Origin: an uncultured Thomasclavelia sp. | GTDB taxonomy: Bacteria > Bacillota_I > Bacilli_A > Erysipelotrichales > Coprobacillaceae | Reading direction: 5' to 3' | Length of the DNA: 46,243 nt | NCBI RefSeq assembly: GCF_944324745.1 | Contig: NZ_CALUXO010000086.1 | Span: 1 to 46,243, forward strand | In this document: piece after piece, positions 1 through 46,243 of the stretch | Layout of the letters: the number at the start of each line of letters is the position of its first letter | Numbering within the stretch: the first letter of the stretch is position 1 | The notes under the pieces: model-generated | What the model was told of the DNA's origin: nothing | The model's database searches: none | Seen by the model: only the letters and a program-made list of their open reading frames with translations | Made by a program: the position numbers and the translations under genes

Positions 1-122
1 TGTTATGCTGGTACTTATTGGCGAAAAAGAAGATGTCACCGATCAAAGTAATGTTACTGTTAGTAGTGATTGCCTTTGTAGGAGTATTAGTCGGATTCTT
101 TAATCCAGGTTTACAATATTAA
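1..122 (+). CDS. C-terminal end of a mannose-family PTS EIID component (partial)
   Basis: The window opens inside a gene. Reading from base 3 gives 39 residues up to a TAA at 120-122: a short basic loop (AKKKMSPIK) followed by one hydrophobic helix ending in GFFNPGLQY. A KKK-x-SP loop plus a final membrane helix is how EIID (ManZ/SorM-type) subunits of mannose/fructose/sorbose PTS transporters end. The role fits the neighbours: a HAD sugar phosphatase and mannose-6-phosphate isomerase follow in the same direction. Only the tail is visible, so another polytopic membrane protein cannot be excluded. Confidence 0.5.
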   Translation, partial: LCWYLLAKKKMSPIKVMLLLVVIAFVGVLVGFFNPGLQY

Positions 123-140
123 AAAAGGAGCAGAAGTTAT

Positions 141-407
141 ATGGAGGCCAAAATTAAAAATGCTTATCTTGAAGAGATAAAATATCAAAGTCGAATGTTG
201 AATAATTTAAAAAGATGGATGCGAAACTTAATTATTTTATCATCAATTTCCTTAGTTCTTGTTCTATTTGGTTCATCCATTCATCCTTTAATTCAGATTA
301 TTGGAGTTGTTTTGATGATTATTAGTATTCTAGCTTGCGTTCTAGTAGGATTAGGATACAAAAATGGTCAAAACAATGTATGTAAAATCATTGATAATAT
401 TAAATAA
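141..407 (+). CDS. Small two-helix membrane protein, unknown function
   Basis: An 88-residue protein starting at ATG 141, about 10 bases after an AAGGAG ribosome site and 18 bases after the PTS gene stop. It has a charged N-terminal amphipathic stretch (about residues 1-27, rich in Lys, Arg and Asn), two hydrophobic helices (about 28-47 and 50-72) and a short polar tail. I recognise no named family. Its close spacing to the PTS gene and the hairpin after its stop suggest that it is the last gene of the PTS transcript, perhaps an accessory membrane subunit; that is inference from position. Confidence 0.6.
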   Translation: MEAKIKNAYLEEIKYQSRMLNNLKRWMRNLIILSSISLVLVLFGSSIHPLIQIIGVVLMIISILACVLVGLGYKNGQNNVCKIIDNIK

Positions 408-412
408 GTTAG

Positions 413-441
413 TGGGTTTTATTCTTAATGAATAAAACCCA
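413..441 (+). terminator. 12-bp hairpin after the PTS operon (weak terminator)
   Basis: TGGGTTTTATTC (413-424) pairs with GAATAAAACCCA (430-441) around a 5-base loop. The following bases are only moderately T-rich, so this may be a leaky terminator or an RNA-stabilising hairpin between the PTS genes and the HAD gene. Confidence 0.5.
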
Positions 442-464
442 TTAGAATTTAGGAGAGTTTTAAT

Positions 465-1268
465 ATGAAACAAATTGTTTTTAGTGATGTTGATGGTACT
501 TTGTTGAATCATCGACATCAAATTACCCCATTAACCCATAAAGCAATTATTGAATTACAAAAGAAAAATATTCCTTTTGTAATAGTTTCTGCTAGAAGTC
601 CATCTGGAATTTATCCCATTCTTGATAAATATCAACTTTGTGCATCGATAATTGCATATAGTGGAGCCTTAATCATGGATAGTAATTTTAAAATAGTAGC
701 TAATCAGGGAATGCCCACCAGTTATGCTTTAAGTATTATTGATTATATTGAAAAAAATAACTTTGATTTGTCTTGGTCAGTTTATAGCTTTGATCAATGG
801 TTAGTAAAAAACTGTCATGATGATAGAATAAAAAATGAGGAAAGGATCGTTGCTGCTAAATCAAAACAAATATCTAAAGAAGAATTAAGAAAATTGCCAG
901 TTGTTCATAAAATACTTTGCATTTGTAATCCGCAATATACAAAAGATATTCAAAATCAATTAAAAGAGCATTTTAAAAATTGTACGATCGTACGATCATC
1001 TGATATTTTGATTGAAATCATGGATCATGGAGTTAATAAAGGAAAGGCAGTTAAAAAACTATGTTCACTATGGCAAATTCCTTTGGCTAATGCTATTGCT
1101 TTTGGTGATCAATATAATGATTTGGAAATGTTGCAAACAGTAAAATATGGATATGTGATGGAAAATGCGCCATTTGATTTGCAACAACAAATTAAAAGAA
1201 TCACATTAGATAATGATCATGATGGAATCTATCAGGCCTTATTAAAGTTACAGGTAATTGATAAATAA
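465..1268 (+). CDS. Cof-type HAD-superfamily phosphatase
   Basis: A 267-residue protein with an AGGAGAG ribosome site upstream of ATG 465. Motif I of the HAD superfamily, DVDGTLLNHR, begins at residue 8, with D8 the expected nucleophile and D10 the acid/base. The C-terminal motif IV reads FGDQYNDLEML and supplies the Mg-binding acidic residues; SARSP near residue 42 is motif II-like. Length and the alpha/beta cap between motifs II and III match the Cof/YidA branch, which dephosphorylates sugar phosphates and similar small metabolites in the cytoplasm. Only 17 bases separate it from the mannose-6-phosphate isomerase gene, so a hexose-phosphate substrate is likely but unproven. Confidence 0.9.
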   Translation: MKQIVFSDVDGTLLNHRHQITPLTHKAIIELQKKNIPFVIVSARSPSGIYPILDKYQLCASIIAYSGALIMDSNFKIVANQGMPTSYALSIIDYIEKNNFDLSWSVYSFDQWLVKNCHDDRIKNEERIVAAKSKQISKEELRKLPVVHKILCICNPQYTKDIQNQLKEHFKNCTIVRSSDILIEIMDHGVNKGKAVKKLCSLWQIPLANAIAFGDQYNDLEMLQTVKYGYVMENAPFDLQQQIKRITLDNDHDGIYQALLKLQVIDK

Positions 1269-1285
1269 AGAAGAGGGTATTAAAA

Positions 1286-3001
1286 ATGAATTATGATAAG
1301 TATCCAGAAACTAAAATAATTGGATTTGATCATGAAGCTTTTGGAAATTTAAATGCGATGAAACAAGAATTATTAAAAGTTACTCAAGATATTTGTTATT
1401 TGACGGTTGATTGCTATCCAGGAGTTGATGACGAAGTTTTTGATTTTATAGTGGCAGTTTTTCAACCAGAAAGAATAATTAAAAGTGAAGATGTTTTTTA
1501 TGACAAAGAGCAACTAAATGAATTGATGCAGCCTCATTTAACTGATGATCGTGTTAGAGGTGTAATGTTTTATGGAAAGCTTGAGGATTTTATTGATCAA
1601 TCTAAATTAAAGAAAGTAAAAGATAGGTTACAAAATCATCAAAAGACACTAATATATGGAGTTGGTGCTGGCTTGATTAGTACTGGTGATTGTTATATCT
1701 ATTGCGATTTGGCTAGATGGGAAATTCAATGTCGTTATCGTGCTGGAATGCCTAATTTTAAAGCCGAGAATTATCATGAAGATTCTTTAAGAAAAATTAA
1801 AAGAGGTTTTTTTATTGAATGGCGTATTGCTGATAAACATAAAATGAAGATGTTTGAACAAGTTGATTATTTTATTGACAGTAATCAAAAAGGTCATTTA
1901 AAAATGATAACTGGATCAGCTCTACGTCAGGGGTTAAAACAGATAGTGAAACAGCCGTTTCGATTGGTACCTTATTTTGATCCTGGAATCTGGGGAGGGC
2001 AATGGATGAAAAAGCATTGCAACTTAGATCCAAACGCTAAAAATTATGCCTGGAGTTTTGATGGTGTACCAGAAGAAAACAGTTTGTATTTGCGATATGG
2101 TCAAGTGAAAATTGAAATTCCTGCTATGGATTTAGTGCTTTATCAGCCAATAGAATTATTAGGAATGAAAAATTATTGTCGCTTTGGTGCTGAATTTCCA
2201 ATTAGATTTGATTTTTTAGATACTGTCGATGGTCAAAACTTAAGTCTACAAGTTCATCCTTTGACCGAGTATATTAAATCTCACTTTGGAATGACTTATA
2301 CTCAAGATGAAAGCTATTATATTTTAGATGTTCAAGATCATGGTGGCGTATATCTGGGGCTTAAAGAAAATATTGACCCTCAGGCAATGATTAGTGATTT
2401 AAAAAATGCCCAGACTGGTAAAAAGACATTTGAGGTAGATCGGTATATTAATTTTTTTCCTGCTAAAAAACATGATCATTTTTTAATTCCGGCTGGAACA
2501 GTTCATTGTTCATCATCAGGCTGTATGGTTCTTGAAATCAGCGCTACTCCATATATTTTTACTTTTAAATTATGGGATTGGGATCGTTTAGGATTAGATG
2601 GTTTACCACGTCCTATACATATCGATGATGGGAAAAATAATATTCAATGGAGTCGGACTACCAGCTGGGTTCAAGAAAATCTTGTTAATAAAATAGAAAT
2701 CATCCACCAAGATGATGATTATTTGGAAGAAAAGACAGGATTACATGAATTGGAGTTTATTGAAACAAGAAGATTCACTACGGACAGTAAAACTTATCAT
2801 CATACCAATGATGGAGTACAGATGCTTAATCTTGTAGCTGGATCTAGCGCGGTTATTGAGAGTCCAACTAATACTTTTAAGCCCTTTGTTGTTCATTATG
2901 CAGAAACGTTTATCATTCCTAGTATTGTTAATGAATATACTATCCGCCCCTATCATCAAGGCGAAACAATAAAATTTATCAAAGCTTATGTTCGTAATTG
3001 A
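1286..3001 (+). CDS. manA: Class I mannose-6-phosphate isomerase with N-terminal extension
   Basis: A 571-residue cytosolic protein. The C-terminal ~350 residues form the type I phosphomannose isomerase cupin: QVHP with zinc-ligand candidate H324, and AGTVHC with H407, followed by a strongly conserved LEIS segment. It interconverts mannose-6-phosphate and fructose-6-phosphate, the step after mannose uptake by the upstream PTS. The first ~210 residues are an extra domain seen in the long Firmicute/Bacteroidetes versions; it resembles a nucleoside/uridine-kinase fold, but the phosphate-loop position reads GVGAGL with no GK[ST], so kinase activity is not expected. The gene lies 17 bases after the HAD gene and ends at a strong terminator. 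Confidence 0.88.
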   Translation: MNYDKYPETKIIGFDHEAFGNLNAMKQELLKVTQDICYLTVDCYPGVDDEVFDFIVAVFQPERIIKSEDVFYDKEQLNELMQPHLTDDRVRGVMFYGKLEDFIDQSKLKKVKDRLQNHQKTLIYGVGAGLISTGDCYIYCDLARWEIQCRYRAGMPNFKAENYHEDSLRKIKRGFFIEWRIADKHKMKMFEQVDYFIDSNQKGHLKMITGSALRQGLKQIVKQPFRLVPYFDPGIWGGQWMKKHCNLDPNAKNYAWSFDGVPEENSLYLRYGQVKIEIPAMDLVLYQPIELLGMKNYCRFGAEFPIRFDFLDTVDGQNLSLQVHPLTEYIKSHFGMTYTQDESYYILDVQDHGGVYLGLKENIDPQAMISDLKNAQTGKKTFEVDRYINFFPAKKHDHFLIPAGTVHCSSSGCMVLEISATPYIFTFKLWDWDRLGLDGLPRPIHIDDGKNNIQWSRTTSWVQENLVNKIEIIHQDDDYLEEKTGLHELEFIETRRFTTDSKTYHHTNDGVQMLNLVAGSSAVIESPTNTFKPFVVHYAETFIIPSIVNEYTIRPYHQGETIKFIKAYVRN

Positions 3002-3016
3002 TGATAACATTAAAGA

Positions 3017-3454
3017 TTAAAAATGAGCTAACAAATAGCTCATTTTTAACTGTTTTATTTTAATATATTTATTTAAGACCCTAATTAAAATTGGGGCTGC
3101 CAACAAATAAAAGAACAAATTACCAACAGCATGAAAAGTATCAAACAAAATCCCAAAACTATAATAAACGATAAATAAAGATGGACCACCAATCATCAAT
3201 TTATCAAGTGAAACGACAAAGCCAAAAACATATCCCATAAAAAAGGCAAAGATAGCCATAACAATTATATGTGGTTTACGATTAAAAATTCGGTATAAAT
3301 CGATTAAACATTGAGTTAATAGACAAATGACGATCCAGGCTAAGATTTGAAAGAAAGTCCAGGTGCCCATACCTAAAAAGATATTTGAAACTAAAGTTGT
3401 AACGATTGTTAGTTTGAAGCTAAAGCTTAATCCAAAAACATTACTAAAATACAA
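3017..3454 (-). pseudogene. 5'-truncated ECF transporter S component
   Basis: A 145-codon reading frame with about four hydrophobic helices. The segment SNIFLGMGTWTFFQILAW and the later LFDTFHAVGN are hallmarks of the ECF substrate-binding (S) component branch whose members usually carry about 60 more N-terminal residues (helix 1 and an LPNVQP-type loop). Those residues are absent. The only possible start is TTG at 3454, which lies inside the terminator stem of the upstream gene and has no ribosome site, so translation is doubtful. I read this as a remnant. The substrate cannot be inferred, because no ECF-A or ECF-T genes are nearby. Confidence 0.6.
3019..3047. terminator. Bidirectional terminator between convergent genes
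   Basis: AAAAATGAGCTA (3019-3030) and TAGCTCATTTTT (3036-3047) form a perfect 12-bp stem with a 5-base loop and U-rich flanks in both directions. It ends manA on the plus strand and overlaps the stop of the minus-strand ECF-S remnant. Confidence 0.85.
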
Positions 3455-3478
3455 AGGGGATATGATGTCCCCTTTTGT
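3451..3478 (-). terminator. Terminator after the ABC ATPase remnant
   Basis: Read on the minus strand, ACAAAAGGGGA pairs with TCCCCTTTGT across a 7-base loop (one bulge) and is followed by ATTTT. It lies just after the ATPase stop at 3504 and immediately before the ECF-S remnant. Confidence 0.65.
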
Positions 3479-3503
3479 ATAATAAATTTTTAACTTAATG
3501 ACA

Positions 3504-4213
3504 TTAGTGCTGTGCTTCTGTTTTGTTCCCGTTGATTTCGACTAATTTTCCTTCTTTGATTTTTAGTTGAACATCCATTTTATCCGCAAATTGTTTGGAA
3601 TGAGTGACAACGATAATACATTTATTTTTTTGATGAGCTAAATCGATAAATGTTTGAATAATACTATCAGAAGTTTTTTCATCGAGATTTCCAGTAGGCT
3701 CATCACAGAGAATTAAATCAACATTTTTAGCCATTGCTCGAGCAATGGCAACGCGCTGTTGCTGACCTCCAGATAGTTTTCTTATATCTCGACAACATTC
3801 ATCTTTGGTTAGCCCAAGATTTTCTAAGATTGTGAAAATATAATCTTTCTTATTTTTAATTTTCATTTTGGCAATATTTACGGCATTTTCAACATTTTGA
3901 TAAGCATTCAGATAATGTATTAAATTATATGATTGAAACATGAAACACAATAGAAACATCTTGACGACGATACTGGTTTAACCTAATTTTTTGTAAATCT
4001 TGATTTTTATATAAGATATGTCCTTTTTTTTGGTTTATCTAAACCACTGGCTAATACTAATGTAGTAGTTTTCCCGCTACCGCTAGCTCCAACAATGGCA
4101 TAGGTTTTACCTAATTGAAATTTGCAGCTGGCATCTTGTAAGATAGTGACGCTACTGTTACCATCTTGATAAGAATAACTTACATGATCAAATACTAAAA
4201 TATCTTCATTCAT
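3504..4213 (-). pseudogene. ABC transporter ATP-binding protein, two frameshifts
   Basis: A LolD/MacB-type ATPase split across frames. The first part (from ATG 4213) has the A-loop Tyr and Walker A GASGSGKTT, then runs into a stop. The second (ending at 3504) has the Q-loop, signature LSGGQQQRVAIARA, Walker B LILCDEPTGNLD and the H-loop VTHS. Removing one A from an 8-A run (minus strand; 4024-4031) restores KPKKGHILYKNQDL, and removing one copy of a tandem 7-bp repeat (3934-3947) restores SIVFQSYNL. With both corrected the protein has the family's usual ~230 residues. The start overlaps the end of the permease gene (4206) by 8 bases, so the pair was translationally coupled. Confidence 0.85.
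3934..3947. repeat. Tandem duplication of TGAAACA inside the ABC ATPase
   Basis: Two adjacent copies of the 7-mer TGAAACA (3934-3940 and 3941-3947). One copy is surplus to the reading frame: deleting it rejoins the Q-loop region of the ATPase. It looks like a slippage duplication and could in principle revert. Confidence 0.85.
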
Positions 4214-5246
4214 TGACTATCCCTCTTTTAGTTAATATTTCCCGTGGTGATAATCGTAATATATATCCAGTTGGTAATAAGACAGATATTAAACAAAGAG
4301 CACCAGTTATTTGGGCTAATTGGATTATCGTAGTACCAGTAATCGAAACATCGAGTTCTTGATTATTGGTTTTATCGACAGGATTATTCTCTTTTGATCT
4401 TTGGCCTGGTTCTTCACTATTATTTTCATCAGGTATTTCCATAACAACCTGATTTTCATTTGATGATACTAGCATAGAACTAATGAAGTTTGATGAAATC
4501 TTTCCACTAGCTAGTGAAAGACAAAAGGCCAAAGTGGCTACTATGATAATTTCAATTAACTGTTGCAAACCAATTTTTATTTTTGATTGTCCTAGTGATA
4601 ATAAAACTCCAAATTCATAGAAACAACCACGCATTGATAAAATCAAAATTAAACAAAGAATTAAACTACCAGCTATTACAACTACCCATAAAAAGATCGT
4701 TGCAAATTGGGTAATGTTTTCTAAAGATATTACACTGTTTAGATAACCCATATCATCAGCATTTAATGTAAATGTATCAAAATCGATATAACTGTTAGAT
4801 TGAGCTAATTCTATGAAGGCATCAATATGTTCAGGATCATCTAAATAGTAGGTCACTGATGAGATAGTTGAATTATCACTATTTAATGTTTGAGCTAAAC
4901 TTAAATCTACATAAATTTGATTCATTGGGTTTTGAAAATTATTATTCATTCTTCCCATATCATTACTAGAAACAATTTCATAAATTCCAACGATTGCCAG
5001 AGTTACGGTTTGATCATTATTAGTAATAGTAAAACTGTCACCAACTAGTAAATCATTATCATTAGCTAAATTAGTTTCAATTACACAATTATTACTATTG
5101 GCGTCATTAGATAATAAATGACCTGAGATCAATGAATAATTACTATTTTCAAATGATTCTAAGTATTCCATTGTTGTATTACCACTGATACTAAAGTCTC
5201 CTTGACTGGTCATTTCTGGTTGTGATTCACCCATGATTTCTGGCAT
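4206..5246 (-). pseudogene. FtsX/MacB-like ABC permease lacking its N-terminus
   Basis: The 346-codon frame holds the extracellular MacB-PCD-type region (about residues 1-175, Asn/Ser-rich), a helix at about 180-205, the FtsX motif GVLLSLGQSKIKIG, a helix at about 225-245, an acidic loop and a final helix ending in LSPREILTKRG. Family members normally start with a cytoplasmic tail, one more helix and about 100-150 further residues. Here the frame opens at MPEIMGESQ with no ribosome site and no signal or first helix, 134 bases before the MerR gene. I read it as 5'-truncated. With the broken ATPase next to it, the exporter is presumably dead. Confidence 0.65.
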
Positions 5247-5279
5247 ATTTTGATTATTTATAATTTTTGTCTAAAAGAC

Positions 5280-5310
5280 TTGACCTTATAGTGGCTTAAA
5301 GGTTTATGGT
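5280..5310 (+). promoter_or_regulatory. MerR-type promoter with 19-bp spacer and dyad
   Basis: A -35 TTGACC (5280-5285) and a -10 TATGGT (5305-5310) are 19 bp apart instead of 17. The spacer carries an ACCTT (5283-5287) / AAGGT (5299-5303) dyad. Overlong spacers with such dyads are the classic target of MerR-family activators. The promoter faces the merR-like gene at 5381, implying autoregulation. Confidence 0.7.
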
Positions 5311-5380
5311 ATAAGTGAAATCAGGGAAAGGAGATTATTAGAAACGATTTTAAAGTATTAGTTTTAGAAATGGGGGAATA

Positions 5381-6367
5381 ATGATGAAGATCAAAGAAGT
5401 AGAAACGATGTTACAATTAAATGCTCAGACAATTAGATATTATGAAAAACTAGGATTTTTAAATCCGAAGCGTGACTTAAATGGTTATCGTAATTATAGT
5501 GAAGAGGATATTAAAGTTTTAAAGAAGATTCGTTTTTTAAGAGAGCTGGACATGTCTTTGGAAATGATTGAAAGGATATTAGCTCATGAAGATGAATTCC
5601 AGGATGTTTTAGAAATACATTTAAAAACTTTACAGCTAAAAGTGATTAAATTAGAAGAAATTCAAAAGCGCTGCCTTGATTTAAATCGTAAAAATATTCC
5701 TTTACTTGATGGAGTAGTTGAAGGAGAGTTTCAGGAAGTAGATAAAATTCACCGTGATGGAATTAAAGAATTAACTAAAAAGATTTCTAATTATTTAAAA
5801 CCATCATCAGTTATTACCTTAGGTAGAAAAACTACATCTTATCAGCTGTTAAAACAGTTATGTGGCTGTTATTTGGGGTTATCATTTGTATTTTTAGCTT
5901 TATTACATTTTTCATTGAGAATGAATATCATCCATCATGTAAATTGGTTATTATGGTTTGTGGTAGATTTTATTTTAGTTGCTTTATTGATAATCATGAT
6001 GTTTGATGAACGATTTGTTGAATTTAGAAATAATGATTTTGTTGTATTTGAAAGCAAAGGGAAGAAACTAAAAAGTATTAAAGCTATTTTAATGAATACA
6101 ACTGATCAACTTGCTAAAAAGTATTCTTATCAGCAAATAGATTCTGTTGTAATAAGAGTTGAAGAAAAATTAGGTGGATTAGGTTTTGGGGTTGAAAAAT
6201 ATCATAATATCATTTATCAATTTAAAATGAAAGATGCATCGCTGTTTGAAATTAATAGTTCGATGTTTTTAAAAAGTGATCAAGATCGTAGAGCTGTTTA
6301 TGAAATTCTAGAATATCATGATGTAAAGATTATTGATCATCAAAATCTAAAGGAATATTTAGAATAA
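5381..6367 (+). CDS. MerR-family regulator with membrane-anchored C-terminus
   Basis: A 328-residue protein with a GGGGGA ribosome site; ATG 5381 or the adjacent ATG 5384 could start it. Residues 2-70 are a MerR winged helix: KEVETMLQLNAQTIRYYEKLG, then NGYRNYSEEDI. A coiled-coil dimerisation helix follows (about 75-105). Unlike ordinary MerR proteins it then has two hydrophobic helices (about 160-180 and 188-208) and a ~115-residue cytoplasmic tail that may be a small beta domain. It should therefore bind DNA while tethered to the membrane. The dyad promoter directly upstream suggests autoregulation; the truncated ABC exporter beyond it may have been an earlier target. Confidence 0.8.
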   Translation: MMKIKEVETMLQLNAQTIRYYEKLGFLNPKRDLNGYRNYSEEDIKVLKKIRFLRELDMSLEMIERILAHEDEFQDVLEIHLKTLQLKVIKLEEIQKRCLDLNRKNIPLLDGVVEGEFQEVDKIHRDGIKELTKKISNYLKPSSVITLGRKTTSYQLLKQLCGCYLGLSFVFLALLHFSLRMNIIHHVNWLLWFVVDFILVALLIIMMFDERFVEFRNNDFVVFESKGKKLKSIKAILMNTTDQLAKKYSYQQIDSVVIRVEEKLGGLGFGVEKYHNIIYQFKMKDASLFEINSSMFLKSDQDRRAVYEILEYHDVKIIDHQNLKEYLE

Positions 6368-6383
6368 TTAAACTTAATTTAAC

Positions 6384-6406
6384 ATTGCTTATAAATAATA
6401 AGCAAT
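6384..6406 (+). terminator. Terminator hairpin after the MerR gene
   Basis: ATTGCTTAT (6384-6392) pairs perfectly with ATAAGCAAT (6398-6406), loop AAATA. A second 8-bp hairpin, TAAAAGAA (6419-6426) / TTCTTTTA (6439-6446), with a GTTTT tail lies just behind. One or both probably end the merR transcript. Confidence 0.55.
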
Positions 6407-6535
6407 TAACGTTTTAGTTAAAAGAAGTCATATGTGGGTTCTTTTAGTTTTAATAGCTTTTGAATATAATTTAGTTATTTTTTTAAAACTACGATAATAT
6501 ATAAAATGTAATTGAGCTTTAAAAAAGATTGCTGA

Positions 6536-6574
6536 TTTTTCAATAAAATGAAAAATATGGCAATAAAATGAAAA
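6536..6574. promoter_or_regulatory. Repeated TGAAA-type operator candidates upstream of the SDR gene
   Basis: CAATAAAATGAAAA occurs twice (6541-6554 and 6561-6574), exactly 20 bp apart, which places both on the same helix face. The first copy lies in a palindrome TTTTTCA-N6-TGAAAAA (6536-6555). ATAAAATGAAA recurs at 7399-7409 before the TauE gene. RpiR-family proteins often bind TGAAA/TTTCA dyads, so one of the two RpiR regulators downstream may act here; that assignment is inference. Confidence 0.45.
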
Positions 6575-6659
6575 TAGCATTTTAATTTTATTATCTAATA
6601 TTGCTGACAGTTAGCTAAATATATTAACATATAAATATATTTAACAGGAGGACTGGAAA

Positions 6660-7367
6660 ATGGATTTTAAAGACAAAGTAGTTGTTATAACGGGAGGAGC
6701 TTTAGGAATTGGTAAATGTATCAAAGAAATGTTTATCAAGGAAGGAGCTCATGTTTGTACGATCGATATTTTAGAAAATGATTATTTTCAAGGCGATATG
6801 GGTAATAAAGAAGTATTAGAACAGTTTGCAAGGAAAGTAATCGATGATTATGGTCATGTTGACTATTTGATCAATAATGCTAAACCGATTTTTAAAGGTA
6901 TTGATGAGTGCAGTTATGAAGAATTTCAATATGCATTAGCTGTTGGAATTACCGCACCATTTTATTTAACTAAATTATTAAAAAATCATTTAAATAAAAG
7001 TGCCTGTATTATCAATATGTCATCATCTCGTGATCGAATGAGTCAAAAACAAAGTGAAAGCTATAGTAGTGCTAAAGGTGGTATTTATGCTTTAACACAT
7101 GCCATGGCTAATTCTTTAGCTGGTATTGCTCGAGTTAATTCTATTTCGCCGGGGTGGATTGATACGAATAATCAAGATTATCAAGGACCTGATGCTACTC
7201 AGCATTTAGTTAAACGAGTTGGTAAAGTTGAAGATATAGCCAACATGGTTTTATTTTTGTGCAGTGATAAAGCTGGTTTTATTACTGGTGAAAATATTTG
7301 TATTGATGGCGGTATGACTAGACAAATGATTTATCATGGTGATGATGGCTGGAAGTTAGATGAATAA
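6660..7367 (+). CDS. SDR-family NAD(P)-dependent oxidoreductase
   Basis: A 235-residue classical short-chain dehydrogenase with an AGGAGGA ribosome site. It has the nucleotide motif TGGALGIG (residues 11-18), NNA (NNAKP) and a catalytic Ser-Tyr-Lys set: S122, Y135 and K139 in YSSAK. The C-terminal DGGMTRQM segment is normal. It oxidises or reduces a hydroxyl/carbonyl group with NAD(H) or NADP(H); the substrate is not evident. It has its own terminator and upstream TGAAA repeats and opens the redox cluster that ends at 15571. Confidence 0.92.
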   Translation: MDFKDKVVVITGGALGIGKCIKEMFIKEGAHVCTIDILENDYFQGDMGNKEVLEQFARKVIDDYGHVDYLINNAKPIFKGIDECSYEEFQYALAVGITAPFYLTKLLKNHLNKSACIINMSSSRDRMSQKQSESYSSAKGGIYALTHAMANSLAGIARVNSISPGWIDTNNQDYQGPDATQHLVKRVGKVEDIANMVLFLCSDKAGFITGENICIDGGMTRQMIYHGDDGWKLDE

Positions 7368-7396
7368 GAGAATATTGTCGATATTCTCTTTTTTTT
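7368..7396 (+). terminator. Intrinsic terminator after the SDR gene
   Basis: GAGAATAT (7368-7375) pairs with ATATTCTC (7381-7388), 5-base loop, followed by eight Ts (7389-7396). It starts directly after the stop codon. Confidence 0.92.
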
Positions 7397-7536
7397 GGAT
7401 AAAATGAAATATCGTTTTATTTTTTTGAATTAAATTATTAGTTATTTGTAAATGATAAATTAGTTTTAACTGTTTATATATCTTTATCTAAAATTTTTGT
7501 TTAGACTTACTATGACAAATGTTTAGGAGGATTAAG

Positions 7537-8258
7537 ATGATTATAATCGCTATATTGATTAGTACTTTATTGGCTGGATTTATTCAGGGAGTATCTGGCT
7601 TTGGGGCTGGAATTGTCTTTATGAGTGTAATTCCCTACTTTTTGAGTGTTATATCTTCAGCTGTAATTTCTAATTTTATGAGTGTGTTTTTGAATTTGTT
7701 GATGACCTATCATTATCGTCAAGCAATTAATAAGACAATTATTGTTTTACCGGCGCTTTTTTTTATTATCGGTGGTACTTTGTCACTTTATTTTGTTACG
7801 ATGATCGATACAGCTTTTTTAAAATTAATTTTAGGTCTTTTTTAACGATACTGGCCATTTATTTTTATTTTTTTAGTCATAGAGTAAAGATTACTAACAA
7901 TATTTTTACCATGTTTCTTTGTGGCTTTGTTTCTGGAGTATGTGATGGATTATTTGGAATTGGAGGACCATTAATGGTGTTATTTTTCTTGGCCTTGACT
8001 AATTCTAAAGATGAATATTTGGGAACTATTTCATTATTCTTTTTAATTGTTTGTAGCTATAATCTAATTTTTAGAATAGTTCACGGAATTTTTACTCTGC
8101 AGCTTTTGCCATATGCTTTATTATCGTTAATTGTGGTCTTTGTAGGATTACAACTAGGAAATCGAGTTGTTTGTAAAATTGATGAACAGCGATTAAGAAA
8201 AATAACATATATATTAATAGGTTTTTCAGGAATTATTACTTTATTAACAGCGATTTAG
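7537..8258 (+). pseudogene. TauE/SafE-family permease, single-base frameshift
   Basis: Two halves of one polytopic membrane protein. Translation should start at ATG 7537, 6 bases after AGGAGG (the earlier ATG at 7519 precedes that site). The first half has LAGFIQGVSGFGAGIVF, the second GVCDGLFGIGGPLMV: the two GxxxGxGGG-like inverted-repeat motifs of TauE/SafE (DUF81) sulfite/organic-anion exporters. The frame breaks at a 6-T run (7838-7843). One extra T gives LGLFLTILAIYFYFF and a continuous ~240-residue protein, the family's normal length. So it is either a recent loss, a slippage-controlled gene or a sequencing error. It is followed 9 bases later by an MFS gene. Confidence 0.82.
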
Positions 8259-8267
8259 GAGGAGATT

Positions 8268-9419
8268 ATGGAAAGAGTTTTGATTCGTTATCAAGAGAGT
8301 TATTTAAGCTATTTCTTGATGTATTTATTTAGTTACATTGCTTTAGCTGTTTTTTCTAGTTATATTTCTATTTATTTAATGGATATAGGATATAGTGGCA
8401 GTGAAGTGGGATTTGTTGTTTCATGTTCATTTGTGCTGTCGATGATCACGCAACCATTTATTGGAATTTTAAATGATAAATACCATGATCAAATTAATGA
8501 GTTATTATTAATAATTGCCGGAATATTAGGAATAGTCTTTATCTATTTACATAATATTTTATTAATTGGTTTAATTTATGGGCTGGTCTTAGCGATTATC
8601 AACGGAATTACGCCGATGCTGGAAAAGAAAGCTACCATTTCCAGCCATCCGTATGTTTCTATTAGAATCTGGGCGACAATTGGCTATGCTGTGGGATCTT
8701 TGATTGGTGGGTTGATCTATCATCATATTTCCCCTGATGCTATGTATGTTTTATTTACGTTGGCAATTTTTATTAGTGTGCTGGGTATTCATGGAACTCG
8801 TGATATTCCTAGTGTAAAAAATAATAGTAAAACCCCAATAACAAAAGTATTTTTAAATAAACAAGTTTTGCTTTATTTTGTAATTGCCTGTTTATTTTAT
8901 GGAACTACAAATGTCAATACGACATATTTACCAGCGATGTTTCAAAGTGTCGGTATGTCAATGGATTATGTTTCAACGATAATTCTGATCTTGACTTTAT
9001 TTGAATTGCCAATCATTGCTTTAAGTAAGTATATTAACCGAATTAGTAATAAAACTTTATTAATTATTAATTTTAGTATTATCATTGTTCAGTTTATAGT
9101 TTATGCTTTTATTTCTAATCTAGTAATTGTCGTTATAACGGCATTTTTAACTAAAGCGGTAGCGACGATGTTATTTATTATGGTCAATATGAAAATAGTG
9201 TCTTATTTAGTCGCTGACCAATATCAAATGACGGCATTGGCTTTAGTTTCGACAGTTAAAAGCTTTTCATCAATTTTATTTCAATTTGTGGCCGGATATT
9301 TAGTGGATTTTTATTCATATCAATTCTTATATTTTGTTTTAGCTTTAATAGCGATCTTAGGATTGATTGTAGTTTTATTTTATCGAATTGGAACAAAAGA
9401 CGAAGTATTATTTCAATGA
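8268..9419 (+). CDS. MFS transporter
   Basis: A 383-residue integral membrane protein with about 12 hydrophobic helices and GGAGG upstream of ATG 8268. After helix 2 it has the MFS loop GILNDKYHDQ, a variant of G-x-x-x-D-R/K; the opening FSSYISIYLMDIGYSGSEVGFV matches the MFS_1-like (LacY/nucleoside-permease) branch. It probably carries the small molecule processed by the flanking dehydrogenases. It likely shares a transcript with the broken permease 9 bases upstream and ends at a strong terminator. Confidence 0.88.
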   Translation: MERVLIRYQESYLSYFLMYLFSYIALAVFSSYISIYLMDIGYSGSEVGFVVSCSFVLSMITQPFIGILNDKYHDQINELLLIIAGILGIVFIYLHNILLIGLIYGLVLAIINGITPMLEKKATISSHPYVSIRIWATIGYAVGSLIGGLIYHHISPDAMYVLFTLAIFISVLGIHGTRDIPSVKNNSKTPITKVFLNKQVLLYFVIACLFYGTTNVNTTYLPAMFQSVGMSMDYVSTIILILTLFELPIIALSKYINRISNKTLLIINFSIIIVQFIVYAFISNLVIVVITAFLTKAVATMLFIMVNMKIVSYLVADQYQMTALALVSTVKSFSSILFQFVAGYLVDFYSYQFLYFVLALIAILGLIVVLFYRIGTKDEVLFQ

Positions 9420-9434
9420 TAAGATGTTTTATTT

Positions 9435-9470
9435 GACTAAACCAGAATATTTTCTGGTTTAGTCTTTTTT
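9435..9470. terminator. Strong terminator shared by MFS and RpiR genes
   Basis: GACTAAACCAGAA (9435-9447) and TTCTGGTTTAGTC (9452-9464) form a perfect 13-bp stem with a 4-base loop and six Ts. The stop of the converging RpiR gene lies within the stem. Confidence 0.92.
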
Positions 9471-10348
9471 AGCTTTTTCGGTAATTATTTCATTATCAAT
9501 AACTCGATTAGTTTCAACCTGTTTAGCTACATTAACTTTATAATTTAAATTATCTTGATAATTTAAATTAAATAAACAGCTATATAAAATATCTAAAATC
9601 AAATTGATCGATGTCAATGAAGAAAATCCTGCAATTTTAGAAAAAGATTTCTCTCTGGTTGTTATATTTAAAGTAACATCCGCCATTTTAGTAAGACTAT
9701 TAGACCCTAGACTGGTAATGGCAATAACAGGAACCTGATTTTTTTTAAAAATCTAACCGTTTTTAATAATGTTGGAGTTTCTCCAGAATAAGAAAGACAA
9801 ATGGCACATTCGTCAGATGTTGCCATAAGCGCGTTTTGAAACATATTATCTTGAATTGGATCAATTTTGGCTTTTTTATTAATTCGGTTTAATTTAAAAA
9901 CAAATTCTTCACCAGCATAATTTAAATTAGCAATAGCAAAAACATGGACATTTTTAGAATGATTTAATAGCATTACGGCTTTTTGCAGGGAATCATGATG
10001 AACTAACGATAGGGTATCATTGATACTTTCTAGATGTAAATTAGAAATTCGGCTGGCAATATTCATAATATTATCTTGACTGGTAAAAGGATAATTGGCA
10101 TCGATATCTTTAAAATGACGGTTTAAATATTTTGCTTCAGCGACAAAAGCCTCTTTAAATTCATTCCAGCCAGAAAAGCCCAGTTTTTTAGAAATTCTAA
10201 TTAAAGTAGATGGAGAAGTGTAGGTTTCTGTGGCAATTGATTTAGTGGAATAATCAGCAATTAGTTCGTCTTTATCTAAAATAAAATTGATAATGATGGT
10301 TTCACTATTTGAAAAATGAGTAGTTTTCATTTTCTCTTTAAGTAACAT
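9459..10348 (-). pseudogene. RpiR-family regulator, single-base frameshift
   Basis: Start ATG 10348, preceded by GAGGTGA. The N-terminal HTH_6 domain (TYTSPSTLIRISKKLGFSGW) and SIS sugar-phosphate domain (AICLSYSGETPTLL) are intact up to an A-run (Ts at 9739-9746 on the plus strand), where the frame is lost; one more A gives LKKNQVPVIAITSLGS and joins the remaining 75 codons. The corrected protein (~296 residues) is clearly paralogous to the regulator at 14687-15571, sharing DTLSLV-HDDLQKAV-like and SYSGETP blocks. It would control the surrounding redox genes in response to a sugar phosphate. If the frameshift is real, most of the SIS domain up to its dimer interface is still made, but the last helices are replaced. 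Confidence 0.85.
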
Positions 10349-10388
10349 GGCTTTCACCTCGGTTTTATTATAGCTAATTTAAATCTTG

Positions 10389-10426
10389 TTTACAAATAAC
10401 TCAATTTTTTAAAAATGATTTGTAAA
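10389..10426. promoter_or_regulatory. Long-spaced palindrome in the RpiR / Fe-ADH intergenic region
   Basis: TTTACAAAT (10389-10397) and ATTTGTAAA (10418-10426) are perfect inverted copies 20 bp apart, in the divergent region between the RpiR gene and the Fe-ADH gene. An ATTTGTAAA half-site also occurs at 7444-7452, before the TauE gene. It is a good candidate operator for the adjacent regulator. Confidence 0.5.
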
Positions 10427-10514
10427 AGATATTTTATAGTTGAAATGAACACTGTTTTTAATAAGTTATCTTGTGCTATTTTATTGGTAGAAAGATGACA
10501 AGGAGGAATCGGTG

Positions 10515-11684
10515 ATGTTAAATTTTGTTTATCAAAATCCTACTAAGATTATTTTTGGAAAAGGGGTCATAGATAATTTAGCTGATGAGATCTTAAATTA
10601 TGGTCGCAAAGTATTAATTGTCTATGGTGGCAAAAGTATTTTTAATAATGGACTTTATCAAAAAATTATTGATCAATTTGATCAAAAGAAAATTGAATAT
10701 TGTGAATTAGCTAATGTAACTGTTCCATCACTTACATTATTGTATCAGGGAATTGAAATTGCTAAAAAAAATCAAGTTGATGTAATTATTGGGATTGGCG
10801 GTGGCTGCTGTATTGATATGGCTAAGTCAATTGCCGTTGGTGCTAGTAATGACGTAGATATTTGGGATGTATTACAGGGAAAGGTTCCTTATCAGATATT
10901 AAATTGTCTACCAATCGGAGCAGTAGTAACGATTGCTGGTAGTGGCAGTGAAATGGACGGTAATAGTGAAATTGATAATTTAGAAACGGGTGAACATGGA
11001 AGTATTGGTAGTTTTTTAAAAACTTATCCCGCCTTTAGTATCTTAGATCCTGAGTTAACTTATAGTTGTCCATTTACCCTAACAGCTTATCATGGAATGA
11101 CGATTATTGTTCAAGCCATGGAACAATATCTAGTTGATCGTGAAGCAACTTATATTCAAGATGGTTTTGTCGAAACAATCTGTAAGACTGTTATTAGTTC
11201 TTTAAGAACTTTAAAAGAAAATTTGCATGATTATAATGCTCGAGCAAACTTAATGTGGGCGAGTGCAATTACTTGTAATCGAATTTTAGGACGGGGTAAA
11301 AATGCTCCATGGTTAGGGGGACCTTTAGGTGGCTTGATTGACGATAAGTTAAAAATCACTTATGCACAAGGAATTACGATTACCTGGCCAAAATTTTTAA
11401 TTACTTGCTATCAAGATTATGTACAAACATTGAAGTCATTTGCGTTAAATGTTATGGAAATTGATCCGGCCGGTAAGACCTGTGACGAAATAGCTAAAGC
11501 TGGGGCACTAGCTTTACAGGATTTTGTTGATGAAATGGGGTTGGCCCATACAGTTAAAGATTTGAACTGTGGCAATCATGAAGTTGTAGAATTTAATGAT
11601 AAAATTGAAAAATTAGCTAGTCGTCAAATAATTAGTAAAGAAGATATTGAAACAATAGTAAAATTATCAATTAAAGGAGAGTAG
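10515..11684 (+). CDS. Iron-ADH-fold protein lacking all four metal ligands
   Basis: A 389-residue member of the YqhD/BDH branch of group III (iron) alcohol dehydrogenases. ATG 10515 is 8 bases after AGGAGG; a GTG at 10512 is possible. Fold and cofactor segments are normal: YQNPTKIIFGKG, GGGCCIDMAKSIA (usual GGGS-xx-D) and AGSGSEMDGNSEI. Aligned without gaps to E. coli YqhD as I recall it, the metal ligands D194, H198, H267 and H281 fall on T196, Q200, G269 and Y283 here; H271 also becomes G273. Normal metal-dependent hydride transfer to an alcohol or aldehyde is therefore not expected. It might be an NAD(P)-binding regulator or a different catalyst. It starts an operon with the aldo/keto reductase 5 bases downstream. 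Confidence 0.88.
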   Translation: MLNFVYQNPTKIIFGKGVIDNLADEILNYGRKVLIVYGGKSIFNNGLYQKIIDQFDQKKIEYCELANVTVPSLTLLYQGIEIAKKNQVDVIIGIGGGCCIDMAKSIAVGASNDVDIWDVLQGKVPYQILNCLPIGAVVTIAGSGSEMDGNSEIDNLETGEHGSIGSFLKTYPAFSILDPELTYSCPFTLTAYHGMTIIVQAMEQYLVDREATYIQDGFVETICKTVISSLRTLKENLHDYNARANLMWASAITCNRILGRGKNAPWLGGPLGGLIDDKLKITYAQGITITWPKFLITCYQDYVQTLKSFALNVMEIDPAGKTCDEIAKAGALALQDFVDEMGLAHTVKDLNCGNHEVVEFNDKIEKLASRQIISKEDIETIVKLSIKGE

Positions 11685-11689
11685 AGAAA

Positions 11690-12793
11690 ATGTTATCAAA
11701 TTCTAAATTAGGTTTTGGTTTAATGCGTTTACCAAAAGATGAAAACGGTACAATTGATATTAATCAAGTAAAGTTCATGGTTGATGCTTATATGAAAGCT
11801 GGTTTTAATTATTTTGATACCGCTTATGTTTATGGCGGTAGTGAAGCAGCAATGAAAGCAGCACTGGTTGATCGTTATCCTCGTGATGCTTATACGATTG
11901 CCGATAAGCTTCCAGCTTGGAAACTAAATAGTGAAGATGATGTTGCTCGTATTTTTAAGGAATCATTAGAAATTTGTGGTGTTGATTATTTTGATTTTTA
12001 TTTATTACACAGTATAGAAAAGAAACATTATCCTACTTATGAAAAATATCATTGTTTTGAATTCATTCAAGAGATGAAAAAGCAAGGAAAGATTAAGTAT
12101 ATTGGATTTTCATTCCACGATACTGCTGATTTCTTGGATAAAGTTTTAACTGAGCATCCAGAAATTGATTTTGTTCAGCTACAATTAAATTATTTAGATT
12201 GGGAAAATGGTGTAATTCAATCACGTAAAAATTATGAAGTGGTTAGAAAACATCATAAACCAATTGTGGTTATGGAACCAGTTAAGGGTGGAACATTGGC
12301 ATCATTTCCTGAAGAAATTGAAAAAATTTATCGTGATTATGCCCCAGATAAATCAATTGCTTCTTGGGCTCTTAGATATATTGGCTCAAAAGATGGGGTG
12401 ATGACAATTCTATCAGGAATGTCAAATGAAGAGCAAATGAATGATAACTTAAAGACAATGTCAGATTTTAAGCCATTATCTAAAGAAGAAGATGATTTGA
12501 TTCGAAAAGTAGTTGGACAGGTTCTTTCATACCCAACGATTCCATGTACAGCCTGTCGTTATTGTGTTCCAGGTTGTCCAATGAATATTCAAATTCCTGA
12601 TTTATTTACTGCCTATAATAGCGCAAAAACTTATGGTTCTAATACTCGCTATAATACTTATTATAAAGATCATACTGGTGGCGAATTTAGTTTAGCTAGT
12701 GCCTGTATTGAGTGTGGTCAGTGTGAAGGAGTATGTCCACAACATCTAGAAATTATTAATTTATTGAAGGATGTTGCAGCTGGATTTGAATAA
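11690..12793 (+). CDS. Aldo/keto reductase with C-terminal 4Fe-4S domain
   Basis: A 367-residue cytosolic oxidoreductase. The AKR barrel carries the tetrad D43, Y48 (DTAYVYG), K73 and H107 (YLLHS). The C-terminus adds two cysteine sets, C286/C289/C292/C296 (CTACRYCVPGC) and C339/C342/C345/C349 (CIECGQCEGVC), predicting two 4Fe-4S clusters. This architecture is common in anaerobes and suggests electron exchange between NAD(P)H or a carbonyl substrate and ferredoxin-like carriers. It follows the Fe-ADH-like gene by 5 bases and is followed 47 bases later by the rhodanese-fold gene, so all belong to one transcript. Confidence 0.92.
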   Translation: MLSNSKLGFGLMRLPKDENGTIDINQVKFMVDAYMKAGFNYFDTAYVYGGSEAAMKAALVDRYPRDAYTIADKLPAWKLNSEDDVARIFKESLEICGVDYFDFYLLHSIEKKHYPTYEKYHCFEFIQEMKKQGKIKYIGFSFHDTADFLDKVLTEHPEIDFVQLQLNYLDWENGVIQSRKNYEVVRKHHKPIVVMEPVKGGTLASFPEEIEKIYRDYAPDKSIASWALRYIGSKDGVMTILSGMSNEEQMNDNLKTMSDFKPLSKEEDDLIRKVVGQVLSYPTIPCTACRYCVPGCPMNIQIPDLFTAYNSAKTYGSNTRYNTYYKDHTGGEFSLASACIECGQCEGVCPQHLEIINLLKDVAAGFE

Positions 12794-12840
12794 TAATTTA
12801 ATGGTAGGATGAATTTCAATTAAAGTTAGGAGGTTATCAG

Positions 12841-13164
12841 ATGAATATTGGTGGTATGGAGCCGGGGCAGGCTTTAGAGTATATGAAAAATAATCCTGAT
12901 TTGGTTTTAATTGAATGTACTGAGCCGGAGTGGAAGTTAAATCAAAATTTTGATGGTTCCCTTTATATTCCTTTTACGTTAATGGATGAGCGCTTTAATC
13001 AAATTCCTGCTAGTAAAAAGATAATTTTATATAGTGAAGATGGTAATACTTCAAAACGAGGTTATGAATGGTTGAAAAATAAAAAGATGGATATTGAAGA
13101 GCTTAGTTATATTGATGGAATTCCTAAGATTTATGAATATAATAATTGGAAAAGACATCATTAA
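12841..13164 (+). CDS. Rhodanese-homology protein without catalytic cysteine
   Basis: A 107-residue single-domain protein behind an AGGAGG site. Its pattern follows rhodanese: helix 1 EPGQALEYMKNNPD, strand VLIEC at the usual LxDVR position, then FDGSLYIPF for the normal H-I-P-G-A-x-x-I-P segment, KKIILYS and the loop EDGNTSKRGYEWL. The active-site position, normally VYCxxGxRS, reads LYSEDGNTS, so the persulfide-forming Cys is S65. No sulfurtransferase activity is expected; inactive rhodanese domains often serve as binding modules. Start and stop are clean and it sits mid-operon, so it looks maintained rather than decayed. Confidence 0.7.
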   Translation: MNIGGMEPGQALEYMKNNPDLVLIECTEPEWKLNQNFDGSLYIPFTLMDERFNQIPASKKIILYSEDGNTSKRGYEWLKNKKMDIEELSYIDGIPKIYEYNNWKRHH

Positions 13165-13176
13165 AAATGGGGGAGC

Positions 13177-13815
13177 ATGATGAGTAAAGATAATAATCAA
13201 CATTTATCAATGTGGAATGGCTGGTCTGGCAGTCGTCGGGGGATTCCTGTTTATGATTTATGGTTACAGGAATATTTGCCATTATTAAAATACGATGAAA
13301 TGATTTTAGATTTAGGCTGTGGTATTGGGGCTAATACCCGATATTTAATTGAACAGGGTTTTCAGGTTTTATCATGTGACTATTCTTTGGAAGCTTTAAA
13401 AAATGTTAAGGAATTTATTAAAGGAAGTCAAACTAAGTATTTGAATATGAATGACCCCTTTCCATCTAATGATGATAGTTTTAAAGTGATTGTTGCCGAT
13501 ATTTCTCTACATTATTTTCTCGATACTAAAACGATACAGATCATGAAAGAAATTAGACGAATCTTGAAACCAGATGGAATTTTATTAGCTAGAGTTTCTA
13601 GTATTCATGATGCTTTTAATGTCAGCAATGATGATCCGGATTCTCGTTATCATGATTATGGCAGTTATGGCCAGCGTTATATGAATGAGTCTGATTTAAA
13701 ACGTTATTTTGGTTTAATTGGTGATTTTGAATATCGTGAAGTAACAATGGTTAGAGATGAACCATATTACTGTCATCCTAAAAAATTATATCAATTAAAA
13801 GTTTGTAAAAGATAG
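13177..13815 (+). CDS. Class I SAM-dependent methyltransferase
   Basis: A 212-residue cytosolic protein (GGGGGAG ribosome site; ATG 13177 or 13180). Motif I, MILDLGCGIGANTRYL, starts near residue 45 and binds S-adenosylmethionine. CDYS at the end of strand 2 supplies the acidic residue for the ribose, and IVADISLHYF with the later LKPDGILLARVSS are motifs II/III of the Methyltransf_11/25 fold. The methyl acceptor is unknown. It lies 12 bases after the rhodanese-like gene and 10 before an aldo/keto reductase, so it is cotranscribed with them. Confidence 0.9.
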   Translation: MMSKDNNQHLSMWNGWSGSRRGIPVYDLWLQEYLPLLKYDEMILDLGCGIGANTRYLIEQGFQVLSCDYSLEALKNVKEFIKGSQTKYLNMNDPFPSNDDSFKVIVADISLHYFLDTKTIQIMKEIRRILKPDGILLARVSSIHDAFNVSNDDPDSRYHDYGSYGQRYMNESDLKRYFGLIGDFEYREVTMVRDEPYYCHPKKLYQLKVCKR

Positions 13816-13825
13816 GAGTAGAAAG

Positions 13826-14641
13826 ATGGATATTAATACACGGGTGAAATTATGTTGTGCTACTAAGATGCCAGTTGTAGCTCTTGGAGTTTGGCAAAGT
13901 GGCACTAAAACTAAACAGGCCGTTTTAGCAGCATTAAAAGCTGGTTATCGTCATATTGATACGGCATCTTGTTATGGCAATGAAGCAGCCGTCGGTGAAG
14001 CAATTAAAGAAAGTGGTATTGATCGTAAGGAAATTTTTGTTACGACTAAGCTATGGAATGATGATATTCGTAGTCAAAATGTGCGCCAGGCTTTATTAGA
14101 TAGTTTAAATCGATTACAATTAGACTATGTTGATCTTTATCTAATTCATTGGCCGGTCACTGGATATGTCGATGCTTATCTAGAAATGGAAAAGTTGAAA
14201 AAAGAGGGTTTAACTAAAAGTATTGGGGTATCTAATTTTCGTAAAGCTCACTTACAAAATTTATTGTCTAAAGTTAATAAAATTCCTGCTGTTGATCAAA
14301 TTGAAATTAATCCCTGGATGCAAGATGAAGAAACCATTCAATTTTGCCAAGAAAATAAGATTGTTCTCGAGGCCTGGTCGCCACTTGGAAATGGGGCTTG
14401 TTTACAAATTAAGGAACTGGAAGTGATAGCTAATAAATATCATAAATCAGTTGCTCAGATAATTTTAAGATGGTTATTGCAAAGAAGAATCGTAGTTTTA
14501 CCTAAATCGGTTCATTCAACTCGAATTAAAGAAAATATTGATTTATTTGATTTTAAACTAACTGATGATGAAATGACGTTGATAAATTCATTAAATCAAA
14601 ATCATAGAACCGGACCCGGTCCTGATAATTTTGATTTTTAA
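13826..14641 (+). CDS. Aldo/keto reductase, AKR5-like (diketogluconate reductase type)
   Basis: A 271-residue NADPH-dependent carbonyl reductase. Signature 1 GYRHIDTASCYGNEAAVG holds D45 and Y50, with K75 (TTKLW) and H108 (LIHWP) completing the tetrad. The C-terminal cofactor signature ILRWLLQRRIVVLPKS is also present. Length and motifs match the 2,5-diketo-D-gluconate reductase/prostaglandin F synthase subgroup, which reduces aldehydes and ketoses. It has no Fe-S tail, unlike the reductase two genes upstream, and it is the last gene of the operon before a terminator. Confidence 0.93.
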   Translation: MDINTRVKLCCATKMPVVALGVWQSGTKTKQAVLAALKAGYRHIDTASCYGNEAAVGEAIKESGIDRKEIFVTTKLWNDDIRSQNVRQALLDSLNRLQLDYVDLYLIHWPVTGYVDAYLEMEKLKKEGLTKSIGVSNFRKAHLQNLLSKVNKIPAVDQIEINPWMQDEETIQFCQENKIVLEAWSPLGNGACLQIKELEVIANKYHKSVAQIILRWLLQRRIVVLPKSVHSTRIKENIDLFDFKLTDDEMTLINSLNQNHRTGPGPDNFDF

Positions 14642-14648
14642 TAAAAAT

Positions 14649-14688
14649 ACCTGTGAACTAGTTTAACTATGCTCACAGGTTTATTTTT
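14649..14688. terminator. Bidirectional terminator ending the redox operon
   Basis: ACCTGTGA (14649-14656) pairs with TCACAGGT (14673-14680); part of the 16-base loop can also pair. TTATTTTT follows on the plus strand and TATTTTT on the minus strand, serving both the AKR gene and the converging RpiR gene. Confidence 0.8.
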
Positions 14689-15571
14689 AGAAATCATCTT
14701 CCTTAATTATATCGATTGTAGAAAAACGGCCTTTTTCAATCATTGATGAAATCTTGGTCTTTCGTTCCACGTTTTGATCATAATTTAAAGCAAAAATACA
14801 AGAGAATAATAGATCTAAAATATATTCAAAAGAGATATCAGTAGAAAATGTAGCAATTTTGCTATAAAGCTTTTCTCTGGTACAAATTCTTAAAACAACA
14901 TCAGCATTTCTGGATAGCGTATTTTCACCAATATTAGTAATAGCGATAATCGGAATCTGATTGGTTTTTAGAGCTTTGATAACTCGAGACAATATTGGAG
15001 TTTCGCCTGAATAAGACATGATAATGGCACAAGCAGTGCTATCAATATTAAAAGCACTATAAACTAATTCCCCTTGAAGGTTACAGATAGTGACCTTTTT
15101 TTGAATTCGTGACATATTATGAGCAAATTCTTGTGAAATTAATCCATTATTACTGACAGCAAATAAATAGATAGAACTAGTTTTTCTAATTGTTTGGACA
15201 GCTTTTTGCAAATCATCATGAGTTACTAGTGATAGAGTATCATCGAGAGCTTCTTTTTTTAAAGTAGCTAATTTAGAAGCAATTGACATAATTGTATCTT
15301 CATTGCTAAAAGGAAAGTTGGCATCAACGTCTAGAAAATGGGTTTGTAAATACTCTTCTTCTTTTAAATAAGCTTCTTTTAATTCATTCCATCCTTTAAA
15401 TTTCATTTTATGAGCTATTCTTATTAATGTTGATGGTGAGGTATAAGTCGCATTAGCGATATCTTTGGTGGTCATTTCTTTAATTGCCATCTTTTTTTCT
15501 AAAATATAATCAATAATTGCTCGTTCACTATTGGAAAATTCACATCTTTCTAATCTTTCGCGTATTAACAT
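14687..15571 (-). CDS. RpiR-family transcriptional regulator
   Basis: A 294-residue protein. I choose ATG 15571, 8 bases after an AGAGGTGA site; a GTG 30 bases upstream lies before that site. Residues 1-75 are the HTH_6 domain with TYTSPSTLIRIAHKMKFKGW, and the C-terminal half is a SIS sugar-isomerase domain (IIMSYSGETPILSRVI) that binds phosphosugars. It is the intact paralogue of the frameshifted regulator at 9459-10348. The two bracket the dehydrogenase cluster and face each other, which suggests that both sense the pathway's phosphorylated intermediate; direction of regulation is unknown. A TTATCA/TGATAA palindrome lies upstream at 15695. Confidence 0.93.
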   Translation of the reverse strand: MLIRERLERCEFSNSERAIIDYILEKKMAIKEMTTKDIANATYTSPSTLIRIAHKMKFKGWNELKEAYLKEEEYLQTHFLDVDANFPFSNEDTIMSIASKLATLKKEALDDTLSLVTHDDLQKAVQTIRKTSSIYLFAVSNNGLISQEFAHNMSRIQKKVTICNLQGELVYSAFNIDSTACAIIMSYSGETPILSRVIKALKTNQIPIIAITNIGENTLSRNADVVLRICTREKLYSKIATFSTDISFEYILDLLFSCIFALNYDQNVERKTKISSMIEKGRFSTIDIIKEDDF

Positions 15572-15694
15572 TAACGTATCACCTCTAATTAATCTTAACA
15601 CAATCTTTTTATCTTAGCTATTGGCAAAAGTGCTTTGATTATTGATACTATCAAACTTTTAAATCTGATTTTTTGAAAAAGCGGTTTTAATATT

Positions 15695-15713
15695 TTATCA
15701 ACATTTATGATAA
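15695..15713. promoter_or_regulatory. TTATCA-N7-TGATAA palindrome
   Basis: A perfect 6-bp inverted repeat (15695-15700 and 15708-15713) in the divergent region between the RpiR gene and the small membrane ORFs. It may be an operator for either side; no other copy was noticed. Confidence 0.35.
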
Positions 15714-15763
15714 GATTTATTAATATGTTTGCTTTAAAATGATTATAAAAGTGAAGAGTTCGA

Positions 15764-15907
15764 ATGAGTAAACAGGTATTTTTAAAATTGAAATGTTTAA
15801 AAATATGGGTGTTGTTACATCGATCTTTTATTTTAGCTTTTATTAGTATTGGAATTATTGGTTTGAACAGCTTTATTGATCTATATTTAAAAGTTTTGAT
15901 TATCTAG
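15764..15907 (+). CDS. 47-residue predicted membrane peptide
   Basis: A short frame from ATG 15764 to TAG 15905-15907. It has a basic N-terminus (KQVFLKLKCLK) followed by one long hydrophobic helix (about residues 14-36) and a hydrophobic end. The upstream AGTGAAGAG is a weak ribosome site. It stops two bases before the next small membrane ORF, and a third overlaps that one, all in different frames. Function unknown. It could be a genuine small protein or the first piece of a longer membrane gene broken by two frameshifts. Confidence 0.4.
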   Translation: MSKQVFLKLKCLKIWVLLHRSFILAFISIGIIGLNSFIDLYLKVLII

Positions 15908-15909
15908 GT

Positions 15910-16122
15910 ATGAATTATGTAATTAAAGCCGGAATTTTTGGATATATACTAGTCTTATTTTTAGAGACATTTATTTATCGAAAAAATAATCAGAAACGAA
16001 GAAATACAGCTAAAATGATAAAAAGAATCTTTCGTTATCTTTATATGGCAATGTATTTAACTTTAATAATGCTTGATGTAATAGAAATAACAGTTTTTCT
16101 AGAAATGAGATGGAATTGGTAA
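15910..16122 (+). CDS. 70-residue predicted membrane protein
   Basis: ATG 15910 begins two bases after the preceding stop. The protein has a hydrophobic helix (about residues 5-23), a very basic loop (RKNNQKRRNTAKMIKR, about 25-40) and a second helix (about 44-64) ending in MRWNW. The positive loop suggests a cytoplasmic hairpin connector. I recognise no family. Its stop overlaps the start of the next ORF (16110), an arrangement typical of translational coupling. Confidence 0.45.
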   Translation: MNYVIKAGIFGYILVLFLETFIYRKNNQKRRNTAKMIKRIFRYLYMAMYLTLIMLDVIEITVFLEMRWNW

Positions 16123-16265
16123 TAGATGGCTGGTTATTTATTTTGGTAATTGTCTGGAATATGGGTGAATTATGGCATAATCTATTATGGTGCTTAGTAA
16201 AAAGTAATAAAAAATTAACAAATATAAGAATTGTTATCTGGGTTGCTTTTCTTGTTTTTTATTGA
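16110..16265 (+). CDS. 51-residue predicted membrane peptide
   Basis: ATG 16110 lies 13 bases inside the end of the preceding ORF, in another frame; TGA is at 16263-16265. It has two hydrophobic stretches rich in Trp (WLFILVIVWNMGELW and IRIVIWVAFLVFY) separated by a basic segment KSNKKL. No family recognised. The coding continues open and well-behaved right up to the DeoR gene's ribosome site 24 bases later, which favours a real gene or gene remnant over chance. Confidence 0.4.
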   Translation: MELVIDGWLFILVIVWNMGELWHNLLWCLVKSNKKLTNIRIVIWVAFLVFY

Positions 16266-16303
16266 ATTTAATGGCATAATATTTTAAGAAAGGGGAAATC
16301 ATT

Positions 16304-17065
16304 GTGTTGCAACAGGAACGTCATAATCAGATCTTGGCAAGATTGAACTTGGAAGGTCAGGTCCGTGTTAAAGATTTAAGTAAAGAATTTTCAGTTACTG
16401 AAGATTGTATTCGTAAGGATTTAAATATCTTAGAAAAGGCTAATAAATTGAAGCGAATTCATGGAGGGGCAACGTTAGTTCGACAGAATCTTCACACAAT
16501 TAATGTTAATGATCGTCGTAATGTTCGTCTTGAAGAAAAGAAGCAAATTGCTTTAAAAGCAATTGAGTTAATTAAGCCTGGAACAATGATTTTTTTAGAT
16601 ATTTCTACAGTTACTTTAGAAATTGCTAAGTTAATTTATCAAAGAAATTTAAAAGTAACGGTTGTTACTAATATGATCGATATTTTAGAAATCTTTACCC
16701 ATGAAAGTAATGTGGAACTGATTTTTATTGGTGGTCAGCTGAATAAAGTTCGTGATGGTTTTATTGGTTTGGCAACCTTGAATCAATTACGAGAATATTA
16801 TTTCGATTTGTCTTTTTTAGGAGTAGTTGGAATTGATATATATAGTGGTTACGTAGCTACTTATGATACTAATGATGGTCTGACAAAAAAGGAAGTTATT
16901 AATGGTAGTCGAAAATGTTATTTAGTTGGAGAATCAGCTAAATTGAATTTAGATGGTAATTATTTATTTGCTAAGATAAGTGATTTTACTGGTTATATTT
17001 GTGAAAAGCAGTTAGATAATAAAATTGAAAGGAAAATAAGGGATTATGGAATAGAAATCATCTAA
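16304..17065 (+). CDS. DeoR-family transcriptional regulator
   Basis: A 253-residue protein starting at GTG 16304, 8 bases after AAGGGG. The N-terminal winged helix shows the DeoR signature: QERHNQILARL, VKDLSKEFSVTEDCIRKDLNILE and LKRIHGGA. The C-terminal DeoRC sensor domain (about residues 75-250) contains the family blocks IALKAIELIKPGTMIFLD, TVVTNM and FIGGQLN, expected to bind a phosphosugar. It probably controls a nearby carbohydrate gene, for example the HAD phosphatase at 17752, though debris separates them. Its stop codon lies in the loop of its terminator. Confidence 0.93.
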   Translation: MLQQERHNQILARLNLEGQVRVKDLSKEFSVTEDCIRKDLNILEKANKLKRIHGGATLVRQNLHTINVNDRRNVRLEEKKQIALKAIELIKPGTMIFLDISTVTLEIAKLIYQRNLKVTVVTNMIDILEIFTHESNVELIFIGGQLNKVRDGFIGLATLNQLREYYFDLSFLGVVGIDIYSGYVATYDTNDGLTKKEVINGSRKCYLVGESAKLNLDGNYLFAKISDFTGYICEKQLDNKIERKIRDYGIEII

Positions 17066-17080
17066 GATGATTTCTATTTT
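17053..17080 (+). terminator. Terminator overlapping the DeoR stop codon
   Basis: AGAAATCATC (17053-17062) pairs with GATGATTTCT (17066-17075); the 3-base loop is the TAA stop itself, and ATTTT follows. Terminating ribosomes would cover the stem. Confidence 0.75.
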
Positions 17081-17751
17081 AACTTCAACTTCTATTAACG
17101 TTATATATTATTGTTTTGGAGGAATATCATATGATATTCTACTGTTAGAACTGATTGAACTGTTATCAGTAGCTACAATTTCCATTGAAGGATTTAATAA
17201 ATTAAACGCTTCATTTAACTTTTGAGCAAGAGGTACAAAGAAATTAGCATTTGTCATTTTTATTATATTGCTACGATTACAAAACCAAAGATATAGATAA
17301 AAACAAGTGCATTATGATTTTAATAATCATTATATTAAAGTAAAAATTCTGATTGAATGGATCAAGGCTAATAACAAGGTATTAAATAACGAAATTAAGA
17401 TAATATAACTTAATAATCAGGAAGATTAGCTATACTTCCTTATTGAAAGATAGAAATTTACTGGTCGCAGGAGTGCTTGGTAATAATGTTCTTGCTCAAA
17501 TAGACTTGCACTGGTAACTTCAAAGTCTGAAAGTGATGTACGATTACTAGCTAAACTTGGTAGTAAAACCTCACGTGTTTGCCCGTGGAAGTAGTCAGTA
17601 AAAAGGAAATATATTATCATTATTAAATCTTCAATGATGGATATCAATGACAAGAATTTATCATGATAGTTTAAATAGCTTTTTTTAATTAAATTAGATG
17701 TTAAGATTAAGACATCATAATAAATGAGTTTAAGCTAAATAAGAGGAGAAG
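17081..17751. other. 670-bp gene-poor stretch with coding debris
   Basis: There is no convincing intact gene. A minus-strand 49-codon frame (17257 to 17108, beginning MTNANFFVPLAQKLNEAF) has no ribosome site. A plus-strand open tail around 17310-17408 ends in IEWIKANNKVLNNEIKII. A minus-strand 75-codon frame (17653-17426) containing DYFHGQTREVLLPSLASN is locally richer in G+C and uses CTG, CGA and ACC codons more than its neighbours, as if from a foreign gene. I identify none of them. Together they look like fragments of decayed genes or an old insertion. Confidence 0.5.
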
Positions 17752-18570
17752 ATGAAAAAAATTAAAGCAATTATGTGTGATGTTGATGGAACATTATTAA
17801 ATAGTCAACAAGTAGTATCACCTCGAACGATAGCAGCAATTAAAAAAGCTAGAGAAAAAGGAATTTTGTTCGGCCTTTCAACGGGTAGAGATGTCAATAG
17901 CGTTAAAACACTATTAAAACAATGGGGTATTGATGGTTTGGTTGATAGCATTGTTGGTACTGGTGGCGCAGAAATTTATGATTATGTTTTAAACGTTGAC
18001 AAGCAGAGTTATCCATTGGATGGAGCTTTAATTAAAGAAATTATTGAACATTTCCAAGATATGGATGTCAATTTTGCTATTCCTTGGGATGGAATTTTAT
18101 TTGCGCCTAAAGATGATCGTTTAATTCAAGAGTTAGCTACAGCTGATAAAGTTCCTTATCAAGTAGTTGATTTTGATGAGTTTTTAAAAGAACCACGACC
18201 AAAACTAATCATTGTTTGTGACCCAGAAAAAATGGAAACTGTTGTTGCTAGAAGTAAAACCTTTAAAAATGATCAATATAAATGTGCTTCTTTAATAACT
18301 GCAAGCACTTTATTTGAATATATGGATCCGCGGATTTCTAAAACATACGGATTAAAACAAGTCATGAAAATGCATGATATTGAAATGGCAGAATTATGTA
18401 CTTTTGGTGATGCCGATAATGACTATGATATGACTTTAAATGCTGGTGTTGGGGTAGTGATGGCCAACGGTAGTGAAAAAACCAAAAGTGTTGCTGATTA
18501 TATAACTGATGATAATAATCATGATGGAATTGCGACATTTATTGAAAAATATATTTTAACTGATCAATAG
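17752..18570 (+). CDS. Cof-type HAD-superfamily phosphatase
   Basis: A 272-residue cytosolic protein (AGAGGAGA ribosome site, ATG 17752). Motif I CDVDGTLLNS has nucleophile D9 and D11, motif II is STGRD, and motif IV FGDADNDYDM lies near residue 220, followed by the conserved GVVMANG. The C2-type cap between about 85 and 185 identifies the Cof/YidA subgroup that hydrolyses sugar phosphates, flavin or pyridoxal phosphates. It is only distantly similar to the HAD protein at 465. It is monocistronic and followed by a terminator. Confidence 0.92.
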   Translation: MKKIKAIMCDVDGTLLNSQQVVSPRTIAAIKKAREKGILFGLSTGRDVNSVKTLLKQWGIDGLVDSIVGTGGAEIYDYVLNVDKQSYPLDGALIKEIIEHFQDMDVNFAIPWDGILFAPKDDRLIQELATADKVPYQVVDFDEFLKEPRPKLIIVCDPEKMETVVARSKTFKNDQYKCASLITASTLFEYMDPRISKTYGLKQVMKMHDIEMAELCTFGDADNDYDMTLNAGVGVVMANGSEKTKSVADYITDDNNHDGIATFIEKYILTDQ

Positions 18571-18654
18571 TTAATTCCCAATTCGTAAAGGGTCGTTGCA
18601 TCTGTTTGACTTTTGGTAAAAAATCTCAAAGAAAGATAATAATATTTTCTAAAG

Positions 18655-18705
18655 AAAAAAGAAACCATTCTTTTAAGCTTTTAAAGATTAATGGTTTCTT
18701 TTTTT
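18655..18705. terminator. 15-bp stem terminator after the HAD gene
   Basis: AAAAAAGAAACCATT (18655-18669) pairs with AATGGTTTCTTTTTT (18690-18704) and a T-run follows. The A-run on the other flank lets it work on both strands. Confidence 0.85.
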
Positions 18706-18717
18706 ATGTTACATAAT

Positions 18718-18850
18718 CTATTTATAAATATTGTTATAATCATATTTATGTGATGCAGCGTTAAATCCAGCCTCAGCATATTCATATCTTTTATGCCATC
18801 AACTACCACCAGTTTTCTTTATCGATTTTGAGTGAAGTTTTATAGCTTTT
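18718..18850 (-). pseudogene. Short remnant downstream of the antitoxin gene
   Basis: Read on the minus strand, KLHSKSIKKTGGS is followed by an in-frame TGA, then WHKRYEYAEAGFNAAS and a TAG at 18718. It occupies the position where a partner toxin would be encoded after an antitoxin, but it is too short and interrupted, and I do not recognise a RelE/YoeB/Doc motif. Treat it as debris of unknown origin. Confidence 0.3.
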
Positions 18851-18856
18851 ATTTAA

Positions 18857-19093
18857 TCATTTAGCAAGCTGAAAAAAAGTTTCTATATTTTCATCAAGAA
18901 TTCTATCTGCTGTTTTATCTATTTTTTGTTGTAATTGCCAATTAGATATCAGTTTTTCATAATCCTTAAAATTCAAAATAACAAATTTTGGTTTGTTGTT
19001 TTTCGTAACAATAGCTATTCCCTCTTTTTCCACAATACTAGATGCTTTTGAAAAATTGTTATTGATCTCTGATGCAGAAATTAATGTATTCAT
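18857..19093 (-). CDS. Phd/YefM-family antitoxin (orphan)
   Basis: A 78-residue protein with an AGGAGGTG site before ATG 19093. The N-terminus ISASEINNNFSKASSIVEKEG and the strand IAIVTKNNKPKFVILNFKDYEKL are typical of the Phd/YefM DNA-binding fold, whose C-terminal tail (about residues 50-78, charged helix) normally neutralises a toxin. Family members repress their own operon by binding a palindrome at the promoter. No intact toxin gene is adjacent: only a broken 130-bp remnant follows. It may be a solitary antitoxin, or it may partner a toxin elsewhere. Confidence 0.8.
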   Translation of the reverse strand: MNTLISASEINNNFSKASSIVEKEGIAIVTKNNKPKFVILNFKDYEKLISNWQLQQKIDKTADRILDENIETFFQLAK

Positions 19094-19460
19094 ACTAACA
19101 CCTCCTATGTGTATTATACGAAATTATACTATTATAATAAACAATATAATTTAACGATTAAATAGTTTATCAAAAAAAGAAATAGCATTATTAGCAAGAA
19201 AAACCACTACATTTTGTATCTCAAAACCTATTATTGAAAATGGTGATTCACCATTAAAGCTTCATTAAAAATCCAGCAGAATTTTGATTATTTTGATTAA
19301 TGATAAAAAATAGTTCATAAATACCAATATCAATATCCAAGAAATAGCAGATATCTTAAAAAGAAGTGTTTTTGCCTATAACAAACAAGTGAAACAAGAG
19401 TTATTGCCTAAATAATCAGTTCAATTTCTTGTTTTTATTAAAAATATTATTGAAAATTAT
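19094..19460. other. Gene-less stretch with HTH-like remnant
   Basis: It contains the divergent promoter region of the antitoxin gene and, at about 19319-19415 on the plus strand, an open tail NINIQEIADILKRSVFAYNK ending at TAA. This resembles the end of a helix-turn-helix protein. No start codon or ribosome site goes with it. Nothing else coding is visible. Confidence 0.4.
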
Positions 19461-19469
19461 TGTTTACAC

Positions 19470-19497
19470 TTGAAAATAATAATTTATATCGTATAAT
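19470..19497 (+). promoter_or_regulatory. Promoter of the glycyl radical enzyme operon
   Basis: TTGAAA (19470-19475) and TATAAT (19492-19497) are separated by 16 bp, 49 bp before the start codon. No cre-like box was noticed near it, so its control is not evident. Confidence 0.6.
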
Positions 19498-19546
19498 GAA
19501 GATGTAATAAGAAAAAACAATAAAAAATAATAAAGGAGAAGGAACG

Positions 19547-21901
19547 ATGTTTGATTTAAAAACTAGTGATCGAATTGAAGTATTAAAAAATAAGATGCTA
19601 GATGCGCCACGTTATGCTTCGATTGAACAAGCTAGAATCATTACGCGGATTTATCAAGAAAATGAAACACTATCAATTCCTAAAAAAAGAGCCTTATCAC
19701 TAAAAGCAGCATTGGAAGAATTAGAAATTAGTGTTGAACCAGAAGAATTAATCGTTGGTAACCGTACTAAAGGAGTACGTTCTGGTGTTGTTTTTCCTGA
19801 AAGTGGTTGTTCGTGGATCGATAGGGAGTTTGAAAGCTTACCAACCCGTCCTCAAGATCAGTTTTTAGTTGATCCAGCTGATATTCAAGAGTTTCGAGAA
19901 ACTATCTATCCGTATTGGAAAGGTAGATCAATGGAAGACGTGATCAAAGATAACTATGGATTGCAAATTGAAGCTATTGCCAAAGTTGTTAAAATCAATC
20001 AAAAAGATCATGCCCAGGGACATATTTGTCCTGATAGTCAGTTATGGCTACAATTAGGCCCACATGGTTTAATGGACCGAGCTGTTAAAAAAATGCAGAT
20101 ATGTGATAATAGTCAAAAAGAATTTTATGAATGTGTTATTCTGGTCATGCAAGGAGCGATGAATTTCATGGTTCGCTATCATGATTATATTGATAAAATG
20201 CTGAATACTGTAGATAAAAAATATCAGGAGTCATTAAAAGAAGTCAGCCGTAGTTGTTTAAAGCTATCAAAACAGCCACCAGAAACTTTTCATGAAGCTA
20301 TGCAGTCATTATGGTTTTTATTTGTAATCTTGCATATGGAATCTAATGCTTCTTCTTTTTCGCCAGGACGAATGGATCAGTATTTATATCCATATTTAAA
20401 AAAAGATTTAGATCAGGGCAGACTGACCCTGGAGACAGCATTAGAAATTATTGAATGTTTATGGTTGAAATTTAATCAGATTGTTTATTTAAGAAATCAA
20501 AATAGTGCTAAATATTTTGCCGGTTTTCCAATTGGTTTTAATATTGCTATTGGCGGCGTGGATGAAGATGGTAAAGATACTTATAATGATTTATCAATGT
20601 TATGTCTAAAAGCCCAGTATGATCTAGGTTTACCACAGCCAAACTTATCAGTTAGATTGAATAAGAATTCTTCACATGAATTAATGCAGGCAGCAATTAA
20701 GGTAGTGGCTAGAGGTAGTGGTATGCCACAGTTTTTCAATGATGAAGCCATAATTCAACCATTGATTGACGATTTAAAGATTGATCAAAAAGATGCTCGA
20801 AATTATGCTATCGTTGGATGTGTGGAACTTACGACGCATGGAAATAATTTAGGCTGGTCTGATGCAGCGATGTTTAATTTAAATAAGGCCTTGGAACTAA
20901 CATTAAATAATGGAAGATGTTTATTAACTAATCAAAAAATTGGGTTGGATTTAGGAAATATTGAAACCTATCAAACCTTTGAACAATTAGAAGCGGCCTT
21001 TAAGCAACAGATTGATTATTTTATTGATCAAATGATGAAAGCAGAAGTTGTCGTAGAAAAAGCCCATCAGGATTGTTTACCAACAGCCTTTTTATCAAGT
21101 GTAATTGATGACTGTTTAGATAAAGGACTAGATGTCACTCGAGGTGGTGCTAAATATAATTTATCAGGAACCCAAATGATTCAAATTGCAAATCTGGCTG
21201 ATTCATTAGCGGCAATCAAACAATTAGTTTATGATGAAAAGATGATTTCTAGTCATGAGTTACTTGAGGCTTTAAAAGCTGATTTTAAAGGACATGAAAT
21301 TACTCAGACAATGTTATTAAATAAAGTACCAAAATATGGTAATGATGTGGCCTGGGTTGATGAACTGGGAGCTAAATGGGCTGGTTATTTTAGAAATCGA
21401 ATGAACGATTATACTAATTATCGTGGTGGTCCTTATCATACCGGGATGTATACTGTCTCTGCTCATGTGCCGATGGGGGAAAATGTCGGAGCTTCACCTG
21501 ATGGACGAAATGCAATGACTCCATTAGCTGATGGTGGTATGTCACCGGTTTATGGTCGTGATATGTCGGGACCAACAGCGGTTTTAAAATCGGTATCACG
21601 AATGAAAAATTCATATACTACTAATGGTGGTTTATTAAATATGAAGTTTTTACCAGAATTTTTTAATACGGAAACGGGAATGCTGAAATTTGAAAATTTC
21701 TTAAGGGCCTTTGTCGATTTAGAAATACCACATATCCAGTTTAACGTTGTTAGACGTGAAGACTTGATAGATGCAAAAATTCATCCAGAAAGACATCGTT
21801 CATTAACTATTCGAGTGGCTGGCTATACGGCTTATTTTGTCGAACTGGCTGGAAAGTTGCAAGATGAAATAATTGAGCGGACGAGTTATGACAATATCTA
21901 A
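19547..21901 (+). CDS. Glycyl radical enzyme, PflD/YbiW-type dehydratase/lyase
   Basis: A 784-residue cytosolic, oxygen-sensitive enzyme with GGAGAAGG upstream of ATG 19547. The thiyl-radical Cys is C425 in IVGCVEL, with the C-x-E pattern of C-O/C-N-cleaving family members rather than the CC pair of true pyruvate formate-lyase. The glycyl radical site is G759 in RVAGYTAYF, about 25 residues from the end. It is activated by the radical-SAM protein encoded next (14-base overlap). A fructose-6-phosphate-aldolase-type gene follows. In E. coli this trio (YbiW or PflD, activase, FsaA/FsaB) opens 1,5-anhydroglucitol- or anhydromannitol-6-phosphate to 1-deoxyfructose-6-phosphate. I infer an anhydrohexose-phosphate substrate here; glycerol or diol dehydratase activity is the main alternative. 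Confidence 0.9.
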   Translation: MFDLKTSDRIEVLKNKMLDAPRYASIEQARIITRIYQENETLSIPKKRALSLKAALEELEISVEPEELIVGNRTKGVRSGVVFPESGCSWIDREFESLPTRPQDQFLVDPADIQEFRETIYPYWKGRSMEDVIKDNYGLQIEAIAKVVKINQKDHAQGHICPDSQLWLQLGPHGLMDRAVKKMQICDNSQKEFYECVILVMQGAMNFMVRYHDYIDKMLNTVDKKYQESLKEVSRSCLKLSKQPPETFHEAMQSLWFLFVILHMESNASSFSPGRMDQYLYPYLKKDLDQGRLTLETALEIIECLWLKFNQIVYLRNQNSAKYFAGFPIGFNIAIGGVDEDGKDTYNDLSMLCLKAQYDLGLPQPNLSVRLNKNSSHELMQAAIKVVARGSGMPQFFNDEAIIQPLIDDLKIDQKDARNYAIVGCVELTTHGNNLGWSDAAMFNLNKALELTLNNGRCLLTNQKIGLDLGNIETYQTFEQLEAAFKQQIDYFIDQMMKAEVVVEKAHQDCLPTAFLSSVIDDCLDKGLDVTRGGAKYNLSGTQMIQIANLADSLAAIKQLVYDEKMISSHELLEALKADFKGHEITQTMLLNKVPKYGNDVAWVDELGAKWAGYFRNRMNDYTNYRGGPYHTGMYTVSAHVPMGENVGASPDGRNAMTPLADGGMSPVYGRDMSGPTAVLKSVSRMKNSYTTNGGLLNMKFLPEFFNTETGMLKFENFLRAFVDLEIPHIQFNVVRREDLIDAKIHPERHRSLTIRVAGYTAYFVELAGKLQDEIIERTSYDNI

Positions 21902-22805
21902 AGCACTAGTATTTGATATCAAGCGCTTTGCCATCCATGATGGCCATGGACTTCGAACGACCATCTTTTTTAAAGGGTGTCCGTTAAGATGTAAATGGTG
22001 TCAAAATCCTGAAGGGTTATCATCGAAACAACGACCAATTTATTTTGAAAATAGCTGTATTCATTGCAAATTATGTCAAAAAGCAGCCTATACTAATCAA
22101 ATGATTTATAAAAATAATCGTCCTTATTTTAATCTTAATTATGCTGGAGGGTTTGATAATTTGATCAAAGCTTGTCCTAGTGGGGCAATCCGTTATGATA
22201 GCTATGAATATGATCTTGATGGTTTGATGACCAAGATTAAAGAAGACCGGGTCTTTTTTCGGGAAGATGGTGGGGTCACTTTTTCTGGTGGTGAGCCCTT
22301 AAATCAAGGTGCGTTTTTACAGGCAATATTAAAAAGATGTCATGAAGAAAATATTAATACAGCAATTGAGACATCATTATATGCTTCAAAGGAGTTAATA
22401 AAAAGCATTTTACCGTTTTTAGATTTAATTTATATTGATTTAAAAGCTTTTGATGAACAAAAACATTATGAATTAACTGGAGTTTCTTCAAAGTTGATCA
22501 AAGAAAATATTGAGTATGTTTTAACAAGCGTACATAAAGACAAAGTAATTATTAGAACGCCTTTAATTCCCACGATGACAGCTATCGATGATAATATCAG
22601 CGCTATCAGTAACTTTTTAGTTAAGATTGATCCGGAAGTTAAATATGAATTATTAAATTATAATCCCTTAGCAGAAGCTAAATATGAACTGGTTGATCAA
22701 GAATATGGGTTAGATAAATCATATAAAATGTTTGATTTAAAACAAATGCAACATTTCTATGATATAATAAATGAAAGTGGTTTGAAAAATATTATAATAG
22801 AATAA
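21888..22805 (+). CDS. Glycyl-radical enzyme activating protein (radical SAM)
   Basis: A 305-residue radical-SAM protein. I start it at ATG 21888, which overlaps the end of the glycyl radical enzyme gene; a TTG 15 bases earlier is possible. The SAM-cluster motif is CPLRCKWC (C-x3-C-x2-C) after FFKG, and FSGGEPL is the SAM-binding GGE motif. An inserted ferredoxin-like part has CIHCKLC, and a further Cys in ACPSGAI about 45 residues on, enough for one extra 4Fe-4S cluster; the usual second cluster's cysteines are not complete. It abstracts a hydrogen from G759 of its partner under anaerobic conditions. Coupled translation implies matched expression. Confidence 0.93.
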   Translation: MTISKALVFDIKRFAIHDGHGLRTTIFFKGCPLRCKWCQNPEGLSSKQRPIYFENSCIHCKLCQKAAYTNQMIYKNNRPYFNLNYAGGFDNLIKACPSGAIRYDSYEYDLDGLMTKIKEDRVFFREDGGVTFSGGEPLNQGAFLQAILKRCHEENINTAIETSLYASKELIKSILPFLDLIYIDLKAFDEQKHYELTGVSSKLIKENIEYVLTSVHKDKVIIRTPLIPTMTAIDDNISAISNFLVKIDPEVKYELLNYNPLAEAKYELVDQEYGLDKSYKMFDLKQMQHFYDIINESGLKNIIIE

Positions 22806-22822
22806 AAAGGAGATATGATTAA

Positions 22823-23503
22823 ATGGAATTTATAATTGATACTGTAAATTTAGATGAAATTAAAGAAGCGGTTGAATATATGCCAATTGCTGGAGTTACT
22901 AGTAATCCTTCAATCGTTAAAGCAACAAGTCCTAAAGATTTTTTTGAACATATGCGCCAGATCCGTGAAGTGATTGGAATGGAAAAAAGCTTACATATTC
23001 AAGTTGTTGCTACTACATGTGATGAAATTATTAAAGAAGCTAAACGGATCGTTAAAGAAATTGATGATCTGGTATATATTAAAGTACCGGTATCCTATGA
23101 AGGGATTAAAGCAATTAAAGAATTAAAAAATCGCGGAATGAATGTAACAGCTACTGCAGTATATGATTTAATGCAGGCTTATATGGCTTTGGCAGCTGGA
23201 GCTGATTATATTGCTCCATACGTTAATCGAATTGGTAATTTAGGAAGTGATCCTTTTGAATTGATTGCGGAATTATCAAATCGAATTGAAATGGATAATT
23301 ATGAATGTAAAATTTTAGCAGCTTCATTTAAAGGGGTGCAACAAGTTCGTGATGCATTTAATCATGGTGCTCAAGCAGTTACAGCTCCTGTGGCAATTTT
23401 AAAACAGATTTTTAATAATCCTAATATTGAAAAAGCTGTTAATGATTTTAACCAAGACTGGTATTCAGTTTATGGTGAAGGTAAAGGAATCTGTGATTTA
23501 TAA
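22823..23503 (+). CDS. fsa: Fructose-6-phosphate aldolase / transaldolase-family protein
   Basis: A 226-residue class I aldolase of the short transaldolase (FSA/TalC) group, with AAAGGAG upstream of ATG 22823. Family blocks are present: FIIDTVNLDEIKE, GVTSNPSIV, IQVV (Q60), YIKVPV with Schiff-base K87, TATAVY, YIAPYVNRIG and ILAASFKGVQQV. FSA enzymes make or cleave fructose-6-phosphate-like ketoses to glyceraldehyde-3-phosphate plus dihydroxyacetone or hydroxyacetone. Being 17 bases after the activase gene, it probably cleaves the product of the glycyl radical enzyme. A strong terminator closes the three-gene operon. Confidence 0.92.
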   Translation: MEFIIDTVNLDEIKEAVEYMPIAGVTSNPSIVKATSPKDFFEHMRQIREVIGMEKSLHIQVVATTCDEIIKEAKRIVKEIDDLVYIKVPVSYEGIKAIKELKNRGMNVTATAVYDLMQAYMALAAGADYIAPYVNRIGNLGSDPFELIAELSNRIEMDNYECKILAASFKGVQQVRDAFNHGAQAVTAPVAILKQIFNNPNIEKAVNDFNQDWYSVYGEGKGICDL

Positions 23504-23508
23504 TTTTG

Positions 23509-23547
23509 ATCAGGCCTCATTAATATAAATGAGGCCTGATTTTTTTT
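23509..23547 (+). terminator. Strong terminator of the glycyl radical operon
   Basis: ATCAGGCCTCATT (23509-23521) and AATGAGGCCTGAT (23528-23540) make a perfect 13-bp G+C-containing stem, loop AATATA, followed by seven or more Ts. Confidence 0.95.
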
Positions 23548-23578
23548 GATATTAAGATAGCTTCCTGATTAGTTTTTT

Positions 23579-24444
23579 TCAGCCGATTTCGACTTCTTCA
23601 CTATTTACAAATACCATTGAAGCACCATTATAAACAATTTTTTTAGCTACAAAGATTTGTGCATGTTGCAAGGCTTTGATTGGATCCATCTTCTGACTAT
23701 AAAAATGAATGAAGCAAATGAAACATCACCAGCACCAATAGTATTAACGACTTTGGTAACTTTGGCTGGTGGTAAGAGAAATGTTTGATCGTTGCTATGA
23801 ATATATAACATGGCTCCATAAGCTCCTAAACCAATAACACAAATTGAAAAAGAATATTTTTGTTTTAATTTTTCAATAAAACTTTCTGGGGTCCCTGGCA
23901 GTTGTTCGTTGCTTAAAAATAAAATGTTAGCAGCTCTAAAAAATCTTGATTATAAGTATCATCGATTTGATTTAAGACCTGGACATCAGTTGCAATCAAC
24001 TTATTCATTGCTTGAGCAGCTTTTAATAATGATTGATTAAAATCAATGTTGCCGGTCACGACTAAGTCGGCTTTATCTAATATCGAATAATAATCTTTGT
24101 TTTTGAAGATTTTTTAAATCACTATAAATTTGGCGACGCCCATCTTTGTCATATAAAACAATGGAAATTGGTGTTTGAGCTAATTTATCAATAAAAACGA
24201 CATCAAGTTGCTCGTATTCAATTTGCCAAACAAGTCGCATTCCTTCTTTGTCGTTACCATGATAAGTAAGCAATGTCGGTGCATTTCCTAAAACGGTCAG
24301 AGCTTTAGTTAAATTATAGCCGACCCCACCAACATGAGATTTAATTCCAAAGAATGGATAATCTACGGGATAATATTTAATTGGAAATTGTCGTATGACA
24401 ACTGTTGTTTCAATATTAATTGAACCTGAGATTAAAATATTCAT
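23579..24444 (-). pseudogene. PfkB-family carbohydrate kinase, three frameshifts
   Basis: The gene starts at ATG 24444 after AAAGGA. The N-terminal part shows NILISGSINIE and GGVGYNLTKALTVLG (PfkB signature 1). The C-terminal part carries NTIGAGDVSFASF (signature 2, catalytic Asp) and ends at TGA 23579. Three single-base changes break it: an extra base near 24096-24098, a missing one in the A-run 23938-23943 and a missing one near 23709-23712. Undoing them gives 867 nt (289 codons with stop), the family's normal length, and rejoins DYYSILDKADLVVTGNI and FHFYSQKMDPIKALQ. It would phosphorylate a sugar or nucleoside with ATP. It converges on the glycyl radical operon. Confidence 0.85.
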
Positions 24445-24617
24445 GATTATTCCTTTAAGTAATTTAAATAATTTTACCATACTGATAATTATTAATCTAT
24501 TTAAATAATCTGGGTTAAGAATTCTTCTAGTAACTACTATGGAATATTAGATTCAATAATGATTATTTGACTACTTATATTTGAATTTTCAGAAAATCAA
24601 TCAAAAATATTTAATAG

Positions 24618-25189
24618 CTAATTTAAAGCTTGTAATAAATCAGCTAAATTAGTTCCTAAAGATTGCATAGTCGCTAGACCTTGTTTATCCTGAGTAACTT
24701 CACCTGGTAATTGGCCATAGGCAATTGGAAAATAGGATCCTCCGACAATAAACATTTCTTGCAACAAGAAAAAGTGATTAATGTTATCAACGACATTTAA
24801 AGCACCACTTCTAAAGGCAACGCTTATCGCACAGCCAGCTTTATGCTTGAATAAGCAAAGCTTTCGATTCATATCTAAAACAACTGAAGCCCGTTCTAAT
24901 AGTGCTTGAAGAGCAGCGGACATATTACCTGTATAAACCGGTGAAGCTAAAATAATTCCATCTGCAGTTTTCATCTTATCAAATATTTCATTAAAATCAT
25001 CATTATCAAAAATACAATTGGGTTTTGATGGCAGTTAAAACAGGCCCGACAGGGATTGATTTTTTTATTGGCAAGTGGAATTAATTCTGTTTCAATTCCT
25101 GCTTGATTTAGCTGTTTAAATATTTCATTGATTAAGATCATCGTATTACCATTTAAACGACTACTTCCATTAATTGCAATAACTTTCAT
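24618..25189 (-). pseudogene. Flavodoxin-fold NAD(P)H-dependent reductase, frameshifted
   Basis: The start is ATG 25189 behind GGAGGAGA; an earlier in-frame ATG overlaps that site. The first part reads KVIAINGSSRLNGNT (FMN phosphate loop) and NPCRACFNCHQNP, the cysteine patch of the iron-sulfur-flavoprotein/NADPH-FMN-reductase group. The second has TADGIILASPVYTGNMSAALQ (flavin-binding Y-x-G). They are in different frames; adding one G at the GGG 25020-25022 (one C on the coding strand) restores NPNCIFDNDDFNEIFDKMK and a protein of 190 residues. Such enzymes transfer electrons to FMN, quinones or Fe-S partners. It lies upstream of and divergent to the LysR-regulated AKR gene, near which flavodoxin-like genes often occur. 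Confidence 0.85.
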
Positions 25190-25313
25190 TACATTCTCCT
25201 CCATTTAGATTAGTTTTCTTGATTAAAATTATAATAGTAATTAGTAGTAATGCTAAATGGTTATTATTTATTACTAGTTATAGAAAAATAGAATATCTGT
25301 ACAATATTTTTTA

Positions 25314-25379
25314 ATGCCTTAAAGGTATTAATTGTATTTAATATAGATATTAGACATTTTCTATCGGTTAACATAAAAT
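25314..25379 (+). promoter_or_regulatory. LysR-regulated promoter A (aldo/keto reductase)
   Basis: Box ATGCCTTAAAGGTAT (25314-25328), 21 bp, TTAGACAT (25350-25357), 16 bp, -10 TAAAAT (25374-25379). TAGACA serves as a -35 with a 17-bp spacer. The 15-bp box fits the LysR T-N11-A rule and centres near -65. Three other promoters downstream share the layout. Confidence 0.75.
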
Positions 25380-25429
25380 ATAAGTGTCAAGAAAAGAGAA
25401 TTAATAATTTAGAAAGGAATGTTAAGAAG

Positions 25430-26413
<984 letters not shown>

Positions 26414-26415
26414 CA

Positions 26416-26440
26416 AGAGTGAGAATTTCGCTCTTTTTTT
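26416..26440 (+). terminator. Terminator after the aldo/keto reductase
   Basis: AGAGTGA (26416-26422) pairs with TCGCTCT (26428-26434, one G-U pair), loop GAATT, then a T-run to 26440. Confidence 0.85.
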
Positions 26441-26452
26441 GTAACTTATTAT

Positions 26453-26518
26453 ATGCTTTTTAAGCATTATAAAGATTTATTATAGGCATTAGATATTTTA
26501 ATTCTTTCTTTTTATAAT
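26453..26518 (+). promoter_or_regulatory. LysR-regulated promoter B (MATE exporter)
   Basis: Box ATGCTTTTTAAGCAT (26453-26467, perfect palindrome arms), 21 bp, TTAGATAT (26489-26496), 16 bp, TATAAT (26513-26518). Same spacing as promoter A; the -35 TAGATA differs by one base. Confidence 0.75.
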
Positions 26519-26544
26519 ATAGTTGTTAAGAAGGAGGAATCAAA

Positions 26545-27873
26545 ATGTTATTTTCAAATCAATCGTTAAAAAAGCTTATCTGGCCATTAATTATTGAACA
26601 GATTTTAGTCATGATCGTAGGAATGGCGGATACAATGATGGTATCTTATGTAGGCGAAGCGGCTATATCTGGGGTTGGATTGGTTGATATGGTTAATAAT
26701 TTAATCATTACTGTTTTATCAGCTGTAGCCACTGGGGGTGCCGTAGTAGTTTCCCAGTATATTGGTAGTCAGGATTTAAAAAAGGCCAAGTTAGCTTCAG
26801 GACAATTAATCACGGTAATGACTGTTATTTCAGTAGTTATTATGATTTTTTGCTTAGTGTTTTATCAAGGAATTTTAAGTTTATTTTTTGGTTCGATTGA
26901 AGCTGATGTTATGCAGGCGGCGATTACCTATTTTATCATTACAGCTTTGTCATTTCCGTTTTTAGGAGTTTACAATGCTTCATCGGCTTTGTTTAGATCA
27001 ATTGAAAAGACTAAAGTGACAATGTATGTTTCATTATTGATGAATGCAATTAATATTGTCGGTAACTATATTGGGGTTTTTATCTTACATGCCGGAGTAG
27101 CTGGGGTGGCGGTACCAACTTTAGTTTCGCGGATTGTCGTTGCCATTATTATGCTAATCATGTCATTTGATCATAACCACAAAGTATATCTTACCTTTAT
27201 GAATATTAAAACATTTAATCTGGTAATGATTAAAAAAATCTTACAGATAGCTATTCCTAATGGAATTGAAAATGGTTTATTTACTTTAGGTCGTGTTTTA
27301 GTTACTAGTATTGTAGCTTTATTTGGTACTAGTCAGATTGCGGCAAACAGTGTTGCAGGCAGTGTTGATCAAATCGCAGTGGTAGTTGTTAATGCGATTA
27401 ATTTGGCCATTGTAACGATCGTCGGACAGTGTATCGGGGCTGGTGATGATAATCAGGCCAGCTATTATATTAAAAAGTTGATGAAGATTTCTTATGTGGT
27501 AACAGCCATAATTGGTGGTGTGGTTATTTTAGGATTACCATATATTTTAAATCTTTATACTCTTTCTAATGAGGCTAGAAATTTTACTTATATTCTAGTT
27601 ATTATGCATAATGTTATGGCTTTTGCTTTACATCCAACTTCATTTGTTTTACCAAATGGTTTAAGAGCAGCTGGCGATGTTAAATATTCGATGTTTGTTG
27701 GAATTGGTTCAATGTTAATATTTCGTTTAGGAGCAGCATATTTATTTGGAATCGGTTTAAACCTGGGAATTATTGGGGTTTGGATTGCCATGGGATCTGA
27801 TTGGTTATGTCGTTCGGTATTGTTTATGATTCGTTTTATTAGTGGTAAATGGAAAGAATTTAAAATTATTTAG
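26545..27873 (+). CDS. MATE-family efflux transporter
   Basis: A 442-residue membrane protein with about 12 helices and AAGGAGG upstream of ATG 26545. It has the two-fold MATE layout: LIWPLIIEQILVMIVGMADTMMVSYVGEAAISGVG at the N-terminus, GGAVVVSQYIGSQD after helix 2, and the matching second-half blocks NGIENGLFTLGR and VTIVGQCIGAGDD. MATE proteins export cationic drugs, flavins or metabolites using Na+ or H+. Its LysR-type promoter links it to the neighbouring reductase and DUF3737 gene, suggesting a shared response to a small toxic or redox-active compound. Confidence 0.94.
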   Translation: MLFSNQSLKKLIWPLIIEQILVMIVGMADTMMVSYVGEAAISGVGLVDMVNNLIITVLSAVATGGAVVVSQYIGSQDLKKAKLASGQLITVMTVISVVIMIFCLVFYQGILSLFFGSIEADVMQAAITYFIITALSFPFLGVYNASSALFRSIEKTKVTMYVSLLMNAINIVGNYIGVFILHAGVAGVAVPTLVSRIVVAIIMLIMSFDHNHKVYLTFMNIKTFNLVMIKKILQIAIPNGIENGLFTLGRVLVTSIVALFGTSQIAANSVAGSVDQIAVVVVNAINLAIVTIVGQCIGAGDDNQASYYIKKLMKISYVVTAIIGGVVILGLPYILNLYTLSNEARNFTYILVIMHNVMAFALHPTSFVLPNGLRAAGDVKYSMFVGIGSMLIFRLGAAYLFGIGLNLGIIGVWIAMGSDWLCRSVLFMIRFISGKWKEFKII

Positions 27874-27878
27874 AAGAT

Positions 27879-27945
27879 ATGCTTGTCAGGCATATAAGAT
27901 GATAAAAAACAAGTATTAGACATATAAATAAATTCGGTTTAAGAT
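27879..27945 (+). promoter_or_regulatory. LysR-regulated promoter C (DUF3737 gene)
   Basis: Box ATGCTTGTCAGGCAT (27879-27893), 22 bp, TTAGACAT (27916-27923), 16 bp, TAAGAT (27940-27945). The box starts six bases after the MATE stop codon, and its hairpin potential could also help end that transcript. Confidence 0.72.
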
Positions 27946-28007
27946 AATAGTGTCAAAAGAAAAGATAATAGATACAAATATAAATTTTTAAGAAGGAAAG
28001 TGAAAAT

Positions 28008-28883
28008 ATGAAAATTGAAAATCAACGTTTTGATGAAGAAAGAGCATTATATGGTATTCATGATAGTGAAGTAGTTAATTGTGTTTTCGAAGGTCCTCAA
28101 GATGGAGAATCACCATTTAAAGAAACTCATGATATTACAGTTGATTCATGTTTCTTTGCATTAAGATATCCATTTTGGCATGTAAACCATGGCAAAATAT
28201 TAAATACTGAAATGACAGATTTATGTCGAGCTGCTTTGTGGTATGATCATGATGTTACAATTGAAAATAGTAAGCTACATGGTATTAAAGCAGTAAGAGA
28301 ATGTCACAATGTGACATTAACTAATTGTGATATTATTTCACCAGAATTTGGCTGGATGTCAGATCATTTAAAGTTAGAACATTGTAAATTAACTGGGGAA
28401 TATCCATTTTTAAACAGTCATCAAATTGAATTGAATCATTTTGAATTAAGTGGTAAATATTCATTCCAATATGTTCATGATATGGTAATTAGAAATTCAT
28501 ATTTAGATACTAAGGATGCTTTCTGGCATAGTAAAAATGTTACAGTTTATGATAGTGTTGTTAAAGGTGAATATCTAGCTTGGTATAGTGAAAACCTAAA
28601 ATTAGTTCGTTGCAAAATCATCGGTACCCAACCATTATGTTATGCCAAAGGATTAGTTTTAGAAGATTGTGAAATGATCGATACTGATTTAAGCTTTGAA
28701 AAAAGTGAAGTACGCGCTAAAGTTAAAGGAAATATTGTCAGTGTTAAAAATCCAGAATCTGGTTATATCTATGCTGATAGTATTGGTGAAATTATTCTTG
28801 ATCAAGATACTGAATGTCAAATTCAAAGCTGCAACATGACACAATCAGATCAAGGATGTCAGAATTGTCTAGCTAGTAATTAA
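28008..28883 (+). CDS. DUF3737-family right-handed beta-helix protein
   Basis: A 291-residue soluble protein with GAAGGAAAG upstream of ATG 28008. It consists of about ten imperfect ~20-residue turns (for example VVNCVFEG, ITVDSCFF, VTIENSKLHGIK, VTLTNCDI, LKLEHCKLTG, LKLVRCKI, LVLEDCEM), the pattern of a parallel beta-helix, with conserved aromatic/His positions such as YPFWHVNH, DAFWHSKN. There is no signal peptide. The family (DUF3737) has no assigned biochemical function that I know of and is often found beside LysR regulators, AKRs and exporters, as here. A cysteine-rich tail (CQIQSCN...CQNC) might bind metal. Confidence 0.82.
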   Translation: MKIENQRFDEERALYGIHDSEVVNCVFEGPQDGESPFKETHDITVDSCFFALRYPFWHVNHGKILNTEMTDLCRAALWYDHDVTIENSKLHGIKAVRECHNVTLTNCDIISPEFGWMSDHLKLEHCKLTGEYPFLNSHQIELNHFELSGKYSFQYVHDMVIRNSYLDTKDAFWHSKNVTVYDSVVKGEYLAWYSENLKLVRCKIIGTQPLCYAKGLVLEDCEMIDTDLSFEKSEVRAKVKGNIVSVKNPESGYIYADSIGEIILDQDTECQIQSCNMTQSDQGCQNCLASN

Positions 28884-28891
28884 AAGTATTC

Positions 28892-28924
28892 AAAGATTCA
28901 AAATGTCACATTTTGAATCTTTTT
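28892..28924 (+). terminator. Terminator after the DUF3737 gene
   Basis: AAAGATTCAAAATG (28892-28905) and CATTTTGAATCTTT (28909-28922) form a 14-bp stem with a 3-base loop and a short T tail. Confidence 0.85.
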
Positions 28925-28940
28925 GTTTAATTGGACATAA

Positions 28941-28969
28941 TTGAATAATCAACTATTTAATGATAAAAT
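28941..28969 (+). promoter_or_regulatory. Promoter of the LysR gene
   Basis: TTGAAT (28941-28946), 17 bp, TAAAAT (28964-28969). AATAATCAAC occurs both within the spacer and again just before the ribosome site, and an inverted TTGATTA lies between, so autoregulation is possible. The -65 ATGC box of promoters A-D is not present. Confidence 0.5.
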
Positions 28970-29007
28970 TGATTAAATAAAATAATCAACAGTGGAGGTG
29001 TTTGTTA

Positions 29008-29895
29008 GTGGAAATAAGAGTTTTGAAATATTTTTTGGCAGTTGCCCGAGAGGGAAATATCACTAAAGCTGCTGAAATTTTACATATTACCCAGCCTACT
29101 TTAAGCCGTCAGTTAATGCAATTAGAAGATGAATTAGGGGCTGCTCTATTTATTCGTGGTAAACGAAAAATGGTATTAACTGATACCGGAATGTTATTAA
29201 AAAGACGGGCTGAAGAAATTGTAAGTTTATCAGAAAAAACTGAGTTAGAAATCAGTAATCAGGGTAATGATGTATCTGGTGAAATTGTTTTGGCTTGTGG
29301 TATTACGGAAGCCACTAATACGATGGGTAAATATATAAAGAAATTTAAAGAAATGTATCCAGATGTTACATTTAAAATTCGTAATGGTAATACTGATTTT
29401 ATTGTTGAGGCCATCGATAATGGTTTAGTTGATATTGGTTTTGTAATTGAACCGGTTGATTTAGAAAAATTAAATTTTTTAAGAATGAATAAACTGGAGA
29501 CCTGGGGAATTTTAATGAACAAAGATGCGCCATTAGCTAGTAAAGAATATATTACCGTAGATGACTTACTAACAATTCCGCTAATTAATACCGCTAGAGT
29601 TGAAACCCAAAATCAGTTAAAGAAATGGATTGGCAGTGATTATGAGCGCCTAAATTTTGCTGCGGTATCTGAATTATCGACGACAGCGGCAATCTTGGTA
29701 GAAAATGATATTGGGTATGCGATTATTATCGAAGGTTCTATTGAAAATGTGGTTGGATCTAATTTATGTTTTCGACCATTGTATCCGAAGATGACAACGA
29801 CTTCATTAGTAGTATGGAAAAAGTATCAATCATTTGGCTTTACTATAACTAAATTTATTGATTTTATTTCTAAAGAAATAAAGGAAAAAAGATAG
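29008..29895 (+). CDS. LysR-family transcriptional regulator
   Basis: A 295-residue protein. I choose GTG 29008 (EIRVLKYFLAVAREGNITKAAE), 7 bases after GGAGGTG; a TTG 6 bases upstream is too close to that site. Residues 1-60 form the LTTR winged helix (ITKAAEILHITQPTLSRQLMQLEDELG), followed by a linker helix and a two-lobe effector domain with VSGEIVLACGITEA and DIGFVIEP. It is the only full-length LTTR in the window and sits among four promoters that share an LTTR-type box, so it is their most likely regulator. The inducer is unknown. Confidence 0.94.
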   Translation: MEIRVLKYFLAVAREGNITKAAEILHITQPTLSRQLMQLEDELGAALFIRGKRKMVLTDTGMLLKRRAEEIVSLSEKTELEISNQGNDVSGEIVLACGITEATNTMGKYIKKFKEMYPDVTFKIRNGNTDFIVEAIDNGLVDIGFVIEPVDLEKLNFLRMNKLETWGILMNKDAPLASKEYITVDDLLTIPLINTARVETQNQLKKWIGSDYERLNFAAVSELSTTAAILVENDIGYAIIIEGSIENVVGSNLCFRPLYPKMTTTSLVVWKKYQSFGFTITKFIDFISKEIKEKR

Positions 29896-29901
29896 TAAAT
29901 C

Positions 29902-29967
29902 ATGCTTAAAACACATTAAATGCATTTAAAATGAGTATTAGACATATTGATAAGCTTCTTTTAAAAT
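29902..29967 (+). promoter_or_regulatory. LysR-regulated promoter D (MerR-like gene)
   Basis: Box ATGCTTAAAACACAT (29902-29916; right arm weaker), 21 bp, TTAGACAT (29938-29945), 16 bp, TAAAAT (29962-29967). A second ATGCAT lies just after the box. Confidence 0.7.
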
Positions 29968-29987
29968 TAAGGTAAAGGAGATTTAAT

Positions 29988-30302
29988 ATGGATTGTTTTG
30001 GGTTAAAAGAGAGTTTTAAGATTGCTTTAAGTGATATTAAAAAGTTAGAAAAATTGGGTTTATTGGACGGTGTTACTTGCCAAAAAGGACAGTATCAATT
30101 TAATGATGAAGATATTAGAAAAATTGTGGAAATGATTTATTTTTTAGATATGGGGTTTGATGAAGATAGTTTAGTTGAATATTATCGTAATCAAAGTAAT
30201 CAGGTAAATATTTTAATCAAAGTAAGAAATAATATGTTAAAGCAGCTTCATGAAAGTCAAAAGAAATTAGATAGTGTTGATTATTTGATCAATCATAAAT
30301 AG
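29988..30302 (+). CDS. Small MerR-like protein with degenerate DNA-binding domain
   Basis: A 104-residue protein (AAAGGAG, ATG 29988). From about residue 40 it follows MerR proteins: YQFNDEDIRKIVEMIYFLDMGFDEDSLVEYY, then a basic coiled-coil helix ending SQKKLDSVDYLIN. The N-terminal winged helix is shortened; the usual RYYE and the Tyr-Arg wing are missing, so specific DNA binding is uncertain. It may act as a dimerising co-regulator or metabolite sensor for the LysR regulon to which its own promoter belongs. Confidence 0.65.
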   Translation: MDCFGLKESFKIALSDIKKLEKLGLLDGVTCQKGQYQFNDEDIRKIVEMIYFLDMGFDEDSLVEYYRNQSNQVNILIKVRNNMLKQLHESQKKLDSVDYLINHK

Positions 30303-30303
30303 G

Positions 30304-30334
30304 ATGGTAAATAATTATTGTTTACCATTTTTTT
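30304..30334 (+). terminator. Terminator after the MerR-like gene
   Basis: ATGGTAAA (30304-30311) pairs with TTTACCAT (30321-30328), followed by seven Ts. Confidence 0.88.
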
Positions 30335-30403
30335 ACATATAAATCACTATTTTTTATATTTATGTGATAAAAAAGTAAAAAATTGTTCTTATTTTAGGAA
30401 GAA

Positions 30404-30427
30404 TGGAAGCGCTTTAAATGATATAAT
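30404..30427 (+). promoter_or_regulatory. cre-like box and -10 before the surface esterase gene
   Basis: TGGAAGCGCTTTAA (30404-30417) matches the catabolite-responsive element core (AAGCGCTT) except for one position, and it sits directly before a TATAAT at 30422-30427. A CcpA dimer there would block polymerase, suggesting repression on preferred sugars. Confidence 0.5.
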
Positions 30428-30451
30428 TATCACCAAGGAGGATTGAAAGAG

Positions 30452-33379
30452 ATGTACAAAAAATTCAAGAAATTTTTGATTAGTTCATTATGCCTGATGT
30501 TTGCATTAGGTGGTGTTAGTGCTATCTATGCAATCGAAGATGACTCTAAAGTACCGGAAATTGCCGAGTTTCAAGTCGGTGATAATGCCTTTTTGGCTGA
30601 TCTTCAAGACGATGGATATGCTGAATTAGGAAAGTATAAAGTTGAAAAGATCAAAGATAATATTTATCACTGGGATGAAGGAACGACAGCTCTTCCAGGT
30701 GGTGCTTATGATGATGAGGGTAATATGAACAACCCATCTTCAATGTATTTTATTGTTGAAGATAATGATGTAATTTTAGTGGATCTAGGTAATGGAGCTG
30801 CTAAAGACAGTGAAGATGAAGCAAATGCTAAAACAATTGTTGAATCGATGGTTGGTGATAAACCATTAACTATTTTAATTACTCATAATCATGGTGATCA
30901 TACTGGTTTTGGTACTTCAACAGCCGTATTTGAAAATATTAATGTTGAAGAAGTTTATATCAGTGAACCAGATTATGATGGTGCTGTTACAGCTTTACAA
31001 CAGTTTGTTGATAAAGGAATTGTTAAGACAGTTAATCATGGGGATACTGTAACTATTTACGGTAATCCATATCAATTTTATGTTGTTGGTGCTCATACTG
31101 AAGGTTCTTTGATGATCAAAGATACTACTCATGAAGCTTTATTTATTGGGGATACTTTTGGTAGTGGTTTTGTTTGGGCGTTATGGGCAACTAATAATGG
31201 TAACCCAATTGCTGCCTTAAATGAAGGATGTACATTAGCTCGTAATATCATGAATGAAATGCCTAATGCGGTTATTTTAGCTGGACATCGCTGGCAACAG
31301 TTTGATGAATCTAATGCTCAAAGACCAGAAGAAATGACAATTCAATATTTCAATGATATGGCACAAGTAATTACGGGATTATCTGATGGTACAACTATTC
31401 AATCACCATATGATGCCGTTGCTTGGGCTAGTGATGCAATTGAACTTTCAAGTAATGGTGCTAAAGCTAAAATTGATACTTTACCAGAATTTGTGGAAAC
31501 ATATCTGGAATCAATCAATACTATGGATGAAGCTTATATCTATAGTGCCAGCAATTTATTAAGCATTGAATCTAGTAATGCTACTGCTGCTGCAACATTT
31601 ATTGTTTATCCCGATGGTTATATGAGTGATGAGGAAGCTGAAACTTATATTGTTGATTCAGGTATTAAAGAAGTTGTAGATCGTAGTGCTAGCAGTGTTT
31701 ATGTAGCTAGACCAGAAAATGGACAAAGCTTTACTGCTGAAGATGTTGCTGGTTTTGAAGCAATCGTTAAAAAAATCAGTACATCATGCAATATTAAATT
31801 AATTGGTATTGGTGATGGGGCAACTTTTATTAACCAAAATCTGACTGGTTATATGAATTTTGTCGCTGGATTAGCTTTAATCAACCCAGAAGAGGGGGCT
31901 GATGTTAATGTTTCGGTTCCAACATATTTAGTTACTGATAACCAAAATATTGTTGATAAATATGTTAGTGCTAATAGCGCAAGTGAAGTAAGTGCTGGAT
32001 ATTATCAAAATCCTGAAAGTCATTATGAAATAGTAGTAGTCAATAATGATACATCTGTAAATGCTGTTACAGCTACTCAAGATGCATGGAATCAAGTATT
32101 AAATAAATTTGGTCGGATTGGAAATTATAGTGATGTTTATAAAGAAACAGCTACTTGGTATTCAAGACCATTAATTACTGGAAATACTGAAGTTGATCAA
32201 GCTAGAAAATATCAATATTTTGATTCAATCGATGCAATCGATAATATTAATCGTACTGTGGTAACACAAGATTTAGATAACGATGGTATTGATTCATTAT
32301 GGTATGAATATATTCCAGAACAATCAGTTAATGCTGCACAAGGATCAGTTCCAGTAGTTGTTTTATTCCATGGAAATACAAACGATCCAAGAACTCAATA
32401 TGATACATCTGGTTGGGCTCAAATTGCCAGCGAAGAAGGAATTATCTTAATTTGTCCAGAATGGCAAGGACATACATATCAAGGATATACTTATGATCCA
32501 ATGACTGATGATTCTAATGAAACACCAGATTCTGATGTTATTACAATGTTAGAAATAATTGAAGAAAAATATCCACAAATCGATACATCAAGAATTTATG
32601 CATCTGGTTTATCAGCTGGAAGTAGAAATACGACAAATATCTGTTTATCAAACGCTGATGTCTTTGCAGCTGGTGCTGGTCATTCAGGTCCATTTGGAGC
32701 TAGTGATACAAATAAAGAAATGGTAGCCCAAAATAAAGATAAATATGATATGCCAATCATTTTCTTCACTGGTGATGGTGATGAATATTGTAAAGATGCT
32801 TTCGATACTACAGAAATAAATGCAGGTTTACAAGTAGCACAATTATATCAAGAATTAAATGATATGGATGTAACTCAAGCTGTCGACCCAGACTTTGCAT
32901 ATTTATATGGTGTTCCATGGACCACTCATTATACAATTGAAGCTAATGCTGAAAATATTGCAAAAATTGATGTTGGTGTAATTGAAAATGCTAAAGGTGT
33001 TGAAATTTCAATGGCACGTATCTATGGATGGGGACATTGGAATTATTATCCTGATGCTAAGTTGATGTGGGAATTCATGAGTAAATATGCTCGTGATTTA
33101 GAAACTGGAGAAACTATTCGTTTAGATTTACAAACTCCAGAAAATCCTGATGATTCACAAGATCCAAATACTCCAGTAACCGATCCAAGTGGTTCACAAG
33201 ATCAAACTACTACCACAAATCCTGATGATTCTGGAAATGTGACTGCAGCTAAGCCATCTTCTAGTGCAGTACGTACTGGTGATGATATGTTAATTGCTCC
33301 ATATATTACAGCAATTGCTTTGGCAGCTGGTGCTGTTGCTGTATTTACAGTAATTAAAAAGAAAAATAAAATTTCTTAA
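30452..33379 (+). CDS. Secreted metallo-beta-lactamase/esterase fusion with wall anchor
   Basis: A 975-residue exported protein; ATG 30452 follows AAGGAGG by 10 bases. Signal peptide residues 1-26 (KKFKKFLISSLCLMFALGG, cut near AIYA). An MBL-fold hydrolase domain spans about 40-320, with metal motif HNHGDH at 145-150, GAHTEGS and LFIGDTFG, and a later GHRW. A middle region (about 350-600) is unassigned. A PHB-depolymerase-like alpha/beta hydrolase follows (about 600-880): LFHGN oxyanion strand, nucleophile S721 in GLSAGS, and GWGHWNYYP with the candidate catalytic His. A Pro/Thr/Asp linker, VRTGDD, a hydrophobic helix and KKKNK form an atypical sortase-type anchor. It likely hydrolyses esters at the cell surface; the substrate is unknown. 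Confidence 0.85.
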   Translation: MYKKFKKFLISSLCLMFALGGVSAIYAIEDDSKVPEIAEFQVGDNAFLADLQDDGYAELGKYKVEKIKDNIYHWDEGTTALPGGAYDDEGNMNNPSSMYFIVEDNDVILVDLGNGAAKDSEDEANAKTIVESMVGDKPLTILITHNHGDHTGFGTSTAVFENINVEEVYISEPDYDGAVTALQQFVDKGIVKTVNHGDTVTIYGNPYQFYVVGAHTEGSLMIKDTTHEALFIGDTFGSGFVWALWATNNGNPIAALNEGCTLARNIMNEMPNAVILAGHRWQQFDESNAQRPEEMTIQYFNDMAQVITGLSDGTTIQSPYDAVAWASDAIELSSNGAKAKIDTLPEFVETYLESINTMDEAYIYSASNLLSIESSNATAAATFIVYPDGYMSDEEAETYIVDSGIKEVVDRSASSVYVARPENGQSFTAEDVAGFEAIVKKISTSCNIKLIGIGDGATFINQNLTGYMNFVAGLALINPEEGADVNVSVPTYLVTDNQNIVDKYVSANSASEVSAGYYQNPESHYEIVVVNNDTSVNAVTATQDAWNQVLNKFGRIGNYSDVYKETATWYSRPLITGNTEVDQARKYQYFDSIDAIDNINRTVVTQDLDNDGIDSLWYEYIPEQSVNAAQGSVPVVVLFHGNTNDPRTQYDTSGWAQIASEEGIILICPEWQGHTYQGYTYDPMTDDSNETPDSDVITMLEIIEEKYPQIDTSRIYASGLSAGSRNTTNICLSNADVFAAGAGHSGPFGASDTNKEMVAQNKDKYDMPIIFFTGDGDEYCKDAFDTTEINAGLQVAQLYQELNDMDVTQAVDPDFAYLYGVPWTTHYTIEANAENIAKIDVGVIENAKGVEISMARIYGWGHWNYYPDAKLMWEFMSKYARDLETGETIRLDLQTPENPDDSQDPNTPVTDPSGSQDQTTTTNPDDSGNVTAAKPSSSAVRTGDDMLIAPYITAIALAAGAVAVFTVIKKKNKIS

Positions 33380-33387
33380 TCTAGTTG

Positions 33388-33423
33388 AAAGGTAGATATT
33401 ATTAATTTATCTACCTTTTCTTT
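33388..33423 (+). terminator. Terminator after the surface esterase gene
   Basis: AAAGGTAGATA (33388-33398) and TATCTACCTTT (33408-33418) form an 11-bp stem; the tail is TCTTTT. Confidence 0.88.
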
Positions 33424-33581
33424 TAATATCTGTTAATTATCAATAGTTATGTTTATTAAAAAAGAATTAATGTAATTCATATGCCATTGAATCCTTATTA
33501 TTTATGATTTATAATACATATTTATAGAAATATTAATGATATTGGTACAGTTAGTAATTTTTGTATACAAGGAGAGCTAGA

Positions 33582-34421
33582 ATGAGTATCTATAAATATG
33601 AAAAGATTCGTATTGATGAAGAATTACCAGTCCAAATTTATAAAATTCATTCCCAGGTTGTCAGTTATAATCAAAGTAAACATTGGCATGATCATTTAGA
33701 AATAGTTATTGGTATTGCCGGTTGTTTAAAAGTGCTCTTGAACGAGCAGGAAATGATGCTTTCTAATGATAAAGTGATAATAATTAATTCAAAAGAAATA
33801 CATCAGTTTTGCCCGATTGATGATGGAACTGAATTTGAAGGTTATTGTCTGCATATTAATTATTCGTATATTAAGCAAAAATTTAATAATCAAGATATCT
33901 ATTTTACCCATCCACAAGATCTACAAACAATTCATTTAATTAAAGAAACTATCTTAAAAATCGTCCATGAAAGTAGCAGCAAAGAAAAATATAGTTTTTT
34001 ATTCATTGAAAGTCAAATATTAAAGCTTTTATATATATTAAGTCAAAGATTATTGAAAATTAATCATCTTTATATTAAGAGCGATAAAAATAAAGACCGC
34101 ATTAATGATATGATAGATTATTTAGAAAGTCATTATAACGAAAAATTGTCAATTGAAGAAATAGCCAGCTCTTTTAAGATGTCTAAACGTTATTTTTCTA
34201 AATTATTTAAAGAAAATACTGGTATTTCACCTAAACAATATTTAGTAATGTATCGTTTGAAAAAAGTTGCCGGTCTATTAGAAAAGACGGATTATCCAAT
34301 TGTAGATATTGCTTTTGAAAATGGATTTACTAGTCTTAGTTCTTTTTATAATTCTTTTAATAATTTTTATGGATTGACGCCAGCCCAGTATCGTAAAAAA
34401 TATCAGCATATAAATATTTAA
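33582..34421 (+). CDS. AraC-family transcriptional regulator
   Basis: A 279-residue protein starting at ATG 33582, behind AAGGAGAG (an earlier TTG precedes that site). The N-terminal half is a cupin sensor with KHWHDHLEIVIGIAG and EIHQFCPI. The C-terminal ~100 residues hold two helix-turn-helix motifs: LSIEEIASSFKMSKRYFSKLFKE and IVDIAFENGFTSLSSFYNSF, ending in the signature YGLTPAQYRKK. It probably senses a carbohydrate or aromatic ligand. Position suggests control of the upstream surface esterase, since the glycogen operon behind it has its own promoter and cre site. Confidence 0.93.
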   Translation: MSIYKYEKIRIDEELPVQIYKIHSQVVSYNQSKHWHDHLEIVIGIAGCLKVLLNEQEMMLSNDKVIIINSKEIHQFCPIDDGTEFEGYCLHINYSYIKQKFNNQDIYFTHPQDLQTIHLIKETILKIVHESSSKEKYSFLFIESQILKLLYILSQRLLKINHLYIKSDKNKDRINDMIDYLESHYNEKLSIEEIASSFKMSKRYFSKLFKENTGISPKQYLVMYRLKKVAGLLEKTDYPIVDIAFENGFTSLSSFYNSFNNFYGLTPAQYRKKYQHINI

Positions 34422-34471
34422 TTTAGGATTGGGATATTTGTTAATAGTCGTGCAATTAATCCTAAATTTTA
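34421..34471 (+). terminator. Terminator after the AraC gene
   Basis: ATTTAGGATT (34421-34430) pairs with AATCCTAAAT (34458-34467, one mismatch-free stem with a 27-base loop), followed by TTT. It overlaps the stop codon. Confidence 0.6.
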
Positions 34472-34688
34472 GAATATTTATTTAATAATGATTATTTTTT
34501 ACGTTATATCGATGATTTTTTTAATTTATGAAAAAATTTCTTTTTATTTTTGATATTTATGTTAGAATAGGAACGTGTCCAAAGCCGAAGTGATTTTTTG
34601 ATGATATAATAAGCAATTTTTTGTTTTTTATTCGTTTTTTGAATAAAAATTGTAAGTTATTTATTAAAAAATATAATTATGGGTTTTT

Positions 34689-34738
34689 TGAAAGCGTTAT
34701 CATTTTTTAATGAAATGCTAGTTTAAATATGATATAAT
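34689..34738 (+). promoter_or_regulatory. Consensus cre site and promoter of glgBP
   Basis: TGAAAGCGTTATCA (34689-34702) fits the catabolite-responsive element consensus TGWAARCGYTWNCW at every position. It lies just upstream of a promoter with -10 TATAAT (34733-34738) and a poor -35 (ATGAAA, 34710-34715). The centre is about 50 bp before the likely start site, so CcpA could activate or repress. The rest of the 34472-34768 gap is AT-rich and holds nothing else recognised. Confidence 0.75.
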
Positions 34739-34768
34739 GATTCTATCTTAGAAAAGGGGGAGTGACAC

Positions 34769-36637
34769 ATGCTCGACGATTTTTTGATTCATATATTTCA
34801 TAAAGGAAATACGCTAGAAGCGTACAAGATTTTTGGGGCTCATTTAGAAACAAATGACCATAAAAAAGGTGTCCGCTTCACCGTTTATGCACCTAATGCT
34901 AAAAGTGTGCAAGTCGTTGGTGATTTCAATAACTGGGATGGAAGTAATCATTATATGGAAAGATATACCGATGGTGGTATTTGGACGTTATTTATTCCTG
35001 GGGTAAAAGAAAAGGCATTGTATAAATATCGAATTGAAACCCAAAATTCAGCAACTGTTGATCGGGCTGATCCATATGCTTTTTATAGCGAATTAAGACC
35101 AGGAACAGCTTCACGGGTTTACAATATTGAAAATTTCCGTTGGTCAGATAAACGCTGGCTTAATGCTCGAACTAAGAATTTTGATAAGCCGATGAATATA
35201 TATGAAGCCAATATTGGCTCTTGGAAGATGAAAAAAGATTTTACTGATGAAGAAGACGGAGAATTTTATACTTATGAGGAAATGATTGATTTACTAATAC
35301 CGTATTTAGTAGAAAATCATTATACTCATCTAGAATTAATGCCTTTAACTGAGTTTCCATTTGATGGATCTTGGGGCTATCAAGCGACAGGATATTTTAG
35401 TGTAACTAGCCGGTATGGTGAACCAAAAGGATTGATGAAGTTCATTAATGCTTGTCATAAGGCCGGAATTGGTGTTATTATGGATTTTGTTCCTGCCCAT
35501 TTTGTTAAAGATGGACATGGTTTATATCAATTTGATGGTGGTTTTGTTTATGACTACCCAGATATTAATCGTCGTTATACTGAATGGGATAGTGTTTATT
35601 TTGATGTTGGACGTGAGGAAGTGCGAAGCTTTTTAATGAGTAGCGTAGCCTTTTTTGCGGAATATTTCCACGTTGATGGAATACGGTTTGATGCCGTAAG
35701 TAATTTAATCTATTGGAAAGGTAATAAAGAAGCTGGATTAAATGACGGAGCAGTTGAATTTATGCGTCGTATGAATAACCATATGAAAGGTTATTATCCA
35801 GGAGTTATGTTAATTGCTGAAGATTCTAGTGATTTTAATGGTGTAACTAAGTCACCAGATGTTGGCGGTTTAGGTTTTGATTATAAATGGGATCTAGGCT
35901 GGATGAATGATACATTAAAATATATGAAACTTGATCCAGTTTATCGTCAAAGTGATCATAATTTAATGACGTTTTCAATGGCATATTTCTATAGCGAAAA
36001 CTTTATTTTGCCATTTTCACATGATGAAGTAGTTCATAGTAAAGGGACAATTGTCGATAAAATTTGGGGGACTCATGAACAAAAATTTGCTCAATTGAAG
36101 ACTCTCTATACTTATATGATGATTCACCCAGGTAAAAAACTTAACTTCATGGGTAATGAATTAGGTGAATATAAAGAATGGGATGAAAAAGTAGCACTAG
36201 GATGGAATATTTTAAAATATCCAATCCATGACTCTTTCCATCATTTCATGATTCGTTTAAATGAAATTTACAAAGACTATCCATGTATGTATGAACAAGA
36301 TTATGGTATGGATGGTTTTGAATGGCTGGTAGTTGATGATCGGCAACAAAGTGTTTTTGCGATTGAACGTAAAGGACTTGATGGCAGCTCATTAATTGCA
36401 GTTATGAATTTTACCGGAAATAAACATGAGGGATATAAGATTCCAGTTAATAAACCGGGATCATACAAAGAAATAATTAATAGTGATACCGATATTTATA
36501 CCGGAAGTAATTTCACTAATAAACGGGCTATTAGAGCTAAAAAGGGTCAAACATTAAATAAAGAATATTACATACCAGTAAATATTGCTCCTTTTGGCAG
36601 CATGATTTTCGAATATAGAGCACCTAAATCTAAATAA
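34769..36637 (+). CDS. glgB: 1,4-alpha-glucan branching enzyme
   Basis: A 622-residue cytosolic GH13 enzyme that makes alpha-1,6 branches in glycogen. GGGGGAG precedes ATG 34769. A CBM48 domain comes first (about 30-115: GVRFTVYAPNAKSVQVVGDFNNWDG). The (beta/alpha)8 barrel carries nucleophile D308 (GIRFDAVSN), acid/base E351 (LIAEDSS) and the third carboxylate D419 (PFSHDEVVHSKG), with MGNELGEYKEWD afterwards. All are standard for GH13 branching enzymes of normal length. It is the first gene of a two-gene operon with glgP, under a consensus cre site. Confidence 0.96.
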   Translation: MLDDFLIHIFHKGNTLEAYKIFGAHLETNDHKKGVRFTVYAPNAKSVQVVGDFNNWDGSNHYMERYTDGGIWTLFIPGVKEKALYKYRIETQNSATVDRADPYAFYSELRPGTASRVYNIENFRWSDKRWLNARTKNFDKPMNIYEANIGSWKMKKDFTDEEDGEFYTYEEMIDLLIPYLVENHYTHLELMPLTEFPFDGSWGYQATGYFSVTSRYGEPKGLMKFINACHKAGIGVIMDFVPAHFVKDGHGLYQFDGGFVYDYPDINRRYTEWDSVYFDVGREEVRSFLMSSVAFFAEYFHVDGIRFDAVSNLIYWKGNKEAGLNDGAVEFMRRMNNHMKGYYPGVMLIAEDSSDFNGVTKSPDVGGLGFDYKWDLGWMNDTLKYMKLDPVYRQSDHNLMTFSMAYFYSENFILPFSHDEVVHSKGTIVDKIWGTHEQKFAQLKTLYTYMMIHPGKKLNFMGNELGEYKEWDEKVALGWNILKYPIHDSFHHFMIRLNEIYKDYPCMYEQDYGMDGFEWLVVDDRQQSVFAIERKGLDGSSLIAVMNFTGNKHEGYKIPVNKPGSYKEIINSDTDIYTGSNFTNKRAIRAKKGQTLNKEYYIPVNIAPFGSMIFEYRAPKSK

Positions 36638-36661
36638 AACTGGTAACGAAGAGGAGATAAT

Positions 36662-39058
36662 ATGTTTAAAAACAAAGATGAATTTAAATTTGAGTTTTCA
36701 CGTAGAATTATTGAATCATATGGTAGAACAGTTGAAGAAAGTCATATTACTGAACGCTTTTTAGTACTAGAAACAATGGTGCGTGACTACGCATCTGTAA
36801 ACTGGGCTACAAGTAAAGCAATGATTCGTAATAATTGTCAAAAACAAATGCATTATTTTTCAATGGAATTTTTAATGGGGCGTCTTTTAGTTAACAATAT
36901 GATGAACCTTGGTATCTATGAAATCGCTAAAGAAGGATTAGCTGAATATGGTATCAATATTCATGACTTAGAGGAATTAGAAAGTGATGCAGGACTTGGA
37001 AATGGTGGTCTAGGTCGTTTAGCAGCATGTTTCATGGATTCACTTGCTTCATTAAAATATCCAGGTCATGGACATACTATCCGTTATGAATACGGTTTAT
37101 TTAAGCAAAAAATCGAAAATGGTTATCAAATTGAATTACCTGATCAATGGATGCAGGTAGGGTTTAACTGGGAAGTAAGAAAACCTAAACATCGAGTACC
37201 AGTAAAATTCTTTGGAAAAATTGTTTTCAATGAAGAAACAGGTAAATACGAACATGTTGATGCTGAAGAAGTATATGCGGTTCCTTATGATGTACCAATC
37301 GTTGGTAATGATACAGCAACTACTAATACTTTAAGATTATGGCAAGCTGAAGCTAGTGATAATATTCCAGCTAATCAGGATTTTAGACAATATATCCAAA
37401 ATGTTCGTGATATTTGCCAAATGCTTTATCCTGATGATTCTACACCAGCTGGTAAAACATTACGTTTAAAACAAGAATATTTCTTTACATGTGCTGGTTT
37501 AGCTTCAATTGTTAAAGCACACTTGAGACAATATCCAAGTTTAAGTAATTTCCATGAAAAAGTAGTTATTCAATTAAATGATACTCATCCAGTTTTGGCA
37601 ATTCCAGAATTAATGAGAATCTTAATTGATGAACATGATTTTGAATGGGAAGAAGCTTGGGATATTACAACTCAAACATTTGCTTATACAAATCATACAA
37701 TTTTAGCTGAAGCAATGGAAACATGGCCAATTAGTCTAATGCAGTCATTATTACCAAGAATCTATCAGATCATTGAAGAAATTCATCGTCGTTTTATCGG
37801 ATACGCTAAAATGGTTAGTGATCATGATGATGAATTAGTAAATCGAGTAATGATCTTACGTGATGGAACTGTTTATATGGCAAGACTTGCAATTGTTGGA
37901 AGCTTTAGTGTCAATGGGGTAGCTAGATTACATTCTGATATTTTAGCTCATCGTGAATTAAGAGATTTTGCTTTACTATATCCAAATAAATTCAACAATA
38001 AAACAAACGGGGTAACTCATCGTCGTTGGTTGGCATATTGTAACCCTGAATTATCATCATTAATCACTGAATATATCGGTGATGACTGGATCAAACATCC
38101 AGAAAAGTTAGAAGATTTAATGGATCATGTTGATGATGAAAATCTTCAAAAACGTTTCTTAGAAGTTAAGAAACAAAGAAAACAAATCTTAGCAGATTAT
38201 ATTAAAGAACATAATGGTATTGAAGTTGATGTTAATAGTATTTTCGATATTCAAGTAAAACGTCTTCATGCTTATAAACGTCAATTATTAAATGTATTAC
38301 ACATTATTGATTTATACTTTAGAATGAAAGATAATCCAGATTATCGAATTGAACCAAGAACATTTATCTTTGGTGCTAAAGCTGCAAGTGGTTATTATTT
38401 TGCTAAAAAGATCATTAAATTAATTAATAGTGTTGGGGATGTTGTTAATAACGATCCTGAAACAAATAAATATTTAAAAGTTGTTTTCTTAGAAAACTAT
38501 GGAGTAACTTTAGCTGAAAAAATCATGCCAGCAGCTGATGTTTCAGAACAAATTTCTACAGCTGGTAAAGAAGCTAGTGGTACTGGTAATATGAAATTTA
38601 TGATGAACGGTGCGATTACTGTTGGTACTTTAGATGGTGCTAATGTTGAAATTGCTGAACGTGTTGGTGAAGAAAACTGCGTTATCTTTGGTTTAAAAGA
38701 TGAAGAAGTTAAACAATTACGTGACAGTGGTGAGTATCGTGCTTGGGATTATTACAATAATGATCCAAGATTAAAACGTGCTATTGATAGCTTGATGGAT
38801 GGTACATTCATTGAAAATCGTGAAGAATTCAGAGTTATTTTTGAAGAATTGATGAATAAAAATGACGAATATTTTGTTTTAGCTGATTATGAATCATTCT
38901 GTGGAACACAAATTAGAATTCGGGAAATGTATCAAAATCCTAGCCGTTGGGCAAGAGCATGTTTAGTTAATATTGCTAAGAGTGGTTACTTCTCTTCAGA
39001 TAGAACTATTCAACAATATGTAGATGATATCTGGCATCTAGAAAAATTAAAATTCTAA
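36662..39058 (+). CDS. glgP: Glycogen/starch phosphorylase
   Basis: A 798-residue GT35 enzyme releasing glucose-1-phosphate from alpha-1,4-glucan ends with inorganic phosphate. The PLP lysine is K645 in EASGTGNMKF, and the N-terminal HYFSMEFLMGRLL, DAGLGNGGLGRLAACF and IQLNDTHPVLAIPELMR blocks are fully conserved. Length is normal for bacterial maltodextrin/glycogen phosphorylases. It starts 24 bases after glgB with an AGAGGAGA site and ends at a strong terminator. The ADP-glucose synthesis genes (glgC, glgD, glgA) are not in the window. Confidence 0.97.
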   Translation: MFKNKDEFKFEFSRRIIESYGRTVEESHITERFLVLETMVRDYASVNWATSKAMIRNNCQKQMHYFSMEFLMGRLLVNNMMNLGIYEIAKEGLAEYGINIHDLEELESDAGLGNGGLGRLAACFMDSLASLKYPGHGHTIRYEYGLFKQKIENGYQIELPDQWMQVGFNWEVRKPKHRVPVKFFGKIVFNEETGKYEHVDAEEVYAVPYDVPIVGNDTATTNTLRLWQAEASDNIPANQDFRQYIQNVRDICQMLYPDDSTPAGKTLRLKQEYFFTCAGLASIVKAHLRQYPSLSNFHEKVVIQLNDTHPVLAIPELMRILIDEHDFEWEEAWDITTQTFAYTNHTILAEAMETWPISLMQSLLPRIYQIIEEIHRRFIGYAKMVSDHDDELVNRVMILRDGTVYMARLAIVGSFSVNGVARLHSDILAHRELRDFALLYPNKFNNKTNGVTHRRWLAYCNPELSSLITEYIGDDWIKHPEKLEDLMDHVDDENLQKRFLEVKKQRKQILADYIKEHNGIEVDVNSIFDIQVKRLHAYKRQLLNVLHIIDLYFRMKDNPDYRIEPRTFIFGAKAASGYYFAKKIIKLINSVGDVVNNDPETNKYLKVVFLENYGVTLAEKIMPAADVSEQISTAGKEASGTGNMKFMMNGAITVGTLDGANVEIAERVGEENCVIFGLKDEEVKQLRDSGEYRAWDYYNNDPRLKRAIDSLMDGTFIENREEFRVIFEELMNKNDEYFVLADYESFCGTQIRIREMYQNPSRWARACLVNIAKSGYFSSDRTIQQYVDDIWHLEKLKF

Positions 39059-39064
39059 AACTTA

Positions 39065-39095
39065 GGATAAATCGCTTAGCGATTTATCCTTTTTT
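39065..39095 (+). terminator. Strong terminator after glgP
   Basis: GGATAAATCGC (39065-39075) and GCGATTTATCC (39079-39089) form an 11-bp stem with a TTA loop, followed by six Ts. Confidence 0.95.
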
Positions 39096-39222
39096 AGACA
39101 ATCTTTTTAATGGAAATTATGTAAAATCTATCTAAATAATTATATTATTTTTGGTTAAATCTAGTTATTTAAATTATATTGATTAAAACCGAAAAATAAC
39201 TAATTATCACCCGTGTATTTGA

Positions 39223-39251
39223 TTGCCTTATTTGAAATGATAAGATATAAT
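39223..39251 (+). promoter_or_regulatory. Promoter of the pullulanase gene
   Basis: TTGCCT (39223-39228), 17-bp spacer, TATAAT (39246-39251), 27 bp before the start codon. No cre box was noticed. Confidence 0.7.
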
Positions 39252-39277
39252 GAGTTCTAGGTTAAGGGGTGAATATC

Positions 39278-41362
39278 ATGGAAAATAGTGCTGTAAGAAT
39301 GATTGCGAAAATGGTTGCTGAAAATAAGATAGAGGTTTTATTAGTTCGACAATATTATGACGGGAATAGTGGCAAATTTTATTTACGCAATGTTCAAACA
39401 GGAAAGTTGGAAGAAATTGAAATTTCTGCCAAGTATGTTGAAGAAAAATATACGCATTATTTTTTTGATGATGTCAAAATTGATTTTTCACAAATATATC
39501 AAGTTGTTGATGCCTATGGATTAAGTGAGACTTTACAATATACTCAGCTGGTAAAAGATCCTGATTTTATGAAGGCTAATCATTATGATGGACATGATCT
39601 GGGTAGTACTTACTATCCTGATTATACATCTTTTAAAGTTTGGGCGCCAACAGCATTAGAGGTTAAAGTGCGAATTACTAAAAATCATGAGTCAGTTAGT
39701 TATAGCATGACTAGGACTGAACATGGTGTTTTTTGCTTGTATTTAGCTGGAGATTATGATAATTGTGAGTATGTATATTTAGTTAGACATCATGATAGTT
39801 TTATAAGTGCTTTGGATCCTTATGCATATAGTTCTTCAGCTAATGGTAGAAGCAGTATTATAATTGATTTAAATAAATGTCATGTTGATTTAAATCGCAA
39901 GTATTTACAACCATTAAATAATAAAACGGATGCTATTATTTATGAAGTTAGTGTTCGTGATTTTACTATGTATGAAAATTGTCGTAGTAAACATAAGGGT
40001 AAATTTGCTGGAATTAGTGAGACTGCTCTTTTAACTAAACATGGAAATAGTGCTGGTTTAGATTATTTAGTAGATTTAGGTATTACCCATTTACAATTAT
40101 TACCAATTTTTGATTTTGCTACAGTTGATGAAAATAATCAGGAACTTTTATATAATTGGGGTTATGACCCTGCTCAATACAATGTTCCTGAAGGAAGTTA
40201 TTGTACTGATCCTAATGATGGCTATAGTCGGGTTTTAGAATGTAAAAAAATGATTGCCAAGGTCCATCGTCAAGGCATTAGAGTAGTTATGGATGTAGTG
40301 TATAATCATATGTATGATGTTAATGCTAGTGCGTTTGAACGAATTGTCCCAGGATATTATTTTAGAAGAAATCCTGATGATACATTATCTAATGGTTCTT
40401 GGTGTGGAAATGATTTAGATAGCTGTAAATATATGGTTAGAAAGTATATTATTGATATGTCACGACGTTGGCAAAGTTTTTATGGTGTTGATGGATATCG
40501 ATTTGATTTGATGGGTATCATTGATATTGATACAATCAATCAGGTTTATTCAATTTGTCATGCTTATGATGATTCATTTATGGTCTATGGTGAAGGCTGG
40601 AATATGCCAACTAATTTACCTGATGATCAAAAAGCAATGCAATTTAACCATTATATGATGCCACATATTAGTTTTTTCAATGATGAATTTCGTGATGTTA
40701 TCAAGGGTGGCAGCAGTGATGGAGTTTTAGTTAATAAAGGTTTTGTAACGGGAAATCTTTATGAAACGGAACGGGCTCGTAATGTTTTGACCGCATGTAA
40801 CCGCTATACTACTCCTGATCAGTCAATTAATTATGTTGAATGTCATGATAATGCTACGGTTTTTGATAAATTGTATATTTCTAATGTTGAAGAGGGATTG
40901 AATGGAATTTTAAATCGTCAGAAGAATTTGACAATTGTGACTTTGATTGCCCAAGGAGTTCCTTTTATCCATGCGGGGCAGGAGTTCTATCGGACTAAAG
41001 GTGGAATTGGAAATAGTTATAATTCGCCTGATAATATTAATTCAATTAATTGGGATTTTCGAGATATCTATAAAGAGGATGTTGAGGATATTAAAAAAAT
41101 CATTCAGTTAAGAAAAGATAATAAATGTTTCCGTTATGCTACAACAGAAGAAATTGAAGCTAATGTTTGGGTTGAAAATATTGACTTTAAAATGTTAAAA
41201 TATACTCTAAAACAAGATGAGGGGCCATATCGGCAATTTGTGATTTATATTAACCCATCTAGTTTTACTTTTGATTATAATGAAACTGATTATCAGTTAC
41301 TTTATGGTAAGATTACCGATAATCAAATTGGAGCTAAAACAGTTGTTATTTTAGCTAGATAG
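39278..41362 (+). CDS. pulA: Type I pullulanase (glycogen debranching)
   Basis: A 694-residue GH13_14 enzyme that hydrolyses alpha-1,6 branches. I start it at ATG 39278, after AAGGGGTG; a GTG at 39269 overlaps that site. An N-terminal module and CBM48-like domain (about 110-190, SFKVWAPTALEVKV) precede the barrel. The pullulanase motif YNWGYDPAQYNVPEGSY is present, as are VVMDVVYNH, GYRFDLMG (nucleophile D410), YGEGW (acid/base E439) and ECHDNATVFDKL (D524). There is no signal peptide, so it acts inside the cell, probably on glycogen or imported maltodextrins together with glgP. It is 11 bases from pth, implying read-through. Confidence 0.93.
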   Translation: MENSAVRMIAKMVAENKIEVLLVRQYYDGNSGKFYLRNVQTGKLEEIEISAKYVEEKYTHYFFDDVKIDFSQIYQVVDAYGLSETLQYTQLVKDPDFMKANHYDGHDLGSTYYPDYTSFKVWAPTALEVKVRITKNHESVSYSMTRTEHGVFCLYLAGDYDNCEYVYLVRHHDSFISALDPYAYSSSANGRSSIIIDLNKCHVDLNRKYLQPLNNKTDAIIYEVSVRDFTMYENCRSKHKGKFAGISETALLTKHGNSAGLDYLVDLGITHLQLLPIFDFATVDENNQELLYNWGYDPAQYNVPEGSYCTDPNDGYSRVLECKKMIAKVHRQGIRVVMDVVYNHMYDVNASAFERIVPGYYFRRNPDDTLSNGSWCGNDLDSCKYMVRKYIIDMSRRWQSFYGVDGYRFDLMGIIDIDTINQVYSICHAYDDSFMVYGEGWNMPTNLPDDQKAMQFNHYMMPHISFFNDEFRDVIKGGSSDGVLVNKGFVTGNLYETERARNVLTACNRYTTPDQSINYVECHDNATVFDKLYISNVEEGLNGILNRQKNLTIVTLIAQGVPFIHAGQEFYRTKGGIGNSYNSPDNINSINWDFRDIYKEDVEDIKKIIQLRKDNKCFRYATTEEIEANVWVENIDFKMLKYTLKQDEGPYRQFVIYINPSSFTFDYNETDYQLLYGKITDNQIGAKTVVILAR

Positions 41363-41373
41363 GAGAGTTTAAT

Positions 41374-41928
41374 TTGAAATTAATTGTAGGTTTAGGAAAT
41401 CCTGGTAAAGAATATGACAAGACAAGGCATAATACGGGCTTTATGGTCATTGATAATTTGGCTAAAAAGCTTAATGTCAGTATTGATCAAAAAAAATTTA
41501 AAGCTTTATATGTTAAATGTAAATATCATGGTGAAGATGTTATTTTATTAAAGCCACAGACATTTATGAATTTATCAGGTGAAGCAGTTATTGCTGCGAT
41601 GAATTTTTATAAAATTGATATTGATGATATATTAGTGATTTATGATGATTTAGATATGCCAGTAGGAAAGCTAAGATTACGTAAAAGTGGCAGTGCTGGC
41701 GGACATAATGGGATCAAAAATATCATTTCTCATTTATCATCGCAAGATTTTAAACGGATTCGGGTTGGAATCGATCGTCATCCTTATATGAAAGTTGTTG
41801 ATTATGTTCTATCTAAATTTACCGAAGAAGAAGATGCAGCAATTAATGAAGGGATTGAAAAAGCAACAGCAGCGATTCTTGATTATCTTGATCATGATTT
41901 TGATTATGCGATGAATCATTATAATTAG
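41374..41928 (+). CDS. pth: Peptidyl-tRNA hydrolase
   Basis: A 184-residue essential enzyme recycling peptidyl-tRNA dropped from ribosomes. It starts at TTG 41374 after AGGAGAG; the N-terminus KLIVGLGNPGKEYDKTRHNTGF is diagnostic, with catalytic H19. LKPQTFMNLSGEAV, VIYDDLDMPVG (catalytic Asp) and SAGGHNGIKNII complete the family motifs. It is followed 8 bases later by mfd, the standard pth-mfd pairing of Firmicutes. The TTG start may keep its level low. Confidence 0.97.
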   Translation: MKLIVGLGNPGKEYDKTRHNTGFMVIDNLAKKLNVSIDQKKFKALYVKCKYHGEDVILLKPQTFMNLSGEAVIAAMNFYKIDIDDILVIYDDLDMPVGKLRLRKSGSAGGHNGIKNIISHLSSQDFKRIRVGIDRHPYMKVVDYVLSKFTEEEDAAINEGIEKATAAILDYLDHDFDYAMNHYN

Positions 41929-41936
41929 GGGATATT

Positions 41937-44900
41937 ATGAAGAAGATAGATGAAATATTACAGAATAACCTGGCTTTTAAGACCTTGCTTAAAGGTCAGG
42001 GTAATATCATCGTTAATGATGTTAACGATGAGGCACTACTTATAACTAGTGCCTTTTTACACTTACAAAAAAATATTATAGTAATCAAACCTAATCAATA
42101 TGAAGCTAATTTGCTTTATCAGCAATTGCTTTTAATAAATGAACAAGATTGTTTATTTTTTCCAGTTGATGAATCATATCGAATTGAAACTTTAGCAGCC
42201 TCACCAGAAATATTAGGACAGCGTATCGATACGTTATATCAGTTAACCTTAGATAAGCCAAAGATCTTAATTACTCATGGTCAGGCTTTAGTGCGTTATC
42301 TACCAACTAAGCAGTTATTTAAAGATAATTGTATCGAAGTCAAAGTTGGGATGCGAATTAATATTTATGATCTTCAAAAGCAATTAATTAAAGCAGGATA
42401 TCAAAGTGCCTTACGAGTAGATCAGCCATTTTATTTTTCTAAGCGTGGTGGTGTTATCGATGTTTATTCAATTCAATATGAAAATCCAATTCGAATTGAA
42501 TTTTTTGATGATGAAATTGATAATATTCGTTTCTATGATCAAAATAGTCAACGAAAAATTGAAACAACAAATGAAGTTACGATTATACCAGCTAGTGATA
42601 TTTTATATGAAGACAGTGAAGTTAGAGCGGTACTAAGCAAGATCAATGACTTAAGAGATTTGCAATATGAGGAACTTGATGAAATTTATCAAGATGATTA
42701 TTTGAACAAAGTTTCCATTGATCAAGAGAATCTTCGTAATCATGGAACGGGTTTTGATTTATATAGCTATTATAATTTATTTAAAAATACGACTAATCTG
42801 TTAGATTATCTTGATGATCCATTAATTATTCAGGTAAATCGAAAGGAAATCGAAACAGCGTATAAAAATTACCTGGAAGAAAATTTCTATTATTATAAAG
42901 AATTGACGACTATTGGTAAGGCGGTTTCTGGATTACATTTATTCAGTGATTTATATCAAATACTAGATCGAAAAGCAGTATCTTTCAGTTCTTTTGAAAC
43001 TAAAGATAGTGATATTGTCTTTAATGCACGACCAGTTTTATTAGATAATAATGATGAAAATCAGTTAATTAAGGAAATAAGAGATTATTTAAAAGTTTCT
43101 AAGGTAGTATTGGCATTAGATGATAAGCATCAGGTACAGTTAATGTGTGAAATGTTTGATCGTCATGAAATGGGATATACTTTAGTTGGAATAAAAGATG
43201 AGTTGTATCCTGGATTGAATATTGGAATTTATCGTCTTAATGCGGGAGTTGAATTATTAGATGAGAAAATTGTTATTATTAGTGCTAATGAGTTGTTTAA
43301 GACTCGTAATTTAAATAAACCTAAGTATTTTAAATATAAGAATGCTAAGGTTATTAAAGATTATCAGGAATTAAATATTGGTGATTATGTTGTTCATGAT
43401 AATTATGGAATTGGACAGTATTTAGGAATTAAAACATTAGAGGTTCAAGGATTTCATAAAGATTATCTATATGTGGCTTATGCAAATAATGATACTTTAT
43501 ATATTCCAGTTGAACAATTTAAGCTGATTCGTAAATATTCCAGCAGTGAAGGAAAAGTACCAAAGATTAATCAGCTTGGAAGTTCTAACTGGCAAAAATC
43601 TAAAGCTAAAGCTCGAAATAAAGTTGATGGTATTGCTGATAAATTGATAGAAATCTATTCTGCTAGAATCAATCAGCCAGGTTTTGCTTTTCCACCAGAT
43701 AACCAGATGCAAAAAGAATTTGAAGATGCTTTTGGTTATGAATTGACAGCTGATCAGGCTCGTTCAGTTGCTGAAATAAAAGCGGATATGGAAAAACCAC
43801 AGCCAATGGATCGTCTGTTATGTGGTGATGTAGGATTTGGTAAAACTGAAGTTGCTTTACGCGCTGCTTTTAAAGCTATTTTAGCTAATAAACAAGTAGC
43901 TTTTTTATGCCCAACAACTATTTTATCAATGCAGCATTATAAAACAATGCAAGAAAGGTTTAAAGATTTTCCGGTAAAAGTAGCTTTATTAAATCGTTTT
44001 ACGACAGCTAAAAATCGTAAACAGATTTTAGCAGACTTAAAAGAAGGGAAAATTGATTTATTAGTAGGAACTCATCGAATTTTATCTTCAGATGTTGTTT
44101 TTAAAGATATTGGATTATTATGTATTGACGAAGAACAACGTTTTGGAGTAAGACAAAAAGAAAAGATTAAAGAATATCGAAAAACGATTGATGTTTTAAC
44201 CCTAACAGCCACCCCAATACCAAGAACATTACAGATGTCGTTGATGGGAATTCGGGGATTATCACAAATCGAAACGCCACCAAAAAACCGGCAGCCAATT
44301 CAAACCTATGTTGTTGGTAAAAATAGCTTATTGATTAAACAAATCATTGAGCGTGAATTAGCTAGAGATGGACAAGTCTTCTATTTGTATAATAATACTA
44401 GTCGAATTAATGAAGTAGCTTATAACATTTCACTAACCATCCCACAGGCTAAAGTAGCAGTAGGTCATGGTCAAATGGATAAAAATGAGTTAGAAGATGT
44501 AATGATGCGCTTTGTCAATAAAGAATTTAATGTACTAGTTTGTACGACAATTATTGAAACTGGAATTGATATTCCTAATGCCAATACGATAATTGTTGAA
44601 GATGCTGATCATTTTGGTTTAAGTCAATTATATCAAATCAAAGGTCGGGTTGGCCGTAGTAATCGAGGAGCTTATGCTTATTTACTTTATAATCCATCAA
44701 AAGTTTTAAATGAAGAAGCGACTAAACGACTTAAAGCCATTAAGGAATTCACTGAATTAGGTAGTGGTTATAAAATTGCCATGCGTGATCTAGCAATTCG
44801 TGGTGCTGGGGATATTTTAGGTGGCACCCAATCTGGTTTTATCGATTCTATTGGTTTTGAGATGTTTATGAAAATCTTAAAAGAAGCTGTTGATGAAAAA

Positions 44901-45374
44901 ATGGGAAAAGAGATAGAAGAAACCAAAGAAATTAAAACTGTTAATGTTAAGGTTGATGGATATATTCCTCATGATTATGTTTCTAGTGATATTGAAAAAT
45001 TAGAATTATATCAACGGTTAGATCAAACTAAGACTATTAGTGCTATTGATCATTTAAAATCAGAATTTATTGATTATTACGGTAAGTTACCTAAAGAAGT
45101 AGCTGTCTTGATTGAAAAAAGAAAATTAGATATTTTAGCTTCAACCACAATTGTTGATAAAATCGTTGAAGTTAAAGATCGGATGGAAGTTACTTTTACA
45201 AGTAAATATAGTAGTGAATTAAAAGGTGATCAGTTCTTTGAACTAGTTAATCGTTTATTTACCCGACCACAGTTTAAACAAAGTGGTGGTAAAATAACAA
45301 TTAGTTTACCTAAATCTGATCAATGGTTAGAAAGAATAAATCAAATGATTACTACTCTTAGTAGCGAGGCTTAG
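41937..45374 (+). CDS. mfd: Transcription-repair coupling factor
   Basis: A 1145-residue DNA translocase that removes stalled RNA polymerase and recruits UvrA. The N-terminal UvrB-like module (about 1-330) is followed by the RNA-polymerase-interacting CarD-like domain (about 475-550: GDYVVHDNYGIGQYLGI). The RecG-like motor has Walker A GDVGFGKTE (K636), Walker B DEEQRFG (D731), LTATPIPRTLQMS and QIKGRVGRS. The C-terminal TRCF domain (about 1010-1110) is complete. The length is normal. It starts 8 bases after pth (GGGGATATT before ATG) and ends at a terminator. Confidence 0.98.
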   Translation: MKKIDEILQNNLAFKTLLKGQGNIIVNDVNDEALLITSAFLHLQKNIIVIKPNQYEANLLYQQLLLINEQDCLFFPVDESYRIETLAASPEILGQRIDTLYQLTLDKPKILITHGQALVRYLPTKQLFKDNCIEVKVGMRINIYDLQKQLIKAGYQSALRVDQPFYFSKRGGVIDVYSIQYENPIRIEFFDDEIDNIRFYDQNSQRKIETTNEVTIIPASDILYEDSEVRAVLSKINDLRDLQYEELDEIYQDDYLNKVSIDQENLRNHGTGFDLYSYYNLFKNTTNLLDYLDDPLIIQVNRKEIETAYKNYLEENFYYYKELTTIGKAVSGLHLFSDLYQILDRKAVSFSSFETKDSDIVFNARPVLLDNNDENQLIKEIRDYLKVSKVVLALDDKHQVQLMCEMFDRHEMGYTLVGIKDELYPGLNIGIYRLNAGVELLDEKIVIISANELFKTRNLNKPKYFKYKNAKVIKDYQELNIGDYVVHDNYGIGQYLGIKTLEVQGFHKDYLYVAYANNDTLYIPVEQFKLIRKYSSSEGKVPKINQLGSSNWQKSKAKARNKVDGIADKLIEIYSARINQPGFAFPPDNQMQKEFEDAFGYELTADQARSVAEIKADMEKPQPMDRLLCGDVGFGKTEVALRAAFKAILANKQVAFLCPTTILSMQHYKTMQERFKDFPVKVALLNRFTTAKNRKQILADLKEGKIDLLVGTHRILSSDVVFKDIGLLCIDEEQRFGVRQKEKIKEYRKTIDVLTLTATPIPRTLQMSLMGIRGLSQIETPPKNRQPIQTYVVGKNSLLIKQIIERELARDGQVFYLYNNTSRINEVAYNISLTIPQAKVAVGHGQMDKNELEDVMMRFVNKEFNVLVCTTIIETGIDIPNANTIIVEDADHFGLSQLYQIKGRVGRSNRGAYAYLLYNPSKVLNEEATKRLKAIKEFTELGSGYKIAMRDLAIRGAGDILGGTQSGFIDSIGFEMFMKILKEAVDEKMGKEIEETKEIKTVNVKVDGYIPHDYVSSDIEKLELYQRLDQTKTISAIDHLKSEFIDYYGKLPKEVAVLIEKRKLDILASTTIVDKIVEVKDRMEVTFTSKYSSELKGDQFFELVNRLFTRPQFKQSGGKITISLPKSDQWLERINQMITTLSSEA

Positions 45375-45388
45375 ACCTCGCTTTTTTT
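45363..45388 (+). terminator. Terminator overlapping the mfd stop
   Basis: AGCGAGG (45363-45369) pairs with CCTCGCT (45376-45382), loop includes the TAG stop; seven Ts follow. Confidence 0.93.
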
Positions 45389-45473
45389 GTCTTTTAATAC
45401 AATAAATATCACTTTTAAGTTTAATTATAGATTTAATAAATCACAAAAAAATTTAAAATTAGCTAAATTTAGA

Positions 45474-45502
45474 TTGAAAAATGAAATATTATACTCTATA
45501 AT
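45474..45502 (+). promoter_or_regulatory. Promoter of the polysaccharide operon
   Basis: TTGAAA (45474-45479), 17-bp spacer, TATAAT (45497-45502): a near-consensus promoter about 330 bp before the first start codon, which implies a long untranslated leader. Confidence 0.75.
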
Positions 45503-45602
45503 GTTACAAGTAGTTATAAGATTTATTAATCAGATAATATTTTTAATGAAGTAATCATTGACTTGGGCATGTTACGGATTTGAAATGGTCATATATAACC
45601 TA

Positions 45603-45714
45603 GTAGAACTATGTCTTTTTGTAGTTCTACAGGGATTTTATTGTCTTAAAAAGAAAAATTAAAAATAAACAGTAATTTTTTGATCTTTTAAGCATTAGCT
45701 TAAAAGATTTTTTT
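45603..45714 (+). promoter_or_regulatory. Leader with hairpin and internal terminator (attenuator candidate)
   Basis: The leader holds a GTAGAACTA (45603-45611) / TAGTTCTAC (45622-45630) hairpin and then a full intrinsic terminator: ATCTTTTAAGC (45683-45693) / GCTTAAAAGAT (45698-45708), 4-base loop, seven Ts. A terminator between a strong promoter and a polysaccharide operon points to processive antitermination (for example a LoaP/NusG-type factor) or attenuation. The rest of 45389-45831 is AT-rich and gene-free. Confidence 0.6.
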
Positions 45715-45831
45715 ATTTGGATATTAATATATGATTTGTAGCATCAGCCCAAATTTATAATTCAAATTGGATTAGATTAATGATTTTTCATATGTATGAT
45801 TGATAAATTGAATTATGAAGGGGGATATTAT

Positions 45832-46032
45832 GTGATTTTACAAGAAAAATATAATTCTTTTTATAATCATTATATAAAAAGATTTTTAGATGTCGTGATT
45901 TCATTATCAGGGTTAATTATTCTTTCACCGATTCTAATTATCATTGCTTTTATTCAACTAGTGGAAACTGGATTACCAATCTTTTATCGAACTGAACGTG
46001 ATATCAATATCAAAACGTTGAATTTAAATTAA
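45832..46032 (+). pseudogene. Truncated bacterial sugar transferase (N-terminal part only)
   Basis: A GTG at 45832, 8 bases after GAAGGGGG, opens a 66-codon frame. It encodes the membrane entry of polyprenyl-phosphate sugar transferases, IKRFLDVVISLSGLIILSPIL, then LPIFYRTERDINIKTLN, and stops where the family would continue into the cytoplasmic catalytic domain (KIYKFRTM). The next gene, 15 bases on, repeats the same domain. It looks like a decayed tandem copy, though a short membrane peptide made from it is possible. Confidence 0.65.
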
Positions 46033-46047
46033 TAGTGGAGAAAAAAT

Positions 46048-46243
46048 ATGTATTCTAGGGGAATAAAAAGAATTATTGATTTTATTTTATCACTTTGTGG
46101 TTTGATAATATTAAGCCCAGTATTTCTAATTTTATGTATCTGGATAAAATTAGATAGTAAAGGACCAATATTATTTAAACAAAAACGAGTGGGTAAACAT
46201 AAAACATATTTTAATATCTATAAATTTAGAACGATGTATATTG
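46048..46243 (+). CDS. Bacterial sugar transferase (WcaJ/EpsL-type), partial
   Basis: ATG 46048 follows GTGGAG; the gene runs off the window end after 65 codons. It starts with GIKRIIDFILSLCGLIILSPVFLI (membrane hairpin), then KLDSKGPILFKQKRVGKH and FNIYKFRTM, the hallmark start of the polyprenyl-glycosylphosphotransferase domain. The enzyme puts the first sugar-1-phosphate onto undecaprenyl phosphate, initiating capsule or exopolysaccharide repeat units at the inner face of the membrane. It is presumably an early gene of an exopolysaccharide operon continuing beyond the window. Confidence 0.88.
   Translation, partial: MYSRGIKRIIDFILSLCGLIILSPVFLILCIWIKLDSKGPILFKQKRVGKHKTYFNIYKFRTMYI

Follow-up and report, generated by a model that had tools for sequence, protein, structure and literature searches.

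The window, meaning the whole stretch of 46,243 nucleotides from an uncultured Thomasclavelia sp. that was analysed, contains at 10515-11684 (+) an open frame of 389 codons, which begins with the ATG at 10515 (a longer mechanical start would be the GTG at 10512) and ends with TAG (Table 1). The gene was originally predicted to be intact, to possess a good ribosome site and to lead an operon. Indeed, the frame is open and AGGAGG precedes the start codon, and a leading position fits the arrangement of a divergent rpiR gene upstream and an aldo-keto reductase (AKR) gene that starts only 5 bases downstream. Promoter-like and terminator-like sites occur at no more than chance level.

The divergent rpiR gene (9400-10357, −) is disrupted by a single frameshift: its orthologues measure 293-299 aa, and the missing C-terminal part lies in another frame. 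Between the two genes stands the perfect inverted repeat TTTACAAAT-N20-ATTTGTAAA, a candidate RpiR operator. One related locus (L071) has identical repeat arms at the same 20-base spacing around a different spacer sequence, and half-sites occur at related loci. The TauE/SafE-type permease has 108 codons in one frame and the remainder in another, and is a single 242-aa gene at two other loci (L031 and L075); its split is a single frameshift, either real or an assembly error. Sulfonate metabolism, to which the TauE gene and a SarD match might point, is unsupported, as the SarD match falls far below its cut-off and the TauE gene is inconstant across loci. Elsewhere in the window, a 107-aa rhodanese-like gene lies between the AKR and a methyltransferase (12841-13164; just below the Pfam cut-off, no NCBIfam match), a 571-aa open reading frame (1286-3001) has no match in Pfam or NCBIfam, and a PFL2/3-type glycyl radical enzyme and its activase (19547-22805) have best equivalog scores below the cut-offs.

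Table 1. Features of the locus in map order, with positions counted from the first letter of the window.
Feature	Position	Strand	Basis
SDR oxidoreductase, recurrent in the cluster	6660..7367	+	locus comparison
TauE/SafE-type permease in two frames	7519..8258	+	locus comparison
MFS transporter, LacY / sugar-efflux-like, recurrent in the cluster	8268..9419	+	Pfam, NCBIfam, locus comparison
RpiR/SIS regulator, divergent, 216 aa, truncated by frameshift	9707..10357	−	Pfam, locus comparison
Perfect inverted repeat between divergent rpiR and the 389-aa gene	10389..10426	.	sequence comparison
Shine-Dalgarno AGGAGG, 8 bases 5' of the ATG	10501..10506	+	read directly
Fe-ADH-fold protein without metal ligands, 389 aa	10515..11684	+	ORF, Pfam, phmmer, MAFFT, structure model
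Codon T196, at ligand position D194	11100..11102	+	alignment, YugJ map
Codon Q200, at ligand position H198	11112..11114	+	alignment, YugJ map
Codon G269, at ligand position H267	11319..11321	+	alignment, YugJ map
Codon Y283, at ligand position H281	11361..11363	+	alignment, YugJ map
AKR with C-terminal two-[4Fe-4S] ferredoxin domain, conserved partner	11690..12793	+	Pfam, locus comparison
DkgA-like aldo-keto reductase, recurrent in the cluster	13826..14641	+	Pfam, NCBIfam, locus comparison
Second RpiR/SIS regulator; orthologues adjoin the cluster in other genomes	14687..15601	−	Pfam, locus comparison

The 389-aa protein is a YugJ/YqhD-type homologue of the iron-containing alcohol dehydrogenases (Fe-ADH). 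Both domains of the two-domain family (PF00465 and PF25137) are recognised by Pfam above their cut-offs (Fe-ADH, 4.5e-40, 137 bits; ADH_Fe_C, 2e-15, 57 bits), and the closest solved structures found by phmmer are YugJ (7w9x, 1.2e-63), TM0820 (1vlj) and YqhD (1oj7/4qgs). The protein is not YqhD itself, because it scores 176.6 bits with the NCBIfam YqhD equivalog NF011717 against a cut-off of 645. An AlphaFold2 model on an 18-sequence alignment (pLDDT 90, pTM 0.89) was compared with known structures using Foldseek and VIA-align. The best match was YugJ with NADP and nickel (7w9y; Z 49.0, rmsd 2.3 over 378 residues, 33% identity), followed by 1vlj and YqhD, with maleylacetate reductases at Z 35-37; a common fold is in itself no proof of function.

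The nickel ligands of YugJ have been defined crystallographically as D194, H198, H267 and H281 (PMC8836905). The original prediction had set the four metal ligands on T196, Q200, G269 and Y283, and this placement proved exact. A residue map on YugJ agrees with a MAFFT alignment to seven canonical homologues, each of which shows D/H/H/H at columns 196, 200, 269 and 283, where the query shows T/Q/G/Y. The divalent-metal ligands of group III ADH are absent from the protein. That such a loss is common by chance in the Fe-ADH family is ruled out by the controls (34 hits representing 31 distinct genes, three being listed twice, drawn from this genome and from a phylum sample of 61 genomes): D-H-H-H is kept in 34 of 34 full-length Fe-ADH hits, this genome's other paralogues included, and the equivalent of K160 is likewise present in all of them.

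A homologue search, which the original prediction had proposed, recovered relatives with the same replacement set from independent assemblies at 50-83% identity. All 11 aligned clade members have Q200, G269 and Y283, together with T, E or C at position 196. The carriers, gut Firmicutes, comprise a Thomasclavelia MAG, a Candidatus Stoquefichus MAG, Beduini massiliensis, uncultured Erysipelotrichaceae and Lachnospiraceae/Hungatella MAGs. Sequencing error, for which the original prediction had left room, is ruled out because independent assemblies carry the same set. The clade is monophyletic (support 100/100) and its long stem, at 1.19 changes per column, is followed by constraint inside the clade, with the caveat that the most divergent member of the tree sits on a long branch. 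Pairwise dN/dS values of 0.04-0.27 indicate purifying selection, in agreement with the earlier view that the gene is maintained.

The occurrence of the gene is patchy: it is present in the window, in eight of 42 listed relatives in the window's family and in three Lachnospiraceae genomes, one of which has two copies, and samples of the phylum, the Lachnospiraceae and the genus revealed no further carrier genome. Since the Lachnospiraceae copies nest within the clade, the tree suggests that they were acquired by transfer. In the plasmid and phage collections all relatives fall below 60% identity, and below 36% among the matches listed. The genomes searched contain no intermediates with part of the ligand set. 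Profile scores in the same genomes break off at about 263 bits for canonical members and resume at 660 or more for the clade. A homologue search likewise shows a gap in identity (35% versus 50%).

It is highly improbable that the gene is decaying or a sequence artefact. Decay does occur in its surroundings, as the neighbouring TauE and rpiR genes are frameshifted in this assembly, an orthologue in Clostridiales bacterium CHKCI006 (L033, 6001-7625) is wrecked by several frameshifts, and another (L030) has a TAA in frame, beside a broken AKR gene. However, the frame is open here and in ten aligned relatives, dN/dS lies well below 1, and the ligand set is the same in independent assemblies. In the CHKCI006 locus the start of the adjoining AKR gene is frameshifted too, and the pair of Fe-ADH-like gene and AKR is decaying jointly.

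For the cofactor and substrate cleft, the NADP, metal and substrate contacts were taken from YugJ (PMC8836905) and each column was read across the clade. The expectation that the NAD(P)-binding and core motifs remain held for only part of the pocket. G38/G39/S41 at the 2'-phosphate (one clade member lacks G38), GGG 95-97 at the pyrophosphate, T139 at the adenine and D101 are retained, and the protein possesses both the GGxS loop of the NADP(H) type and the GGG loop. In contrast, the nicotinamide-ribose contacts are gone, N71 through a one-residue deletion and K160 through replacement by an invariant H161, and with them the Lys160/Asn71 pair of group III ADH. Because these two residues hold the nicotinamide ribose, ordinary hydride transfer is doubtful. 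Further contacts are replaced as well: S99 by C or T, G149 by an invariant N150, W163 by I164 and N147 by D148 (D is also found in some canonical members), while the substrate-binding His271 has become G, N or S. The clade has additional invariants of its own in E152, H193, R256 and R260, and the lid stretch NRILGRGK is invariant throughout.

Invariant residues occupy 16 of 23 cleft positions versus 101 of 366 elsewhere (p 6e-5, an indicative value that ignores shared ancestry), and 8 of 14 in the rewritten cleft subset versus 109 of 375 (p = 0.03, likewise indicative, as related sequences are counted). This pattern is better explained by rebuilding of the site towards a new ligand or a new chemistry than by drift. 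The rebuilt site could in principle still bind metal, at a position relocated to shifted residues such as H193, H161, E152, Q200 and Y283. H193, invariant and three residues (about one helical turn) ahead of T196, would suit such a site, as would the invariant H161 and E152. However, position 196 varies between T, E and C, and the three other classical ligands have turned into Q, G and Y, so we regard a metalloprotein as improbable.

A conserved companion of the gene is the AKR-ferredoxin gene, which adjoins it in 13 of 14 loci with a gap of 1-5 bases in several; it lies downstream in the window's family and upstream in Lachnospiraceae. The exception (L029/L079) belongs to a genome with a second, complete pair. 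The AKR tetrad D43/Y48/K73/H107 and the eight cluster cysteines are invariant in 16 sequences, and no report of an AKR-ferredoxin fusion paired with an Fe-ADH was found in the literature. The wider cluster recurrently includes an RpiR regulator, an MFS transporter, an SDR and a DkgA-like AKR. Four genomes (L065-L068), whose AKR shares 74-77% identity with that of the window, carry a largely similar cluster that lacks the ADH-like gene, which makes the ADH-like protein an accessory of this redox/transport module.

Such an accessory could be a non-catalytic pseudoenzyme with NADP(H) or a metabolite as its ligand and a regulatory or scaffolding role towards the neighbouring AKR-ferredoxin protein, a reading we consider possible but rather unlikely. 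The metal ligands and nicotinamide-ribose contacts are all lost while the ADP-phosphate end is kept, pairing with an AKR of intact catalytic tetrad is near-obligate, and an NADP(H)-sensing partner would give the same co-conservation. Against this, the new invariant polar cleft residues and the invariant lid exceed the needs of a sensor, and close relatives of the AKR exist without the ADH-like protein. A purely inert scaffold appears less favoured, because the rewritten cleft is conserved above average and NRILGRGK is invariant. Among the options raised by the original prediction, metal-independent chemistry seems the best, and the protein has probably been repurposed in a metal-free form instead of being a broken enzyme.

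Comparison with characterised systems sets the protein apart from each of them. It shares with YugJ of Bacillus subtilis (7w9x/7w9y), an NADPH- and Ni-dependent furan aldehyde reductase, and with E. coli YqhD (1oj7) the whole fold (Z 49 and 46.6, identity 33% and 26%, respectively), the GGxS loop at the NADP 2'-phosphate, the GGG loop and the lid-position Trp (W264, here W266). Unlike in these enzymes, the four metal ligands, K160, N71 and His271 are replaced, new invariants have appeared and an AKR-ferredoxin gene is the genomic partner. Maleylacetate reductases (GraC 3w5s, 3hl0; PcpE) share the fold of the superfamily (Z 35-37, 17% identity) and are active without metal, their Asp ligand being replaced by Asn or Arg (PMC5125639), and they retain the His-rich signature LHHKLCHTLGG (PMC5741723). 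In contrast, the 389-aa protein has PWLGGPLGGL at this place and no His ligand left, and its nearest kin are YugJ/BDH. A metal-free state has also been suggested for FeADH2 (cd08183) and part of HEPD (cd08182) from an Asp to Gln ligand change (PMC5125639); in these uncharacterised groups only the Asp change is described, which distinguishes them by description. Metal-free members of the Fe-ADH fold family are thus already known; no description of an Fe-ADH branch lacking all four ligands plus the nicotinamide-ribose lysine was found in the accessible literature.

Taken together, we infer a protein that needs no metal, binds NADP(H) and has a rebuilt active site, and that works jointly with its AKR-ferredoxin partner on a metabolite resembling a sugar, a proposal to which we would give about an even chance. 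The adenosine 2'-phosphate end of NADP(H) is probably still held in the N-terminal domain, and the conserved lid (NRILGRGK..W) would close over a small ligand. The old metal and nicotinamide-ribose positions are now occupied by the invariant H161, Q200, G269 and Y283, with the invariant H193, N150, E152 and R256 nearby in sequence, so that any chemistry would be metal-free and of an acid-base or polar kind. The use of His and Tyr in place of a metal would be comparable to the maleylacetate reductases. The protein would act in the same pathway as the adjacent AKR-ferredoxin fusion, and its probable substrate is a metabolite resembling a sugar or sugar acid, which the clustered MFS transporter would handle with RpiR as the regulator. 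A bolder version, in which the protein founds a new metal-independent enzyme class that holds NADP(H) mainly by its adenosine end and whose invariant His/Tyr/Glu/Arg set is catalytic in complex with the two-[4Fe-4S] AKR, is speculative and rather improbable.

Family models label the 389-aa protein an iron-containing alcohol dehydrogenase, which is very probably wrong as to function. Its clade illustrates that a metalloenzyme fold can lose its metal site entirely, along with half of its hold on the cofactor, yet stay under selection. Further, the gene marks an undescribed redox cluster of gut bacteria, comprising the AKR-ferredoxin, an SDR, a DkgA-type AKR, an MFS transporter and RpiR, whose substrate can be searched for directly.
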